Positions 1 through 64,000 of a stretch of 64,000 bases of DNA are shown one piece after another. Each line of letters starts with the position of its first letter. Position 1 is the stretch's first letter. The position numbers were made by a program, and so were the translations under genes. Origin of the DNA: Verrucomicrobiaceae bacterium. Lineage in GTDB: Bacteria > Verrucomicrobiota > Verrucomicrobiia > Verrucomicrobiales > Verrucomicrobiaceae. The notes under the pieces are model-generated. The model did not search any database, was not told the origin of the DNA, and saw only the letters and a program-made list of their open reading frames with translations. Location of the stretch: NCBI GenBank assembly GCA_947507875.1, contig CANNQP010000007.1, forward strand, positions 1 to 64,000, in the 5' to 3' direction.

Positions 1-4
1 CAAA

Positions 5-721
5 CTACTCACAAGCTTTTTTGGAATTTCTAATGGCTGTATAATTTTCTGCGCTGCGCTGCAAAGCAGCTCGAGCGGCCTCCACTTCCGCCTCTTTTTT
101 GCTTCTCCCCAAACCTCGCCCGATTTCCTGTTCCTCCCAGCAGACCACGGCTGTGAAGGACTTCGCATGGGCAGGCCCACTTTCCTCAACGATTCGATAA
201 CAAGGCGTCTGGGCGCTGATGGCCTGCAAGATTTCTTGAAGCTGGCCTTTGGGATTGCTATCGGAGGGAGTGTCACCCAAACGCTCCATTTCTGGCAGAA
301 AGAGCCTTTCAGCCAATGCACGCGCGGCCTTCATGCCTCCATCTAGATAGACCGCCCCGACGACCGCTTCCATGGCATCTGCCAGTGAAGAATCTCGTTC
401 TCGACCTCCATGCGTTTCTTCACCTCGACCCATCAGCAAATAACCGCCGAGTTGGATCTTGCGCGCCACATGGGCAAGAGCCTTTGTGGAGACCAGCTGA
501 GAACGAACTTTCGTGAGCTGCCCTTCGTCCGCTTCAGTAAATTTCTCAAAAAGTAACTCGGACAGGAGTAATTGAATGATGGCATCGCCAAGAAATTCGA
601 GCCGCTGATTGTCAGGCAACGCGCGTTGCGTCTCGTAACCCAAACTCGCATGAGTCAGGGCCTGAATGAGGAGTGAGGAATCTCGAAAAGAATGGCCTAG
701 CGCAGATACAAGCTTTTCCAT
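5..721 (-). CDS. rnc: Ribonuclease III
   Basis: Endoribonuclease that cleaves double-stranded RNA during rRNA and mRNA processing in the cytoplasm. The 238-residue length is normal for the family. The signature NQRLEFLGDAI lies at about residues 38-48, with the metal-binding acidic residues E42 and D46, and the second acidic cluster is in DAMEAVVGAVYLDGG. The C-terminal third (about 157-222) is a double-stranded-RNA-binding domain, from NPKGQLQE to GRSKKEAEVEAA. The gene lies about 107 bases downstream of tRNA-His on the same strand. The stop codon is only five bases from the window edge, so whatever follows it is not visible. Confidence 0.95.
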   Translation of the reverse strand: MEKLVSALGHSFRDSSLLIQALTHASLGYETQRALPDNQRLEFLGDAIIQLLLSELLFEKFTEADEGQLTKVRSQLVSTKALAHVARKIQLGGYLLMGRGEETHGGRERDSSLADAMEAVVGAVYLDGGMKAARALAERLFLPEMERLGDTPSDSNPKGQLQEILQAISAQTPCYRIVEESGPAHAKSFTAVVCWEEQEIGRGLGRSKKEAEVEAARAALQRSAENYTAIRNSKKACE

Positions 722-828
722 GAAGCTGCATGGTTAAACGGGATTCCCGAAACGTCAGTCCCTTCTTGCCGCAAACGTGTGTGCTGACCAACACCCTGAA
801 GTGGAACTAAACGCACTTTAATCAAAAG

Positions 829-904
829 TGGGGTGATCGACGGGGCTCGAACCCGCAACAACCAGAATCACAATCTGGAGCTCTACCATTGAGCTACGAC
901 CACC
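829..904 (-). tRNA. tRNA-His (GTG anticodon)
   Basis: Read on the minus strand, the segment folds as a full cloverleaf. The acceptor arm GTGGTCG pairs with CGATCAC. The D arm is GCTC...GAGC, the anticodon arm CCAGA/TCTGG surrounds TTGTGAT (anticodon GTG), and the T arm is GCGGG-TTCGAGC-CCCGT. An extra G at 904 (the histidine-specific G-1) faces C73 at 832, and the CCA end is encoded at 831-829. Together, G-1 and the GTG anticodon identify it as histidine tRNA. Confidence 0.95.
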
Positions 905-995
905 ATTTCGGGTCGGCATAATAGTCGATCATTCCTCCCGCGCTAGCGGTTTTTTTGGTTGTAATCTCGCCGCAGTCCAGCACTCTCGCTCCTTC

Positions 996-1637
996 ATGAG
1001 TTCCCCTCCCCGACGCACCACCTCTAGCCATGCAGGCTTCACCCGGATTGTCCCAGCCACGCGACCTCCGGCTGCAGGCAACAACTCGGGTAACGCTGGC
1101 ACGGGCGGCAACGCCGGTGCAGGTCAGCGTACGGGTGCTGGTGGCAACTCCGCAGGAGGTCAGCGCACGGGTGCTGGTGGCAACTCTGCGGGAGGTCAGC
1201 GCACAGGTGCTGGTGCTAACTCGGGCGGAGGTCAGCGCACGGGTGCCGGTACAGGCCCTTCCAGACCTGGCGGCAGTGGCCCAGCCCGCTCCGGAGGAGG
1301 TCATCGTCCCGGCGGCCACTCTGGAAATCGCCAAGGTGGCGGTCCATCGCGTGGAGGCCCTCAACCGCAGCGCGGTTCTGCTCCATCGCAGCGTCGCCCT
1401 GAACCCCCGAAAGAAGAGGTCAAGGAAAAGGAAGAAGCCATCGAACTCGAAGGCGTCATCACCGCAGTGCTCGCAGGAACGATGTTCCGTGTGAAACTGA
1501 AGAACGGTCACCAGGTCCTCGCTCACATTTCAGGCAAAATGCGCAAGAAATTCATTCGTCTCGTCATCGGTGATGAAGTGAAGCTCGAGATGTCTCCTTA
1601 CGACATGGACAAAGCCCGTATCGTTTACCGCCTCTGA
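996..1637 (+). CDS. infA: Translation initiation factor IF-1 with long Gly-rich N-terminal extension
   Basis: The last 65 residues (149-213) are a complete IF-1 OB-fold, with [27 protein letters not shown] and [16 protein letters not shown]-1 binds the 30S A site during initiation. Ordinary IF-1 is about 72 residues; here 148 residues precede it. They are rich in Gly, Asn, Ser, Arg, Pro and Gln and include a 12-residue repeat, [12 protein letters not shown]. No ATG lies between 996 and the domain, so the extension is probably translated, unless a non-ATG internal start is used. The tail is expected to be disordered and basic and might contact RNA, which is inference. The exonuclease gene follows after 22 bases. 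Confidence 0.88.
1122..1250 (+). repeat. 36-bp in-frame tandem repeat within the IF-1 gene
   Basis: Units starting GGTCAGCG begin at 1122, 1158, 1194 and 1230, a period of exactly 36 bases (12 codons). There are three full copies and a partial fourth. Each encodes G-Q-R-T-G-A-G followed by variants of GNSAG. Copies differ at a few positions, mostly at third codon positions, so the protein repeat appears to be maintained. Confidence 0.9.
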
Positions 1638-1659
1638 GGTGTGAAGGAGATCGGTCCAG

Positions 1660-2208
1660 ATGGCAAAAGACATCGTTTATTTCGACCTTGAAACGCGCCG
1701 CACGGCCAATGACGTGGGTGGCTGGGGGAACAAGCACATGATGGGCATCTCCATCGCGGTAACCTACAGCACGAAGTCACAGGAATATCTGATATACGAG
1801 GAAGAAGAAGCTAACGATCTCATTCATCAATTGGTGCGTGCGGACTTGGTGGTGGGCTTCAACCACATCAGCTTCGATTATGATGTCTTGATGGGTCACA
1901 CCATCTTCGATTTCCGTGATCAAGTTCGTAGCTTTGATCTTCTCGTCGATCTCGACAAACGTCTCGGTCATCGCATTCGATTGGAAGATGTGGCTGCTGC
2001 CACGCTTGGCTGCGGTAAAACAGCCGATGGCTTGCAAGCTCTCCGCTGGTGGCAACAAGGTAAGCTTCTGGAAATCGCAGAATACTGCGCCTATGACGTG
2101 AAAGTGACGAAATGCGTCCATGAGTATGGAGCTCACCACGGCCATGTGAAGTATCACGATCGCAACGGACGCCTCCAGACCGTAGCCGTCGATTGGACCT
2201 TGGACTGA
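1660..2208 (+). CDS. Predicted DEDD-type 3'-5' exonuclease (RNase H-like fold)
   Basis: A single-domain, 182-residue predicted nuclease. The three exonuclease motifs of the DnaQ-like superfamily are visible: YFDLET (D and E of Exo I, about residues 7-12), GFNHISFDYDVL (Exo II, about 66-77) and EYCAYDVKVT (Exo III, Y-x3-D, about 138-147). The sequence resembles the RNase_H_2/YprB-type exonuclease domains that are elsewhere attached to helicases. Here it stands alone. The start ATG lies 22 bases after the IF-1 stop, so the two may be co-transcribed. Substrate, RNA or DNA, cannot be told. Confidence 0.75.
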   Translation: MAKDIVYFDLETRRTANDVGGWGNKHMMGISIAVTYSTKSQEYLIYEEEEANDLIHQLVRADLVVGFNHISFDYDVLMGHTIFDFRDQVRSFDLLVDLDKRLGHRIRLEDVAAATLGCGKTADGLQALRWWQQGKLLEIAEYCAYDVKVTKCVHEYGAHHGHVKYHDRNGRLQTVAVDWTLD

Positions 2209-2215
2209 AATCTCG

Positions 2216-2662
2216 CTAAGGTAGCTTCTCTGGCCTCCAGGACAGGTAACCCCGATGAAGGTGCTGAATGTTCACAAAGCCTAGGCGCTTGAGTTTTTCG
2301 ACTGCTTTTCGGCTGCGATAGCCTCCCGCACAATAGACCAGCACTGGCTTCGATGAATCCAGCGTTAGGAGCTTTTGCTCAAAAGAGTCGTCACCCAAAG
2401 AAAGGTGGATCGCCTGGGGAAGCGCACCTCGAGAAAACTCATCGGCGGATCGCACGTCCAGAACCTGAGTTTCCGGATGATCTCGCAGCCAGTCCTTGGC
2501 CTCTTGCGCCTGGAGGTTTTGGCACAAAGATCCAGGCTTGGCTTGAAAAAGCTGCCGGTCCCACCGGGTCTCATAAACATACCAAACGCACACGACGAGG
2601 ACGATGAAGATAGCCAGAGCCAACATGCAGCGGATTCCTTTCCTGAAAAAAGCCTTCGTCAT
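2216..2662 (-). CDS. Membrane-anchored rhodanese-like protein
   Basis: A 148-residue protein with an N-terminal hydrophobic segment (MLALAIFIVLVVCVWYVY) followed by one rhodanese domain: VLDVRSADEFSRGALPQAIHL, then the active-site loop VYCAGGYRSRKA with the catalytic Cys. Rhodaneses move sulfane sulfur or bind oxyanions. The anchor suggests the domain works outside the cytoplasmic membrane. The frame is open further upstream, but the start at 2662 overlaps the stop of the ArsR gene (ATGA), the usual sign of translational coupling, and gives a sensible anchor. The partner regulator suggests control by sulfide, persulfide or a metalloid, which is inference. Confidence 0.85.
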   Translation of the reverse strand: MTKAFFRKGIRCMLALAIFIVLVVCVWYVYETRWDRQLFQAKPGSLCQNLQAQEAKDWLRDHPETQVLDVRSADEFSRGALPQAIHLSLGDDSFEQKLLTLDSSKPVLVYCAGGYRSRKAVEKLKRLGFVNIQHLHRGYLSWRPEKLP

Positions 2663-3012
2663 GGACCTGCCAGTTTCTTCACTTGCTGAGACAAACGGTT
2701 CAGAAGGTTGCTGCACACGTTGTTGCAAAGTTCGGTGATGCTTGGGTCGGCGATGAAGCAGATGACATGCAGCCCTTCTTTGCGTCGGGCGACCATGCCT
2801 GCATCCACCAGGGTTTGCACATGGCGTGACACGTTGGCCTGCGTCAGGCCCGTGCATGCCACGAGCTGTCCAATGTTGAGCTCACCCTGTTCCTCAAGCG
2901 CTCGTAGAATTTTCAGACGACTGGGCTCAGCCAACGTTCGAAACCAAGAAGCAATGAGGGTGAGGGCGTCATCACTCACGGGAGCGGTGTGTTTTTTACG
3001 GGCTGAAGGCAT
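2659..3012 (-). CDS. ArsR-family winged-helix transcriptional regulator
   Basis: The winged-helix repressor fold is clear. LAEPSRLKILRALEEQG is followed by the recognition helix ACTGLTQANVSRHVQTL and the wing MVARRKEGLHVICFIAD. Cysteines occur in the helix-turn-helix (ACTGL) and as a C-x3-C pair in the last helix (ELCNNVC). ArsR-family sensors use such sites for metals or for disulfide/persulfide sensing, so a thiol-based signal is plausible. I chose the start at 3012 (MPSARKKH) because the upstream ATG at 3048 lies inside a perfect palindrome that looks like the operator. The longer form adds 12 residues. It is coupled to the rhodanese gene by a four-base overlap. Confidence 0.85.
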   Translation of the reverse strand: MPSARKKHTAPVSDDALTLIASWFRTLAEPSRLKILRALEEQGELNIGQLVACTGLTQANVSRHVQTLVDAGMVARRKEGLHVICFIADPSITELCNNVCSNLLNRLSQQVKKLAGP

Positions 3013-3040
3013 GTGGAAAAAAGGCTGCGATGCTTCTCGC

Positions 3041-3056
3041 ATGCGCATTTGCGCAT
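3041..3056. promoter_or_regulatory. Palindromic operator candidate upstream of arsR-rhodanese
   Basis: ATGCGCA-TT-TGCGCAT is a perfect 7-2-7 inverted repeat, 28 bases upstream of the chosen arsR start. It has the size and symmetry of sites bound by ArsR-family dimers, so autorepression of the operon is likely (inference). Confidence 0.55.
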
Positions 3057-3483
3057 ACAGTAGATTCTAGAAAAATGAAACAGGCTGTTTGGTCCACCAA
3101 AACCCTGAGAGCAGTGTCCGCGTGCACCCGCCAAAAAAAGCTCAGCAAAGAGCCCAACATGAATTCGAGCCAGCGAGGCAAAACCCCACCTCGAAAACGC
3201 TGATCCTAACCAGCCACAGCCGCTTTCATGAAGTGAATCGTGGGAAACCGCGTCATCCTCGTCGACGACATCGAGTGGCACGGCATGAAATCATGTCACT
3301 GAAGGCTAGATGGCTAACAAGAAGTGACGATACCCAACTTCAGCCAGGAGGTGAACCCGGCAGGACCGGATGAAAGTCACACAGGCTTATTGGCTCTACT
3401 CGATCGAATGCTTGTGTTGTTGCCTCTGGCCATGGGAGCGATACGGCAAAAGACGTTCGGAATCAGGTGGTGGACCCTGTTGG
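3057..3483. other. Intergenic stretch, no supported gene
   Basis: About 430 bases between the arsR promoter and the end of recQ. The only item of note is a 42-codon basic reading frame at 3075-3203 on the plus strand, ending in GKTPPRKR. It starts ATG without a clear ribosome binding site and I recognise no family, so it is not called as a gene. No RNA structure or repeat stood out. Confidence 0.4.
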
Positions 3484-5427
3484 CTAAAGCGTCGTTTCGA
3501 CCTGAGCTAGCACTTCTGCAAAAGGCATCCGTTCTAGCAGCCCAAAGGTATCGAGCTGAGTCAGACGTGCGCGGCTCGTGGCGGGGCTCGTCAGCCCGCA
3601 GAGGAATCTCGCGAGCTGCCTAGGCGCGCGGAGGGCTGGATGGCGTTCTTGGACCAGGCGTCGTATCGCCTCCAGTTGTTGAGAATCAAAGCTCAAGGTT
3701 GGCATACAGGGGATCTCACGCGTGGCTTGAGCCGCCGCCCCGGTTTTGTTTTCCTGACAACTCGTGCAGGTACCGCAGTCATGATCCAACGCTTCGCCAA
3801 AGTAGCGCAAAAGCCAGCGCGTCAGGCAGCCCCGGTGTTCAGCCAGGGTCAGGACCTTATCCAGACGTTGCAGGTCACGCAGTTCTCGACCTGTAAAGAG
3901 CGCCTGCATCTCTTGGCTGATGGTTTCAGGATCACGCTGTTCACGATCGTCGCACAATCGATAGCGCTGGCGCGGCTTGCTGGGCTTGAGCTCGATCTCC
4001 CCGGCCTCTTCTAGCCAAGTCAGCGCCTTCAGGACGCGCTCGCGGGCTTCTCCCAGGGCCTCGGCTGCTTCATCGGGGTTCAGCGTGGTCCATTTCGTGC
4101 CCTTGGCTCCAGCGGCGAAGAGCCGACGGAGAAAGGCCTGCCGTTCAGGTTTGTGGCCGGCCAGCACCCGTGCCTCGGGCTCTAGCAGGCGGAACTGGTA
4201 GCTGGCATAAAAGGTGCCCAGTGGCCTGAGTACACCACGGAGCTCCAGCTGGGTCAGCACGGTCTCGATGACCAGTGGCCGGATGTCGGTGGCCTGGGAC
4301 AGCTCGTAGAGGGAAAGGTCGAACTCCCGCCCCTGACGCAGCAGGTGATCGACCAACTGGCGTAGAGCCAGGGGCGTGGGGGTGTCGCCGTAAGTGAAGT
4401 TTTCCAGCACGATCCGGTCATCCCCACAGGCCAGCATTTCACAGATCGCGGGCTGACCATCGCGCCCGGCACGGCCTGCTTCTTGGAGGTAGTTTTCTAG
4501 TGTCTTGGGCAGGTTGTAGTGATAGACCGCGCGGATGTCTGCCTTGTCGATGCCCATGCCAAATGCGATCGTCGCCACGATGACCTGCGTCTGCCCGCCC
4601 ATGAAGGCATCCTGCGCGGCGTGGCGATACTCATCGGGCAGACCCGCATGGTAGGCCAGCGCGTCGATGCCCTGTTGCTGCAGATGCGTCGCCACCTCCT
4701 CCGCCGTGTGTTGCAGCGTGACGTACACGATCGCCGCCTCGGGTCGTGCTTTCAGCAGATCAGTCAGCACCCGCTTCCGCTCTGCGGCGGTGCAGGGAGT
4801 GATGCGAAAATGTAGGTTAGGCCGGTGAAAGGAGGTTTGAACGTGATCGCTAGGCGCGATGGCAAAAGCGCGGCAGATGTCCTGCGCCACATCCGGCGTC
4901 GCGGTAGCAGTCAGTGCCAGTACGGGGCGGATGCTCAACTCCTCAGCGACCTTGGCGAGGCGCAGGTACTCAGGTCGAAAATTATGTCCCCACTCCGAGA
5001 TGCAGTGCGCCTCATCCACAGCCATCAAGCTGACTTTCAGGCCCTTCAGGCGCTCAAGGAAGGCCTCATTCATCAGCCGCTCTGGGGCGATGTAGAGCAG
5101 CTTCAGCTGGCCCTGCTGCAAGGCATCGAAAACCGCCTGCACCTCGCTGGCACTCAGGGACGAGTCCAGCCGTGCTGCCGCGATGCCGCGACGGCGCAGC
5201 GATTGCACCTGGTCTTTCATCAGCGCGATGAGCGGGGAGATCACCAGCGTCACTCCCTCCAGCAGCAGCGCGGGGAGCTGATAGCATAGGCTTTTCCCCG
5301 CACTGGTGGGAAAAAGCGCCAGCGTGCTGCGGCCAGCCAATAGCCCTCGCATCACCTGCTCCTGCCCAGGGCGAAAGCCCGCGTGGCCAAAGGTGTGCCT
5401 CAGCGTCGTCAGCAGTGCGTCATCCAT
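3484..5427 (-). CDS. recQ: RecQ-family ATP-dependent DNA helicase
   Basis: A 3'-5' DNA helicase of superfamily 2. Motifs in order: FRPGQEQV (motif 0), FPTSAGKSLCYQ (Walker A, K45), VDEAHCISEWGHNFRPEY (motif II, DEAH), ALTATATPDV (motif III), AYHAGLPDEYR (IV), VIVATIAFGMGIDKADIR (V) and QEAGRAGRDGQ (VI). A zinc site follows, with CLTRWLLRYFGE and DCGTCTSC, which is the RecQ C-terminal hallmark, then a short C-terminal domain. I see no clear HRDC domain. The start at 5427 (MDDALLTTL) is preferred to one 13 codons upstream because homology begins just after it. It is divergent from the ClpX-like gene. Confidence 0.9.
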   Translation of the reverse strand: MDDALLTTLRHTFGHAGFRPGQEQVMRGLLAGRSTLALFPTSAGKSLCYQLPALLLEGVTLVISPLIALMKDQVQSLRRRGIAAARLDSSLSASEVQAVFDALQQGQLKLLYIAPERLMNEAFLERLKGLKVSLMAVDEAHCISEWGHNFRPEYLRLAKVAEELSIRPVLALTATATPDVAQDICRAFAIAPSDHVQTSFHRPNLHFRITPCTAAERKRVLTDLLKARPEAAIVYVTLQHTAEEVATHLQQQGIDALAYHAGLPDEYRHAAQDAFMGGQTQVIVATIAFGMGIDKADIRAVYHYNLPKTLENYLQEAGRAGRDGQPAICEMLACGDDRIVLENFTYGDTPTPLALRQLVDHLLRQGREFDLSLYELSQATDIRPLVIETVLTQLELRGVLRPLGTFYASYQFRLLEPEARVLAGHKPERQAFLRRLFAAGAKGTKWTTLNPDEAAEALGEARERVLKALTWLEEAGEIELKPSKPRQRYRLCDDREQRDPETISQEMQALFTGRELRDLQRLDKVLTLAEHRGCLTRWLLRYFGEALDHDCGTCTSCQENKTGAAAQATREIPCMPTLSFDSQQLEAIRRLVQERHPALRAPRQLARFLCGLTSPATSRARLTQLDTFGLLERMPFAEVLAQVETTL

Positions 5428-5537
5428 CGTGATTCCATGACATCCTTTGGCTGCAAAAGCACCCATTTTTCCCAGCCTCGGTTCTCTGCCTCTGCTCTTG
5501 CCCTGCGCCCGGGTTTCGCGGATGATCGCTCATCACC

Positions 5538-7202
5538 ATGAGTGACAGCGCCCCCCCCGAATCGCCCCCGCCGCCGCCAAAACCCCTCCCTGCTCCTGAG
5601 GAGATCACGCGCAAGCTGGAGGACTTCATCAAAAACAGCCTCGGGGGGCAGGTCATCTTCTCCCACATCGAACCGCATGACCTCGGTACCCGCGCGTCTG
5701 AATCTGGCGATTCAGACGCGCCGCCCGAGGAGGCTGACAAAGACCGTCGCGCTAGCTTCGAGTTTCACCACAAACCTGCGGACATCAAAGCGCACCTGGA
5801 TCGCTACGTGATCCGCCAGGATGAAGCCAAAAAGGTCCTGGCCACCGCTGTCTGCGACCACTACCATCACGCCCGGATGATCCGGGAAAATGAGGAGCGT
5901 GAAGGCGCAGAACCGCTGGAGCTCTCGAAGCAAAACGTCATCATCACGGGTCCCACCGGCGTCGGGAAAACCTACTTGGTCAAGCACATTGCGGATCTCG
6001 TCGGCGTGCCTTTTGTCAAAGCAGACGCCACCAAGTTCAGCGAGACCGGCTATGTTGGTGCGGATGTCGATGACCTCGTGCGTGATCTCGTCGCCAAAGC
6101 GAATGGTAATGTCGAGCTCGCAGAGCACGGCATCATTTATCTCGATGAAATCGACAAGATCGCCACGGGCGGCGAGGGCCGCCTCGGCCGGGATGTCAGT
6201 GGTCGCGGTGTGCAGACTGCGTTGCTGAAGCTGATGGAGGAGACGGAAGTGCCCCTCTATGCCCAAAACGACTTTCGCAGTCAGATGAAAATGATGTTCG
6301 ACATGCGTCAGGGCCGTAACAACGGGCGTGAAGTGGTGAACACGCGGAACATCCTCTTCATCGTCAGTGGAGCCTTTTCTGGCATCGAAAAGATCATCGA
6401 AAAACGTCAGGCACGCGCCACCATCGGCTTTGGAGCCACACTCGCAGAAAAGCCGAGTACCGAAGATCTGCTGCGCCAGGCCACCACGCGTGACTTCATC
6501 GACTACGGCTTTGAGGCAGAGTTCATTGGCCGCCTGCCCGTGCGTGTGTTTTGTGATCCGCTGAAGGCAGAAGACCTCTTCCAGATCATGAAGAACAGCG
6601 CGGGCAGCCTGATCCGCCAGTACGAGCGCGAATTTCATGCCTATGGTGTGCGCGCTCTTTTTCAGGACGATGCGCTGCGCCTCGTTGCCGCGCGGGCGGC
6701 GGAGGAAAAAACCGGCGCGCGTGGCCTCGTCACCGCTTGGGAAAAAGTGCTCCGCGACTTCAAGTTTGAGCTGCCGAGCCTCGGCTTGCTGGAAATGGTC
6801 ATCGATGCCGCACTCATCACGGACCCAGAAGCTGCGTTGGCGCGCTGCCGCCTGGAGGCAGAGAAGCTGAAGATCGATGTTCGGGCCGAGGAGGTGAGCT
6901 CGTTTGCCGCCAACTTTGCGCAGCAGACCGGCTTTAGCCTCGACTTTGAGCCTGCGGCCATCGCCGCCCTCGTCCAGCGGGCCCAGCGCGAGGGCAGCTC
7001 CATCCCGGCTCTTTGCAGTCGCCTTTTCAAAGATTTCGCGTTTGGCCTCCAGCTCATCTCCCGCAACACGGGGCAGATGCGATATCAGCTCAACCAAGCC
7101 GCCGTGGAATCTCCCGAACGCTACCTGAGCGATCTCGTGGTCAACTCTTACCGCCAGCCAGCCCCCTCTGCCCCTGCCTTCCCCGACACCCATGCATCGT
7201 AA
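5538..7202 (+). CDS. ClpX-like AAA+ ATPase
   Basis: An unfoldase-type AAA+ protein of 554 residues. Walker A GPTGVGKT is at 138-145, Walker B IIYLDEID at about 199-206, and YVGADVDDLVRDL and LFIVSGAFSGIEKII follow the ClpX pattern. The N-terminal zinc domain that ClpX uses to load adaptors is absent and is replaced by about 75 Pro/Ser/Asp-rich residues. I see no IGF-type tripeptide loop that would guarantee docking to ClpP, though GFGA is present. No clpP gene is nearby. It may therefore be a ClpX paralogue with its own partners. The last 11 bases overlap the next gene. Confidence 0.8.
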   Translation: MSDSAPPESPPPPPKPLPAPEEITRKLEDFIKNSLGGQVIFSHIEPHDLGTRASESGDSDAPPEEADKDRRASFEFHHKPADIKAHLDRYVIRQDEAKKVLATAVCDHYHHARMIRENEEREGAEPLELSKQNVIITGPTGVGKTYLVKHIADLVGVPFVKADATKFSETGYVGADVDDLVRDLVAKANGNVELAEHGIIYLDEIDKIATGGEGRLGRDVSGRGVQTALLKLMEETEVPLYAQNDFRSQMKMMFDMRQGRNNGREVVNTRNILFIVSGAFSGIEKIIEKRQARATIGFGATLAEKPSTEDLLRQATTRDFIDYGFEAEFIGRLPVRVFCDPLKAEDLFQIMKNSAGSLIRQYEREFHAYGVRALFQDDALRLVAARAAEEKTGARGLVTAWEKVLRDFKFELPSLGLLEMVIDAALITDPEAALARCRLEAEKLKIDVRAEEVSSFAANFAQQTGFSLDFEPAAIAALVQRAQREGSSIPALCSRLFKDFAFGLQLISRNTGQMRYQLNQAAVESPERYLSDLVVNSYRQPAPSAPAFPDTHAS

Positions 7203-7593
7203 CCGTGCCGCCATCTTGTTCATCGGAGTCCTTGTCAGCGCACCGCTGCTAGCCCTCTATCAGTTCGGGGTCTTTCCCGAAGCGGCACATTGGCTTGCCA
7301 GCCGCCTGCCTCGCCTGCTTGTCTTGCCCAGCGCCGGGGCGCTTCGGCAGTCCTTGCCCCTCCAGTATGCCTTTTACACCAGCCTGGCCTTCGCCTGCGC
7401 CTGGCTCGGCATGACGCTGGAGGCCGCTTGGAAAAAATACCTCTTCCTGCTCGCCTTGGCTTTCCTCGTGCTGTTGCTGACGCCTGCACTGGCGTTGAAC
7501 GGCCTGCTTTTTGAGCCGTTTTCCGGCATCCTCGCCGCCGCCTTTGCCATGCTCATTGGTGTCATGGTGGCCGATCGTCGCGATCCGGTCTGA
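7192..7593 (+). CDS. Small integral membrane protein, unknown function
   Basis: 133 residues with about four hydrophobic segments: AAILFIGVLVSAPLLALYQF, YAFYTSLAFACAWLGMTLEA, LFLLALAFLVLLLTPALAL and FSGILAAAFAMLIGVMVA. It begins inside the 3' end of the ClpX-like gene (11-base overlap), so the two are probably translated together, and it could be an accessory or substrate of that ATPase. I recognise no family. Confidence 0.6.
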   Translation: MHRNRAAILFIGVLVSAPLLALYQFGVFPEAAHWLASRLPRLLVLPSAGALRQSLPLQYAFYTSLAFACAWLGMTLEAAWKKYLFLLALAFLVLLLTPALALNGLLFEPFSGILAAAFAMLIGVMVADRRDPV

Positions 7594-7689
7594 TGCAGGC
7601 TTCGCCTTCCGCGTTTCAGAAAAAAGAGCCGTTTGCGTGTCAGGCGTCTCGTGCTCCTTTAGCGGCGTTTATCCCCCTGAACACCCCTC

Positions 7690-8307
7690 ATGTCTGCCCC
7701 CTCTTCCCACGCCTCTGAAAACCAAGGTTCCATCTGGAGCTTGCTCAATGTTTTGATCGCCGTCGCTGTCGGCGGTTTTGCCTTCTTCTGGGCTTCCGCC
7801 TTCCTCATCGGTGGTTTTGCGGAAAGCGCAGGTCTGCGCGATGAAGCCGCTGCGGAGAAAGCTGCCGCGCCTGCCCCTGCTGCAGCGGCAGCGACGCCTG
7901 CGGCCGCTCCTGCGCCTGCCGCTGTCGCTGAGATCACCATCAAGCCTGACACGGCCAATCCCTTGGCCTACGACACCAAGGAATTCAAAGTGAAGTCAGG
8001 TCAGAAAGTGAAGCTTACCTTCAACAACGTGCATCCTGCCGTGCCTCAGCCGCACAACATCGTCATCGGTGCCGCGGGTGCGAAAGACAAGCTCATGAGC
8101 CTGGCCATGCAAGCTGCCATGGCCCCCGATGGCATGGCCAAGGGATTCATCCCCGAAGCGCCTGAGGTGCTCTTTCATACCAAGCTGTTGCAGCCAGGAC
8201 AGAGCGAGACCCTCGAGTTCACCGCTCCTGCGGCTGGCGACTACCCGTACCTCTGCACCTTCCCCGGCCATGGCGCGATCATGAATGGCGTCATGAAAGT
8301 GGAGTAA
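7690..8307 (+). CDS. Membrane-anchored cupredoxin (azurin/plastocyanin-like)
   Basis: An N-terminal membrane anchor (LLNVLIAVAVGGFAFFWASA) is followed by an Ala/Pro-rich linker (about residues 50-80) and a cupredoxin domain. All four type 1 copper ligands can be placed: His in PQPHNIVIG, and Cys, His and Met in YLCTFPGHGAIM, with the azurin spacing C-x4-H-x3-M. It should carry single electrons outside the cytoplasmic membrane, for example to an oxidase. No partner enzyme is adjacent. A strong terminator follows, so the gene ends a transcription unit. Confidence 0.9.
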   Translation: MSAPSSHASENQGSIWSLLNVLIAVAVGGFAFFWASAFLIGGFAESAGLRDEAAAEKAAAPAPAAAAATPAAAPAPAAVAEITIKPDTANPLAYDTKEFKVKSGQKVKLTFNNVHPAVPQPHNIVIGAAGAKDKLMSLAMQAAMAPDGMAKGFIPEAPEVLFHTKLLQPGQSETLEFTAPAAGDYPYLCTFPGHGAIMNGVMKVE

Positions 8308-8337
8308 CGAAGCCTTCTTCATCTTCCATTGCATCCA

Positions 8338-8365
8338 GGCCGCAGGTGCTCCCTGCGGCCTTTTT
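8338..8365 (+). terminator. Rho-independent terminator after the cupredoxin gene
   Basis: GGCCGCAGG (8338-8346) pairs perfectly with CCTGCGGCC (8352-8360) over a five-base loop, followed by TTTTT at 8361-8365. It lies 30 bases after the cupredoxin stop, between convergent genes. Confidence 0.9.
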
Positions 8366-8390
8366 GTTGGACGCGAATGGGGCTCTCCTG

Positions 8391-9923
8391 TCAGGCCACG
8401 CGCAGGTACTCTAGCAGCCCTTGCGGCCCCCCTTCCCTGCCGAAGCCGGATTGCTTGTAGCCACCGAAAGGGCTGGCCGGGTCGAACTTGTTGTAGGTGT
8501 TGGCCCAGACCACGCCAGCGCGCAGCTGGCGGCTCATCTTCAGGATCAGGCTGCCTTTGTCCGTCCAAACGCCGGCACTCAGGCCGTAGGCCGTGTTGTT
8601 CGCCTTTTCCACCGCCTCTTCCGGTGTGCGGAAGGTCAGGATGCTGAGCACCGGACCAAAGATCTCTTCTTGGGCGATGCGGTGGCTCATGCTCACGCCG
8701 CTGAACACCGTGGGTCTGAAAAAATAACCCCGCGCAGGCAGGCGGCAGGCGCTCTGGTGCATCTCGGCTCCTTGGGCCACGCCACTTTTGACCAGCGCCT
8801 CGATTTTCCTCCATTGTTCCCGGCTATGGATGGCCCCGATGTCGGTGTTTTTGTCCAGAGGATCGCCCACGCGCAGTACGGCCATGCGCCGTTTCAGGCG
8901 TGCCAGCACCTCCTCGGCGATGCTTTCCTGCACCAGCAGACGCGATCCCGCGCAGCAGACATGGCCCTGGTTGAAAAAAATGCCATTCACGATGCCTTCC
9001 ACGGCTTGATCTAGCGGTGCATCCTCAAAGATGAGGTTCGCAGCCTTGCCCCCCAGCTCCAGCGTCACTTTCTTTTCGGTCTCGGCGAGGCTGCACAGGA
9101 TCCTCCGACCGACTTCGGTGCTGCCCGTGAAGGCCACTTTGGTCGTGAGTGGATGCTGCACGAGCGCGGCGCCTGTCTCGCCGCCGCCCGTGACCAGATT
9201 CACCACGCCAGCAGGCAGTTCGGCCTGCTGGCAGACTTCGGCGAACTTCATGGCGGTGATGCTCGAGGTCTCCGCCGGCTTCAGCACCACGCAGTTCCCT
9301 GCCGCCAGCGCTGGTGCGATTTTCCAGGCCAGCATCATCAGGGGAAAATTCCACGGGATGACCTGCCCCACAACGCCATAGGGTGCCACCGTGCGCCCGG
9401 GAGCCAAGTGCTCCAACTTATCGGCCCAGCCTGCGTGGTAAAAAAAGTGGGCGGCTGCCATCGGCACGTCAAAGTCACGCGCTTCCTTGATCGGCTTGCC
9501 GCCATCCATCGTCTCCGCCACAGCAAATTCTCGTGCGCGATCCTGCAGCAGCCGGGCGATGCGGTAGAGGTATTTCCCGCGCTCTTGGCCGGACATTTTC
9601 CCCCACACGCGCTGGTGAGCCCGCTGCGCGGCGCGGCAGGCGGCATCCACATCGGCGGCGGCGCCCAGGGCTACATCGCACAATTTTTTTTCCGTGGCGG
9701 GATTGATGCTGGGAAAGGATTTGCCGCCCGCAGGTGGCACGAACTTGCCGTCGATGAACAGATCGTAGCTCGAGCGGATCTGCGGGTCTGCCGTCTCGGG
9801 TGCGGGATCGTACTCCCAAAGGTCGCCAAAGACGAGTTCGCGGGCAGGCTGGCGGCGGGCAGAAGATTTCGAGGCAGCAGGCATGACAGGCTGGACTGTG
9901 CGGGCAGCCTCACGCTTTGCCAA
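8391..9923 (-). CDS. NAD(P)-dependent aldehyde dehydrogenase
   Basis: Oxidises an aldehyde to the acid. The general base lies in VTLELGGKAANLIFEDA (E289), and the catalytic Cys is in FNQGHVCCAGSR (C323 by alignment with the usual nucleophile). The Rossmann elements IPWNFPLMM, LKPAETSS and FTGSTEVGR are also present. The 510-residue protein carries about 50 extra N-terminal residues with LWEYDPAPE. I recall that extension from a subfamily of paired aldehyde dehydrogenases, but no partner lies here. A start at the second methionine (residue 14) is possible. The substrate cannot be told. It is divergent from avtA. Confidence 0.88.
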   Translation of the reverse strand: MAKREAARTVQPVMPAASKSSARRQPARELVFGDLWEYDPAPETADPQIRSSYDLFIDGKFVPPAGGKSFPSINPATEKKLCDVALGAAADVDAACRAAQRAHQRVWGKMSGQERGKYLYRIARLLQDRAREFAVAETMDGGKPIKEARDFDVPMAAAHFFYHAGWADKLEHLAPGRTVAPYGVVGQVIPWNFPLMMLAWKIAPALAAGNCVVLKPAETSSITAMKFAEVCQQAELPAGVVNLVTGGGETGAALVQHPLTTKVAFTGSTEVGRRILCSLAETEKKVTLELGGKAANLIFEDAPLDQAVEGIVNGIFFNQGHVCCAGSRLLVQESIAEEVLARLKRRMAVLRVGDPLDKNTDIGAIHSREQWRKIEALVKSGVAQGAEMHQSACRLPARGYFFRPTVFSGVSMSHRIAQEEIFGPVLSILTFRTPEEAVEKANNTAYGLSAGVWTDKGSLILKMSRQLRAGVVWANTYNKFDPASPFGGYKQSGFGREGGPQGLLEYLRVA

Positions 9924-10001
9924 GCAATCACTTCGTGCGTGCCTGCCTTGCTTTCGCAGAGGTGCGCTTGCCCTACGTGGCAGTGCCTTCTAGGCTAGCG
10001 G

Positions 10002-11267
10002 ATGTCCTCCGACTTGACTTCATTTTCCGACATCGGACGCCGTTTGGCAGGGCCCAGTGGCATCCAGGAACTCATGGATGACTGCGGCGAGGCGCTCACG
10101 CTTTACCCCGACATGCGCATGCTCGGCGGTGGCCAGCCTGCGGCGATTCCTGAGGTGCAGGCTCTTTGGCGGCAGCGCATGGCGGAGATGCTGGCCGATG
10201 GAACGAGTCTGGACAAAACGCTGCTGAACTACGACCCGCCGGCGGGCAATCCCGCCTTTCGTGAGGCCATGGCGGGCTTCCTGAAGCGCGAGTGTGGCTG
10301 GCAGGTCACGCGGGAAAACATCGCAGTCGTGCCCAGCAGCCAGACCGGCTTTTTCCTGCTTTTCAATCTGCTCGCCGGTCCCAGCGCGGGTCGCCGCCGC
10401 CGCATTCTTTTCCCTCTGTTGCCGGAATACATCGGCTACGCCAACCAGGCGCTGAGTGAGGGGCAATTCACCGCTGTTCCTGCACGCATCGAGTCGCGTG
10501 GGGAGCATGAGATCAAGTACCACATCGACTTTGACCGCCTGCGGCTCACGCCAGACATCGCCGCGATAGGCGTCTCCTGCCCCACGAATCCGACCGGCAA
10601 TGTCCTGACACCCGAGGAATTTCAGCGCCTACACCAGATGGCGCAGCAGCATCACATCCCGCTGATGATCGACAACGCCTACGGCCATCCCTTTCCCGGC
10701 GTCCTGCATGGCGACTGGCGGCCCCAGTGGCAGCCCGGCATGATTTTCAGCATCAGCCTGAGCAAAGTCGGCCTGCCTGGCGTGCGCACCGCGGTCATCG
10801 TCGCCGACCCTGGCATCGTGAAGGCCCTGTCGAACATGAACGCCATCGTTTCTCTGGCGAATGGCAATCTCGGCCAAGCCCTGCTCACCCCACTCCTGGC
10901 GGAGGATCGTCTGTTGCGGCTCGGCAGCGAGGTCATTCGCCCCTTTTATCGCGAGCGCTCCGACTTTGCCAAAGGCGTGCTGGCCAATGCGCTCGGTCCG
11001 CATGTCCCGTGGGCGCTGCATGTGCAGGAGGGCGCCTTTTTCCTGTGGCTGTGGTTGAAAAACCTCCCCATCCCTGCCGCGCAACTCTACCAGCGGCTGA
11101 AGGCGCGGAAGGTGCTCGTCATCCCAGGGCACTACTTCTCCTACGGCCTGGAGCAGCCCTGGCAGCACCCGCAGGAATGCCTGCGCCTCACCTACTCGCA
11201 GCCGCTGCCCATCGTGCAGGAGGGCCTCGAAATCTTGGCGGAAGAAGTGCGTGCCTTGAAGGCGTAA
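10002..11267 (+). CDS. avtA: Valine-pyruvate aminotransferase
   Basis: A PLP-dependent class I/II aminotransferase that closely follows AvtA along its full 421 residues: MLGGGQPAAIPE, LNYDPPAGN, LFPLLPEYIGYA, CPTNPTGNVLTPEE, IDNAYGHPFPG (D224) and the PLP lysine in SISLSKVGLPG (K255), ending with KVLVIPGHYF. AvtA interconverts valine/2-oxoisovalerate and alanine/pyruvate. The start ATG is 78 bases from the divergent aldehyde dehydrogenase. Confidence is high on family and good on the specific enzyme. Confidence 0.85.
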   Translation: MSSDLTSFSDIGRRLAGPSGIQELMDDCGEALTLYPDMRMLGGGQPAAIPEVQALWRQRMAEMLADGTSLDKTLLNYDPPAGNPAFREAMAGFLKRECGWQVTRENIAVVPSSQTGFFLLFNLLAGPSAGRRRRILFPLLPEYIGYANQALSEGQFTAVPARIESRGEHEIKYHIDFDRLRLTPDIAAIGVSCPTNPTGNVLTPEEFQRLHQMAQQHHIPLMIDNAYGHPFPGVLHGDWRPQWQPGMIFSISLSKVGLPGVRTAVIVADPGIVKALSNMNAIVSLANGNLGQALLTPLLAEDRLLRLGSEVIRPFYRERSDFAKGVLANALGPHVPWALHVQEGAFFLWLWLKNLPIPAAQLYQRLKARKVLVIPGHYFSYGLEQPWQHPQECLRLTYSQPLPIVQEGLEILAEEVRALKA

Positions 11268-11312
11268 AGCGCCATTGCTTCTCCCGCATGACTCGATCAC
11301 GATGGCGGTTCC

Positions 11313-12227
11313 ATGAAACTCGGATTCGTCACTGCCGCCTTGCCTGAACTGCCTTTGGAAAATGTGCTCGCCTTTGCTAGGCACGAGGGCTTTTCCACGA
11401 TCGAGGTCTGCTGCTGGCCTATCGGCAAGGCCGAGCGCAAGTATGCCGGCGTGACGCACATCGACGTCTCCACCCTCACTCGCGCAAAAGCGGAAGACGT
11501 GCGTGCTCTGTGCCAAGATCATGGCGTGGAGATCAGCTCGCTCGGCTATTACCCAAACCTGCTCGATCCCAATCCGCAGACGGCGCGTGCCGCAGTGGCC
11601 CATTTCAAGAAAGTCATCGTCGCATCGCAGTTGCTCGGCCTGAACTTGGTCACTGGCTTTGTGGGGCGTGATTGCCAAAAGACCGTGGATGAGAACTGGC
11701 CCCGCTTCCTGAAGACCTGGAAACCACTCATCGCCTTTGCGGAAGATCATGGCGTTCGAGTGGGCATTGAGAATTGCCCAATGTCCTTCACCCGTGATGA
11801 ATGGCCCGGCGGCAAGAACCTGATGACCACACCCGCGATTTGGCGTCGTGCCTTTCATGACCTCGACTCGCCTAACTTTGGATTGAACTACGACCCTTCG
11901 CACTTCATTCTCCAAGACATGGACCCGATCAGTCCGCTGGCGGAGTTCAAGGATCGGCTCTTCCATCTACATGCCAAGGACGTGCGCATCGACCGCAAGG
12001 CCCTCAATGAAGTCGGTCGCTTCGATTACCCGCTGCGTTGGCATCAGCCCCGCATCCCAGGTTATGGAGACATCGATTGGGCCAAGTTCATGGGCGAAGT
12101 CATGCGCATTGGCTACACCGGACCGATCTGCATTGAGGTGGAAGACGATACCTTTGGCAAGACGCTGGAAGGCCGGATGAAGGCGCTGAAAGTCGCTCGC
12201 AATGTGCTCGCGCCCTTCTTTGGTTAA
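11313..12227 (+). CDS. Sugar phosphate isomerase/epimerase (xylose isomerase-like TIM barrel)
   Basis: 304 residues with the TIM-barrel pattern and divalent-metal ligands of the AP-endonuclease-2/xylose isomerase-like superfamily: VGIENCPM (Glu), LNYDPSHF (Asp and His), LFHLHAKDV (His) and ICIEVEDDTF (Glu). There is no signal peptide, so it is cytoplasmic. Members act on sugars, inositols or ketoses, and the substrate cannot be told here. The gap from avtA is only 45 bases, so they may share a transcript, but no pathway link is evident. Confidence 0.82.
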   Translation: MKLGFVTAALPELPLENVLAFARHEGFSTIEVCCWPIGKAERKYAGVTHIDVSTLTRAKAEDVRALCQDHGVEISSLGYYPNLLDPNPQTARAAVAHFKKVIVASQLLGLNLVTGFVGRDCQKTVDENWPRFLKTWKPLIAFAEDHGVRVGIENCPMSFTRDEWPGGKNLMTTPAIWRRAFHDLDSPNFGLNYDPSHFILQDMDPISPLAEFKDRLFHLHAKDVRIDRKALNEVGRFDYPLRWHQPRIPGYGDIDWAKFMGEVMRIGYTGPICIEVEDDTFGKTLEGRMKALKVARNVLAPFFG

Positions 12228-12342
12228 AGGGCTTTTTGCGTTTGAGTCTCAGAGGCACTGGTTCTTGGTATGATTATTTGGTAATCCATATGATAAGATG
12301 TAGCAATTACCCATGAACGTGCGTTGATGCTGGCCACGCATC

Positions 12343-12837
12343 ATGCGGCATCGCTACATCCATCAACTCATCGCAGCTCTCGTGCTCACGGCTTACGCTG
12401 TGGTGGGCACTTCGGCGCTGCCTGCCGTGTTGGCGTTTGTGGCCGCATGGGATAGCAGTCATCAGCTCATCGTGCGTGAATCAAAAGATGGCCTCGAGAT
12501 TGCCCTGCATCACCAGAGTGGTTGCATGACTCCGGACGTGAGCGATCACGACAGCGAGATTGCCAAATGGCTAGTCAGCCTGTCCAAGCCAACGCAGCAA
12601 GGAGATCACCTTGTCGTCTGCTCGGAAGCCATCGCTGCCACGACGGCTCATGAATCTCTCCTGCAAGCCCGAGCCCTCAAAAGCGCTTCTTTGGAAAATC
12701 TCTACGCCTCGCTGGTGGAAGCTTTTTTGCATCGCATGGCCTCTCGGCAGCTGCTTGAGGCAACGCCACCGGGCATGCTCGACCTTCAAGGGATCAACGA
12801 GTTGCCACCGCAGGCTGGCTTCAGGATGTTGATATGA
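12343..12837 (+). CDS. Small secreted or anchored protein leading the efflux operon
   Basis: 164 residues. The N-terminus (HQLIAALVLTAYAVVGTSALPAV) is a signal peptide or anchor. The following region has His, Cys, Asp and Met residues that could bind metal: LHHQSGCMTPDVSDHD and LVVCSE. I do not recognise the family. Its place directly upstream of a TolC-like channel and a heavy-metal RND pump suggests a periplasmic metal-related role, as small proteins in other metal efflux operons have. That is inference from position and composition. Confidence 0.55.
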   Translation: MRHRYIHQLIAALVLTAYAVVGTSALPAVLAFVAAWDSSHQLIVRESKDGLEIALHHQSGCMTPDVSDHDSEIAKWLVSLSKPTQQGDHLVVCSEAIAATTAHESLLQARALKSASLENLYASLVEAFLHRMASRQLLEATPPGMLDLQGINELPPQAGFRMLI

Positions 12838-12968
12838 AGCAACTGCGCCGGAGCACGATCTCCGGTTCGCCATGGTCGCGCTGAGATCGACGCCAGATGT
12901 CGTTCTCTGCCGAGCCAAAACCATGACCAAGGCATGCCTATGCCTGCGCTCACCTACCCTTTGATTTG

Positions 12969-14237
12969 ATGAAACTCGCTACTCTCTTTCTTTCCACCTC
13001 TTGCATCTTCCTCGCCACCGTCACGCCGCACGCCGCCACGCCTTTGACCAGTAGCGATCTCGTGGCAGAGGCCATGCACAAAAACCCAGAAATTCGATTT
13101 TATGAAGCGGAACTCGCTGCCGCGCGCGGAGACCGTCAAACGGCCGGTCAGCTCATTAATCCAGAGCTGAGCACCTCCCTTGGTGGCATGTCCATCGTGT
13201 CGCAGGTTGATGGCATCGCGTGGAGCGCCACCATTTCCCAGGTTTTTGACTTCCCTGGTCGCATGTCTTTACGAAAAGCCATCGCTGATCGCGATATCGG
13301 GCTTGCCGAGATGGGCCTGTTGCAGTTCAAATCTCAGCTAGCCAATGAAGTGAGAGCCCGTGCGGGAGACGTCATTCTCTTGCGAAGAAAAGAAGTAGCC
13401 GCGCTCAGTGTGCGGGAACGGTTTGAGGCCTTGATCCATGTCCTCATCCAACGCGACTCGGGTTCCGTGAGCGCCCTGCTGGAGCGCCGCATTCTCGAGG
13501 CATCTCTGCTGACAAGCGATCGCACACTGACGGATGCCACCAAGGCTGTGCGTGAGGCAACCGCAGCGCTTGCGGTGCTCTGTGGTCGCGCACCGGATGA
13601 TCGAATGAGTCTGAGTGGGGTAAGCACTAGCTTTCCTACCGCTCCCGATCTTGCGACCCTGAAACAACAAGCCGCGCGAACCAATTTTGATCTCCAACAA
13701 AAGCGCCTCAATGTGGCGAAGCAAGGCTTGAAGGTGGACCTGACGCGATCGGAACGCTGGGGCAACATCACTTTTGGCCCCTACATGGGCGGCCAAACGG
13801 CGGGCAATACGCAGCTGGAGGCAGGCATCGTCTTCTCCATCCCACTTCCCCTCTGGAACAAAAACAAAGGCAACATCGAAGCAGAAAAAGCCCGTACGCA
13901 GCAGGCAGAGGCTTTGCTCGGAGCCACGCTGCGCGATTTGGAACGTGATCTTGCCGTGGCACGCGCAGCTTATCTTGCAGAGTTGGATGCGTTGTCGCGT
14001 TGGCGGCCAGAGAGTGAAAATCAGTTCGCTGAAGCGGCAAAGCAAGCCGACGAGCATTTTCGCCTCGGCGCGGTGCCCGCAGCGACTTACGTGGAGATGC
14101 AGCGCGGTTATCTGGAGGCCATCGACAGCCTCATTGAATCCCGCCGCAAGGCTTGGCAGCACCGCATGGAGATCGAACGCCTGACGGGTGCATCTCTCAC
14201 GGGCGAATCCGTCACCCCTACATTCACCGACCGCTAA
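12969..14237 (+). CDS. TolC/CzcC-like outer membrane efflux protein
   Basis: A signal peptide (MKLATLFLSTSCIFLATVTPHA) precedes a protein with the two-fold pattern of the outer membrane efflux family. SDLVAEAMHKNPEIRFYEAELAAARGDR opens the first half, and long Ala/Arg/Glu-rich helices and GIVFSIPLPLWNKNKGNIEAEKAR follow. The latter is a typical CzcC-like motif. Such trimeric channels carry substrate from an RND pump across the outer membrane. The ATG at 12969 is used; a TTG one codon before is less likely. The next gene starts three bases after the stop. Confidence 0.88.
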   Translation: MKLATLFLSTSCIFLATVTPHAATPLTSSDLVAEAMHKNPEIRFYEAELAAARGDRQTAGQLINPELSTSLGGMSIVSQVDGIAWSATISQVFDFPGRMSLRKAIADRDIGLAEMGLLQFKSQLANEVRARAGDVILLRRKEVAALSVRERFEALIHVLIQRDSGSVSALLERRILEASLLTSDRTLTDATKAVREATAALAVLCGRAPDDRMSLSGVSTSFPTAPDLATLKQQAARTNFDLQQKRLNVAKQGLKVDLTRSERWGNITFGPYMGGQTAGNTQLEAGIVFSIPLPLWNKNKGNIEAEKARTQQAEALLGATLRDLERDLAVARAAYLAELDALSRWRPESENQFAEAAKQADEHFRLGAVPAATYVEMQRGYLEAIDSLIESRRKAWQHRMEIERLTGASLTGESVTPTFTDR

Positions 14238-14240
14238 ATC

Positions 14241-17200
14241 ATGAAATGCATCCTGCTTCTCCTGATCAGCCTCATGGCTCTGATTGCTGGTCCCAGCGCT
14301 CGCGCGAGCATCGCTTACGGCAGCATCAACAACTTCGACACGGTGAATGATACCGGGCAGCTCTGCCACGGGTTCGAGATCGAGATCGAGGACTGCCGCA
14401 GCATCGACATCACTTACACCTACAACTACAACCACTACGGGGTGCCGCGCATCGAGCAGGATGACACGATCCCTGCGCATCCGAAGTGCCGTATTCGCTG
14501 GGAGAGCAAAAAAAATCCAGACGGCTCCTGGGCTGCTTACACCGCGATTCCGAGCGGCCCCATCGCGGCGACGAATGGCCACATGTTCACGAATCCGAGC
14601 GTGAACTTCGGGGGTGAGCACTTTGGCGTGGGCTACAGCAAGGCGGTCGGTGCCATCAAATACAACTGGTTGATCGATAACGGCAGTGGAGCGCTGATCC
14701 ATGGCGGTGCCGTGCAGGTGGCGACGCCGGTGTACACCTATTTTCCTCCCGTGGCCGCCGCCCCCGCTCAGGTACAGGCCGTCATTCAGCCGCCTGTACC
14801 ACCAGCGCCTCCGGTGAAGGAATTCGGCAAGGCCGTGTGGGTGAAGGAGATCAAGACGACCACGCACAACAACAAAGAGATCAAGCTGCGCGAGCTGGTG
14901 AGCGATGATCCGGACGATGCGAATGACAAAAACTGGGCGAATGGCGAACCCGACGAGGTCGAGGTGGAGTGGCGCATTCTACAGAAAAAAACCAGCGCTG
15001 TGGACGGCGGACCCAATGGCGAGCTAGCCGCTGCGCCAGAGGAGCTACCCGGCGGTGATGAGGTGGTGACACGTCGCTACGAGTTCTACAAGTACACCGG
15101 TCCGCTCGATGCGGAAACGGGTGAGGCGATGGCGGATGCGGTGGGTGCGGATGGCATTCACGGCACTGGCAGTCGCACTTACGCGGACCATTTCGACAAG
15201 GCGACTGGCGAGTGGGTGACGGTGACGAAGGACATGGCGACGCACGAGGTCGTGGGAGATTTCACCGGTTCGCAAATGGCAGCCGTGGATGTGGATGCTC
15301 CTGTGGGCCTCATTGATCATGTCAGCGAGGGTAAGATCAACACCGCCTACGCCGCACGCAAACTGGTGGTGGAGGGTGCGCTGCCCTTTACGGCGATAAA
15401 GCAAGGCTCGGTGCCTCCGGGCATGACGTTCAATGAACTCACGGGTGTTCTTTCCGGCACGCCGACATCCAGCGGTACGTTTCAGTTTAACGTCACGGCT
15501 AGTGATGGCGTGAATCCCGACGTGGCGAAGAACTACACGCTGAAGGTCGCTGCCGTGGGCGCGGCACCGCCTCCAGCAAGCCTGCTGGACACCACAGTGC
15601 TGCCGGTGGGCAGCGGTGCCACGACGGGCGATGGCTCCTATGCCATCGGCGCGAATGCGACCGTCACTGCGACTGCGGCGGCAGGATTCCTTTTCCAAAA
15701 CTGGACCGACAACGGTACCATCGTGAGCACGAACAGCAGCTACACGCTGGCGATGGATGTGAATCACTCGCTGGTGGCGAATTTCGTTCCGGATGTGGTG
15801 CATTGGACGATCACGACGACGGCCGCGCCAGTTGCAGGAGGCACCGTGAGCGGCGGTGGCCTGGTGGATGATGGCATGAGCACGACGGTGATCGCCACGC
15901 CAAATGCCGGCTATGTTTTCACGAACTGGACCGAGGGTGCGAACGTGGTCAGCGGCACTGCGAGCTACACCTTTACCGCGAGCGCCGATCGTGATCTCGT
16001 CGCGAATTTCACGCTCGCTCCGATCTACACCATGAGCGTCAGTGCTGCGGCGGGCGGCACGGTGACAGGCGGCGGCAATTTCCTCAGCGGCACGAGCTGC
16101 ACGCTCACCGCCACGCCGAATGCGGGCTACGCGTTTGTGAACTGGACCGAAGGCGGCAGTCAAGTCAGCACCCACGCAGCCTACACCTTCACCGTGACCG
16201 CGAACCGCACGCTGGTGGCGAATTTCATCCTGCTCGGTGGCACCACCTACAGCATGACGACGACCAGCAGCCCCGTCGCAGGTGGCATGACGTCCGGCGC
16301 TGGTTCCTACGTGAGCGGAACGAGCGTTACGGTCATGGCGACACCGGCTCCGGGCTACCTTTTCTCCAAATGGAAGGAAGGCGGCCTGAGTGTGAGCAGC
16401 AGCGCTAGCTACACCTTTACCGCGACGGCGAATCGTGCGCTAACGGCCATGTTTGTGCGTGTGTATGGCATCACCACGACGTCCATACCAGCTATTGGTG
16501 GCACGACGGAAACAGATAGCAGCAGCTACAAACTGGACGAAAATGCGAGGCTCGATGCCTTCCCGAATGCGGGTTACCAATTCGTGAGCTGGACAGAGAA
16601 TGGCAATGTCGTCAGCACCGCAAACCCGTATTCTTTTCGAGTGGCCGGTGATCGCACGCTGGTGGCGAATTTTGCCGCGATCGGTGGAGTCAGTATCACG
16701 ACGAGCTGCGCGCCCGCAGTGGCCGGCACGTCGAGTGGCGGTGGCAGCTACCTCATCGGTGATCCCGTGTCCGTGCAGGCCACGGCCAACAGTGGCTACG
16801 CTTTTTCGAACTGGACACTCGGCGGCCTGGTGGTGAGCACGGACTCGACCTACAGCTTCACGGCGAGCGTGAATGCTGCGCTAGTCGCGAATTTCGTCCC
16901 AGGTCTCACGGTGACGACGAGCTCCGTGCCTGGCGCAGGCGGCAGTACAAACGGCGCGGGCACCTACGTGAATGGCACGAGTGTCACCCTCAACGCGACG
17001 CCAAATGTCGGCTACACTTTTGTCAATTGGACCGAAGCCGGCGTGTCCGTCAGCGCGAGCCCGGTTTACACATTCAACGTCAGCGCGAATCGCACGCTCG
17101 TGGCAAATTTCGCCGCCGGACACATCATCAGCGCTAGCGCAAATCCTGCCTCGAGCGGCACGATCAGTGGCGCGGACACCTACGCGCCGGGCGCGGGTGT

Positions 17201-19442
17201 TACCCTCCATGCGACGCCGAATCCTGGCTACACTTTCCTCAACTGGACTGACTTGCTCGGCACGGAAGTGAGCACCAGCGCGAGCTACAGCTTTACCGCG
17301 ACCTCGAACGGTCTCTACACGGCGAATTTCGCACTGATCCCGCTCGGCATTTTGTTCGACTTTGACACTGCCGCGCCCGCTCCAGTCGCGGGCGCGCCGC
17401 TTCCTCTCCTTCAGACGAAGTTGGGCTACAGCACCACCTTGAGTTCACCGACACCAGGTGCCTATCAAATCACCACCGAGGCCGCGAGTGGGCGCGTGCT
17501 CTCCAAATTCAGCGGCAACTACCTCGAAGCATTGCTCGATGCCTCCATGCTCGTCATTCAGCTCGATCAATCGGTCACGGGTGTGAGCCTGGATTTCGCC
17601 ACGGTGGAGCCGCTGACCGTCGTGATGCCTTCGAATCTCCAACTCACGGCCTATGACACCACCAGCGGCGTGCCTGTGAGCGTTGGCACCGGCATCGCAC
17701 ATGGCACCGTCACGGCTGGTGATACGCTGCCGGTCGGCACACTGAATTTCAACCCTGCTGGCGGCAGCTTTGATCGGATCGTGCTGCAACTCCCAGACGC
17801 GCCCGTCGGCGCAGTGAGATTCCTCATCGATAACATCAAAGTGAGCCCCACAGCCAGTACTGGCGGCTCCATGCAGCTCACGAATCCCAACTGGAACATC
17901 ACGCTCACCGATTTCGGCTATTCGGACTTCCTCCTCGACAACACGCCTGGTTTTGAAGGCCGTGAATACCTCAGCGGCGAGTGGGGCAGTGCCGTGGCTT
18001 ACACGCGTGGCAATGGTCATCTCGTGGCACCGAAGTGGCTAGAGCCGAATTTTCTTTTCCCCGACTGGAAGACAAACTCTGACTTCCATGTCGTGCAGGG
18101 CATCCATCTCCTGGGCAACAATCTCGACGGTCTACCCATCGCACAATCCGTCATCTCGAATGGCGATTTGGAGATCACGCTGCGCTTTGAAATGGTCGAT
18201 ACCGTCACCGGCACGCCAATGGGTGTGAAACCCGCCAGCGCTGCGGGTGTCGGCCTATCCGTGAATAGCAATCGCTACGTCATGAATCAGACCTTTACCG
18301 TCAAAAACATCAGCGGGGCTCAGATCACGGATGTGCAGCTCTTCCAGCTCCTGCACGGCTTTATCTCGCAGCGTGGCCAATACGACAACCGCGGCTATCC
18401 TGGCAAACTGCCGCAGTATCAGTATGACATGACGATGAGCGGCATCGATGCGGGTGCTGCGGGCAATCAAAGCTCTAGCATCGGCTTGGAGGATCTCATT
18501 GGCTTCCATTCGAAGGTCGCGCCGAGTGCTTTTGAGATCGGCCACTACGGCATCGAGGGCGATGGCCTCGACAATCACTCCGTCGGCAAGCCCAGTGACG
18601 GTGTGCACCTTTCCATCGAGGACAATTGGCAAACCCCACCTTACCTCGCCCGCAAAAATCGCGATAACTTCGCGCCTGCGAACCACTGGATCTCCGGAGC
18701 GCAGCGCTGGGAGCTCGGCAGCATCGCCGCTGGTCAAAGTGTGAGCTTCGACATCGTTCTCAGCCTGCTCACCGGCACCAAAGTCGTCATCGAAGGCGGC
18801 GGTGGAAGCACCACCGGTGGTGGAAGCTGCAATGGCGGCGCTACCCACAGCGGAGGTGTTGATTTCGAATTCGAGGACATCGACCAGGAAGGCACCTTCT
18901 TCGGCGAATACAGTGAAGCCGACGACGACGAAATGCTCGAGCGGGAAGTCGAGGGCGAATTCAGCCTGCCGAGCTTCGAAACGCCGAACGGCACCCGCAA
19001 ACAGCGCTGGAATCTCCAATACAGCGGCGCGCACACCGGCAACATCAAACTCAAATTTGCCTACAACCCCGCGCTGCTCCCCGCCGGCTACGATGAGAAT
19101 CAGCTCGTCATGTATCACTTCAACAACGGCGTCTGGGAAAAGCTTCCGTGCAAAGTCAACCCCGCCACCAACACCATTGAAGCCATCACCCCAAGCCTAA
19201 GCCCGTTCATGCTTGGTGTGAACGATGTCGTGGTGAAGCCGAATGTGTCGGTCTCAGGACGCACACCAGGCTCGCTCGATGTCTCCTGGCCGGATTCCTT
19301 CCTTGGTTGGCAGCTGCAAGAGAGCACAAATCTGAGCACCTGGACCAATTCCTCCCGCCCGGTCGTGAATGAGAATGGCCTCAGCCAGGTCTCCTTCCCC
19401 TCCAATGGTGGCACCTTCTTTTTCCGACTGATCCGCCCATGA
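14241..19442 (+). CDS. Giant secreted protein with eight InlB-type repeats, between channel and pump genes
   Basis: 1733 residues with a signal peptide (LLLLISLMALIAGPSARA). The N-terminal domain (about 20-190) has several Cys and aromatic residues. A Pro/Ala-rich linker and an Ig-like putative domain follow (GTPTSSGTFQFNVTASDG, about 365-440). Eight repeats of about 73 residues (about 447-1032) come next, each with GGSY..G..VT..ATPNAGY.F.NWTE and ending LVANF, the bacterial InlB B-like repeat. The last 700 residues include a Gly-rich and an acidic stretch. It starts three bases after the TolC-like gene and its stop overlaps the pump start (ATGA), so it is part of the efflux transcript. It occupies the place of the missing periplasmic adaptor. 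Function unknown. Confidence 0.8.
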   Translation: MKCILLLLISLMALIAGPSARASIAYGSINNFDTVNDTGQLCHGFEIEIEDCRSIDITYTYNYNHYGVPRIEQDDTIPAHPKCRIRWESKKNPDGSWAAYTAIPSGPIAATNGHMFTNPSVNFGGEHFGVGYSKAVGAIKYNWLIDNGSGALIHGGAVQVATPVYTYFPPVAAAPAQVQAVIQPPVPPAPPVKEFGKAVWVKEIKTTTHNNKEIKLRELVSDDPDDANDKNWANGEPDEVEVEWRILQKKTSAVDGGPNGELAAAPEELPGGDEVVTRRYEFYKYTGPLDAETGEAMADAVGADGIHGTGSRTYADHFDKATGEWVTVTKDMATHEVVGDFTGSQMAAVDVDAPVGLIDHVSEGKINTAYAARKLVVEGALPFTAIKQGSVPPGMTFNELTGVLSGTPTSSGTFQFNVTASDGVNPDVAKNYTLKVAAVGAAPPPASLLDTTVLPVGSGATTGDGSYAIGANATVTATAAAGFLFQNWTDNGTIVSTNSSYTLAMDVNHSLVANFVPDVVHWTITTTAAPVAGGTVSGGGLVDDGMSTTVIATPNAGYVFTNWTEGANVVSGTASYTFTASADRDLVANFTLAPIYTMSVSAAAGGTVTGGGNFLSGTSCTLTATPNAGYAFVNWTEGGSQVSTHAAYTFTVTANRTLVANFILLGGTTYSMTTTSSPVAGGMTSGAGSYVSGTSVTVMATPAPGYLFSKWKEGGLSVSSSASYTFTATANRALTAMFVRVYGITTTSIPAIGGTTETDSSSYKLDENARLDAFPNAGYQFVSWTENGNVVSTANPYSFRVAGDRTLVANFAAIGGVSITTSCAPAVAGTSSGGGSYLIGDPVSVQATANSGYAFSNWTLGGLVVSTDSTYSFTASVNAALVANFVPGLTVTTSSVPGAGGSTNGAGTYVNGTSVTLNATPNVGYTFVNWTEAGVSVSASPVYTFNVSANRTLVANFAAGHIISASANPASSGTISGADTYAPGAGVTLHATPNPGYTFLNWTDLLGTEVSTSASYSFTATSNGLYTANFALIPLGILFDFDTAAPAPVAGAPLPLLQTKLGYSTTLSSPTPGAYQITTEAASGRVLSKFSGNYLEALLDASMLVIQLDQSVTGVSLDFATVEPLTVVMPSNLQLTAYDTTSGVPVSVGTGIAHGTVTAGDTLPVGTLNFNPAGGSFDRIVLQLPDAPVGAVRFLIDNIKVSPTASTGGSMQLTNPNWNITLTDFGYSDFLLDNTPGFEGREYLSGEWGSAVAYTRGNGHLVAPKWLEPNFLFPDWKTNSDFHVVQGIHLLGNNLDGLPIAQSVISNGDLEITLRFEMVDTVTGTPMGVKPASAAGVGLSVNSNRYVMNQTFTVKNISGAQITDVQLFQLLHGFISQRGQYDNRGYPGKLPQYQYDMTMSGIDAGAAGNQSSSIGLEDLIGFHSKVAPSAFEIGHYGIEGDGLDNHSVGKPSDGVHLSIEDNWQTPPYLARKNRDNFAPANHWISGAQRWELGSIAAGQSVSFDIVLSLLTGTKVVIEGGGGSTTGGGSCNGGATHSGGVDFEFEDIDQEGTFFGEYSEADDDEMLEREVEGEFSLPSFETPNGTRKQRWNLQYSGAHTGNIKLKFAYNPALLPAGYDENQLVMYHFNNGVWEKLPCKVNPATNTIEAITPSLSPFMLGVNDVVVKPNVSVSGRTPGSLDVSWPDSFLGWQLQESTNLSTWTNSSRPVVNENGLSQVSFPSNGGTFFFRLIRP
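15579..17335 (+). repeat. Eight tandem ~220-bp repeats encoding InlB-like modules
   Basis: Eight diverged in-frame units of about 73 codons. Each has a core of NAGY(x)F(x)NWTE followed by a second half with SYTFT..NR.LVANF. Copies three and seven are closest to the consensus; copies five and eight are the most diverged. The repeats are similar at protein level and only moderately at DNA level, so they are old. Confidence 0.85.
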
Positions 19443-22400
19443 TCGCCACCATCATCGACTTCTCCTTGAGGAACCGGTTCCTCGTTATCATCGGTTCTTT
19501 GCTGCTGCTCGGAGCCGGAGTTTTCTCCGCCATGCATCTGCCCGTGGATGCGGTGCCGGACATCACCAACACGCAGGTGCAGATCAACACGGCCGTAGCG
19601 GGTCTTGCCCCGGAGGAAACGGAAAAATTGGTTACCTATCCGCTAGAACTCGCACTCGCTGGTATCCAGGGCGTGGAGGAGTTTCGCTCCCTCACCAAAT
19701 CTGGTCTCTCGCAGGTCACCCTCGTGTTTCGAGATGGTTTTGATATCTTCCGTGCCCGCCAGCTGGTCAGCGAACGTCTGGTGCAGGTGGAGCTGCCGCC
19801 TGGCCTGACCCCGCAGATGTCTCCGATCAGCACAGGCCTCGGCGAGATCTTGTACTACACGCTTGATTACCAAACCGCGGCTCCGCAACGCAAAGAGACC
19901 CGTGAGCGCCAGCTCATGGCGCTGCGGGATGCGCATGACTACATTGTGAAACCGTTCTTGCGCACGATCCCCGGTGTGGCGGAGGTGAATAGCAGTGGCG
20001 GATATGAGCGACAGCTTGTCATCCTGCCCAAGCCAGAAGCCTTGGTGAATGCGGGCATGACCTTTGGTGAACTGGCGGACATCATTGGTCAGAATGTGGA
20101 CAATGCCGGAGGCGGCGTCATTGAGCGCGGTGATGATCGTGTGCTCATTCGCGGTGTCAGCAAGGTGGCAAGCGCAGAGGACATCTCGAACCTGCCCTTG
20201 AAGTTCGCGGCGGGTGTGGAGCCCTTGAAGGTTAAAGACCTCGCCGAGGTTGGCATTGGCAGCAGCGTGCGCACCGGCTGCGCCGTCGAAAACGGCGAAG
20301 AGGCCGTGCTGGGCACGGTGATGATGCTCGCCGGTGAAAACAGCCGCATCATCAGCAAGCGCGTCGAAGAGAAACTCGGCGAGTTGCAGGCCAAACTGCC
20401 TCCAGGCCTCGAGATTCGCATCCAGTATGCTCGCAGTGAAGTCGTGGATCGGACCATCGACACAGTGAAGCACAACCTCCTGGAAGGAGCCGTTCTTGTC
20501 GTAGTCGTGCTGCTGCTTTTGCTTGGGAACTGGCGCGCGGCCCTCATCGTGGCAATGGCCATTCCGCTGTCTTTTCTCTTCGCGCTCATTGGCATGACGT
20601 TCGGCGGCGTGTCAGGCAATTTGATGTCGCTCGGTGCGGTCGATTTTGGGCTCATCATTGATGGTGCAGTGGTGATGGTTGAAAATATCGTCCGTGTGCT
20701 CGGTGAAAGGCAGCATGAGCTTGGCCGAAAATTGAACGCAAAGGAACGCCTGGCGGCGGTGCGGGAGGCCGGCGAACAAGTGGGCAGCCCGATGTTTTTC
20801 GGCGTGCTCATCATCACGCTCGTTTATCTGCCCATCCTCGCGCTCACTGGAATCGAAGGAAAAATGTTCCACCCCATGGCGATCACGGTCATGCTGGCTC
20901 TTGGTGGCGCCTTGGTACTTGCGCTCACGCTGATGCCTGCCTTGTGCTCACTACTGCTGCGCGGCCACATCAGCGAAAAGGACAACTTCCTCATGCGCTG
21001 GGCCAAAGCAGCCTATCAGCCCCTGCTCGGTCTCGCGTGGAAACTACGCTGGGCCGTCATCGCTGGTGTTGCAGCCCTACTGGTCGGCACCGTGATGATC
21101 TTTATGAGCCTGAAGCAAGAATTCGTGCCCACGCTCAACGAAGGTTCTTGGACGGCGATGGTCTATCAGCCTGCGAACACCAGCCTGAAGACCTCATTGA
21201 AGCGCTGCATCCAAACGCAGCAGTATCTCATCAACAAAGTCCCTGAGGTGACGCGCACCTTTGCTCGCATCGGCACCAGCGAAGTAGCGACCGATCCCAT
21301 GTCACCAGGCGAATACGATCTCTACATCTTCTACAAACCACGTGAGCAGTGGCGCCAAGAAAACGGTAAGCCGGTCTCGCGTGATCGGCTGGCCGAACTC
21401 GTGCGTGATGAACTCGCCAAAGAGGTTCCCGAGCAAGACTACGACTTTGCCCAGCCTATCCAAATGAGGTTTAATGAGATGCTCGAAGGCTCCCGTGCCG
21501 ATCTCGCTGTGCGCATCTTTGGTGAGGACTACGACACAATGGAAAAAGTAGCGGGTGAGGTTAAAAGGATCCTCGAAGGCCTTGATGGCACGAATAACGC
21601 CGAATTTGAAAGCCAGGGGCGAGTGCCTGTGCTCGAAATTCGCGTGGATCGTGCGGCGATGTTAAAATTCAACGTCGAAGCCGCTGAAGTGAATGCCGCC
21701 ATCACCACTGCCATGGCTGGACACACAGCGGGGAGCTTGATGGAGCAGAATCGACGTCGCGCCATTGTGGTGCGACTACCGGAAACGCTCCGCAATGATC
21801 CGGAAATCTTGAAGGCGTTGCCCGTGCGCACGCAGGACGGTGGATTGATCACGCTGGGCCGTTTGGCTGAGTTCGTTGAAGTGCCACAAGTGGATGCCAT
21901 CGGCCGCGAATCGGGTCACCGCCGAGTCGGCCTGAATGTCGATCTCGCCGGAGGCACAGACAGCGAGGCTTACGTGACCGCAGCACGTGAAAAGATCAAA
22001 GCAGCGATCCAGATGCCAGACGGTTATCGTGTCGAGTTCGGAGGTCAGTTTGAGCATCTTCAGGAGGCACGAGCGCGGCTCATGATCGTCGTGCCGCTGG
22101 CCTTGCTGCTTATTTTTGTGCTGATCCACAGCGCCTTCAAAAGCGTGACACAGGCACTCATCATCTACACCGGCATTCCGCTTGCCATCACCGGTGGCGT
22201 GGCCGCACTCTGGTTGCGTGACTTGCCCTTTAGCATCAGTGCGGCCATCGGCTTCATCGCGCTTTGTGGCGTGGCTGTGCTGAATGGGGTGGTGCTGATC
22301 AGCTGCTTCAATCAGCTCCGCCATGAAGGCCGAAACGCAGCGGCAGCGGTGAACGAGGGCAGCTTGCAGCGCCTGCGCCCGGTTTTGATGACTGCGCTTG

Positions 22401-22588
22401 TGGCCAGCCTAGGCTTCATTCCCATGGCGATCAGCGAGGGTGCTGGTGCGGAGGTGCAGCGTCCACTGGCCACCGTGGTGATTGGTGGCATTGTCAGTAG
22501 CACGTTTTTAACACTGTTTTTGCTGCCAGTGTTGTATCGCTGGTTAGTCCTCCCAGCTCCGCAGCACAGTTCAAATCTAGAAAATTGA
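19439..22588 (+). CDS. czcA: CzcA-family heavy-metal RND efflux pump
   Basis: The inner membrane proton/metal antiporter of a tripartite efflux system, 1049 residues, full length for the family. The transmembrane-helix-4 signature DFGLIIDGAVVMVEN falls at D402, D408 and E415, the same numbers as the proton-relay residues of CzcA. The first helix (IDFSLRNRFLVIIGSLLLLGAG) and PVDAVPDITNTQVQINT are typical of heavy-metal RND pumps. The motif fits divalent cations (Zn/Co/Cd type) better than Cu/Ag pumps, but the metal cannot be fixed from sequence alone. Its start overlaps the stop of the giant repeat protein. No HlyD/CzcB-type adaptor gene lies in the region. Confidence 0.92.
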   Translation: MIATIIDFSLRNRFLVIIGSLLLLGAGVFSAMHLPVDAVPDITNTQVQINTAVAGLAPEETEKLVTYPLELALAGIQGVEEFRSLTKSGLSQVTLVFRDGFDIFRARQLVSERLVQVELPPGLTPQMSPISTGLGEILYYTLDYQTAAPQRKETRERQLMALRDAHDYIVKPFLRTIPGVAEVNSSGGYERQLVILPKPEALVNAGMTFGELADIIGQNVDNAGGGVIERGDDRVLIRGVSKVASAEDISNLPLKFAAGVEPLKVKDLAEVGIGSSVRTGCAVENGEEAVLGTVMMLAGENSRIISKRVEEKLGELQAKLPPGLEIRIQYARSEVVDRTIDTVKHNLLEGAVLVVVVLLLLLGNWRAALIVAMAIPLSFLFALIGMTFGGVSGNLMSLGAVDFGLIIDGAVVMVENIVRVLGERQHELGRKLNAKERLAAVREAGEQVGSPMFFGVLIITLVYLPILALTGIEGKMFHPMAITVMLALGGALVLALTLMPALCSLLLRGHISEKDNFLMRWAKAAYQPLLGLAWKLRWAVIAGVAALLVGTVMIFMSLKQEFVPTLNEGSWTAMVYQPANTSLKTSLKRCIQTQQYLINKVPEVTRTFARIGTSEVATDPMSPGEYDLYIFYKPREQWRQENGKPVSRDRLAELVRDELAKEVPEQDYDFAQPIQMRFNEMLEGSRADLAVRIFGEDYDTMEKVAGEVKRILEGLDGTNNAEFESQGRVPVLEIRVDRAAMLKFNVEAAEVNAAITTAMAGHTAGSLMEQNRRRAIVVRLPETLRNDPEILKALPVRTQDGGLITLGRLAEFVEVPQVDAIGRESGHRRVGLNVDLAGGTDSEAYVTAAREKIKAAIQMPDGYRVEFGGQFEHLQEARARLMIVVPLALLLIFVLIHSAFKSVTQALIIYTGIPLAITGGVAALWLRDLPFSISAAIGFIALCGVAVLNGVVLISCFNQLRHEGRNAAAAVNEGSLQRLRPVLMTALVASLGFIPMAISEGAGAEVQRPLATVVIGGIVSSTFLTLFLLPVLYRWLVLPAPQHSSNLEN

Positions 22589-22649
22589 ATGATCGACATC
22601 TTGCCTTGTTTACGCTCTACCTTTTGCGTTTAACGCGATTCGCTATCTT

Positions 22650-23819
22650 ATGGATGATACCACTGAAGTCTTGCTCAGTCAGTTAGGACTTCGTCCCAGT
22701 GCGGTCTTGGCTCCGTTATTTTTGCCCGCCATCACACTGCCAGCCGCAGAACAGTTTCGCTTCGATTCTAGCTATCAGGTCTATGATGAAAGCGATGGGC
22801 GCATGTTTGTGGAGTCTTACTATTACCGGGGAGAAATGTTTTTGTCCGAGGATACCAGCTTCCGCTTTCAGATGCTCAGGGATGCCATCACGGGATCTTC
22901 CCCCATGGGCGCGCTTCCAGGTGGCACACAGCCTTTCTTGGTCGAGCTGGACGACGTGCGCAATGGAGTGGTCGCCGCAATATCTCAGCAGCTCAGCGAT
23001 CATCGTGTGGAGCTGGAGCTTTCTCATAGCAGGGAGAGCGACTACCTTTCTCAAGGCTTCGCATTGAATGATCGCTGGGAACTTAACCAAAAAAATACCA
23101 CGGTCACTTTTGGCTTCAATTACCTCAACGATACCATCGCGGTTCGTGGCACCGACGACCAGAACAAGAGAAGCTACGATTTTTTCCTGGGTGCCTCGCA
23201 GCTGCTGGATCGTGATACGATTCTCTCCGCCAATTTGACACTCGGTTATGCTGAAGGTTACCTGAGTGATCAATACAAAGTCATTCAAAGGAATGAATTC
23301 TTTGGCGGTATTCCGATCACGAGTATTTATCGTGAAAATCGTCCAGCCAGTCGACTTCGAGCCGTAGTTCAGCTGCAAGGTACACGTTTCTTTGATGGGG
23401 CGAATGGTGCATTGGACGCCATTGTCCGCCTTTCCCAAGACGATTACGGGGTCTTCTCCCAAAGCCTGCAAGTCGAGTGGCGGCAGGGATTTTGGAAAAG
23501 GTTCGAGATGACACCGTTCTTTCGTTGTTACCAGCAAACAGCCGCTGATTTTTTCTATAACTCACTGAATGAAGTGAGCATCGATGCCCCTCAGGAATTC
23601 CCTGATGGCAGCGGCCCCAACTACTCTGCGGACTACCGGCTGTCATCCATGATGACCATGAGCGTGGGTGCAAAGGCTCGGTGTCGTTTGGGGGAAAATG
23701 TCGCCCTTTCCATGGCTTATGAGTATTACGCCATGGCAGGCATTGGCCATGATCAGGCCCCCGAAGCTGCCTATCCGACCGCGAGCATGTGGACCTTTGG
23801 ATTGAACTTCACTTTCTGA
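22650..23819 (+). CDS. DUF3570 family outer membrane beta-barrel protein
   Basis: 389 residues with alternating hydrophobic beta-strand pattern and a terminal phenylalanine (TFGLNFTF), as in outer membrane barrels. The segments HSRESDYLSQGF, DRWELNQKNTTVTFGFNYLND and SYDFFLGASQLLDRDTILS match what I know of DUF3570. The N-terminus has a weak signal-like stretch (AVLAPLFLPAITLPAAEQ) but few positive charges, and no better start exists upstream because an in-frame TGA lies at 22590. It is 61 bases after the pump gene and 9 bases before apbE, forming a set with the next three genes. Confidence 0.8.
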   Translation: MDDTTEVLLSQLGLRPSAVLAPLFLPAITLPAAEQFRFDSSYQVYDESDGRMFVESYYYRGEMFLSEDTSFRFQMLRDAITGSSPMGALPGGTQPFLVELDDVRNGVVAAISQQLSDHRVELELSHSRESDYLSQGFALNDRWELNQKNTTVTFGFNYLNDTIAVRGTDDQNKRSYDFFLGASQLLDRDTILSANLTLGYAEGYLSDQYKVIQRNEFFGGIPITSIYRENRPASRLRAVVQLQGTRFFDGANGALDAIVRLSQDDYGVFSQSLQVEWRQGFWKRFEMTPFFRCYQQTAADFFYNSLNEVSIDAPQEFPDGSGPNYSADYRLSSMMTMSVGAKARCRLGENVALSMAYEYYAMAGIGHDQAPEAAYPTASMWTFGLNFTF

Positions 23820-23828
23820 ATCAACGAG

Positions 23829-24800
23829 ATGCCGAAAACTATTCAACCCCTTGCCCTAAAGGCCGATGCACGTGGTGTGCGGAGTGTGGCTTTTCGTGCC
23901 TTGGGCACGAATTGCATGATCCAGTTTCGTCTTCAGGACGACAAGCGGGCGTTGCAATTCGTGGCGGACGCCTTGGATTGGCTGGCAGCTTTTGAGGCTA
24001 AATTCTCTCGATTCAAAGCGGATTCCTTGGTGTCCAAGATCAATCAGGCTGCCGGCAAAGACTGGGTGCATGTGGATGCAGAGATGGACAAGATGCTCGA
24101 TCTCGCAGATGCCATGCATCAGCTCACGGGTGGTGTGCTGGACGCGGCCATGTTACCCCTCATTCAGCTCTGGGATTGGAAGGTGGTGCATGAACGATTG
24201 CCCAGTGAGACGGATATCATCCAGGCGGTCTCCTTATCCAGATGGCAAGAGGTGAAGCGCAAACGTGGTCGTGTCTTTTTGCCACGAGAAGGCATGGGCT
24301 TGGACTTCGGTGGTTTTGGCAAAGAGTATGCGGTTGATCAACTGGTGATCATGGCCAAACGCCATGGCATTGAAGATGGATTGATTGATCTCGGACGTGA
24401 TCTGTATGCAATGGGCGGGAATGGTGTTCACCCCTTCTGGCATGTCGGCATTCAAGATGGTGTGCAGACAGAAAAGTGCGTCGGTGGTCTCGCTGTCTCC
24501 AATTATGCTGTCTGCGCTTCTGGCGACTATGCGCGCCGCTTTGAGCATCAGGGGGTTCGTTATGGTCACATCTTGGATTTGCGAACCGGTTGGCCGGTGC
24601 GCCATGGACTGCGTGCGGTTTCCGTCATTGCACCGAGTTGCTTAATGGCGGGTGTGTATTCGACCGCCATTTTTGTCATGGGTCTCGTGGAAGGGCTTCG
24701 TTTTGCCGAGAAGGCCCCGCAGCTGGAAGCCTGCTTGCAAGATGATCGAGGCCTTCATGTCACTCGCGAGTTCCGAAAATTCCAAGTGCAGTCAGCCTAA
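23829..24800 (+). CDS. apbE: ApbE-like FAD:protein FMN transferase
   Basis: ApbE enzymes attach FMN covalently to Thr/Ser of exported redox proteins. The family pattern is seen in FSRFKADSLVSKINQAAG (N-terminal), HQLTGGVLDAAMLPLIQLW, the FAD/Mg region GMGLDFGGFGKEYAVDQL, GIEDGLIDLGRDLYAMGG, and C-terminal AVSVIAPSCLMAGVYSTAIFVMG. No obvious export signal is seen, unlike many ApbE lipoproteins, so the N-terminus or location is uncertain. No FMN-acceptor domain of the usual FMN-bind type is visible in the neighbourhood. The substrate may be one of the adjacent unknown proteins or encoded elsewhere. Confidence 0.85.
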   Translation: MPKTIQPLALKADARGVRSVAFRALGTNCMIQFRLQDDKRALQFVADALDWLAAFEAKFSRFKADSLVSKINQAAGKDWVHVDAEMDKMLDLADAMHQLTGGVLDAAMLPLIQLWDWKVVHERLPSETDIIQAVSLSRWQEVKRKRGRVFLPREGMGLDFGGFGKEYAVDQLVIMAKRHGIEDGLIDLGRDLYAMGGNGVHPFWHVGIQDGVQTEKCVGGLAVSNYAVCASGDYARRFEHQGVRYGHILDLRTGWPVRHGLRAVSVIAPSCLMAGVYSTAIFVMGLVEGLRFAEKAPQLEACLQDDRGLHVTREFRKFQVQSA

Positions 24801-24817
24801 CTAGAAAATACATCAGC

Positions 24818-25324
24818 ATGATAACTTTTGCCCACCTGATGAAAGGTATCTTACACATAACTCTGATCAGCATCACCCTGGCTTCAGCTTTGGGATCTGA
24901 ACCAAAAGTCGGCAATGCACTTCCAGATCTGGCCTCCCTTCTGCCTGGTCAATCCTTGCCTACTTATCGTGGCAAAGTCGTGCTTGTGGACTTCTGGGCG
25001 TCCTGGTGTGCGCCTTGTAAGGCATCCTTCCCTGCCTTGTCTAAATTACACCAAACCTACGCCAAGCAGGGCCTCGTGATCATCGGCATTGGCGTCGATG
25101 ATGAAGCATCGGCTTATCGGACGTTCACTGCGCGAAACAAGGTTTCCTTTTCCTTGGTTCATGATGCCCAACATCGAGCCGCTGAGTATTTTAATCCGCC
25201 AACCATGCCAACCAGTTATCTAATCGATCGCAACGGAGTGATTCGTTACCTTCATCAAGGCTTCAAGCTCGGCAAAACCGATGACGAATACGCGGGCGAG
25301 ATCGCTAAGCTGCTTGCGGAATGA
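24818..25324 (+). CDS. TlpA/ResA-like exported thioredoxin
   Basis: 168 residues with a signal peptide or anchor (KGILHITLISITLASALG) and a thioredoxin fold. VVLVDFWASWCAPCKASFPAL carries the CxxC (C64, C67), and the cis-Pro region is PPTMPTSYLIDRNG. This subgroup (AhpC/TSA-type TlpA) reduces disulfides outside the membrane, for example in cytochrome or copper-site maturation. A start at 24839 (MKGILH) gives a tighter signal peptide. It overlaps the next gene by ATGA and probably keeps the Cys pair of that protein reduced, which is inference. Confidence 0.9.
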   Translation: MITFAHLMKGILHITLISITLASALGSEPKVGNALPDLASLLPGQSLPTYRGKVVLVDFWASWCAPCKASFPALSKLHQTYAKQGLVIIGIGVDDEASAYRTFTARNKVSFSLVHDAQHRAAEYFNPPTMPTSYLIDRNGVIRYLHQGFKLGKTDDEYAGEIAKLLAE

Positions 25325-25572
25325 GTTTCTCCCCATCTTCAACCCTCATGAAACCTATTCTTTGCATCGCTTTTCTAGCAGCCTTGTGTTTGTCCAGCTG
25401 CTCATCTCAACTAGTGCGAGTGAAGCCCTATGAACGAGGCCATCTCGCCAATCCTTTAATGGATGCCGGTCGTGACCCCCTGCTGCTGACCATGACGCAA
25501 CATGCCTACTTTTCCCGTGAAGCAGCCTTTGGCGGTGGTGGTGTCGGTGGCGGCGGCTGTGGCTGCAACTGA
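25321..25572 (+). CDS. DUF4266 small lipoprotein with Gly-rich GCGCN tail
   Basis: An 83-residue (or 74-residue, from ATG 25348) lipoprotein. The signal (MKPILCIAFLAALCLSSC) has lipobox L-S-S-C. The mature part has the conserved VKPYERGHLANPLM and QHAYFSREAAFGGG, then the tail GGGGVGGGGCGCN. This matches DUF4266 as I know it. The first start overlaps the thioredoxin stop (ATGA) and may serve coupling, while the second gives the better signal peptide. The two tail cysteines in a Gly-rich stretch suggest metal binding, disulfide chemistry or modification, but no function is established to my knowledge. Confidence 0.8.
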   Translation: MSFSPSSTLMKPILCIAFLAALCLSSCSSQLVRVKPYERGHLANPLMDAGRDPLLLTMTQHAYFSREAAFGGGGVGGGGCGCN

Positions 25573-25617
25573 TCTATCTTTTACACACCCTGAACCTTCG
25601 ATCCCAACCTGACTGAT

Positions 25618-28572
25618 ATGAATGCACGCCCCTTTTTCCCCACATTGAAAAGACTCATCAAGCGAGCGAGCTCCTTGCTTATGCTCTTCCAGCGCACGCC
25701 AGCAGCTCAGTTGCTGGTGCCCGCAGAGTTCAACCTCGCAGGATCGGCTGCCCTCATGGAAGCGAGTAAGCTTGCCATCGTGACCGTGGCGGGCCTGGGT
25801 GCTTACGATAGCGTCGCGGGAGCAACGAGTCTGACGCAGATCGCTGGAGATCTCAATGTATGGGCAGGTCAGCCAATGTCTGCGACTTTTCAGGTTACTG
25901 GTAGCCCAAGCACGCCAAAATCATGGCGCATCGTAAACTCGCCAGATACCATTCCATCAGGGCTATCTTTACCAAACATTCAAAATAGCGTGAACGCGAT
26001 TTCGGGAACGACGAACGTGTTAGGGACTAGATCTGTGATTGTCGAGGCTTGGGAGAAGCTAAACTTTGGCGGTGGACGTGTGCAACGTAGCATTACCATC
26101 GTCGTCGCAGCCCCAGCGGCTTCTATTGCTACCAATCCCGCCTCCACTACCATCAACAGCGGCCAGACTGCTACATTGAGCGTGCTGGCTGCGGGTAAGC
26201 CTGGTTTCACCTATACTTGGTTTCGTGGACTGATGGGCGATACTAGTAATCCTGTGGTAGGAGCCACGAACGCTTCGTTCACTAGCCCTCCACTAACCAC
26301 TACCACCAGCTACTGGGTGCGGGTGACGAATACGGAAAACCCTACGGGCGCGTTCTCTACCACGGCCACCGTCACCGTGCGGCAGCCTGCGGCCATCGTC
26401 ACGCAGCCTGTCTCCATCGCTATTCCCGCAGGCACGACGACCACTCTGACCGTGGGTGCCTCGGGCACAGGCCCGCTCGCCTATCAGTGGTTTCAAGGGT
26501 TAAGCGGTGATACTTCCACGCCACTGCCTGGCACAAATAGTGATTCTTTCACCACGCCAGTGCTGACGACCACCACAAATTACTGGGTGAAGGTAACCAA
26601 TGATGCGAACTTGGCTGGCGCGGCATCCAATACCGCCAACGTCACCGTGCTGCTACCGGACCCAACTATGGTGACTTCTGCCACACTACCAACGGGGCGT
26701 GTGAGTACTGCCTACACAACCACTCTAACGGCGGTGGGCGGTAAGGAGCCCTACACGTGGGAGGTGACGGGTGGTTCACTGCCCTCAGGTCTAGTCCTTG
26801 GCACGGACGGTGTGCTGTCGGGCACCCTAGGAGCCACGGTGGGCAGCAGCAGCTTTACCGTTCAGGTTAGGGATCAAGATGCCAAGACGGATTCACGCGT
26901 CTTTAGCCTGAGGGTTAGCGATCTCGCGGTCACCACGGCAAGCCTACCTAACGCGGTGAAAAGCACGGCCTACACGTCCACTTTAGTCGCGAGTGGTGGC
27001 ACTGCACCCTACACGTGGACACTTCATGGGGGCACTCTACCGAGTGGAATGAGTTTGAGCACGATGGGGGTGCTCTCGGGGACTCCTGCATCTAGTGGTG
27101 ACGTGGCGATTCAGGTGCGTGTCACAGATAGCACCGGTTTTTCCATCACCCGAGCGCTGGTGTTGCCTGTATCGGGTACGTTCATCCGCCCGGTGCTGGA
27201 CCCGATCACTTTTCCTGTCATCACAGTGGGCACTCCTTTTAGTTATGCCGTTACGGCTCAGAATTACCCACGCACCTTCACCATCACCGGGTTGCCGAGA
27301 GGGCTGCGCGTAGGTGCGAATGGAGCCATCACGGGCCTGCCTGAGGTCTCCGGCGTCTTCAATGTGCAGGTGCGGGCCGCGAATAGCGCAGGCAGCAGTG
27401 CCCTCGTGACGACGCGACTCACGGTAAAGGCCCTACCCAGAAATTTCGTCGGCTCGTTCGGAGGCATCATCAGCCGTCATAGCACGAGCAACCGTGGCCT
27501 CGGTGGCCAGTTTAGCCTGACGGTGACCCAAAGCGGCGTTTACACCTTACGAATCATCGGCGCCATGCCAACCACGACACCGACGCTGGGTGCTTCGGCT
27601 AGCACTTCCATTACCGGTAGGCTTGCCGCCAGCGCACCTCACATCACCGCCACCTTGGCTGGAGCGGAGGTGAGACTTACGCTCGACAGTGCCAGTGGTG
27701 ATTTCAGCGGCTCCGTCGGGCTTGCCACCGTCAGCGGTTGGCGCGCTGTCTGGAATACCAGCGCGAATCCTGCCGAGCATTTTGCCGGCTACTACAGCAT
27801 GGCGTTGGAGCTTTCTGATCCACTTGATGACGGCGTGGTCAGCATTCCTCAGGGTAGTGGCTACGCCACCTTTACGGTGACTCAGGGCGGCACGCTTACT
27901 GTCGTGGGGAAAACAGCGGATGGAGAAAGCATCACCACATCCAGTTTTCTCAGCGATTCGGGTGATTTCTGGCTCTTTTCGCCCTTGTACAAAAATGCGG
28001 GTATCCTGCATGGCCTGCTGGCGGTCACTGCCGATCCTCAGGGCGAATTTGCAGGCAATGCCATCAGCGGCCTGTTGGCTTGGTTGAGGCCTACCACGGT
28101 CTCTCGCACTTATGCAGCGGGTTTTGGCCCTTTGACGCTGGCTGCCATTGGTAGTTATCTGGCTCCTGCCCCCACCGGTAATGTCATTCTGGGTCTTCCT
28201 GATGCAGGAACGGTCAGCCTTCGTTTCACGGATGCAGGCCTAGCCAATTCAACGGCAAATCCAGATCTCAATGTGACTTACACGGACGACAACAAAGTCG
28301 TGCTACCCTCCGTGGCAGCTAACCCTAGTAAGGTCGCGCTTACGCTGAATGCGAATACAGGAGCCGTGGCCGGTAACTTCACATTGGTCGAGTCGGGCAC
28401 GCAATTCACTCGATCAAAAGTGCCCTTTCAGGGCCAAGTGGTGCGCCTTCCAGGAGGCGAGATCAAGGCGGTGGGTTACTTTTTGCTTCCACAAATTCCC
28501 TCAGGCGCACAAAAACCGAATGATACCGATATTCTCTCCGGTGGAGTTCAGCTTCAGCAATCCACGCTTTAG
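25618..28572 (+). CDS. Large secreted protein with Ig-like repeats
   Basis: 984 residues. The N-terminus is not a classical signal peptide (basic, then SSLLMLFQRTPAAQLLV). Two Ig-like modules (about 165-350) share ATNPASTTINSGQTATLSVLAAG and the ending TTTTSYWVRVTN. Three putative-Ig (He_PIG-like) modules follow (about 350-610), with GTPASSGDVAIQVRVTDS and its relatives. Two beta-rich domains at the C-terminus begin FVGSFGGIISRHSTSNRGLGG and FAGYYSMALELSD. Such proteins are common on Verrucomicrobiota surfaces, probably for adhesion or polysaccharide binding. It is 45 bases from the DUF4266 gene and may be the last gene of the long transcript. Confidence 0.75.
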   Translation: MNARPFFPTLKRLIKRASSLLMLFQRTPAAQLLVPAEFNLAGSAALMEASKLAIVTVAGLGAYDSVAGATSLTQIAGDLNVWAGQPMSATFQVTGSPSTPKSWRIVNSPDTIPSGLSLPNIQNSVNAISGTTNVLGTRSVIVEAWEKLNFGGGRVQRSITIVVAAPAASIATNPASTTINSGQTATLSVLAAGKPGFTYTWFRGLMGDTSNPVVGATNASFTSPPLTTTTSYWVRVTNTENPTGAFSTTATVTVRQPAAIVTQPVSIAIPAGTTTTLTVGASGTGPLAYQWFQGLSGDTSTPLPGTNSDSFTTPVLTTTTNYWVKVTNDANLAGAASNTANVTVLLPDPTMVTSATLPTGRVSTAYTTTLTAVGGKEPYTWEVTGGSLPSGLVLGTDGVLSGTLGATVGSSSFTVQVRDQDAKTDSRVFSLRVSDLAVTTASLPNAVKSTAYTSTLVASGGTAPYTWTLHGGTLPSGMSLSTMGVLSGTPASSGDVAIQVRVTDSTGFSITRALVLPVSGTFIRPVLDPITFPVITVGTPFSYAVTAQNYPRTFTITGLPRGLRVGANGAITGLPEVSGVFNVQVRAANSAGSSALVTTRLTVKALPRNFVGSFGGIISRHSTSNRGLGGQFSLTVTQSGVYTLRIIGAMPTTTPTLGASASTSITGRLAASAPHITATLAGAEVRLTLDSASGDFSGSVGLATVSGWRAVWNTSANPAEHFAGYYSMALELSDPLDDGVVSIPQGSGYATFTVTQGGTLTVVGKTADGESITTSSFLSDSGDFWLFSPLYKNAGILHGLLAVTADPQGEFAGNAISGLLAWLRPTTVSRTYAAGFGPLTLAAIGSYLAPAPTGNVILGLPDAGTVSLRFTDAGLANSTANPDLNVTYTDDNKVVLPSVAANPSKVALTLNANTGAVAGNFTLVESGTQFTRSKVPFQGQVVRLPGGEIKAVGYFLLPQIPSGAQKPNDTDILSGGVQLQQSTL

Positions 28573-28616
28573 TTTTTTGCTGGAATCTGTGGTGAGGCGC
28601 TGCGTTTCACAAAACC

Positions 28617-30395
28617 ATGCGCCTTCTGGTTTTCCTCGTTGCCCTCTGCCCTTTGCTCTCCGCTTTCGCGGCTCCGCCGCGTCCCAACATCATTCTCTTC
28701 TACACCGACGATCACGGCCACGCCGATCTCGGCGTTCATGGCGTGGTGAAGGACATCAAGACGCCGAACCTCGATGCGCTGGCACGCAGCGGCGTGGTGG
28801 CGACGCATGGTTACAGCACCGCGCCGCAATGCGTGCCCTCGCGTGGCGGGTTGATGACGGGGCGCTTTCAGGGGCGCTTTGATCTCGATAACAACGGCTC
28901 TGCGCTTGACGGGTTCAACAAGCAGACCACCATCGCCACGCGACTGCAAAACGCGGGCTACGCCACGGCGCAGTTCGGCAAGTGGCACCTCGGACCCACG
29001 GAGGCGATCACGAAGCATGGCTTCAAGCATGTGTTCTCGCAGAACGCGCAGCGTCCCTTCTCGGCGAACATCACGCTCGATGGCCAGGACCGCCCGATGA
29101 GCGATCTGCCGCCGAGCGAGTATCACCTTGATGGTTGCTCGAAGGCCGCCGCAGCGATCATCGAGCGCTACAAGGACCAGCCCTTCTTCCTCTACGTGGC
29201 CTATCGCGGCCCGCACACGCCGCTGGATGCGCCGAAGCGCTACATGGACCGCTTTCCCGGCGAGATGCCGGAGCGACGCCGCGCCGCGCTGGCCATGCTT
29301 TCGGCCATCGATGACGGCGTGGGCCTCATCACGAGCACTTTGAAGAAACACGGCCTCACCGAGAAGACGCTCATCTTCTTCATCGGCGACAACGGCGCTC
29401 CGCTGAAGATCCACAAGGTCGATTCGCCGCTCCAGGGCGACGCAGGCGGCTGGGACGGCAGCCTGAACACACCGCTGAATGGCGAAAAAGGCATGCTGGC
29501 CGAAGGCGGCATGTCCACGCCGTTTTTGATCGCCTGGCCCGGCACCATCCCCGGCGGGCAGGTTTATGAGCATCCCGTGAGTGCACTCGATGTCGCCGCG
29601 ACGGCAGTGAAAGTGGCTGGAGCTTTAGCTCCAGAGGATGCGGCTAAAGCCGCAACCACTTTGGATGGCGTGAACCTCCTCCCGCATCTCACCGGTGAAA
29701 ACAAAGTGCCGCCGCACGACGCGCTCTACTGGCGCTGGATGGCGCAGAGCGCCGTTCGTGAAGGAAACTGGAAACTTCTGCGCGGTGGTGATCGCGAATA
29801 CCTCTACGACCTCGCCACCGACCGCGAGGAAAAGCACAACCTCGCCGCGAAGCACCCCGAGATCGCCACGCGACTCCGCGCGAAGCTCAAAACCTGGGCC
29901 GACGGTCTCACGCCACCCGGCATGGCGCTCGGCCCCATGGCCGCGACTTGGAACGACTACTTCGATCACTACCTCGAAGGCAAAATCAAAGCGCCGCCCG
30001 TCGAAGCACCCGACTCCACGGCATCGGAAACCCAAGGCTGGGAAGCCCGCAATGGCAAGCTCACCGCCAAAGACGGCCTTTTCATCCTCACACCCGACAA
30101 GGCCGACAAACCCACCTTCATCACCAAAGCCAAGCTCAAGCTCGCCGGTCCCGTCACCGCCAAACTCGCCCTCAAAACCACCGCCACCGGCGAAGGTGCC
30201 ATCGCCTGGCGTCTCGACGGCGACAAAGACTTCCTCTCCGCCAACCGCCGCACCTTCCCCCTCCAAGCCACCGCCGACTGGCAAACCCACACCCTCGAAA
30301 TCCCGACCACCGGCCGCGTCATCCATGTGCGCGTGCATCTGCCCGCGGGAGGCGCGGAGTTCCGGGAGATCGAGTTGAAGGCGGGGAAGCGATGA
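28617..30395 (+). CDS. Secreted sulfatase with C-terminal beta-sandwich-like domain
   Basis: Formylglycine-dependent sulfatase, probably acting on a sulfated polysaccharide. Signal peptide VFLVALCPLLSAFA; metal-binding NIILFYTDDHG; the modified Cys is C72 in [16 protein letters not shown] and FIGDNGAPLKI are further active-site motifs. After the sulfatase fold, residues about 465-592 (TQGWEARNGKLTAKDG to the end) form a separate domain shared with the sulfatase at 34074. A short palindromic DNA element is embedded in-frame just before LDGVNLLPHL. No sulfatase-maturing enzyme lies in the window. Confidence 0.9.
   Translation: MRLLVFLVALCPLLSAFAAPPRPNIILFYTDDHGHADLGVHGVVKDIKTPNLDALARSGVVATHGYSTAPQCVPSRGGLMTGRFQGRFDLDNNGSALDGFNKQTTIATRLQNAGYATAQFGKWHLGPTEAITKHGFKHVFSQNAQRPFSANITLDGQDRPMSDLPPSEYHLDGCSKAAAAIIERYKDQPFFLYVAYRGPHTPLDAPKRYMDRFPGEMPERRRAALAMLSAIDDGVGLITSTLKKHGLTEKTLIFFIGDNGAPLKIHKVDSPLQGDAGGWDGSLNTPLNGEKGMLAEGGMSTPFLIAWPGTIPGGQVYEHPVSALDVAATAVKVAGALAPEDAAKAATTLDGVNLLPHLTGENKVPPHDALYWRWMAQSAVREGNWKLLRGGDREYLYDLATDREEKHNLAAKHPEIATRLRAKLKTWADGLTPPGMALGPMAATWNDYFDHYLEGKIKAPPVEAPDSTASETQGWEARNGKLTAKDGLFILTPDKADKPTFITKAKLKLAGPVTAKLALKTTATGEGAIAWRLDGDKDFLSANRRTFPLQATADWQTHTLEIPTTGRVIHVRVHLPAGGAEFREIELKAGKR
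29612..29660. repeat. Palindromic element inside a sulfatase gene
   Basis: The outer ends AGTGG (29612-29616) and CCACT (29656-29660) are complementary. Inside lie two hairpins, CTGGAGCT-TT-AGCTCCAG (29617-29634) and GCGGCT-AA-AGCCGC (29640-29653), separated by five bases. It is read through in-frame as Ala/Pro/Asp/Lys-rich residues in a loop before the conserved DGVNLLPHL motif. Its second core is identical to the core of the palindrome at 53253-53266. Confidence 0.7.
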
Positions 30396-30431
30396 TTGAC
30401 GCTCAGAGGTCAGTGATGTAAATCTTCCATC

Positions 30432-30689
30432 ATGACTCGGACCCAGATCCAGCTGCCTGACGAACTCTACCAGCGTGCCAAAACCTTCGCCTCTCAGCGG
30501 GAGATTTCCCTCGCGGAGATGACTCGCAGAGGGCTGGAGTTGTTCCTTGCCCGCTTTCCTGAGGAAGCCCCTGGAAAGAAGGCCTGGAAACTACCGAAGG
30601 TGCGTAGTGGCGGCACCAAAGTCCCGCTTGAGGATCTGCATCGGATCGCCGCTGAGGATGAGGAAATCCGCAGCCTCGGTCAGCCATGA
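30432..30689 (+). CDS. vapB: Ribbon-helix-helix antitoxin (VapB-like)
   Basis: 85 residues. The N-terminus TRTQIQLPDELYQRAKTFAS reads as the beta-strand and first helix of a ribbon-helix-helix DNA-binding domain. The charged C-terminal tail (SGGTKVPLEDLHRIAAEDEE) is of the kind that wraps a toxin. Its stop overlaps the toxin start (ATGA). It should neutralise the neighbouring PIN toxin and repress the pair. It begins 36 bases after a sulfatase stop. Confidence 0.85.
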   Translation: MTRTQIQLPDELYQRAKTFASQREISLAEMTRRGLELFLARFPEEAPGKKAWKLPKVRSGGTKVPLEDLHRIAAEDEEIRSLGQP

Positions 30690-31135
30690 TCTCCATCGAC
30701 ACGAATATCCTTTTTGCCGCCCTCGACGAGGATAACGACCTTCACAGCAAGGCATCCACCTTCATCAACCCGCTTCAGGATCGCGATGATGTCGTCATCA
30801 GTGAGTTCATGCTGCTGGAGCTCTACTGTCTGCTGCGCAATCCAGCCGTCCTGACCAAGCCACTCAGTGCTTCGGCAGCCGTCGATGTCTGTGAGGCCTT
30901 CCGGCACCATCCGAACTGGCAAGTGATCGGCTTCCCACCGGATAGCCGCAGCTTTCATGATCAGTTCTGGCCTCGACTCCGAGTCAAAGATGTCGCCCGC
31001 CGCCGTGCGTTTGATTGGCGAGCAGGACTCAGCTTGATTCAGCAAGGCGTCACCGAGTTTGCGACCGTGAACCTCAAAGACTTCCAAGGCTTTGGGTTCG
31101 CGCGGGTCTGGAATCCTTTAGCCTTGAAGTCTTGA
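30686..31135 (+). CDS. vapC: VapC-type PIN-domain toxin
   Basis: 149 residues of PIN fold. The first acidic residue is D5 in ISIDTNILFAAL, the second is the Glu in SEFMLLELY, and the C-terminal catalytic region is FDWRAGLSLIQQGVTEFATVNLKDFQGFG, in which the Asp of FDWR and the Asp of KDF are candidates. PIN toxins are Mg-dependent RNases that cut tRNA or rRNA. It is coupled to the antitoxin by a four-base overlap. Confidence 0.85.
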   Translation: MISIDTNILFAALDEDNDLHSKASTFINPLQDRDDVVISEFMLLELYCLLRNPAVLTKPLSASAAVDVCEAFRHHPNWQVIGFPPDSRSFHDQFWPRLRVKDVARRRAFDWRAGLSLIQQGVTEFATVNLKDFQGFGFARVWNPLALKS

Positions 31136-31148
31136 TAGACTCAAGGCT
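31120..31148 (+). other. Strong hairpin spanning the vapC stop codon
   Basis: AGCCTTG (31120-31126) pairs with CAAGGCT (31142-31148), and AGTCT (31128-31132) with AGACT (31137-31141), around a TGAT loop with one bulged A. The vapC stop TGA is in the loop. There is no T-tract after it, so it is not a standard terminator. It may protect the transcript 3' end or affect read-through into the next sulfatase. Confidence 0.5.
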
Positions 31149-31229
31149 TCGCTTCTGGCATCGCCCCTTCTCCAAATCCGACACACTCTTTGCCGGAATG
31201 TCTGGCTCCTTGCGACGTTTCAAGCCGCG

Positions 31230-32665
31230 ATGATCCGCATTCTCATCCTCTTCGCCCTCTGCCCTTCGCTCTTCGCGGTGCAGCCCAACATCCTGCACAT
31301 CCTCGCCGATGACATGGGATGGAATGCGCTGAGCTGCTACGGCAACAAGGACCTGCAAACGCCGAACTTGGATCGGCTCGCGGCGCAGGGGATGCGGTTC
31401 ACGCAGGCTTATGCGGATGCGCAGTGCTCGCCTACACGGGCGGCGTTTCTGTCGGGGCAATACGGGGCTCGCACCGGTGTGTTCAAGGTGTTGAACGAGA
31501 AGGAGCCGTCCTTTGCGCCGATGCGCTCGGCGGAGGCGAAGGATGCGTTGGGGCCGGAGACGGCCACGTTGGCGACCACGTTGCGCAAAGCGGGCTACAC
31601 GACGGGGATCAGCGGCAAGTGGCACATCGCGAACAACTACGCCGTCGCAGCCCTGCGGAAGCGTGAAGGCTACTTCGATGCCTACGGCTTCGATTTTGCC
31701 GGTCCGGCGAATGGCAACGAGCATCACGAGGACAAAACCGTTACCGCCATCACGGATGACATCATCGGGTTCATCGAATCAAACCGCAGCAGGCCTTGGT
31801 TTGCGATTGTGTCGCACTTCAGCCCGCACACGAAGTTGGAAGCACCGGAGGCTTTGATCGCGAAGCAGGTCGCCCGAGGCTTCAAGCGGTCGGCGGACGA
31901 TGAAGGCAAGTCCACCGAACGGCCCATCGCGAACTACCTCGCCATGCTGGAGCACCTCGACAACGAATTGGGCCGCTTGCTGGCGAAACTCGACGCCCTC
32001 GGGCTCCGGAGAATACGCTCGTGATCTTCACCAGCGACAACGGCGGCCTCTCTCGCGTGACCAACAACGCCCCGCTCCGCGAGGGCAAAGGCTCGCCCTA
32101 TGAAGGTGGTATTCGCGTGCCGCTGATCGTGCGTTGGCCGGGCAAAGTGAAGCCAGGCGGCGAGTGTGACGTGCCGGTGCATGCGGTGGATTTTTATCCG
32201 ACGTTTGCGAGTGTGGCTGAGACCCAAGCCGCCGCCACTTTAGATGGCGAGAGCCTCCTGCCGCTGTTCACGCAAACGGGCACGCTCCAGCGCCCGGCGT
32301 TGTTCTGGCATATGCCCACCTACACCACGAACTACGGTCGCACACCCTGCGCGGTCATTCGCGAGGGCGATTGGAAGCTCATCCACTGGTTCGGCGACTA
32401 CCTCGATACCACCGGCTTCACGCCCGATGACAAACCCTACGGCAAACTCGTCGTCGGCCCGCGCACCGAGGTCTTCAACCTCCGCGAAGACCCCTACGAA
32501 ACGCGCAACCTCGCCACCGACCGCCCGAAGAAAACCACGCACCTCACCAACGCACTGAACGCCTGGCTCAAACGCACCAAAGCCAAGCTCCCCACACCGA
32601 ATCCCGATTTCAATGAGAAGCGCTGGTGGATGAGTACATCTGAGAAAAATGGGAAAGAGCAATAG
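31230..32665 (+). pseudogene. Sulfatase gene broken by a one-base deletion
   Basis: The first frame (31230-32024) has signal peptide [11 protein letters not shown], metal site ILADDMGWN, the formylglycine motif CSPTR (C66) and SGKWHIANN, then runs into a stop after LDALGLRRIRS. The second frame (from GTG 32021 to 32665) continues exactly where the fold should: VIFTSDNGG, YEGGIRVPLIVRWPG, LDGESLLPLF and the C-terminal subdomain. Restoring one G in the CGGAG at about 32007-32011 would read GLRENTLVIFTSDNGG, as in related proteins. It is either a recent pseudogene or a sequencing error. Both halves otherwise look intact. Confidence 0.85.
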
Positions 32666-32685
32666 GCATCCCCACATCTTCCGAC

Positions 32686-34077
32686 ATGACACGCCTCGTT
32701 TTCATCCTCTTCGCCCTTTGCCCTTCGCTCTTCGCAGCACCGCCAAACGTGCTCTTCATCATCGTCGATGACCTCACGACGACGTTGGGCTGCTATGGCA
32801 ATGAAAGCGTCCGCACGCCGGGGATGGATGCGCTGGCGGCGCGTGGGGTGCGGTTTGCTCGGGCTTACACGCAGTTCGCGTTGTGCAATCCCTCGCGCTG
32901 CTCGTTTCTCACGGGTTGCTATCCGGAGAAGACGGGCGTGATGGATCTCAGCACGAGCTTGCGAAAGGCGCTGCCGGATGAGGTGACGCTGCCGCAGCAC
33001 TTCAAAGACCACGGCTATGCCACGGGGCGTGTGGGCAAAGTCTTCCATGTGCCGGATCCGAAGACGAAGCTCGATGTCGAACTCGGCTCCGCGCTGCACA
33101 AGGACAACGAAATCCTCATCGAGGCCAAAAAGGCGAGCGATCCCGATGACAAACCACGCTCGAAGGCCAAAGGAGAGGGCTACAACCGCACTTACGCGGC
33201 CTCATCGCGTCCAGCGGCCGATTTTACCGATTACGCCATCGCGGACGATGCCATCGCCACGCTAGAGCAGTTCAAGGCGAAGCCGTTTTTCCTCGCGGTG
33301 GGCTTCATTCGGCCGCACACGCCGTTTGTGGCCCCGAAGTCGTTCTTTGAGGCCATCGACAAGACCCAGCTCACGCTGCCGCCGTTCTATCGCGAAGGCG
33401 GCGAAGACCTCACGCAACTGCCCAAAGCCTCGCTGCGGCCCAACAACAACGTTTTCCGCTACGCCCCTCCCAATCGCGATGAGGCCCGCGATGCGTTGCA
33501 GGCCTATCTGGCCTCCACGAGCTTCGTGGACTCGCAAATCGCCCGCGTGCTCGAAAAGCTCCGCGAACTGCATCTCGCCGATAACACCATCATCGTGCTC
33601 ACCGGCGATCACGGCTATCAACTCGGCGAACACGGCCTGTGGGCCAAGCAGACGCTTTTTGAAGGCGCGAATCATGTGCCGCTCATCATCGCCGCGCCCG
33701 GTGTGAAGCCCGGTGCCCGCAGCGGCCTCGCCGAGCAGGTGGACATCTACCCCACGCTCTGCGATCTCGCCGGATTGCCCAAGCCCAAGCATCTGCAAGG
33801 CCGCAGCCTGAAGCTCATGCTCGACGATCCCGCTACGAAGGGAAAGCAAGTCGCCATCAGCACCATGATCGCCCCGCACACCAAACAACGCGGCCACAGC
33901 CTGCGCACCGACGCCTTTCGCTACATCACCTGGGAAGGCGGCGAAGAACTTCTCTATGATTTGCGCACAGATGCTGATGAGTTACACAACCTCGCCAAAC
34001 AACCCTCACAGGCCGAGCGCCTGACGCGGATGCGGGAGCGGCTCGCGGCACATTTGAAAACAGTCACTTTGCCATGA
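32686..34077 (+). CDS. Secreted sulfatase (iduronate-2-sulfatase-like)
   Basis: 463 residues. Signal peptide [12 protein letters not shown] is nearly identical, including at DNA level, to that of the preceding sulfatase. [10 protein letters not shown] carries metal-binding Asp residues, the modified Cys is C67 in CNPSR, followed by GRVGKVFHV and [20 protein letters not shown]. The last motif and [12 protein letters not shown]-type sequence are typical of the iduronate-sulfatase branch. It is 20 bases after the broken sulfatase and overlaps the next sulfatase by ATGA. It presumably removes sulfate from a polysaccharide; the exact substrate is unknown. Confidence 0.9.
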
Positions 34078-36110
34078 AGCCTCTTCTTTTACTCATTGTT
34101 TCCTCATTCACCATTCTGCATTCGTCATTTTCGGCGCAGCCCGACTCCGCCAAGGCTTTGACGGGCAAGCCCAACATCATCGTCATCCTCGCCGACGATC
34201 TCGGCTGGAGTGACACGACGCTTTATGGCACGACGACGTTTTACCAGACGCCGAACGTCGAACGACTCGCAAAGCGCGGGATGACCTTCACGCGAGCGTA
34301 TTCGGCGAGTCCGTTGTGCTCGCCGACGCGCTCGGCCTTGCTCACTGGGCTAAGTCCGGCACGCACGGGGATCACGGTGCCGAATTGCCACGAGCCGCGG
34401 GTCGTTTTGCAGGCGACGACGGGCAAGAAGGCTCCTCCGGATCAAAAGGCGATCATGCCGGATCCTGTGACGCGGTTGAAGACGGAGTATCGCACGCTCG
34501 CGGAGACGTTGAAGGACGCAGGCTATGCCACGGCGCATTTCGGGAAGTGGCACCTCGGGCCGGAGCCGTATTCACCGCTGCAGCAGGGCTTTGATTTTGA
34601 TCTGCCGCATCATCCGGGGCCGGGGCCTGCGGGCAGTTTTGTCGCGCCGTGGAAGTTTGCGAACTTCAAAGAGAAGTCGCCGGGCGAGCACATCGAGGAC
34701 CGCATGGCGGCGGAGGCCGTGGCGTGGATGGAGCAGCAGAAGGAGAAGCCGTTTTACCTGAACTACTGGATGTTCAGCGTGCATGCGCCCTTTGACGCGA
34801 AGAAGGCAAACATCGAGACGCATCGCGGTCGCGTTGATCCGAAGGACGCGCAGCGCAGCCCGACCTACGCGGCGATGATTCAGAGCATGGACGACGCCAT
34901 CGGCACGCTGCTCGACGGTCTCGACCGGCTGAAGCTGGCCGACAACACGATCATCATCTTCACCGCCGACAACGGCGGCAACATGTATAACGAGGTCGAT
35001 GGCACCACGCCCACCAGCAACCGCCCGCTGCGCGGTGGCAAGGCGACGATGTTTGAAGGCGGCACGCGCGTGCCTTGCGTGATTGTTTGGCCTGGAACCG
35101 CTGCTCCGGGAAGTCGGAGTGATGCTCTGGTGCAGAGCGAGGACTTTCACCCAACGCTGCTTGAAGGCTTGCAAAGTAGCCATCTCGCTCCGCGAGATGA
35201 GCAGAGCGCTCCGCCAGCCAACAAAGCGCCCAATTCATCGAAGACGCCTTCTGCAAAAGAAAGCCCTAAGCTCGTCTCGCGGAGAGAGACGGCTAGTTTC
35301 GACGGCCACAGCATCCTTCCTGCCCTGAAAGGCGATACGCTGGCTGGCAAAGCGGTCTTCCAATACTTTCCGCACAATCCCGGCGTGCCGGACTGGCTCC
35401 CGCCGGCCGTTTCGGTGCATCGCGATGACTGGAAGCTCATCCGCCTCTTCCACGGCGGTGAAAACGGCGCGCATCGTCACCTGCTCTTCAACCTGCGCGA
35501 CGATCTCGGCGAAAAGAACAACCTCGCGGCGCAGAAGCCCGAACTCGTGGACGAACTCGATGCCTTGATCGAAGGCTTCCTCATCGACACGAAGGCCGTC
35601 GTGCCTGTGCCGAACCCGGCGTTTGATCCGGCAAAGTATCGACCCGAACTCGAAGGCAAGCAGCAGTCGAAGGGCAAAGCCAAAGCGCCTGCGAAGTCTG
35701 CCGCCAAAGGCAAGGACGATGGCGATCCTGCGCTGCAAGGATGGAAGGCCCGCGATTGCCAAGCAGCGGTCAAAGACGGCACCCTGCGCCTCACGAAGAT
35801 CGGTTCCGCGTGCTTCCTCGGTTTCGCCGCCGGCAAGCACAGTGGCCCCACGACTGCGAAGTTCCGCATCAAGGCCAAAGCCGGTTCCAGCCACTTCGAT
35901 TGGCTCCCAGGCGGTGTTGGCAGCAAAGAGCAACGCGTCGATTTCACGCTCAAAGGCGGCGATTGGGAGGAAATGACCGTCGAACTGCCCGCCGAAGGCC
36001 CGCTTGGCATCGTGAGGCTTTATGTGCCGATGCAGGACACACCGGTCGAAATCGACGGGATCGAGCTCACGTCGAAAAACGGCTCCAAGCCGACGCGGAC
36101 GGGGTTTTGA
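34074..36110 (+). CDS. Secreted sulfatase with in-frame insertion and C-terminal domain
   Basis: 678 residues: signal peptide, [14 protein letters not shown], the formylglycine motif CSPTR (C82), [22 protein letters not shown] and [15 protein letters not shown]. About residues 368-408 are a low-complexity insertion encoded by a 123-bp palindromic element, just before [12 protein letters not shown]. After a Lys/Ala linker (about 525-550) comes a domain of about 120 residues ([20 protein letters not shown] to the end), like the one in the sulfatase at 28617. That domain could bind carbohydrate. The gene overlaps the previous sulfatase (ATGA) and converges with DUF1080 two bases away. Confidence 0.88.
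35175..35297. mobile_element. 123-bp palindromic element (MITE-like) inside a sulfatase gene
   Basis: The ends are inverted repeats of about 28 bases (35175-35202 and 35269-35297), matching at about 24 of 28 positions. Each end is itself a hairpin: CATCTCG/CGAGATG on the left and CGTCTC/GAGACG on the right. The 66-base middle has no coding sign of its own. The length is exactly 41 codons and all are open, so the host gene stays in frame. It encodes no transposase, so it would depend on an enzyme supplied elsewhere. Confidence 0.65.
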
Positions 36111-36112
36111 GA

Positions 36113-36754
36113 TTACTCCAGCGTCTTGATCTTCAGATTCCGATACCACACCGGTGCCTGGGCTTTTCCGTGCAGGCCTTGAAGGCCGATCGGACCGCTG
36201 CGCGCGAAGTCTTTGAGCGCTTTCTTGAATTTGTTCGGCGTGCCGTCCGGGTTCTTGCCGACCTCGGGCCAGTTGTCCAGGTTCGCATCGATCACGGTCT
36301 CGCCGTTGAAGACCACAGTGACCTGCGGGCCTTTGCAGGTGATGGTGTAGCGGTTCCATTCGCCGACGGGCTTCGCCACGCTTTTGCTCGGTGGCATCGC
36401 GTCGTAGATCGCGGCGACCATGCCGTATTTGCTGCCGTCCGCGCTGTCGTGAACCTGGATTTCGAGCGCGGCGAGGACATTCTTGATATCACCGGAGCGC
36501 AGGAAGACACCGCTGTTCGACTCCTTGGCCACTTTGAACTCGAGGTCGAGGATGAAGTCGCCATACGATCCCTTCGTCCAGAGCGTGTCGTGGTTTTTGG
36601 CGACGAGTTCGTTGCCCTCAAACACCCACCCCGCTGCATCGACGGCGTTGGAGAGATCTGCGACGAAAAGATCCTTCCAGCCGGTGGTGTCGGGATGCTC
36701 GGCGGAGAAAGCCAGCGAGGAAAACAGTGCGAGGAGGGCGGCGGAGAGTTTCAT
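36113..36754 (-). CDS. Secreted DUF1080 (3-keto-disaccharide hydrolase-like) protein
   Basis: 213 residues with signal peptide MKLSAALLALFSSLAFSA. The body is a single concanavalin-like beta-sandwich of the DUF1080 family: GWVFEGNELVAKN, YGDFILDLEFKVAKESNSGVFL, WNRYTITCKGPQVTVVFNGE, and the terminal GPIGLQGLHGKAQAPVWYRNLKIK. Members are abundant in Planctomycetota and Verrucomicrobiota, and some act on 3-keto-glycosides. It converges with the sulfatase cluster and is 45 bases downstream of the phosphodiesterase gene on its own strand. Confidence 0.88.
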   Translation of the reverse strand: MKLSAALLALFSSLAFSAEHPDTTGWKDLFVADLSNAVDAAGWVFEGNELVAKNHDTLWTKGSYGDFILDLEFKVAKESNSGVFLRSGDIKNVLAALEIQVHDSADGSKYGMVAAIYDAMPPSKSVAKPVGEWNRYTITCKGPQVTVVFNGETVIDANLDNWPEVGKNPDGTPNKFKKALKDFARSGPIGLQGLHGKAQAPVWYRNLKIKTLE

Positions 36755-36799
36755 GAATTAGGTTGGTTTCAGTTGCCAGCGCACAGAGCCTGCGGGCAT

Positions 36800-38167
36800 T
36801 TATTTGTCGAGAAGGATTTCCTTGAGCACACGGCCGTCCTGCTGCGGGAGCTTGAGGTTCATGAGCTGCGCAATCGTTGGTGCCACGTCGAGATTGGCCA
36901 TGCGGTCGAGCACGACGCCTTTCTTGATGCCGCGTCCGCTGGCGATGAAGATGCCATCGAGCTCGGGGTCGCCGCTGAAGAAGCCATGCGTGCCACCGTA
37001 GTTCGTCGTGGGCGTGGTCACGGCATCTCCTGCGGCGGCGTTGTTGAAGGCGTGGTCGGCTTTGGCATAGAGCACGAGATCGCCCATTCCCTGGTTTTCC
37101 TCCGGCGTAGGCATGCCGAGGGTGTGGCCGTCTTTACCTTCGATCACACGTTCAACGCCCTCGGTCTGCTCGAACATGGCCTTGAGCTTCGGCAGCAGCT
37201 CGGCCTTGCGGGCGGGATCGTTCACATAAACGAAGGCCATGCCGCCCTGCGTCATGGCATACGCATCGCAGGTGGTGATCGTGGGGCCAAGAGCGGTGGC
37301 GAGGCCGGCTTTCTTGAGCACGACGTTCGGATAGACATACTTCGACACCTTTTTGAAACCGTGATCCGTTGCGATGACGAAGGTGGTGCGGTCACGCAGG
37401 CCGCTTTCATCGACCGCCTTCACCAAATCGCCGACGAGCTTGTCCGCGTAAGCCAGCGCGGTGTGGCTGGCCATTGATCCGGGACCGTAGGTGTGATGCG
37501 TCGCGTCCGTGTTGAGTGTGTGGAAGAGCAGCAGGTTCGGTTTGTGCGTCTTGAAGATATGAATTGCGGCCTTGGTCCACATGTTGTCGAGAAAGGTCAC
37601 GCTCCTGCGCTTCGGTCCGAGCTGCATCCACTCGATGTGCTCCGGCGTGATCGTGCCAGCGGTGATCATCTCCTTCACGACCGGACTTTCGGCTTCCGGC
37701 AGCTCCGCAAAGCTCCAAGTGATCGTGCCGGGTCGCGTGACGGCCACCCAGTCAGACTCCGCCGTGGTCAGGCCGTTCTGATGCGCAATGTCATACAACG
37801 TGGGCACATGCACCAGTCTCGACTTGTCCACCCATGGCTCGATTTTTGCTGGCTTGTTGCCATCCTGCCGCACGAGCAGACCGTTGAAGAGCACACCGTG
37901 CTTGCGTGGTTCCACGCCAGTGACGAGCGTCGTGTGGTTGATCCAGGTGATGGATGGGTTGCTCACCGTCATCGCTTTGGTGCTCGCACCTTCTGCGGCC
38001 AGTTTGCGGAGGTTCGGCACTTGCAGCGACGGATCGTTCCACATCCAGGCAGGGAAGCCGTCGAGGCTGATCAAGATGACGTGGTGCTCCTTGTTATCCG
38101 ACTTCGAGCAGGCGTTCAAAACGAGCACAATGGCGATGCCGAGGACAAGAAGGGTATTAAGTTTCAT
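36800..38167 (-). CDS. Lipoprotein phosphodiesterase/nucleotide pyrophosphatase family
   Basis: 455 residues of the alkaline-phosphatase superfamily. Lipoprotein signal MKLNTLLVLGIAIVLVLNAC (lipidated C20). The first metal site is ILISLDGFPAWMW; NPSITWINHTTLVTG holds the nucleophile Thr/Ser region of the NPP type; second-half ligands are FHTLNTDATHHTYG, VIATDHGF and GTHGFFSGD. It should hydrolyse phosphodiesters or related esters at the cell envelope. Substrate unknown. It leads a two-gene transcript with DUF1080. Confidence 0.85.
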   Translation of the reverse strand: MKLNTLLVLGIAIVLVLNACSKSDNKEHHVILISLDGFPAWMWNDPSLQVPNLRKLAAEGASTKAMTVSNPSITWINHTTLVTGVEPRKHGVLFNGLLVRQDGNKPAKIEPWVDKSRLVHVPTLYDIAHQNGLTTAESDWVAVTRPGTITWSFAELPEAESPVVKEMITAGTITPEHIEWMQLGPKRRSVTFLDNMWTKAAIHIFKTHKPNLLLFHTLNTDATHHTYGPGSMASHTALAYADKLVGDLVKAVDESGLRDRTTFVIATDHGFKKVSKYVYPNVVLKKAGLATALGPTITTCDAYAMTQGGMAFVYVNDPARKAELLPKLKAMFEQTEGVERVIEGKDGHTLGMPTPEENQGMGDLVLYAKADHAFNNAAAGDAVTTPTTNYGGTHGFFSGDPELDGIFIASGRGIKKGVVLDRMANLDVAPTIAQLMNLKLPQQDGRVLKEILLDK

Positions 38168-38289
38168 CTGGGGCGAAGGTTACGTGTGCGTAACTCGTTT
38201 GCTTTCCCTTCATGAAGACCGCCATGTCCGGCCACGCTGGCGAAATCATCGCACACCGCAGCCTCAATAGTCTTCTGCGTCTAAAGGTG

Positions 38290-38448
38290 AAAAATGCGGT
38301 GATTGGGAAGAAATCACCGTCGAACTGCCCGCCAAACGCCCACTAGGCATCGTGCGGCTATTTGCCGATGCAGGAAACTCCGGTGGCAATCGACGGGATC
38401 GAGCATAGCTCAAAGGATCGTAACAAAGGGATGCGGAGCACTTTTTGA
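38290..38448 (+). pseudogene. Decayed 3' end of a sulfatase gene
   Basis: This segment aligns with the last 150 bases of the sulfatase at 34074-36110. GATTGGGA(A/G)GAAAT(C/G)ACC, GTCGAACTGCCCGCC and ATCGACGGGATCGAGC are shared. It has lost two bases (near 38360) and gained a stop at 38406. It still ends with a TTTTTGA like the TTTTGA of its relative. There is no sulfatase upstream, so only the tail of the C-terminal domain remains. It marks a past duplication or deletion. Confidence 0.8.
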
Positions 38449-39018
38449 CCAAAAAAACAGAGAACGCTTCTGATTTGTTGGTTATGCGAGGAACGCGTCT
38501 CAATAGCATTTCATTTTGTCTGAAAAAAGCATTGAGCGGAGTGCATTCGTGCCTGTCACAGAAGGCATACGTTTTTCATTCTTTCCCGAAGTGCACAGGA
38601 CTCGATGGCTGCTTTACCTACTGCTCTTCATCGCCACGAGCTCCGAGGCGATGACTTTCGGTGTGGGTTTGTGGCAGGAGGAGAGGGATCAAGTGCACGA
38701 CTGTGTGGACCTGAGTGATACATCTGAGGAATGGCGAGAAGGTTCTGGGACTCGTGGTGCGGATGATGCAACGCCAGAGCGAGCGGCTTTCGATCGAGTC
38801 GGCTTGAGCATGAGCGGTCAAGGGCCTCGCCGTTTGCATGGCGAGGTAGGTGCAAGACCTTGTGGCAAATTGCGCCGGCATCGCTGGGCCCATGTGGATC
38901 TAAACTGAAGCGAAACCTGGCCTACCTAATGCAGCCACGAAGCTGCAAAGGACCTTCTGGGATCAGCCTCCAGGCAGGTCGTGTCGTTTTTGGCTGAGTT
39001 CATTCCACGTTTACCTTT
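38449..39018. other. Intergenic region without recognised gene
   Basis: 570 bases upstream of the YceI gene. A 130-codon plus-strand frame (38516-38908) and an overlapping 91-codon minus-strand frame (38618-38893) are both open, but neither has a recognised motif, signal peptide or ribosome site. Both may be chance or remnants. The promoter of the polyketide operon should lie near its right end. Confidence 0.4.
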
Positions 39019-39621
39019 ATGCCTTGTTATAGTTCTTTTCTTTCGTCATGGATACCTTTTGCGCAGCGTTTGCTTGTTTTGAGTTTGCTAACCACTTCGC
39101 TTCAGGCTGACCCTTCGCAAGGGTGGTCAGGCACGGCACAAATCTTCTTTGAAGGCACCTCTACGCTGCACGATTGGGGTGGCACGGTTACGGCGCGGCC
39201 TTTTCAAACCTCCATCATTCTCGATGCAGCAGGGCAGCCGAAGCGGGTGCAGGCAGAAGTCATCGTTGATGCGATGAAGATGGACACCGCAGAACCGAAG
39301 CGCGATGACAACATGCGAAAGGCGATGAAGGCCAGCGATTATCCTCTGATCAAAGCCGAGCTGGATGTGCCTGCGGAGGCCATTGCCTCCGATTTAAAGA
39401 CCCCCACGCAGTTGCCGATGAAGCTCACTTTGCTAGGCAAGCCTCAATCCATCGTCGGAACGGTTCGCCACTTTCAGCGTAAGCAGGGCAAGGTTACCTT
39501 TGATCTGGACTTCCCCGTTTCCATGAAGGCCAGTGGGATTAGCGTCCCTTCGGTCCTGTTTTTCATCCGCGTAGGCGATGGCGTGAAGGTTCGTGCCTCG
39601 GTTACTCTGGTTCAACTCTGA
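39019..39621 (+). CDS. YceI-family periplasmic lipid-binding protein
   Basis: 200 residues with a signal peptide (AQRLLVLSLLTTSLQA) and a lipocalin-like YceI domain: FEGTSTLHDWGGTV, VDAMKMDTAEPKRDDNMRKAMKASDYPLIKAEL and VGTVRHFQRKQGKVTFDLDFPVSM. YceI proteins bind polyisoprenoids and quinone-like lipids in a beta-barrel. Its stop shares a base with the start of the polyketide synthase (TGATG), so it belongs to that operon. It likely carries or stores the lipid product, which is inference. Confidence 0.88.
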   Translation: MPCYSSFLSSWIPFAQRLLVLSLLTTSLQADPSQGWSGTAQIFFEGTSTLHDWGGTVTARPFQTSIILDAAGQPKRVQAEVIVDAMKMDTAEPKRDDNMRKAMKASDYPLIKAELDVPAEAIASDLKTPTQLPMKLTLLGKPQSIVGTVRHFQRKQGKVTFDLDFPVSMKASGISVPSVLFFIRVGDGVKVRASVTLVQL

Positions 39622-40787
39622 TGCCATCGACGTTCATGCCTGCTTACCTTCATCACATCGCCACCACTACACCGCCCTACACCTACGCGCAAAGTTACAC
39701 GCGGGACCGGCTGAAAGATTGGGCTGGTGATCCGAAAACCAAACGATTGATTCATGCCATCTACAATCGCAGTGGCATCGAGACACGTCACAGCGTGAGT
39801 GGTGACTTTGTCGTCGGCACGGAGGCCACACTGTTCCGCAGCGATGCGGCAGGGGTGCTCATCGCTCCTTCCACGGAAGAGCGGAATCGCGTTTACACAC
39901 ACTGGGCGAAGGAACTGTCCGTGAGTCTGGCTCGTCGGGCGATGGCAGATGCGCCTGGCTTTACCAAAGAGGACATCACGCATGTGATTTACACTTCCTG
40001 CACGGGCTTTGCCAATCCGGGGCCAGATTATCACATCATCAAGGAACTGGGTTTGCGTTCCAATGTCGAGCGCTACACCATCGGCTTCATGGGTTGCTAC
40101 GCGGCGTTTCCATCTCTACGCATGGCGGCCCAGTTTTGCCAAGCGAACCCTGATGCCGTCGTGCTCGTCGTTTGCCTGGAATTGTGCACACTGCACATGC
40201 AGGTGAATGATCAGCCCGATAGCATTTTGGCTAACTCTTTGTTCGCCGACGGTGCGGCTGCGGCGATCGTCAGTGCTCGGCAGCCTACGTCGGGTCGTCC
40301 CGCTTACCGACTGGATGGATTTGAAAGTGCGCTTGTCCCTTCAAGCGAGGCCGAGATGGCTTGGGAGATTGGCAACGAGGGTTTCAACATCGTGCTCTCT
40401 AGCTACGTGCCTGACATCATTGGAGGCAACATTCGCCAGCTGCTGAATGGCGTGCTGAAGCGCCATGACCTGCAGGTGGATGATGTGCACGAGTGGGCGG
40501 TGCATCCCGGGGGGCGGGCCATTCTCGATAAGGTGCAGGAAAGCCTCCATCTTGAGGAAGCCAGCCTGGAGGCCAGTCGCACCATCTTGCGTGATTATGG
40601 GAACATGAGCAGCGCGACGATCCTCTTCGTGCTGAAAGAGATGCTCGACAGTGCGGAAAGCGAATCAGCAACCCTTTGTGCGATGGCCTTTGGCCCGGGG
40701 CTGACCGTCGAAACCGCCGTGATGCAGCGGGTGGGCTGCCCCGCCATATCCGTCACGGAACGTCCAGCAGCTCTTCAGGCTTCGTGA
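39621..40787 (+). CDS. Type III polyketide synthase
   Basis: A 388-residue chalcone/stilbene synthase-fold enzyme. The triad is complete: Cys159 in GFMGCYAAFPSLRMA, His295 in EWAVHPGGRA and Asn328 in YGNMSSATIL. It condenses an acyl-CoA starter with malonyl-CoA to give resorcinols, phloroglucinols or pyrones. CTGFANPGPDYHIIKELGL is normal for the family. The following genes (membrane methyltransferase, flavin hydroxylase, methyltransferase) parallel the Streptomyces srsABC phenolic-lipid cluster, so a long-chain alkylresorcinol or pyrone product is likely, although the starter cannot be read from sequence. A start at 39636 is possible. Confidence 0.92.
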   Translation: MPSTFMPAYLHHIATTTPPYTYAQSYTRDRLKDWAGDPKTKRLIHAIYNRSGIETRHSVSGDFVVGTEATLFRSDAAGVLIAPSTEERNRVYTHWAKELSVSLARRAMADAPGFTKEDITHVIYTSCTGFANPGPDYHIIKELGLRSNVERYTIGFMGCYAAFPSLRMAAQFCQANPDAVVLVVCLELCTLHMQVNDQPDSILANSLFADGAAAAIVSARQPTSGRPAYRLDGFESALVPSSEAEMAWEIGNEGFNIVLSSYVPDIIGGNIRQLLNGVLKRHDLQVDDVHEWAVHPGGRAILDKVQESLHLEEASLEASRTILRDYGNMSSATILFVLKEMLDSAESESATLCAMAFGPGLTVETAVMQRVGCPAISVTERPAALQAS

Positions 40788-40789
40788 GC

Positions 40790-42742
40790 ATGAGTGCAGC
40801 GACCTCTTACACGCCCGCGCAGCGCTACACGGCGCTGGCTTATGGGCTGGTGAGCCATGGCCTGTTCCTCGCCTCGGTGGGGGTGATGTTTTGTAGCCTC
40901 TACAATGGCCTGCATTTCAGCCTTCTGCATGTTCATGGTGGCACAGCAGCGCTGGTGGACGTGCTGTTGGTCATGCAATTTGCGTTAGGCCATACGCTAC
41001 TGCTTTCCGCACGAGGACGTCGGTTCATGGCGCGCCTAGCCCCACTGGGCCTTGGGTCCATCTTGTCCACGACGATCTTTGCCGGTTTGGCATCGGTGCA
41101 GTTGCTGGTGACGTTTTTGCTTTGGTCTTCCAGTGACATCGTGTGGTGGGCACCTCATGGGCTGGTGAAAGGAGGGCTCAGCGTTCTGTATGGCATCTCA
41201 TGGATCATGCTGGCGAAGTCGATGAGCGATGCTGGCTTGGATACGCAGATTGGCATTCTGGGTTGGCGTTCGGTCTGGCGTGGTGAAAAGCCGAGTTATC
41301 AGCCCTTCACACGCACAGGCATGTTCCGCTACAGTCGGCAGCCGATCTATGCTTCGTTCACGCTCATCTTGTGGACTGCGCCCGTTTGGACGCCGGATCA
41401 TCTGGTCATCGCGATGCTTTGGACAGCCTACTGTGTGTGGGCTCCGCTGTTGAAAGAAAAGCGTTACCGCCAGTGGTATGGCATGGCCTTTGAGCGCTAT
41501 CAGCGTCGTGTGTCGTATTGGTTTCCAGCCAAAGCTCGCTCCACTTTTCTCATGAATCATCAACCTACGGATCATGACATCGCCATCGTCGGCGCAGGCC
41601 CTGTGGGTTTGATGTTGGGCTGTTTCTTGGGTGAGCAGGGCCTGCGGGTGCTCCTTGTGGACAAACGTACGGAACCGCTGCAGCACTCGCAGGCGATCGG
41701 CATCACGCCACCATCCTTGGAGATCCTGGCGCGGCTGGGGCTGGATGAGGCCTTCGTTCGGCAGGGAGTGAAAATCCGTGACTGTCAGGTGCATGGTCAC
41801 GTGGGTCATTTGGGCTGTGCCTCATTTCGTGAGATCTCCGGTCCGCATCGCTACATCTTGTCCCTGCCCCAGCAGCAGACAATTCAGCTGTTGGAGTCAC
41901 GGCTCGCGACCATGCCCAACGTGCAACTGCTGCGTGGCATCGAAGCGACCCATATCGAGCAAGATGCAGCCAGCGTCACGTTGATCGGCGATGGTTTGCG
42001 GCGAACGGCCCAGTGGCTTGTTGGGTGTGATGGCCATCGCAGTCGTGTGCGCGAGCTTTTGAAAATGCGGACTTCAGGGGCTTCCTATGGTTGTCACTTT
42101 CTCATGGGGGATTTCATTGACCGAACGAGCTTGAAGGAAGAAGCGCACCTGTGGTTCACACACGACGGTGCGGTGGAATCCTTTCCTCTGCCTGAGGGTC
42201 GGCGACGCTGGATCGTGCAGACGCCAGAACCCATCACGCAGGGTCAGCATGGATTCATCAGTCAATCGGTGCGTGAACGTGCAGGTCTGGAGCTACCTGT
42301 GGCGGATCAGCTCAACCAGAGTCCCTTTTCTCCGCGATGGATGCAGGCGGAGCAGTATCACGATGGGCGCGTGATCTTGTGCGGGGATGCGGCCCATCTC
42401 ATGAGCCCGATCGGAGGTCAGGGCATGAACACCGGTTGGGCCGATGCAGAGTTTCTTGCGGAGGTTTTGATCGCCATCCTGCAGCGAGGCCAAGCTCCCC
42501 TGCCCCTGCTGGAGGCTTATGATCGCTGTCGCCACCGAGCTTCGCAAACGGCCACGGCGCGTGCAGCGCGTGGCATGTGGCTGGGCACGCGCACCGGCGT
42601 CGTGGCCTCCTGGTTGCGCGATGTTTTCATGCGCGAGTGCTTGTTCCGCGGGCCTTTGGCGAAACACATCGGGCCTTACTTCGCCATGCAGACCATTCCT
42701 TACAATACCTTAAAGGCCGTGCCGAAAAAGGTGTGGGCATGA
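40790..42742 (+). CDS. Fusion of ICMT-like membrane methyltransferase and FAD monooxygenase
   Basis: 650 residues. Residues 1-250 hold several membrane segments and end with the isoprenylcysteine-methyltransferase-like motif TRTGMFRYSRQPIYASFTL...LLKEKRYRQWYGMAFERYQRRVSYWFP. Residues 258-650 are a UbiH/PHBH-type flavin monooxygenase: DIAIVGAGPVGLMLGCFLGEQGLRVLLVDKR (FAD), the DG motif VGCDGHRSRVRELL, and GRVILCGDAAHLMSPIGGQGMNTG. In srs-type clusters these are separate proteins. There is no stop between the parts, though an internal ATG at 41552 could also start the oxygenase alone. The start at 40790, three bases after the polyketide synthase stop, is chosen over an upstream one. It would hydroxylate and methylate the polyketide at the membrane. 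Confidence 0.85.
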   Translation: MSAATSYTPAQRYTALAYGLVSHGLFLASVGVMFCSLYNGLHFSLLHVHGGTAALVDVLLVMQFALGHTLLLSARGRRFMARLAPLGLGSILSTTIFAGLASVQLLVTFLLWSSSDIVWWAPHGLVKGGLSVLYGISWIMLAKSMSDAGLDTQIGILGWRSVWRGEKPSYQPFTRTGMFRYSRQPIYASFTLILWTAPVWTPDHLVIAMLWTAYCVWAPLLKEKRYRQWYGMAFERYQRRVSYWFPAKARSTFLMNHQPTDHDIAIVGAGPVGLMLGCFLGEQGLRVLLVDKRTEPLQHSQAIGITPPSLEILARLGLDEAFVRQGVKIRDCQVHGHVGHLGCASFREISGPHRYILSLPQQQTIQLLESRLATMPNVQLLRGIEATHIEQDAASVTLIGDGLRRTAQWLVGCDGHRSRVRELLKMRTSGASYGCHFLMGDFIDRTSLKEEAHLWFTHDGAVESFPLPEGRRRWIVQTPEPITQGQHGFISQSVRERAGLELPVADQLNQSPFSPRWMQAEQYHDGRVILCGDAAHLMSPIGGQGMNTGWADAEFLAEVLIAILQRGQAPLPLLEAYDRCRHRASQTATARAARGMWLGTRTGVVASWLRDVFMRECLFRGPLAKHIGPYFAMQTIPYNTLKAVPKKVWA

Positions 42743-43455
42743 GCCGCTTTCTCATTCCTAGGCTTGCTGCGATAGGCTGGTCTGGCCTACAGAGCAGTGT
42801 GCGAATCCGTGATGTTCAGCCCGAGCTTCTCGAAACTTTCCCGAGCGACCACCCGGCCGCCGTGAAGGGCAGAGAAGACTTGCTGCTGGTGAATGCGGTC
42901 ATGGGAAACCATCGTTGGATGGAAAGCATGCTGCGGCGTCTGCATCAGCCTGGATGGCACATCACCGAGATCGGTGCGGGCGATGGTGAACTCTCGCTGC
43001 GCCTCCACGAGGCGGGGCTTTGCGATGCTCGCGATTTGCATGGCTTGGACTTGGCCCCACGTCCTGCGCGTTGGCCTGCGGAGGCGGCATGGTCGCAAGG
43101 AGACCTTTTTCAGCAGTCGCTGCCGGAGAGTGAGATTCTGATCGCGAACCTCATCCTGCATCATTTTCGTGATGAACAGCTGCGTGATCTCGGCGCTCGC
43201 ATCTCAACGCGCACGCGCTTCATTCTCGCGGCTGAGCCTGAGCGCCGTCGCATTCATGGCTTCATGGGGCATTTTTTTTCTTGGCTAGCCGAGTTGCATC
43301 CGATCACCCGCTACGACATGCAGGTGAGCATTCGCGCAGGTTTTCGTGGAGATGAACTGCGGCAGTTCTTGGGTTTGGGGGCGGAATGGAAGGCTCAGGT
43401 GCGCACGACGCTCTTCGGTGGCTATCGAGTGCTCTTGTCCAGATCAGACGCGTAA
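42739..43455 (+). CDS. Class I SAM-dependent methyltransferase
   Basis: 238 residues from ATG 42739, which overlaps the previous stop (ATGA). Motif I is ITEIGAGDGELSLRLHEAG, followed by ARDLHGLDLAPRP (acidic SAM contact), ILIANLILHHFRDEQL (motif IV) and FILAAEPERRRIHG. The second half (FSWLAELHPITRYDMQVSIRAGFRGDELRQFLG) resembles methyltransferases of aromatic or quinone substrates. It closes the four-gene polyketide operon and most likely O- or C-methylates its ring. Confidence 0.85.
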   Translation: MSRFLIPRLAAIGWSGLQSSVRIRDVQPELLETFPSDHPAAVKGREDLLLVNAVMGNHRWMESMLRRLHQPGWHITEIGAGDGELSLRLHEAGLCDARDLHGLDLAPRPARWPAEAAWSQGDLFQQSLPESEILIANLILHHFRDEQLRDLGARISTRTRFILAAEPERRRIHGFMGHFFSWLAELHPITRYDMQVSIRAGFRGDELRQFLGLGAEWKAQVRTTLFGGYRVLLSRSDA

Positions 43456-43509
43456 GCTGGCTCGTCGTTCGGTCGCTTGCCCAACGAATCACGGGAGTAG
43501 CTCCAACGC

Positions 43510-44964
43510 TCACTTCGCGAGTGTCTTCAAAATCTGCAGCGCCTTCGTTTCGAAGAGCTTCTGCCACTCGGGTGCCACGAGAACATCACAGTCCTCTTGC
43601 GCATACCCGGTATTTCGTCGCTGCGACTCAGTGGCGGTGTACCAGAGGTAGCCATTCGTGTATCCAGAAACGTGGGCGTTGGCATCCTGCGCGGCTTTTT
43701 TGATGTTCAGGCCGACCTGCGCGGTGACCTCGCCAGGAAAGGTGACGAGCTTGAAGGCCCCGACGCGCAAACCGCACACCTCGGCATCAAGTGTGGGACT
43801 GTCCGCGGCCTTTGTGTCGGCGAGGTGCTTTTTCAGCAAGGCGAGGTTCGCATTCAGTCGCGTGAGCTGTTCCATGATCGCGAGATTGCTGAGGTAGGTT
43901 TCGACGAGGGCTTTGTTGTCCGCATCGAGCTGCTGGAGCGACTTGCCGTTGTCGAGATAGCCCTGCGCGTAGTGAGAAGGCATGTTGGGCGAAAGTTTGT
44001 GCTGCATGAGCAGCGGCAGAAAGGTCTTGAAGTTGATGTTCGTGGGCTTCAGGGCCGCCACGAGGCTTCGTTGCTCCGTTTCGATGTTGGCGATGCGCTT
44101 TTCGAAATCGGTGGCGCGGGGCAGTCGGAGGACTTCGCGGCTGATTTTCAGGGTGGCGTCGTTTTGCGGCTCAAATCGACGAATCGCGGCCAAAACGCTC
44201 GCGCCGAGCATGGTGCCGAGGGGCTCGGCATCGGCAGGACGGCTCACTTCTTTGTAATGCACCGGGTTGATGTCGCCGCCGCAGCCTTGGACGAAGAACG
44301 CCATCACGCCGGTGGCCTCCTCGATGACTTTGGAAGCAAAACCAGGATAGTCGGCCGAATTGCCCTTGCTTGGCGGGTTCATGATCGGATGGCAGGCGAA
44401 GTGATACACGATGGCCAGTGGCGTGCCGTCCGCGCGGTCGAGCCGCAGCAGGCCGATCTGCGGATCAATCGGCCCGGTGCTCACCACCTCCTCATCGCGC
44501 GGCATCGAGTAAGCGCGGCGCATGTCGGTCTGCGTGCCGTCTTTGAGGAACATGCGGCGATTCTCGCTGATGCGACTCTCGCTGCCGACTCCAGCGCTCA
44601 CGTTGACCGGCACGAGGTTCTTCGCGGCGTCTCGGATGGCCTGCACGACGAGTTGCTGCAAATCCATGCGCACGATGCCGTGGCAATGGCTCGCATTGAT
44701 GATGACTTCGTCGGCGAGATCGCCGAGTTCCTGCCGCACATTCGCGAGAAAGCCGTTTCCAATGCGTCCGATGCCGCCAATCGCCACCGCATCGACCGTC
44801 ACAAGCACCGCCGTGGTCTCGCCGCTCTTCAAGACCAGCGCTTTGGCAAAACACGGATCATTCAGGGGCACCGTGCGGTCCGTGATGTCCACCTTCGCGA
44901 TGCCGGCGAGGATTTCGGCGTGCAGCGGCAAGCTGAGTAAAAGCAGAAAAAGAAGTGACTTCAT
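43510..44964 (-). CDS. Secreted neutral/alkaline ceramidase-like protein
   Basis: 484 residues with signal peptide MKSLLFLLLLSLPLHA. The N-terminal domain resembles the neutral/alkaline non-lysosomal ceramidase family: AGIAKVDITDRTVPLNDPCFAKALVL, INASHCHG (Zn-binding His), YHFACHPIMNPP (His) and FFVQGCGGDINPV (Gly-Gly-Asp-Ile-Asn). In Planctomycetota and Verrucomicrobiota such proteins are common and probably act on amide or ester bonds in other substrates. Its start overlaps the stop of the ThuA-like gene (ATGA). It is last in a minus-strand trio. Confidence 0.8.
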   Translation of the reverse strand: MKSLLFLLLLSLPLHAEILAGIAKVDITDRTVPLNDPCFAKALVLKSGETTAVLVTVDAVAIGGIGRIGNGFLANVRQELGDLADEVIINASHCHGIVRMDLQQLVVQAIRDAAKNLVPVNVSAGVGSESRISENRRMFLKDGTQTDMRRAYSMPRDEEVVSTGPIDPQIGLLRLDRADGTPLAIVYHFACHPIMNPPSKGNSADYPGFASKVIEEATGVMAFFVQGCGGDINPVHYKEVSRPADAEPLGTMLGASVLAAIRRFEPQNDATLKISREVLRLPRATDFEKRIANIETEQRSLVAALKPTNINFKTFLPLLMQHKLSPNMPSHYAQGYLDNGKSLQQLDADNKALVETYLSNLAIMEQLTRLNANLALLKKHLADTKAADSPTLDAEVCGLRVGAFKLVTFPGEVTAQVGLNIKKAAQDANAHVSGYTNGYLWYTATESQRRNTGYAQEDCDVLVAPEWQKLFETKALQILKTLAK

Positions 44965-45719
44965 GGCTTCAGCGTCCAGTTCACCGCATTCACGAGCAAC
45001 GTGCGCACATCGGCGAGCTCCATGTCCTCCGGTGCGCCGAGGCTCGTGTAAAAGATACGGGCCTTTTTCGGGCCAAAGGATCGCGTCCAGGCGACAGGCA
45101 TGGGCGGGCTGGTGTTGGTCTTGGCGGCGCCAATGAGCAGTGGGGTCACATCGGTTGCGAGAGGCAGCACTTTGTAGAGCGATTGCGAGCCGCGAATGTT
45201 CGCGGGGTTCACGCCGGCGAGCAGCGGGCTGTTTTCGGCTCCAGGGGCGATGCGGACGGTGTAGGGCAGGCCTTTGGTTTCGTAGCCGGTGTTCGGTGCG
45301 CCGAGGACTTCGTCGGTGAACTCCGGCCAGGGCACGAGGCTTGGATCGACGACCTCATTGGGCTTCGGGATGAAGGCGTGGTTGGCGGTGCGGATGCCAA
45401 GCAGCGGCTTCCCGGCGGCGAGATGGGCGCGGATGGCGGCCATTTGATCCTTCGGCGGAAAGCGGCGGCGTGAGAAGAGCACGAGCAGGTCAGCGTCCTT
45501 CAGGGACTCGACCAGTCCAGCAAAGTGATGTGGCTGCGGCTTGTCGCCCTCAATGACTGTAACGCGGTGACCGAGCGGGCGGAGCTGCTGTTCGGCGAAA
45601 TCACGCATGGTGCGCGGTGCCTCATAGTTGTTTGGGTCCTCGACAACCATGATGACGATGTTTGAGGCAGACGCGGCGCTGATGAACGCAACAAAGGCGG
45701 CGAGGATGAAGTGCTTCAT
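44961..45719 (-). CDS. Secreted ThuA-like (trehalose-utilisation family) protein
   Basis: 252 residues from ATG 45719 with signal peptide KHFILAAFVAFISAASA. The flavodoxin/glutamine-amidotransferase-like fold of ThuA is seen in NIVIMVVEDPNNYEAPRTM, LKDADLLVLFSRRR, IRAHLAAGKPLLGIRTANHAF and GPKKARIFYTSLGAPEDMELADVRTLLVNAVNWTL. Frames continue upstream, but only this start yields a signal peptide. ThuA-like proteins are linked to sugar catabolism; the reaction is not known here. It overlaps the ceramidase-like gene and follows the SGNH gene by 22 bases. Confidence 0.82.
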   Translation of the reverse strand: MKHFILAAFVAFISAASASNIVIMVVEDPNNYEAPRTMRDFAEQQLRPLGHRVTVIEGDKPQPHHFAGLVESLKDADLLVLFSRRRFPPKDQMAAIRAHLAAGKPLLGIRTANHAFIPKPNEVVDPSLVPWPEFTDEVLGAPNTGYETKGLPYTVRIAPGAENSPLLAGVNPANIRGSQSLYKVLPLATDVTPLLIGAAKTNTSPPMPVAWTRSFGPKKARIFYTSLGAPEDMELADVRTLLVNAVNWTLKP

Positions 45720-45741
45720 GGATTGATGGACAGAGGCGATT

Positions 45742-46407
45742 TTACTTCGGCAGCGCGTGGACAAGAGCCTCGGCGATGGCGGCCATGCCAGCATCGCCGG
45801 GATGATTGGCGACTCCGGCGTGTTTGAAGGGACGCTCCGAGCGGGCGAAGTTTTTCTCATTCTTGCCGAGGGTGCTGATGTTCACAGAGATGCCGTTCAC
45901 GGCGGCAGAAGCGCCGCGCAAAGCTTCGTCCTTGGCCGCATCGGCCCAGAAGCAACTGCGCACGAGGATCACAGGCTGCCGATTGCCTTTGAGCGTGGTT
46001 AGCAGCTTCGTGACGGCTTCCTGGAACTTGGCTTTTTCTTCTGCTGACTTCGGAGCGCGCACGTTTTCCCCAATGGATAGCACAATGAGATCAGCCTGAA
46101 AATGAATGGCTTCCTTGAGCTTCGCAGCGAAATCGTAGCCCTGATGGGCACGCTCGAAGTCGGCGATGTTTTTGACGAGGATCTCTGGCGTGGATCCTTG
46201 CTTTTGTGCGAGCGAGGCCGTGAAGACATGCACATAGTCCTTCACCTTGGCGCTCGCTGCCATGCCCCAGTGGCCACTCCAGTCGATGTCGGGCTTGGGG
46301 CCATGTTGGGTGATGCTGTTGCCAAGGAAGAGGACTTTTTGGAAAGGGGACTGCGCGAAAGCTTGGCTGAAGAAGCAGCAGATGAGGAGGCTGACGAAGC
46401 GGGTCAT
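45742..46407 (-). CDS. Secreted SGNH/GDSL hydrolase
   Basis: 221 residues with signal peptide MTRFVSLLICCFFSQAFA. Block I with the catalytic Ser is VLFLGNSITQHGP. Later blocks are LIVLSIGENVRAP and the C-terminal NHPGDAGMAAIAEAL with the Asp/His pair (order H-P-G-D, so the usual D-x-x-H is changed). These enzymes remove acyl groups from sugars or cleave esters. It is the first of three genes (SGNH, ThuA-like, ceramidase-like), probably one transcript for breaking down a decorated carbohydrate. Confidence 0.85.
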   Translation of the reverse strand: MTRFVSLLICCFFSQAFAQSPFQKVLFLGNSITQHGPKPDIDWSGHWGMAASAKVKDYVHVFTASLAQKQGSTPEILVKNIADFERAHQGYDFAAKLKEAIHFQADLIVLSIGENVRAPKSAEEKAKFQEAVTKLLTTLKGNRQPVILVRSCFWADAAKDEALRGASAAVNGISVNISTLGKNEKNFARSERPFKHAGVANHPGDAGMAAIAEALVHALPK

Positions 46408-46596
46408 GAAACTTGGCTTAGGGGATTGTTAGGCGCACCACGATCTCCTATCTCAAAAAGGAAGGGGAGAAGACCATGGATGGGTTGGTGACTTTGAATG
46501 GCTGGAAGTTAGGGCCAGATTACGTGGAGAAGGCTGCGCTTCTTCTCTGCGACACCTTCTTGCATCTTTGGCGGGCCCGAAGCATTTCTCTGAGTC

Positions 46597-47175
46597 ATGC
46601 GCCTCCTTTTTGCTCTGCTGGTTGTTTTGTGTGCTCAATCCTCGCTCCTTCGTGCGGAGCAGTTTGTGCTGTTTGATGTAACCTTCACCTTCACGCAGGA
46701 AGACGCGCTGAACTCGAAGCCCAGCCAGTCGCACTACTATCTCAAGGACGATCGTTTGAACCCGCAGCGCCCGAAGGACTGGACCTCGCCGGTGGATTAC
46801 CGCAACGGCAGCGCGCATCTCCGTCTGGAAGTGCTCGAAAAACCAGCGGGTGATCAGCCGACGTCGTGGAGCGTGTGTTACATCCCCTACAAGGGTCAGA
46901 ACCATGGCTATGGATGCATCGGCACGGGGCCGTATTCGAAGGCCGGCGTGATCGAGAAGGATCTCGACATGACGAAGTTCTGGCAGAACAACGACATCAT
47001 CTGGAGTCAGGGCATCAAGGAAATGCATCTTGTGCTCAAGGACGATAAAAATCTCCACGCCCACAAGCGCACGGACATGGAGAAGTTTTTCCCCACAAAG
47101 GTGAGGATGACACTGATTCAAGTCTCCAAGGGCTCGACCTATGATCCGAAGCTGGTGCCGGGACTCGCGAAGTAG
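46597..47175 (+). CDS. Secreted protein of unknown function
   Basis: 192 residues with a clear signal peptide (MRLLFALLVVLCAQSSLLRA). The mature part is rich in aromatic and charged residues, with no recognised family motif: FDVTFTFTQEDALNSKPSQS, YYLKDDRLNP, SWSVCYIPYKGQNHGYGC and a helical C-terminus. The single-domain beta-rich look suggests a periplasmic binding or enzyme domain. It is divergent from the SGNH operon and followed by the UvrD-type helicase. Confidence 0.65.
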   Translation: MRLLFALLVVLCAQSSLLRAEQFVLFDVTFTFTQEDALNSKPSQSHYYLKDDRLNPQRPKDWTSPVDYRNGSAHLRLEVLEKPAGDQPTSWSVCYIPYKGQNHGYGCIGTGPYSKAGVIEKDLDMTKFWQNNDIIWSQGIKEMHLVLKDDKNLHAHKRTDMEKFFPTKVRMTLIQVSKGSTYDPKLVPGLAK

Positions 47176-47334
47176 TTCTCAGGTCGTCCCAGGGATCAAA
47201 ATGGGAAAGACTATGGCCCAGTGGCACGGGGCGGGAGTTGCGAGCGTCAAATGGAAACCACTGGTCATGGCATGATTTGTTTCCGACTTCGGTCTTGAAA
47301 CCTGCACGCGCCCCCGCATCTGAGACGCCCTAGC

Positions 47335-49341
47335 ATGAGCGGATTCACTGGCACACTCAACCCCCAGCAGCGACAGGCGGCCACCCACATTCATGGGCCG
47401 CTTTTGATCCTGGCCGGCGCAGGCACGGGGAAGACGCGTGTTGTTACGGCGCGCATCGCCTACATGATCAATGAAGGCGTCAAGCCGGAGCACATCTTGG
47501 CGGTCACCTTCACCAACAAAGCTGCCACCGAGATGCGTGAGCGCGTGAAGGACATGTGTCGTGGCAATGATGGCAAAAAAGTCGTGCTGGGCACCTTTCA
47601 CGCCTTCTGTGCACGGCTGCTGCGCGAGTTCGCGCCAAAGGTGGGCTACAAGCAGAACTTCGTCATCTATTCTCAAGGCGAACAGATCAGCCTGATGAAG
47701 CGGGCGATGAAGGATTTGTTGATCAAGGAAGAGACGCTCGACCCGCAGGCCGTGCTCAGCCGCATGAGCAAGGCGAAGAACTACGGCGAGAGCTTGGGCG
47801 ACCCGAAAGAAGATCTGTATGCCGCCGTGGCTGAAAAATACGCGAATGAGATGCGTGCGCTGAACGCCATGGATTTCGATGATTTGTTGTGCCTGGGCGT
47901 GCAGCTTTTGGAGAATCATGAGGATGTGCGTTCCGTGCTTCATCGCAGGCATCGCTTTGTCATGGTGGATGAGTTTCAAGACACCAACTCCCTGCAAATG
48001 CGGCTGCTGCGTGCGCTGGTGCCTGCGCCTTACAATGTCTGCGTGGTGGGGGATGACGACCAGTCCATCTATGGATGGCGTGGAGCGGAGATCACGAACA
48101 TCACGCAGTTTGAAGACTTCTTTCCCAACCCCACGGTGGTGAAGTTGGAGGAAAACTATCGCTCCACCACGCCCATCCTGCATACCGCGAACAGCCTGAT
48201 CAAAAACAACGCGGGCCGGCGCCCAAAGAGCCTGTGGAGTCGCAACACGGGCAGCGCACCCGTGCGCTTGATTGTGGTTCAGGACGATAAGGAAGAAGCG
48301 GACATGATCGCCAAGGAGATCGAGCGCAGCTTTTACGCGGACAAGGAACCTTACGACCACTTCGCCGTGCTCTTCCGCACCAACGAGCAGAGCCGCGTGT
48401 TGGAGCAGGCTTTCCGCCAGCGCAAGATCCCCTATCGAGTGATTGGTGCGCGCAGTTTTTTTGATCGTCGCGAGGTCAAGGACATCGTGGCCTACCTAAC
48501 GGTGCTGCATAACCCGCACGATGACATTGCCCTGCTGCGCGTGCTGAATACACCCACGCGTGGCATTGGCAATGCGACGGCAGAGCTAGCGCGAGATCGT
48601 TCCATGGAAAAGCACCACAGCGTGTGGGTGGCTCTGTGCGATGAGGATTTCCTGCGACAGATCCCAGAAAAGGCACGCACGGCCATCCGAGGCTTCACCG
48701 CGCTGATCACCAAGTATGCCGCCGCTGCGCAGAGCGAAGGCGTGATGCTAGCTGAGTTGACGGAGCATATGATTCTCGAAATCGGCTACCGTGAGTATTT
48801 GCAAAAAATGGCCAAAACCCCCGAGGACTACAATGCCTGGGACAATGGGCTGAAAGAGCTGGTGAGCCAGATCACAAACTATGCTGAGCGGAATCGCAAG
48901 GAAGGTCTGGCGGGCTTTTTGGACGAGATCACGCTGAATGATGAGCGTGAGGAAAAAGACGACATCGAAAAGAAAAAAGGCGTCTGCCTGATCACCATGC
49001 ATGCCAGCAAGGGGCTGGAATTTCCGATGGTCTATCTGCCAGGTTTGGAACAGGGCATCCTTCCGCACAAGCGCAGCTACGAAGAAGGTCGCGTGGATGA
49101 AGAGCGTCGTCTTTTTTACGTGGGCATCACGCGGGCACGGCAAAAGCTGACCATCAGCTACGTGCGCACTCGGGTGAAGTGGGGCAAGCCGCAGACGGAA
49201 TTGCCCAGCCCTTTCCTGAAGGAGCTGGATCGCACGCACGTCCATGAGATCGATTATAGCCGTCACATGAATGAAATGGTGGGGCAGGAGGAGATGACCA
49301 ACGTCTTTGCTGGGCTCAAGGCCATGCTGAACCAGGATTAG
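47335..49341 (+). CDS. UvrD/PcrA/Rep-family ATP-dependent DNA helicase
   Basis: A superfamily 1A 3'-5' helicase of 668 residues: LNPQQRQAATH (Q motif), LILAGAGTGKTRV (Walker A), AVTFTNKAATEMRER (Ia), VDEFQDTNSLQ (II), VVGDDDQSIYGWRGA (III), LEENYRST (IV), ITMHASKGLEFPMVYLPG (V) and RRLFYVGITRARQKL (VI). It acts in excision or replication repair. The C-terminus lacks the long tail of PcrA/UvrD that binds UvrB or RNA polymerase, so it may be nearer Rep. I do not assign a firm symbol. Confidence 0.9.
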   Translation: MSGFTGTLNPQQRQAATHIHGPLLILAGAGTGKTRVVTARIAYMINEGVKPEHILAVTFTNKAATEMRERVKDMCRGNDGKKVVLGTFHAFCARLLREFAPKVGYKQNFVIYSQGEQISLMKRAMKDLLIKEETLDPQAVLSRMSKAKNYGESLGDPKEDLYAAVAEKYANEMRALNAMDFDDLLCLGVQLLENHEDVRSVLHRRHRFVMVDEFQDTNSLQMRLLRALVPAPYNVCVVGDDDQSIYGWRGAEITNITQFEDFFPNPTVVKLEENYRSTTPILHTANSLIKNNAGRRPKSLWSRNTGSAPVRLIVVQDDKEEADMIAKEIERSFYADKEPYDHFAVLFRTNEQSRVLEQAFRQRKIPYRVIGARSFFDRREVKDIVAYLTVLHNPHDDIALLRVLNTPTRGIGNATAELARDRSMEKHHSVWVALCDEDFLRQIPEKARTAIRGFTALITKYAAAAQSEGVMLAELTEHMILEIGYREYLQKMAKTPEDYNAWDNGLKELVSQITNYAERNRKEGLAGFLDEITLNDEREEKDDIEKKKGVCLITMHASKGLEFPMVYLPGLEQGILPHKRSYEEGRVDEERRLFYVGITRARQKLTISYVRTRVKWGKPQTELPSPFLKELDRTHVHEIDYSRHMNEMVGQEEMTNVFAGLKAMLNQD

Positions 49342-49362
49342 GCCTGCATTCGCATCACCCTT

Positions 49363-49953
49363 TCAGGGCACCAGCGCGAGATCGGCTTGTCCACGGAGGG
49401 AGATCTGCAGCTTATCAGCATACTTGCTGATCGTGCCTGTGATCTGCACCGTCTTGCCTTCCCATCCATCGAGGTTGAGCCCAGGGCTTTGTTCGAGTGT
49501 GCCTTTGGGCAGAAAGACCTCAAACTCCGTGTCTTGAAAATAAAGCTTCTTGTGTCCAGTGGTCCCCAGGTTGGCCACGGATTTTACCACGCCAATGACG
49601 ACGGCTTTCAGCCCGAGTTTGCTCGCGATGAGGTTCACATCAGTCGCGTCGATGGCTCCGGCGTCGCGCGCCTTCATGGGTAGTGTTGAGGCAGTGGCAG
49701 CCGTCACAGGGGCCGCGACCGAGGCGCTTAGGCCGATGAGCTCTGCGATGCGTTTTTTGCTTTCCTGGTTGAGTTGAGAAACCGGCACGCGCTGGTCACT
49801 GCCATTTTTTCCACTAAAGAGAATGACGCCTGGCATGGCGCCACGAAAGCTGCCCTGGATGGACGTGCCATCCACGAGGGTCCAGGTCTCTTCGGCAGCG
49901 AGAGCTAGGCAAACCGAGGCAAACGTCAGGGTGATCTGGAGCAGGATCTTCAT
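49363..49953 (-). CDS. Secreted SHD1-domain protein with OB-like C-terminal domain
   Basis: 196 residues with signal peptide MKILLQITLTFASVCLALA. The first domain (EETWTLVDGTSIQGSFRGAMPGVILFSGKNGSDQRVPVSQLNQESKKRI) has the SLA1-homology-domain-1 pattern common in Planctomycetota and Verrucomicrobiota. After an Ala/Thr linker, the second domain (VIGVVKSVANLGTTGHKKLYFQD...GTISKYADKLQISLRG) reads like an OB-fold. Likely periplasmic; function unknown. It converges with the helicase gene and diverges from tex. Confidence 0.72.
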   Translation of the reverse strand: MKILLQITLTFASVCLALAAEETWTLVDGTSIQGSFRGAMPGVILFSGKNGSDQRVPVSQLNQESKKRIAELIGLSASVAAPVTAATASTLPMKARDAGAIDATDVNLIASKLGLKAVVIGVVKSVANLGTTGHKKLYFQDTEFEVFLPKGTLEQSPGLNLDGWEGKTVQITGTISKYADKLQISLRGQADLALVP

Positions 49954-50199
49954 GAGTAGGTGAAAATGTGGGTGAACTCAGGCTCATGCCTCTCACAGAG
50001 AGGCTGCTTTGTGGTAAAGTTTGGCGCACACACCGTCCCTCCCAGCACCCCCTGGGCCAAGCTGTGCTGGGGAAAGCAAAGTCGTCCCGTCAAGACAGTA
50101 AATTTTCGGGCGGGGAACTCTTCATCTTGCTGCCATCCGGCAAGACCGCTAACTCACCTCTTCCACCACGGTGCTCTGCACCCTTCCCCTGTTCCCACC

Positions 50200-52599
50200 A
50201 TGTCTGATGCCGCTGAACTGAACATCAATATCACCCACGTCGAACGCGTCGCCCGAGAAATGGGTATCAAAGCCGTGCAGGTCGGTGCCACCGCCAAGCT
50301 GCTTGCGGATGGGGCCACGGTGCCTTTCATCTCTCGCTATCGCAAAGAGGCCACCGGCATGTTAGATGAAGTGCAGATCCAGGGCGTGAAGGATCGCCTG
50401 GAGCAGCTCGTGGCGCTGGATGACCGACGCGCTGCTATCGTGAAGTCGCTCGAAGAGCGCAAGCTGATGACGGATGTGCTGAGGGCGAAGATCGAGAAGG
50501 CCGAGACGATGAATGTGCTGGAAGACATCTTTGCGCCGTTCCGTCCGAAGCGCCGCACGCGCGCCACCATCGCGAAAGAGAAGGGTCTGGAGCCGCTGGC
50601 CGATTTCATCGAAGCCAACATGCTGACCGCCGGTGCAGACCTCGCTTCCGAAGCCGCGAAGCTGGTGAACCCCGATCACGAAAACGAAGAACTGCGCGTC
50701 AAAGACGCCAACGACGCGCTGGCTGGAGCCCGGGACATCATCGCCGAGCGCATCAGCGACAACGCCGAAGCTCGTGCGGCTCTCCGCAAGCTTTTTGCCG
50801 ACCAGGGAACGGTGGTTTCCAAGGTCATGTATGGCAAAGACAAGGATGAGGAAGCGCAGAAGTTCCGTGACTACTTCGACTGGACGGAGCCGATGAAATC
50901 CATCCCAAGCCATCGCATGTTGGCGATCCGCCGTGGTGAGAAAGAAGGTTTCCTCCTCATGCGCATCCAGCCGCCGGAAGAGACGGCGGTGCAGATCATC
51001 ACCCAGATGTTTGCCAAAGGTGGCAATGCCTGCACAGACCAGATGAAACAGGCCTGTGCCGACAGCTACAAGCGCCTGCTCAGCTCCAGCATGGAGACCG
51101 AATTTCGCTTGGAATCGAAGAAGAAGGCCGATGCCGAGGCGGTGAAGGTCTTCGCTGACAATCTGCGCGAGCTCCTCATGGCCGCACCGCTAGGTCAGAA
51201 GCGTCTTTTGGGCATCGACCCAGGGTTCCGCACGGGTTGCAAAACGGTCGTGCTGGATGCGCAGGGCCAGCTTCTCTTCAACGACGTGATTTACCTGCTC
51301 GGTGAAGGCAACAGCCTCATGCACGCGAAGACGCTCGTGCTGAATTTGATCGAGCGTTTCAAGATCGAAGCCATCGCCATCGGCAACGGCACCGCCAGCC
51401 GTGAAACGGAAGGGTTCATCAACAAGATCGGCATCCCGAAACACATCCCGGTGATCATGGTGAATGAGAGCGGTGCCTCCATTTACAGCGCCAGCGAAGT
51501 CGCCCGCGAAGAGTTCCCGAACCACGATGTCACCGTGCGTGGTGCCGTGTCCATCGCACGACGTCTCATGGACCCGCTGGCGGAGTTGGTGAAGCTCGAT
51601 CCGAAGTCCATCGGTGTCGGCCAGTATCAGCACGATGTGGATCAAAAGCAGCTCAAGGATGGCCTCGACAACATCGTCATCAGTTGCGTGAACAACGTCG
51701 GCGTGGAGGTGAACACGGCCTCGAAGCAGCTGCTTAGCTACGTCTCTGGCTTGAACAGCACGCACGCGGCGAACATCGTCGCCTTCCGCAACGAAAACGG
51801 GCCCTTCAAGTCACGCAAAGACCTCATGAAGGTCCCACGCCTTGGCGACAAAGCTTTTGAGCAGGCTGCCGGTTTCCTCCGCATCCGCGATGCCGTGCAT
51901 CCGCTCGACGCCAGCGCCGTCCACCCCGAGCGCTATCCGCTCGTGGAAAAGATGGCGGCTGACCTTGGTTGCACGGTTGCCGACCTGATGGCGAAGCCCG
52001 AACTGCGGCAAAAGCTCGACTTGAAAAAATACGTCAGCACCGATGTCGGCCTGCCAACGTTGCAAGACATCATGAACGAACTGGCGAAGCCAGGCCGTGA
52101 TCCGCGCAAGCAGTTCGAGATCTTCAAATTCCAGGAAGGTGTGAATGAGATGAAGGACCTGCAAGTCGGCATGAAGCTGCCCGGCGTTGTCACCAACGTC
52201 ACCGCCTTCGGAGCCTTCATCGACATCGGCGTGCATCAAGACGGCCTGGCTCACGTCAGCCAGCTCAGCGACAGCTTTGTACGCGATGCGGCCGAAGCCG
52301 TGAAGGTCGGTCAGCGTGTCATGGCCACTGTCATGGAGGTGGACATCCAGCGCAAACGCATCGCCCTGAGCCTAAAATCCAAGCCCGACTTCGAGCGCAA
52401 GCAGGGCGGTGGCGGCGGGGGGCCTCGCCCAGCAGGTCAGGTCAGTGGCCAAAGCCGTCCTGGAAGCTTCGGCGGGGCCGGCGGCAATCGCTCGGGTGGA
52501 GGTGGCTTTAACAACAACCCCTTCGGTAATCTCGGCAGCGGCAGCAGCTCCAGCGGCGGTAATGATTGGTTCAGCCAGGCCTCCAAAGGCAGGAAGTGA
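50200..52599 (+). CDS. tex: Tex-family RNA-binding transcription accessory protein
   Basis: 799 residues from ATG 50200 (MSDAAELNINI). Upstream codons are open but lack coding character. Domains in order: N-terminal helical domain with ATVPFISRYRKEATG and APFRPKRRTRATIAKEKGLEPLA; YqgF/RNase H-like fold at LLGIDPGFRTGCKTVVLDAQG; helix-hairpin-helix region NIVAFRNENGPFKSRKDLM; S1 domain at about 648-730 (PGVVTNVTAFGAFIDIGVHQDG). After the S1 domain come about 65 Gly/Asn/Ser-rich residues, a low-complexity tail not usual in Tex. Cytoplasmic, binds RNA and the transcription machinery. Confidence 0.93.
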   Translation: MSDAAELNINITHVERVAREMGIKAVQVGATAKLLADGATVPFISRYRKEATGMLDEVQIQGVKDRLEQLVALDDRRAAIVKSLEERKLMTDVLRAKIEKAETMNVLEDIFAPFRPKRRTRATIAKEKGLEPLADFIEANMLTAGADLASEAAKLVNPDHENEELRVKDANDALAGARDIIAERISDNAEARAALRKLFADQGTVVSKVMYGKDKDEEAQKFRDYFDWTEPMKSIPSHRMLAIRRGEKEGFLLMRIQPPEETAVQIITQMFAKGGNACTDQMKQACADSYKRLLSSSMETEFRLESKKKADAEAVKVFADNLRELLMAAPLGQKRLLGIDPGFRTGCKTVVLDAQGQLLFNDVIYLLGEGNSLMHAKTLVLNLIERFKIEAIAIGNGTASRETEGFINKIGIPKHIPVIMVNESGASIYSASEVAREEFPNHDVTVRGAVSIARRLMDPLAELVKLDPKSIGVGQYQHDVDQKQLKDGLDNIVISCVNNVGVEVNTASKQLLSYVSGLNSTHAANIVAFRNENGPFKSRKDLMKVPRLGDKAFEQAAGFLRIRDAVHPLDASAVHPERYPLVEKMAADLGCTVADLMAKPELRQKLDLKKYVSTDVGLPTLQDIMNELAKPGRDPRKQFEIFKFQEGVNEMKDLQVGMKLPGVVTNVTAFGAFIDIGVHQDGLAHVSQLSDSFVRDAAEAVKVGQRVMATVMEVDIQRKRIALSLKSKPDFERKQGGGGGGPRPAGQVSGQSRPGSFGGAGGNRSGGGGFNNNPFGNLGSGSSSSGGNDWFSQASKGRK

Positions 52600-52654
52600 G
52601 AGACGTCCGTGGGCACAGTCTCCAGACCGCGGATGCTCGGCCCAAACGGCCACG

Positions 52655-52710
52655 GAATCTCAGCGCCAAAGGCGTGTCCCATCCCAGCCTGGGCTCGTCA
52701 GGCCCAGGAC
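52655..52710 (-). repeat. Interspersed repeat, copy A
   Basis: Read on the minus strand it contains TCCTGGGC, a short spacer, GCCCAGG (a hairpin), then CACGCCTTTGGCGCTGAGAT. It matches copies B (52833-52890) and C (54659-54730). It sits just after tex, in inverted orientation to the other two. The surrounding 550 bases (52600-53152) hold no supported gene. Confidence 0.75.
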
Positions 52711-52832
52711 CGAGGCACAACCCCACCCCCGGTCGTGGGCTGAAAGCCCGACCTATCCGCAGTGGATCAGGTTCGGGTTTGGCGTGCATGGCTCGGGCCT
52801 TCGAGCCCTCGGCTGCGTGGTGGTGTTGGAAC

Positions 52833-52890
52833 ACTTTTCCTGGGCTGATGGCCCAGGCTGCGATAGCGCGCGCCTTTGGTGCTGTGAATG
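52833..52890 (+). repeat. Interspersed repeat, copy B
   Basis: Contains TCCTGGGC-TGAT-GGCCCAGG (hairpin 52839-52858) followed by GCGCGCCTTTGGTGCTG. It aligns without gaps to copy C over about 70 bases. The rest of the intergenic DNA up to 53152 is AT-richer and shows no gene. Confidence 0.75.
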
Positions 52891-53152
52891 CGATGCAGCT
52901 GACTCCTAGAGTTTTGTGCGGTCATGGCATTCGTGCCCAATAACTTCATAGATTCGGTATGAATCAAGTTCACCAGAGCAGGAATGTCCCGGTTATTGAA
53001 GATTTCGGGGCACAAAGAGCGGCAAGGATAACTTGAGTGGTGTGTTAAGCTTTTGTTACAATCTTCGGCACTGTCGAATTTGATCCAAGACTTGATTCAA
53101 GATTCCGCAGGTATCTGTTATCACACTCCTAATCATTCTGGACTAGGCCTAG

Positions 53153-54010
53153 TTAGACGTCATTTTGCTCTTTAGCTTCTTCGGTAGATTCGTTCGCAAT
53201 GCCTTCAAGGGGAGACCCCTCAGCAGTGGAAAAAAGTTTGGGGTTTGCGGCTGCGGCTTTAGCCGCAGCACGTTCTAGCTTTTGAATAGCCTTTTTCATT
53301 CGTGTCGCTGCTTCAGACACTTTATCTCCTTCGATGACATCCCTTTTCAAAATGTCGTTCTTCATCAGATCGGAAATCTGTTCGGTGTCCACTTTCAGCT
53401 CAGGAAAGTAACGCCGAAGTTCACGCCGGACGACCGAGAGTATGGCATCCGTCATCAGAACTTGAGCAACTGTGTAGCGATTCAAAAGCTGAGAATGCTG
53501 ATGGAAGATATCCATGGCATCTGTGGTGATACCCTCTTTGCAAAGAAGAAAGAGTCGGCGTTGGTCATCTTCGCTCTTCAAGTTGATGTTGAGGAGGTCA
53601 AAGGATGATACCTCTTCAGTTTCCAAAGGCTGCGTGAACCGAATGCGGTATAGTCGCCACTGAAGACTATTGGTTAGAACGATCCATTCGATCCCTTGTC
53701 CTGCACCATAGGCTACCGCTTGGCGCAGATGGGAGTCATTCAAGGTCACTCCAGCGGCCTTGACCTCAATCAAGTATCGGATCCGGTCACTCAACTTCAC
53801 CGCGAGGTCGCAATAAGTTCCCTTGATTTGTACTTCGCTCGTCAGCTCGGAGTATTTATCATAGCCAAACATGTAGGCCATGATGTCCTTAACCAAGGTT
53901 ACGGTATCAGCTTCTGATACATCGCGTGCCTTGTGGTTACTTGCGATGCCTTGGAAGTTTTTTAGGTGATCTGCAAAGCGGTCGCTAACTTTCTTGGGTA
54001 TTTTTAACAT
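53153..54010 (-). CDS. Orphan HsdR N-terminal-like nuclease-domain protein
   Basis: 285 residues from ATG 54010 (MLKIPKKVSDRF); an ATG 15 codons upstream is also possible. The first half matches the type I restriction R-subunit N-terminal domain: FGYDKYSELTSEVQIKG, then CDLAVKLSDRIRYLIEVKAAG, which gives the D...ExK of the PD-(D/E)XK nuclease core, and GIEWIVLTNSLQWRLYRI. The second half is helical and ends in an Ala/Lys/Glu-rich tail. There is no helicase part, specificity or methylase gene nearby, so it is not a classical restriction system. It is flanked by interspersed repeats, and the AT-rich DNA near it suggests acquisition. Confidence 0.75.
   Translation of the reverse strand: MLKIPKKVSDRFADHLKNFQGIASNHKARDVSEADTVTLVKDIMAYMFGYDKYSELTSEVQIKGTYCDLAVKLSDRIRYLIEVKAAGVTLNDSHLRQAVAYGAGQGIEWIVLTNSLQWRLYRIRFTQPLETEEVSSFDLLNINLKSEDDQRRLFLLCKEGITTDAMDIFHQHSQLLNRYTVAQVLMTDAILSVVRRELRRYFPELKVDTEQISDLMKNDILKRDVIEGDKVSEAATRMKKAIQKLERAAAKAAAANPKLFSTAEGSPLEGIANESTEEAKEQNDV
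53250..53269. repeat. Perfect palindrome inside the HsdR-N-like gene
   Basis: GCTGCGGCT-TT-AGCCGCAGC is a 9-2-9 inverted repeat. It encodes an Ala-Lys-Ala run in the C-terminal tail. Its 14-base core (53253-53266) is identical to the second hairpin of the element at 29640-29653. Confidence 0.7.
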
Positions 54011-54206
54011 GGCGATCTCAAGAGATGAGGGTGTGAAGCGTGATTCATCAAACATAAAGCAGCAAACTTGTCAGCCAATTTATGCATCCGCTCTCAAGTC
54101 CTTAGATGTTAATCAAGAATTTAAATGAAACTTTTTTAGAATTATTAGATAAAAAATTAAGACTTTCCTCATTTCCATGTTCGAAAGTCTGGCTTTCACG
54201 TTGTAG

Positions 54207-54593
54207 GGTCTTTTTCGAAGGACAGTTGCGATTGCGAAGCTTCGCGGCCTGTTGGCGGAGGACGATCCGCGCTGGGAAGCGTTTGGCCTTAACATCCCTG
54301 CAAATTCAACGCCGCTGGTGGCTGTGACAGCCTTGACACTGACGCCGAATACCCCTGGACGTTTGGACTTGAGCTAGGAGGCCGTGGTGCGGGCCAGCTA
54401 CTACCGGATTTTCATCCAGGAGGTGGGGGTGGATGAGGATTTTCGTTTTCTCGCACGAGATCGGGACCTGGACCACATCCTCAAAGATCTGCCGCCGGGG
54501 AGTACCGTTCGGGTCTATGTGATCGCTGCCAATGAGGGTGGTGAAGCCGCCCCCTCACCGATGGTTTCCCAAGTCGTTGCAGGGGACCCGTGA
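54207..54593 (+). pseudogene. Fibronectin type III-domain gene remnant with nonsense codon
   Basis: The frame reads AKLRGLLAEDDPRWEAFGL, then an FN3-like domain from ALTLTPNTPGRLDLS to YVIAANEGGEAAPSP. A TAG at 54375-54377 stands where an FN3 domain has its conserved Trp (TGG), so one base change broke it. There is also an in-frame TAG at 54204 and no start codon or signal peptide upstream. The intact gene was presumably larger. The preceding 54056-54200 is AT-rich and holds no gene. Confidence 0.7.
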
Positions 54594-54658
54594 GGCCTGC
54601 TAAGTCAGGCGGCGACTCGCCAACGACTGCTCTTGCCTGGATGCCGAAGTTCTTTCGT

Positions 54659-54730
54659 GGGGGTGTCGGCACTGCTTTCCTGGGCCTATGGCTCAGTCTG
54701 CTATGGCGCGTGCCTTTGGCGCTGAGATGG
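54659..54730 (+). repeat. Interspersed repeat, copy C
   Basis: Contains GGTGTCGGCACTGC, then TCCTGGGC-CTAT-GGCTCAG and GCGCGTGCCTTTGGCGCTGAG. It aligns gap-free to copy B and lies in the same orientation, 1.8 kb away, with the HsdR-N-like gene and the FN3 remnant between them. Confidence 0.75.
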
Positions 54731-54767
54731 TGGAGCGGGGCGGTGACCTTTTCCCGAACTTTGGATT

Positions 54768-56285
54768 TCACGGGCTCAGTGGCATGAGTTCGAGGTAACC
54801 GGGCAGGAGGGGGGAGGTCTGCCAGGTGGTGGGCGGCTCGGCAGCTGGCTCGGGGTCGCTGGGGAACTGGTAGATGCCGAAGCCGCTGCTGGTCATGTTT
54901 TCAGGCTGGAGGATAAAGCCGCGAAAATGCACGGGAGGCCGACCCGTGCGGGCACCGGTCAGGGGATGGAGGACCTCGAATCGCCCGGAAAAGAAGCCAG
55001 TTGGGGCGTAAAAGTCGAGCCGCAGGCCTGTCAGCAGTTCGCTACGCCGGGGGAAGAGGGCTTGGTGGCGGGAAGTAAGGGTGAACGGTTGATCGGCGGC
55101 GACACCGCCTTTGAACGTGAGCTGGGCATTGCCTCCGGTGCGCGGGGCGCCGGAGAGGATGAGGGCTCCGGGCGCTGGCGGGACGTAGCTGTTGCCGACG
55201 ACGGCGAAGTTGATCTCCATCCCAGGGAACAGGCTGCGAGAGCGGGGACGCTCGACCATGTACCAGCGCAATTGGCCGCTGGAGGAGCTGCGGAAGGAGG
55301 GCTCCTGCCAGCGGTTGAGCTCGATTTCGCCGACGAGGTTGCCGTAGAGGCCGTCATCGTAGCCGATGAGGACACCGGGCAGGGTGCTCCCGAAACGCAG
55401 GAGGGGAGAAGAGGTGATGAAAGCGGTCTCGTCCGCCAGGGTGCCGATCAGGATCACCTCCAGCCCTGGGGTGAAGGCCAGGGAGGCGATGCCTTGATGC
55501 ACGTTGTCCATTAGCGCCAGATTGTGCCTGCCTTTGAGCATCTTGCGTTCATCATCCGTCGGCATGAGGCGAGGCCTCAGCTCGATGCGCTCGGTAGCGA
55601 AGGAATCGATCTCGATGACGGCCGTCAGACGGCGCACGAAGCCGGGCTTGGCCTCTTGGGTGAGTTTGAGGGTCAGGCCCGGCACGCCGCCGGGGCGCTG
55701 GGGAAAGCGGTGGCTCCAGTGCCTCTCGGTTTCATCCTCGGGATCAAGCTGGAGCTGCCCGGCGTAGCGCTGGCGTTGGCCGAGGATGGTCATGCTGCCA
55801 GAGAAAGCGCCGGTGGGGGTCACCTCGACATCCAGGCGGATTGCGCGCAGGTGGAGCGGATGCCGGGCCCAGTGGGCAGCTTGCACGATGCCCATGAAGC
55901 GCCCGCCGGGACCGAAGTCGGGCTGAGGTTCATCCACGACCTGCACCACCCAGAGGGCAGGTAGGGAACTGCGCTGCGCATCGGTCAGGCGGAGGGTGAC
56001 ACGATAGAGCCCGCTGCGTGTCGGGGTGCCGATGATGGTCCGGTCTGTCGAAAAGCGTAGCCCCGGCGGCATGCCGGTGGCCTTGACGGTGAAGGGGTCG
56101 TCGGAGCTGGATCCATACTCGGGCCAGATGACTTCCCCGCGTGTCTCGACATCGACTCCGCGGACGAGGATGGCAGGCAGAAAATCCGTGCCGACGTGGA
56201 GGTAAGGCTCCTGAGCGACAAGGCTGACCCATGACAGGCTGATGAGCCAAAGCAGGGCTTGCCTGAAATAGAGTGAGGTCATCAT
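54768..56285 (-). CDS. Secreted beta-rich protein with N-terminal Ig-like domain
   Basis: 505 residues with signal peptide QALLWLISLSWVSLVAQ. An Ig-like putative domain follows (about 60-115, TGMPPGLRFSTDRTIIGTPTRSGLYRVTLRLTD). Then come two long beta-rich halves, each with a pattern like TPTGAFSGSMTILGQRQRYAG and APTGFFSGRFEVLHPLTG. The same layout is at the C-terminus of the 984-residue protein at 25618, so they are relatives. Likely a surface or periplasmic protein. Function unknown. Confidence 0.7.
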   Translation of the reverse strand: MMTSLYFRQALLWLISLSWVSLVAQEPYLHVGTDFLPAILVRGVDVETRGEVIWPEYGSSSDDPFTVKATGMPPGLRFSTDRTIIGTPTRSGLYRVTLRLTDAQRSSLPALWVVQVVDEPQPDFGPGGRFMGIVQAAHWARHPLHLRAIRLDVEVTPTGAFSGSMTILGQRQRYAGQLQLDPEDETERHWSHRFPQRPGGVPGLTLKLTQEAKPGFVRRLTAVIEIDSFATERIELRPRLMPTDDERKMLKGRHNLALMDNVHQGIASLAFTPGLEVILIGTLADETAFITSSPLLRFGSTLPGVLIGYDDGLYGNLVGEIELNRWQEPSFRSSSSGQLRWYMVERPRSRSLFPGMEINFAVVGNSYVPPAPGALILSGAPRTGGNAQLTFKGGVAADQPFTLTSRHQALFPRRSELLTGLRLDFYAPTGFFSGRFEVLHPLTGARTGRPPVHFRGFILQPENMTSSGFGIYQFPSDPEPAAEPPTTWQTSPLLPGYLELMPLSP

Positions 56286-56501
56286 GGGTTTCTTTTTTTG
56301 AGGGGAGCGCGCTTTTTTGGACAGCTTTTGAGCTGGAGGCCGCCCAAAGGGCTACCCGACGCAAGGGTCGGATTGGAACAGGATGCGGTAGCTGGAATAG
56401 GGTGGGAGATGCCTTTGGAAAGCCAAAGTGACAGTGCAATCAGAGCTATCCGTGAAGAGGTGGCCCCTCTTTTGATCGAGGGTCTCAAGAGGTGGCGGAA
56501 C

Positions 56502-56852
56502 TCAGCGCAAGTTCTCCACTTTCACAGTGAAATCGGGATGCACCGTTGCTTGCACCTTGTAGTGGCTGCTAGCTTCGAAGTAACCGTCTTCCGGTGAGGT
56601 GTAATGGTGGCCATTGGCCTCGAAGTCTAGCTGAAGACCGGTTTCCCCCGTTGGCATGACCTCCATTTTGCGTTGCTGACCGGAAGCAAGGTTGCCCACT
56701 GGCTGGGAAAAGCCCGTGCCCCGGGCCACGACGTTGCGCAGCTCTGCGGGCGAGTCGTTGCGCACGGTGAGGGTGGGATGACGGGAACACTGGCTCAACA
56801 AGAGCATGAGGACCCACCCATGGAGGAAAAAGCCGCGCGCGCTGCGATTCAT
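56502..56852 (-). CDS. Small putative lipoprotein
   Basis: 116 residues from ATG 56852. Signal with lipobox-like LLLSQC (C22; Gln at -1 is unusual). The mature part is a single beta-rich domain with PTLTVRNDSPAELRNVVARG, VGNLASGQQRKMEV and TVHPDFTVKVENLR. The frame continues upstream, but the extra sequence has no coding character. Unknown family. It is divergent from the esterase gene. Confidence 0.6.
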   Translation of the reverse strand: MNRSARGFFLHGWVLMLLLSQCSRHPTLTVRNDSPAELRNVVARGTGFSQPVGNLASGQQRKMEVMPTGETGLQLDFEANGHHYTSPEDGYFEASSHYKVQATVHPDFTVKVENLR

Positions 56853-56942
56853 GAAGAAAGTGAGGGGTAATACTGCCTTTCGGCATTGCTTTGCGCTGCA
56901 ACATGCGCTTGGGGCAGGCGTTTGCTTGGTCTTTTTCATCTT

Positions 56943-57818
56943 ATGCATCGCCGTCTCTTTTGCGCTTTCTCTGCCTTCCTGACCCTGGTTCTGCCGCTTT
57001 CCGCTGCTCCGCAGGATGATCAATACATTCTGGGACCGGATTCCCAAGAGCAGTCCGGCGTGCCAAAGGGGGAGGTGATCCAGATGCCCGCTTGGACGGA
57101 CTCGAAAATTTACCCCGGCACTACCCGTGACTGGTGGATTTACGTGCCTGCTCAGTATCAAAAGGGTAACCCTGCTGCGGTGATGGTGTTTTGCGATGGT
57201 GCGGGCTTTGTGAAGCGCGATGGCCAGTTCCGCGTGCCAACGGTCTTCGATAACCTGATCGCCAAAGGGCAGATGCCAGTGACGATCGGGATTTTCATCC
57301 AACCAGGGATGTTCCCCAACCAGGATCCCAAGGCGAAGGCGCGCAGTAATCGCAGCTTCGAATATGACTCACTCGGCGACCTCCATGCCCGCTTTTTGCT
57401 GGAGGAAATCCTGCCTGCCGTCGCCAAGAACTATACCCTGACGACAGATCCTGAGCAGCGCGCCATCTGCGGGAATAGCAGCGGCGGTATCTGCGCCTTT
57501 ACCGTCGCATGGGAGAGACCCGACGCCTTCCGCAAGGTGGTCAGCCACATCGGCAGCTTCACGAACATCCGTGGCGGTTATGTTTACCCCGCGCTGATCC
57601 GCAAGACCGATAAGAAGCCGCTGCGCGTGTTTTTGCAGGACGGGAAAAACGACTTAGACAACCAGTTCGGCAACTGGCCGCTGGCAAACGAGGACATGGC
57701 CGCTGCGCTGAAGTTCGCCAGCTATGACTACCAGTTCGTCATGGGCGAAGGCACCCACAACGGTAAGCATGGTGCCGCGCTTCTGCCCGACACGCTGCGC
57801 TGGCTGTGGCGGAAGTGA
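56943..57818 (+). CDS. Secreted esterase D/Fes-like alpha-beta hydrolase
   Basis: 291 residues from ATG 56943 with signal peptide [17 protein letters not shown]. The alpha/beta hydrolase pattern: [27 protein letters not shown], then the nucleophile elbow [20 protein letters not shown], acid region [14 protein letters not shown], and the His in [11 protein letters not shown]. It belongs to the putative esterase (enterochelin-esterase-like) group. It is probably for carbohydrate or feruloyl esters outside the cytoplasm. Followed after 39 bases by an SMP-30-like gene, likely co-transcribed. Confidence 0.87.
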
Positions 57819-57857
57819 AGCTGCGACGCTCAAAAGACGATTTATTCACCACGAACC

Positions 57858-58751
57858 ATGCCACGCTTCCACCATACTGCCTCCGCCTTTGCTGCTGTGC
57901 TTCTCTCTGCCTGCCTCGTGTCTGCGCAGGACACCTCGCTGCATGAGTATCTCATCGATTCGGAACCCTGGAAGGAGGTGGTCGCGGGGTATGACTTCAC
58001 GGATGGTCTGTGTGTGGATGCCGCGGGGAATCTGTTCTTCACCGACGTGAAGAGCGGCAAGGGCATTTACAAGCTCGACGCGGCCACCGGGAAAGTGGGC
58101 CTTTTTCTCGATCATCTGCCTGGCATCAGTGGCCTGCAGATCGGCCCGGACGGCCGCTTCTACGCCTGCCACAATCGTGAGCAGCGTGTGATCGCCATCA
58201 GCATGAAGGGGGATGTGGAGGTCTTGCTCACCGGGGTGAAGTGCAATGATCTCGTCGTGAGCCAAGCGGGGCATCTTTACTTCACTGAGACGCCAACGCA
58301 GCGCATCCATCTGATCACCAAGGACAAAAAGCACCTCATCGCTGATGAGGGGCAGGTGCAGAAGCCGAATGGCATCACGCTTTCCTCGGATGAGCGCACG
58401 CTGGTGGTCTCCGAGCATGGCGGAAAACATGTGTGGGCGTGGCGCATTGAGGTGGATGGTAGCCTGACTGCGGGAGCGCCTTACATGACGATGTGGTTGC
58501 CGGTGGGCAAGACGACTGCGGCCGGCGATGGCGCAACGACAGAATCGAAGGGACGTTACTTTGTCACCACGGAGCTGGGCATCCAGGTCTTTGATGCCAC
58601 GGGCCGACTCGCGGGCATCATCGCCAAGCCAGTGGCGGATGGGAAAGTCGTGAGTTGTGAGTTCGCCGGCAAAGAGCATGACATCCTGTATGTGGCGGCT
58701 GGGGACAAGATCTTCGGCCGTAAGCTCAAGGTCTCCGGCTACTTTCGCTGA
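57858..58751 (+). CDS. Secreted SMP-30/gluconolactonase-like beta-propeller
   Basis: 297 residues with signal peptide FAAVLLSACLVSA. Six-bladed-propeller repeats: DGLCVDAAGNLFFTDVKSGKGIYKLD, GLQIGPDGRFYACHNREQRV, NDLVVSQAGHLYFTETPTQRI and KPNGITLSSDERTLVVSEHG, with the Glu/Asn/Asp that bind calcium or zinc in the family. Members hydrolyse lactones such as gluconolactone. Placed after an esterase, it may complete breakdown of a sugar ester or lactone, which is inference. Confidence 0.87.
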   Translation: MPRFHHTASAFAAVLLSACLVSAQDTSLHEYLIDSEPWKEVVAGYDFTDGLCVDAAGNLFFTDVKSGKGIYKLDAATGKVGLFLDHLPGISGLQIGPDGRFYACHNREQRVIAISMKGDVEVLLTGVKCNDLVVSQAGHLYFTETPTQRIHLITKDKKHLIADEGQVQKPNGITLSSDERTLVVSEHGGKHVWAWRIEVDGSLTAGAPYMTMWLPVGKTTAAGDGATTESKGRYFVTTELGIQVFDATGRLAGIIAKPVADGKVVSCEFAGKEHDILYVAAGDKIFGRKLKVSGYFR

Positions 58752-58954
58752 ATTAGATTGGGCAAAGTCCTTGGTGCCGAAACGAACGGATTCGAGGAAA
58801 TTTCGAATCGACGGGCTGGGGGCTGAATAGCTCCAGCTTGGCTCGCGTTTTTCTGGCTGCCTGTGCGTGGGCTTCGACCCTACGAGTCTAGCCCGGGCGT
58901 CCGATTTTGCAGCCTGCCCCTTGGCATGCGATGGCGCATCCCCACAAGGGAAGC

Positions 58955-59530
58955 TCAGTCTCGGAAAGCTTCCTCGACGTACTCGCAGAGCACGTGCCCG
59001 GCCATGAGATGGCATTCTTGGGCATAGGCGGTGATGACCGTGGGCACGCAGTAGGCGTGGTGAGCTTGTGCGGCGCAGTCGCCTCCGTTTTGTCCTGTGA
59101 AGCTGACGACCACACAGCCGCGTTCACGTGCGGCCTGAAGCCCAGCGACGACGTTTTTGCTAGTGCCCGAGGTGGAGATGCCGACGACGACATCACCCGG
59201 CTGCGCCAGCGCCTCGATTTGGCGGGAAAAGACCGTTTCGAAGCCGTAGTCGTTGCTATGCGCCGTGAGGATGGAGGTGTCCGTGGTCAGGGCGATCGAG
59301 GGCAATGCCCGACGATTCATGCGATAGCGCACCACGAGTTCAGCGGCGAGGTGCTGGGCATCAGCGGCGCTACCACCATTGCCGAAGAATAGAATTTTTT
59401 TCCCAGCTTTGAGCGCGCGGACCCAGGCTTCGGCGATGGCTGTTAGCACCTCACGACATTCCCCGAGGCGGTTGATCGTGGCCAGATGGCCTTCCAGGTG
59501 GTTCTGGAGCAGATGGGTAAAGTCGGACAT
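58955..59530 (-). CDS. gmhA: Sedoheptulose-7-phosphate isomerase
   Basis: The first enzyme of ADP-heptose synthesis for LPS: sedoheptulose 7-phosphate to D-glycero-D-manno-heptose 7-phosphate. 191 residues, a normal length. SIS domain with ILFFGNGGSAADAQHLAAELV, ALTTDTSILTAHSNDYGFETVFSRQ, VVGISTSGTSKNV and the C-terminal AQECHLMAGHVLCEYVE. It directly follows hldA (10 bases) in the operon aroG-orf-hldA-gmhA. Confidence 0.93.
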   Translation of the reverse strand: MSDFTHLLQNHLEGHLATINRLGECREVLTAIAEAWVRALKAGKKILFFGNGGSAADAQHLAAELVVRYRMNRRALPSIALTTDTSILTAHSNDYGFETVFSRQIEALAQPGDVVVGISTSGTSKNVVAGLQAARERGCVVVSFTGQNGGDCAAQAHHAYCVPTVITAYAQECHLMAGHVLCEYVEEAFRD

Positions 59531-59540
59531 GGTGGGAAAA

Positions 59541-60551
59541 TCAGTCTTCGAGGGCAGCCATCAGCTCGTCTTTCATCACGCGTGCGGTGCCCAACTTACC
59601 CACGACGATGCCGCTGGCTCGGTTGGCGATGTCAGCCGCATCTTCTGCGCACAGACCTGCCGCCATGGCGAGCGTGAGGAAGGCGATGGCGGTATCACCC
59701 GCGCCGGACACATCATAGACCTCGCGGGCTCGGGTCGGGATGTGGTGGGGATCTCGGTCGCGCTGGAAGAGCATCATGCCCTGCTCGCCCAAGGTCACGA
59801 GCACCTTGCCCACGGCCCATTGGTCTAGCAGCTGTTCGCCGACCTCGAGCAGGCGTTTGTCCTCCCTCGGTGGGCCTGGGGTGCGATGGTCCTGAATCCC
59901 CGCTGCGGCGAAGGCTTCGAGTCGGTTCGGCTTCACCAGTGTGGCCCCGCGCCAGCTCAGGGGATTTCGGGGCGAAGGATCGACCGTGACCAACTTGCCT
60001 GCCGATTTGGCTAGGGCCAGCACTTGGTCCACGAAGGCTTGGGTAACGAAGCCTTTGCCGTAATCTTCAATGATTAGGCCATCGAGCTCGGGCAGGATGG
60101 CCTCGACCCGGTGTGAGATTTCTTGAAGCTCACTGGTGGAGAGTTTTTCGATCATTTCCCGGTCCACGCGTACGACATGCTGCTGGCGCGCGATGATGCG
60201 CGTTTTGGCGATGGTGGGGAGCGTGTCACTTTCCAGCATGGGATCGGTGTTCACACCTTCTTCGTTCAGCAGACGCTTCAGTTCACCTGCCGCGCTGTCT
60301 TTGCCTACCCGGCCCATCAGGTAGGCATGGGCGGTGAAGGCAGAGAGATTCCTCGCCACATTGGCGGCTCCTCCAGGGAAGGTGGTTTCCTTCGTGACCT
60401 CGACGATAGGCACAGGTGCCTCTGGCGAAATGCGCCGCACGGCTCCCCAGATGAAGTGGTCCAGCATGACATCACCGATGACAAGGATGCGGCAGCCCGA
60501 CATGCGCTCCATGGCTTCGCGGGCAGTGTCAGTGGTCAGCATTCGATGCAT
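59541..60551 (-). CDS. hldA: D-glycero-beta-D-manno-heptose-7-phosphate kinase
   Basis: A PfkB-family kinase of the ADP-heptose pathway, 336 residues. LVIGDVMLDHFIWGAVRRISPEAPVPIVEV and FPGGAANVARNLSAF at the N-terminus, LIIEDYGKGFVTQ and the C-terminal AGDTAIAFLTLA with the catalytic Asp. The nucleotidyltransferase domain of the bifunctional HldE is absent, so it is the HldA/RfaE1 type. A purine-rich GGGGGGA about nine bases upstream supports the start at 60551. It lies in an operon with gmhA. Confidence 0.92.
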   Translation of the reverse strand: MHRMLTTDTAREAMERMSGCRILVIGDVMLDHFIWGAVRRISPEAPVPIVEVTKETTFPGGAANVARNLSAFTAHAYLMGRVGKDSAAGELKRLLNEEGVNTDPMLESDTLPTIAKTRIIARQQHVVRVDREMIEKLSTSELQEISHRVEAILPELDGLIIEDYGKGFVTQAFVDQVLALAKSAGKLVTVDPSPRNPLSWRGATLVKPNRLEAFAAAGIQDHRTPGPPREDKRLLEVGEQLLDQWAVGKVLVTLGEQGMMLFQRDRDPHHIPTRAREVYDVSGAGDTAIAFLTLAMAAGLCAEDAADIANRASGIVVGKLGTARVMKDELMAALED

Positions 60552-60570
60552 TAAAGGTTGTCCCCCCGGC

Positions 60571-60894
60571 TCATGCCTGTGCCTCCAGCCAGCTCACCCC
60601 ATTCAGAGGCAAAAGCCCACAGCCTGCGACATAGGTAGGAGTGTCACAGGTGGGAATATTCAGGAACATGGCGAGTGCCTTTTGGTGTTGAGTTTTCAGG
60701 TGAAAGTCGATCCAGGATTCAAGTAGGACGCGATGATAATGCTCCAGGCCACTTGTTCAAGCGTTGCATCCGACTTGGACGAGGTAGAGATGACCAGGCA
60801 TCCAGCGAGATCCCACAAGAGCGAAGCTCACACGCCGACGCACCAGTTCCGCGATGGCTGAAATGAATGCATGAAACTGCCTTTCCGTTTTCAT
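60571..60894 (-). pseudogene. ORF with an in-frame TGA, between DAHP synthase and hldA
   Basis: A 107-codon frame starts at ATG 60894, five bases after the DAHP synthase stop, and ends 19 bases before hldA. Its only internal stop is TGA at 60759-60757. The first half reads FALVGSRWMPGHLYLVQVGCNA; after the TGA it continues as TSGLEHYHRVLLESWIDFHL and ends LNGVSWLEAQA. Operon spacing suggests a real cistron. The stop may be a nonsense mutation, a sequencing error, or (speculative) a selenocysteine codon in a C-x-x-U context. I do not recognise the family. Confidence 0.5.
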
Positions 60895-60899
60895 GAGCC

Positions 60900-61964
60900 T
60901 CATTTCCCCCGGCGCGTTCTGACCGCAGCGGCTAACTCTTCCAGCATGGCCTCCGTGGCAGTCCAGTTCACGCAGGCGTCGGTGATGCTCTGGCCGTAGG
61001 TCAAAGGTTGACCGGGCTTGGCGTCTTGACGTCCCTCAACGAGGTGGCTTTCGATCATCACCCCGGTGATGGAGCGGCTGCCTGCGCTGATCTGCTCAGA
61101 CAGCGATTGGGTCACGAGGGGCTGCTTGCGGAAGTCTTTCAAGCTGTTGCCGTGGCTGCAATCCACCATCACGCTCGCGGGCAGGCCTCTGGCGGTCAGT
61201 TGACTCACGACCGCATCAATCGACGCTGCATCAAAGTTTGTCCCTGATTTGCCACCCCGTAAGATGACGTGACAGGCGCTGTTGCCTTTGGTCTTCACAA
61301 TAGCGGCAACGCCGTCTTTGGTCACGGACAGGAAGCAGTGCTGGCCAGCAGCGGCCTGGATAGCATCCAGCGCGACCTGCACGCTGCCATCGGTTCCGTT
61401 TTTGAAGCCAACCGGCATCGAGAGGCCAGAGGCGAGCTGACGATGCACCTGACTCTCGGTGGTGCGCGCCCCGATGGCACCCCAGGAGACCACGTCGGCG
61501 ATGTATTGCGGGGTGATCACATCGAGAAACTCTGTCGCAGAGGGAACAGCCATGCGGGTGAGCTCAATCAACAAGCCACGCGCCTCACGCAGGCCAGTGT
61601 TGATGTCGTAACTCTCATTCAGGTGGGGATCGTTGATGAAGCCCTTCCAGCCCACCGTGGTGCGCGGTTTCTCAAAATAGACGCGCATGAAGATTTCCAG
61701 ATCCTTCGCATGCTTCTCCCGCGCTTGCTGGATCAGCTGCGCATACTCCAGAGCACTTTTGTGGTCGTGAATCGAGCAGGGGCCAACGATGACTAGCACC
61801 CGGTCATTGTCTCGGTTCAGGATCGCCTCCGCCTGCTTGCGGGAGGACTCGATGAAAGCGGCCCCCGTTTCATTCAATGGCAGATCGTGCATGAGAAGTG
61901 CCGGCTGGATCAGCGGCAGGATCTCCGACACGCGAAGATCATCGGTAGGATGGGACTGGCTCAC
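60900..61964 (-). CDS. aroG: 3-deoxy-7-phosphoheptulonate synthase (class I, AroG-type)
   Basis: The first step of the shikimate pathway: phosphoenolpyruvate and erythrose 4-phosphate to DAHP. 354 residues from GTG 61964 (VSQSHPTDDLRVSEI), which matches AroG length; an ATG at 62045 would add 27 unfamiliar residues. Hallmarks: LVIVGPCSIHD, MRVYFEKPRTTVGWKGFINDP, ITPQYIADVVSWGAIGARTTESQVHR, GFKNGTDG, HVILRGGKSG and MVDCSHGNS. Feedback type cannot be read with confidence. It is first in a minus-strand operon with the heptose genes. Confidence 0.92.
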   Translation of the reverse strand: MSQSHPTDDLRVSEILPLIQPALLMHDLPLNETGAAFIESSRKQAEAILNRDNDRVLVIVGPCSIHDHKSALEYAQLIQQAREKHAKDLEIFMRVYFEKPRTTVGWKGFINDPHLNESYDINTGLREARGLLIELTRMAVPSATEFLDVITPQYIADVVSWGAIGARTTESQVHRQLASGLSMPVGFKNGTDGSVQVALDAIQAAAGQHCFLSVTKDGVAAIVKTKGNSACHVILRGGKSGTNFDAASIDAVVSQLTARGLPASVMVDCSHGNSLKDFRKQPLVTQSLSEQISAGSRSITGVMIESHLVEGRQDAKPGQPLTYGQSITDACVNWTATEAMLEELAAAVRTRRGK

Positions 61965-62315
61965 AAAACAAATGGGTAGGCGGTTTCGGCGAAAAAGGGG
62001 TGCAAGATGGGCACTTTGAGCCGCTTGGCAAGGAGGTGAATGCATCCGAGCCGGCGACTTCCTCTCTAGTCAGGCGGCGGCGGCGACCGCTCGCACCCTG
62101 GCAAAGTCCACCAGGTGAAGTGGAAAAGAACTTTTTTCGGAGACCTGCACCCCGGGGTGGCTAGCGCAACGACTAGCAGAAAAGAGAGCCCCTGCTGGAT
62201 GGGAAAGGTTTGTTTTCGAGGCAGCGACATTTCTTCGGGGCGGCTGAGGCTTCTTTTTCACCCTTGGCAAAGTGTCCGCTTTACAGAGGCTTGCGCTCTT
62301 CGTTAGCCTCTGCTC

Positions 62316-63299
62316 ATGCGTCTTCTCATCACGGGTGGTGGTGGCTTTCTCGGCTCCCAGCTTTGTCAAAAAATCCTCGATCGCGTCAGTCTAACCGGAG
62401 CCTCAGGGCAACCGGAGGTAGTCGAAGAGATCGTTCTGCTGGACACGGCTTTTGTACGTCCTGTCACTGATCCACGCCGGGTGCGCCAGGTCGTGGCGGA
62501 CCTGTCGGAGCCCTCCGCGGTTTTTGCCGCTGCCGCTGGGGTGACGTCGATTTTTCACTTGGCCTCCATGGTTAGCGGTGAGTGCGAGGAGCGCTTCGAC
62601 GATGCCTTGCGGGTGAATTTGGACGGCGGCCGCCATGTTCTAGAAGCTGCTCGGGCGAACGGCCCTGCCACGCGTGTCGTCTTCGCCAGCAGCATCGCTG
62701 GCTACGGTGGAGAGGCCATGGAGGACCCGAACACGGACCGAACCAAGCTGACCCCCCGCACCACCTATGGCATGACCAAAGTCATCCTGGAGCTCTTGGT
62801 GAACGATTATTCGCGCAAAGGCTTCCTGGATGGCCGTTCGGCCCGACTGCCGACGGTCATCATCCGTCCAGGGAAGCCCAATGCGGCTGCCTCCAGTTGG
62901 GCCAGCGGCATGTTTCGCGAGCCTCTGGCCGGCCAGCCCTGCTTGCTGCCCATCCGTCGTGATCAAAGCCACCCCATGACAGGCTACCGCACGGTGATCG
63001 AATCCCTCATCGCCCTACATGAGGTGCCTGCATCGAGTCTGAAAGATGATCGCGCCTACGTGCTGCCCGCGCATCGGGTCACACCACAGCTGGCGGAACA
63101 AATCCTGCGCGAGGTAGCAGCGGAGCGCAGCCTCCAGCTGGGGCCGCTGGTCGATGCACCCGATGCCCGCATTCAGGGCATCGTCAGCCAGTGGCCTGTT
63201 GCCGTGGATGGCTCCCGTGCCGTGGCACTGGGGCTTCCGCAACCGCCAGACTTGAAAACCATCGTCTGCCAGTATTTGGAGGACTTTGCGCAAAGCTGA
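62316..63299 (+). CDS. denD: NAD-dependent dehydrogenase, D-erythronate dehydrogenase-like
   Basis: An extended short-chain dehydrogenase of 327 residues: [19 protein letters not shown] (NAD site), [37 protein letters not shown], the YxxxK catalytic pair in [13 protein letters not shown], and [24 protein letters not shown]. The latter and the region with [14 protein letters not shown] match D-erythronate dehydrogenase as I know it. That pathway also needs DenI, an isomerase and a kinase, none of which is visible here. The symbol is therefore a likely call. Confidence 0.75.
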
Positions 63300-63306
63300 T
63301 CCTGCC

Positions 63307-63759
63307 ATGCGTGCCTTGATTCAACGGTCTCAGCAGGCCACCGTCACCATCGCGGGGGACATTTGCGGTCAAATCTCTCACGGCCTCGTGGTGCTCTTGG
63401 GGGTGGAGCATGAAGACAGCGCTGAGGATGCGGACTGGCTGGCTGGCAAAATCGTGCAAATGCGCATTTTCAGCGATGCCGAGGGGAAGATGAACCGCAG
63501 TGTCAAGGAAGCCGCTGGGGGGATTTTGGTGGTGAGTCAGTTCACTTTGCACGCCAGCACGAAGAAGGGCAATCGGCCCAGCTTCATCCGGGCGGCGCGG
63601 CCAGAGCACGCCATCCCGCTTTACGAGCACTTCCTGCGTGCGGTGGAGTCGATGCTGGAAAAGCCCGTGGCGCGTGGTGTCTTCGGCGCGGATATGCAGG
63701 TGGCTCTGGTCAATGACGGCCCAGTGACGATCTGGATGGATTCACGAGCTCGCGAGTGA
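63307..63759 (+). CDS. dtd: D-aminoacyl-tRNA deacylase
   Basis: Removes D-amino acids (and glycine) mischarged on tRNA. 150 residues from ATG 63307 ([15 protein letters not shown]); the start seven codons upstream overlaps the previous gene and is less likely. [23 protein letters not shown], the active-site [17 protein letters not shown] and the second motif [11 protein letters not shown] (Gly-Pro) are complete. Confidence 0.93.
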
Positions 63760-63873
63760 GATGGCCCGGAAGGGTTTACACCACATGACGCCGGTCGTGA
63801 GCACGGGCCTGGATTCGCACGGTTCCTCTCCGGTGGTTGCCATTGGGTCCAGCCTGCGGAAGATAAACCCGCG

Positions 63874-64000
63874 ATGCTAACCAGCGGTGACAGTTTTTCC
63901 GATGAATCCATACGCCCCACGCGAGTGGAGGTGGATTTGGGACAGCTGCGTAGAAATTTACAAGCCATTCAGCAGCATGTAGGGCCTGCGCGAGTTATGG
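63874..64000 (+). CDS. alr: Alanine racemase, N-terminal part (cut by window end)
   Basis: 42 codons, open to the edge. RPTRVEVDLGQLRRNLQAIQ and PARVM match the first strand and helix of the PLP TIM-barrel racemases, with the PLP lysine expected just beyond the window. Alanine racemase makes D-alanine for peptidoglycan. Only the start is visible. Confidence 0.75.
   Translation, partial: MLTSGDSFSDESIRPTRVEVDLGQLRRNLQAIQQHVGPARVM

Follow-up and report, generated by a model that had tools for sequence, protein, structure and literature searches.

Operons of three genes that encode a polyketide synthase, a methyltransferase and a flavin enzyme are well known. YceI proteins are widespread as well, and their physiological ligand and role are disputed. 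The locus described here joins the two. In a 64-kb window (the whole stretch of DNA that was analysed, 64,000 nucleotides), open reading frames and domain calls place four plus-strand genes end to end at 39019-43455, in the order YceI, type III polyketide synthase, 650-residue fusion protein and SAM methyltransferase (Table 1). The host genome (4.4 Mb) belongs to the Prosthecobacter group of the Verrucomicrobiaceae, its closest named relatives being Prosthecobacter MAGs and Brevifollis gellanilyticus. B. gellanilyticus (L036), which can be cultivated, likewise has synthase, fusion and YceI in one cluster. The question arises which lipid these enzymes would make and what a YceI protein would do at the head of their operon. 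We consider it probable that the locus is a membrane polyketide-lipid operon, a variant of the srsABC/pkqABC and hierridin-type systems, with a dedicated periplasmic YceI lipid carrier.

A sequence-only reading of this DNA had described all four genes as linked by overlaps or a 2-base gap, and the coordinates bear this out. The TGA of YceI shares one base with the ATG of the synthase (39621), 2 bases separate the synthase from the fusion, and the fusion runs into the SAM methyltransferase through an ATGA overlap, so that the overlaps across the run measure 1-4 bases. Both flanking genes lie on the opposite strand, one phosphodiesterase/sulfatase-like (36800-38167) and the other neutral-ceramidase-like (43510-44964) by their Pfam matches. 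By appearance, therefore, 39019-43455 is a single transcription unit.

Table 1. Positions of the operon genes and their predicted domains and residues within the window
Feature	Position	Strand	Basis
YceI-family lipid-binding protein, 200 aa	39019..39621	+	PF04264 37 bits, AlphaFold model
Probable Sec signal peptide of YceI	39019..39108	+	Sequence reading, cleavage suggested after SLQA
Type III polyketide synthase, 388 aa, predicted alkylresorcinol synthase	39621..40787	+	Chal_sti_synt_N/C, PKS18 match
Trp248 codon, cyclisation-switch position	40362..40364	+	CHS Gly256; ArsB Trp281 by inference
Fused membrane methyltransferase-flavin hydroxylase, 650 aa	40790..42742	+	Single ORF, no stop
MddA-like integral-membrane methyltransferase domain	40790..41530	+	NF045656; RQPIY residues 183-187; KEKR...G...Y motif
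Group A flavin aromatic hydroxylase domain, PHBH fold	41573..42742	+	FAD_binding_3; GAGPVG, CDG, GDAAH motifs
Class I SAM-dependent methyltransferase, 238 aa	42739..43455	+	PRK06202-like, NF004851 4e-10

The synthase matches both domains of the chalcone synthase family in Pfam (PF00195/PF02797), and among PDB entries its nearest solved structure by sequence is PKS18. The catalytic triad, which the earlier reading had called complete, is present as Cys159, His295 and Asn328 and is invariant wherever it could be aligned among 67 synthases of the clade. Of the same 67 proteins, 65 have Trp at residue 248. Read from an alignment to curcuminoid synthase (Met265 position), this residue falls at Gly256 of chalcone synthase; its equivalence to ArsB Trp281 is suggested by spacing, the direct alignment partner being curcuminoid synthase and not ArsB or ArsC. 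Trp281 of ArsB goes with resorcinol and Gly284 of ArsC with pyrone formation, and a Trp/Gly exchange flips alkylresorcinol against alkylpyrone synthesis (PMC6274091). Polyketide-quinone synthases likewise have Trp at this cyclisation-switch position (PMC9927152). From the Trp at position 248 the predicted product is a 5-alkylresorcinol, as for ArsB.

The fusion protein consists of a 247-residue N-terminal helical membrane domain and a 390-residue C-terminal flavin monooxygenase, and its AlphaFold model has a mean pLDDT of 87 and a pTM of 0.84. The C-terminal part matches FAD_binding_3 in Pfam with 188 bits (4e-55). In VIA-align comparisons its model resembles p-nitrophenol 4-monooxygenase (6ain; Z 44.3, rmsd 2.3, 377 aligned) and p-hydroxybenzoate hydroxylase (PHBH; Z about 42). 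Judged by this model, the domain is a group A flavin aromatic hydroxylase of the p-hydroxybenzoate-hydroxylase fold. The membrane domain had been labelled ICMT-like in the sequence-only reading; the single 650-residue protein stood, its frame containing no stop, and the label had to be changed to MddA-like. The domain aligns to positions 2-238 of 238 of the MddA family NF045656 (NCBIfam; 5e-21, 75 bits against a cut-off of 270) and reaches 20-21 bits with PEMT (PF04191), under the Pfam cut-off of 25. ICMT proper is ruled out, no match to PF04140 being found in Pfam, and MddA proper by the distance of 75 bits from 270, so that the domain is a homologue only. On these profile matches it appears to be a distant MddA relative within the ICMT/PEMT superfamily of membrane methyltransferases. 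Searched with its profile, other members of the phylum yield proteins that exceed the MddA cut-off, and in the host genome the fusion holds the sole MddA-like sequence. Against PDB sequences the profile gave no match at E 1, and structural comparison of the whole fusion model returned matches to the flavin domain only. All 26 MddA-like domains keep the C-terminal signature E...G..Y..Y...P. The RHPxY motif of the superfamily reads RQPIY in every fused copy and RHPMY in the standalone proteins of L091 and L092; since Gln replaces the motif His, methyl transfer by the fused copies might be reduced or abolished.

The fusion is not unique to the host but occurs clade-wide in three families. Its reading frame is uninterrupted and of full length in 22 Verrucomicrobiota genomes, with no stop between the two domains in the host or elsewhere: 16 are Verrucomicrobiaceae (host included) and 6 belong to families f34 and f35, and the other 21 proteins are 41-86% identical to the host copy. 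This distribution rules out an assembly error or frameshift as the source of the fusion. The inter-domain linker measures 15-20 aa; an internal start that yields two separate proteins is unlikely, as no Met is conserved within it. The two parts also occur apart. In one locus (L082) they are adjacent separate genes, in two others (L091, L092) they are set apart by intervening genes, and in many relatives of the same genus the hydroxylase stands alone after the synthase. One such hydroxylase-only protein (L108) nests among the fused proteins in the hydroxylase tree, hence at least one lineage has lost the membrane domain. The hydroxylase is joined to the synthase itself in two further genomes, each time in one ORF: with the synthase first in L079:1498-4020 (G382, 841 aa) and with the hydroxylase first in L162:6448-8829 (G061, 794 aa). 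Repeated fusions in differing orders, along with the split versions, suggest that synthase, hydroxylase and methyltransferase serve one pathway, and we regard such recurrent partner fusions as good evidence for it.

The first gene of the operon encodes a protein that exceeds the PF04264 cut-off of 23.7 bits, and all 32 aligned operon YceI proteins belong to the family; in the host genome it is the only match to this profile. Its AlphaFold model (pLDDT 89) is most similar to the polyisoprenoid-binding protein TT1927b, followed by BcnB, BcnA and E. coli YceI, and the polyisoprenoid-binding domain of S. degradans is also among the best PDB fold matches. In Foldseek the comparison with 1wub gives 8e-12 at a probability of 1.00, and the top 21 matches are all YceI-type structures. 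As modelled, the protein is a lipocalin-like barrel of the YceI type. Its leader is a hydrophobic stretch that ends in an A-type cleavage motif and appears as a low-confidence N-terminal helix in the model; homologues have comparable leaders, and an N-terminal Sec signal peptide is probable. Crystals of YceI lipocalins contain bound octaprenyl compounds or ubiquinone-8, and YceI from periplasmic extracts of N. meningitidis carries ubiquinone-8 (PMC9113575).

Is the YceI gene then a part of the operon's system, as the earlier reading had proposed? We surveyed 96 relatives and found 52 synthase loci at least 57% identical to the host synthase (close loci). A Pfam YceI match lies on the same contig in 39 of these 52, and nearly all of these genes are on the same strand, immediately upstream of the synthase and 11-42 nt away; two further close loci (G038, G051) have YceI by direct similarity. 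Altogether YceI is the gene immediately before the synthase at about 40 of the 52 close loci, and roughly one in four close Verrucomicrobiota loci lacks it. Since genomes of 3-8 Mb hold some two YceI genes each, we estimate the chance of such adjacency at less than 1 in 1000 per locus, which against 39 of 52 rules out a chance neighbour. YceI is also present in every locus with the MddA-like domain that was used, fused or separate (26/26, the G094 locus described below included), and it recurs in other families where the synthases are only 38-58% identical (L073, L074-L078, L082, L086, L087, L091, L092, L160-L162). These counts uphold the proposal. It is quite improbable that YceI is a conserved hitch-hiker, tied to the MddA-like methyltransferase or to an unrelated envelope function, that binds no polyketide. 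One locus (L112:7014-8749, G094) would fit such a protein, with YceI immediately before a standalone MddA-like gene and the synthase on another contig. However, many loci without an MddA-like domain also have YceI before the synthase (L073, L110, L113, L117-L119, L121, L123, L124), which links it to the pathway as a whole.

The sequence-only reading had also suggested a search of other phyla for YceI beside type III synthases. Within Verrucomicrobiota the pairing is common; at seven loci of Deinococcus, Actinomycetota, Planctomycetota and Proteobacteria, searched in plasmid records, neither annotation nor the YceI profile revealed one. Operons of Deinococcus, Planctomycetota and Proteobacteria contain synthase, hydroxylase and methyltransferase without YceI. 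Together with the quarter of close loci that lack the gene, they indicate that YceI is not required for making the lipid.

The gene content of related operons bears on the nature of this lipid. In several relatives a homologue occupies the position of the class I SAM methyltransferase that ends the host operon. In operons of family f34 a gene for 683-699 aa (an MMPL-family transporter in L078) stands between synthase and fusion, and a UbiE/COQ5 methyltransferase follows the fusion; the full order in L078 (G124) is YceI, synthase, MMPL, fusion, UbiE, methyltransferase. Known pathways use UbiE to methylate quinone rings, and MMPL proteins are lipid transporters. By analogy, these two independent operon contents suggest a quinone-like lipid destined to leave the inner membrane. 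In the host window no MMPL gene adjoins the operon. Another family of the host's order has contiguous same-strand genes for hydroxylase, synthase, MMPL, UbiE methyltransferase and YceI (L161:4927-10846, G064).

Several other neighbours were noted. Upstream of YceI, a gene of about 1000 aa in the same direction is found in many congeners, namely in L093, L094, L096-L102, L118, L119 and L132 (an AcrB-type RND transporter in L093) and is absent from the window. Downstream at hydroxylase-only loci, a CMAS-like methyltransferase and KAS II are encoded in L118 and an ACP in L114, and genes of the same size recur in L113, L115-L117 and L119-L121; perhaps they supply the acyl starter or form a separate lipid cluster. 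A histidine kinase (L078:9674-10858, f34) and a response regulator (L082:5418-6167, f28) adjoin their operons in opposite orientation. Operon genes without a Pfam match lie amid YceI, synthase and methyltransferase genes in L082:7978-9339 (454 aa), L086:1771-2499 (243 aa), L087:8497-9108 (204 aa) and L091:9791-10303 (171 aa).

It might be possible that the product is instead a methoxylated phenolic lipid of the hierridin kind, or an alkylpyrone, serving as envelope component or antibiotic; the hydroxyl added by the flavin enzyme would then be capped with methyl. The hidABC genes lead to hierridin B through hydroxylation and O-methylation, and planctomycetal synthases make alkylresorcinol and C-methylalkylresorcinol (PMC10896814); the host operon, moreover, has two methyltransferases on hand for such capping. 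Against this, Trp248 argues against a pyrone, and the UbiE-type C-methyltransferases of the relatives favour a quinone, a resorcinol ether and a quinone being indistinguishable at the level of sequence. Overall we regard the phenolic lipid or pyrone as somewhat doubtful. The pathway to a methylated, hydroxylated alkylresorcinol or alkylquinone, predicted before any comparison was made, gains support from the triad, the Trp switch, the PHBH-fold hydroxylase and the UbiE-type methyltransferases in relatives.

Gene order, domain identities, folds, conservation and the co-occurrence of YceI are observed, and from them we infer the structure of the product, the order of the steps, the ligand of YceI and the direction of its transport. 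The synthase would extend a long-chain acyl-CoA or acyl-ACP by three malonyl (or methylmalonyl) units and close the ring by aldol cyclisation to a 5-alkylresorcinol. The MddA-like domain would anchor the fusion in the inner membrane and methylate the ring or a phenolic oxygen, while the cytosolic flavin domain would hydroxylate the ring; through the fusion of both domains the greasy intermediate could stay on the enzyme. The methyltransferase of the last gene would add another methyl group, and oxidation would yield the quinone, by analogy to srsABC and pkqABC (PMC9927152). The hydroquinone or quinone lipid would then sit in the periplasmic barrel of YceI, which would shield it and ferry it across the periplasm; an MMPL exporter, where encoded, might load YceI. 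That YceI would bind the product is suggested by its fold, by the ubiquinone-8 found in other YceI proteins (PMC9113575) and by the co-occurrence of the genes. We put forward only tentatively, with somewhat less than even confidence, that a pathway-specific YceI, together with MMPL in some lineages, forms a route reserved for the trafficking of a polyketide quinone that the fusion finishes.

A quinone lipid could also be made and held by a YceI protein that is no transporter but a periplasmic redox-active antioxidant, quenching lipid peroxyl radicals. The BcnA/LcoA model describes such a protein, BcnA with bound ubiquinone-8 (PMC9113575); BcnA and BcnB are among the closest folds to the host protein, which would possess a dedicated quinone of its own. 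Yet among the neighbours of YceI that were identified at the loci examined, none was recognised as a cytochrome b561 (LcoA-like) gene, and the MMPL exporter neighbours in distant operons favour transport. We therefore think this antioxidant role unlikely. In either function the polyketide lipid would not be the only quinone of the host, which keeps MenA and a strong UbiE match, and a replacement of menaquinone is rejected for this reason. Rather, the polyketide lipid would serve in addition to menaquinone, be it as alternative electron carrier, as antioxidant or as lipid of the envelope. Polyketide-quinone chemistry is known in actinomycetes for alternative electron carriers, and our findings would extend it to Verrucomicrobiota. 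Across dozens of species, genome organisation ties a YceI protein to the synthesis of one specific lipid. If the carrier proposal is true, a YceI protein would here have its natural ligand encoded by the same pathway, and the cell a pool of quinone beyond the inner membrane.

In the limited open-access literature that we searched, neither the fusion of methyltransferase and hydroxylase nor the phylum-wide YceI linkage is described, and searches for YceI with a type III polyketide synthase, or for a polyisoprenoid-binding protein with a polyketide synthase, returned nothing on this topic. An operon-encoded carrier, held to be a new idea in the earlier reading, is not wholly new in that a 'lipid/isoprenoid-binding protein' gene of Saltatorellus ferox was listed in 2024 and left uninterpreted (PMC10896814). 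It belongs to a type III PKS operon with two methyltransferases and a lipoprotein; no oxidoreductase is named there, and the wording of the gene's description agrees with the name of the YceI family. Milke et al. demonstrated alkylresorcinol formation by planctomycetal synthases from operons of this kind; these operons and hierridin hidABC have the same three enzyme types as the host, and no fusion is reported (PMC10896814). The srsABC operon of Streptomyces griseus and the pkqABC operon of Mycobacterium smegmatis likewise combine synthase, methyltransferase and flavin oxidoreductase, with Trp at the switch; their methyltransferase and hydroxylase are separate, whereas in the host an MddA-like membrane methyltransferase is fused to the hydroxylase. 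The accessible part of that account describes no YceI or MMPL gene in either (PMC9927152), in contrast to the YceI of the host operon. Deinococcus operons (e.g. D. radiodurans, L134) have a synthase 48-53% identical to that of the host and a homologous flavin enzyme, which is unfused; their methyltransferase is soluble, unlike the membrane domain of the host, and they are without YceI. MddA, a methanethiol S-methyltransferase, is homologous to the N-terminal domain over its full length and probably belongs to the same membrane-enzyme superfamily, but the host domain is fused to a hydroxylase, has RQPIY for RHPxY and stands in a different genomic setting. TT1927b, E. coli YceI and BcnA/BcnB share fold and periplasmic-type leader with the host YceI, which differs from these known lipocalins in its diverged sequence, its GTSTLHDW motif and its tie to a polyketide operon. 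Set beside these systems, the operon appears as a real, conserved variant of a known pathway, and the idea of a carrier is well motivated.
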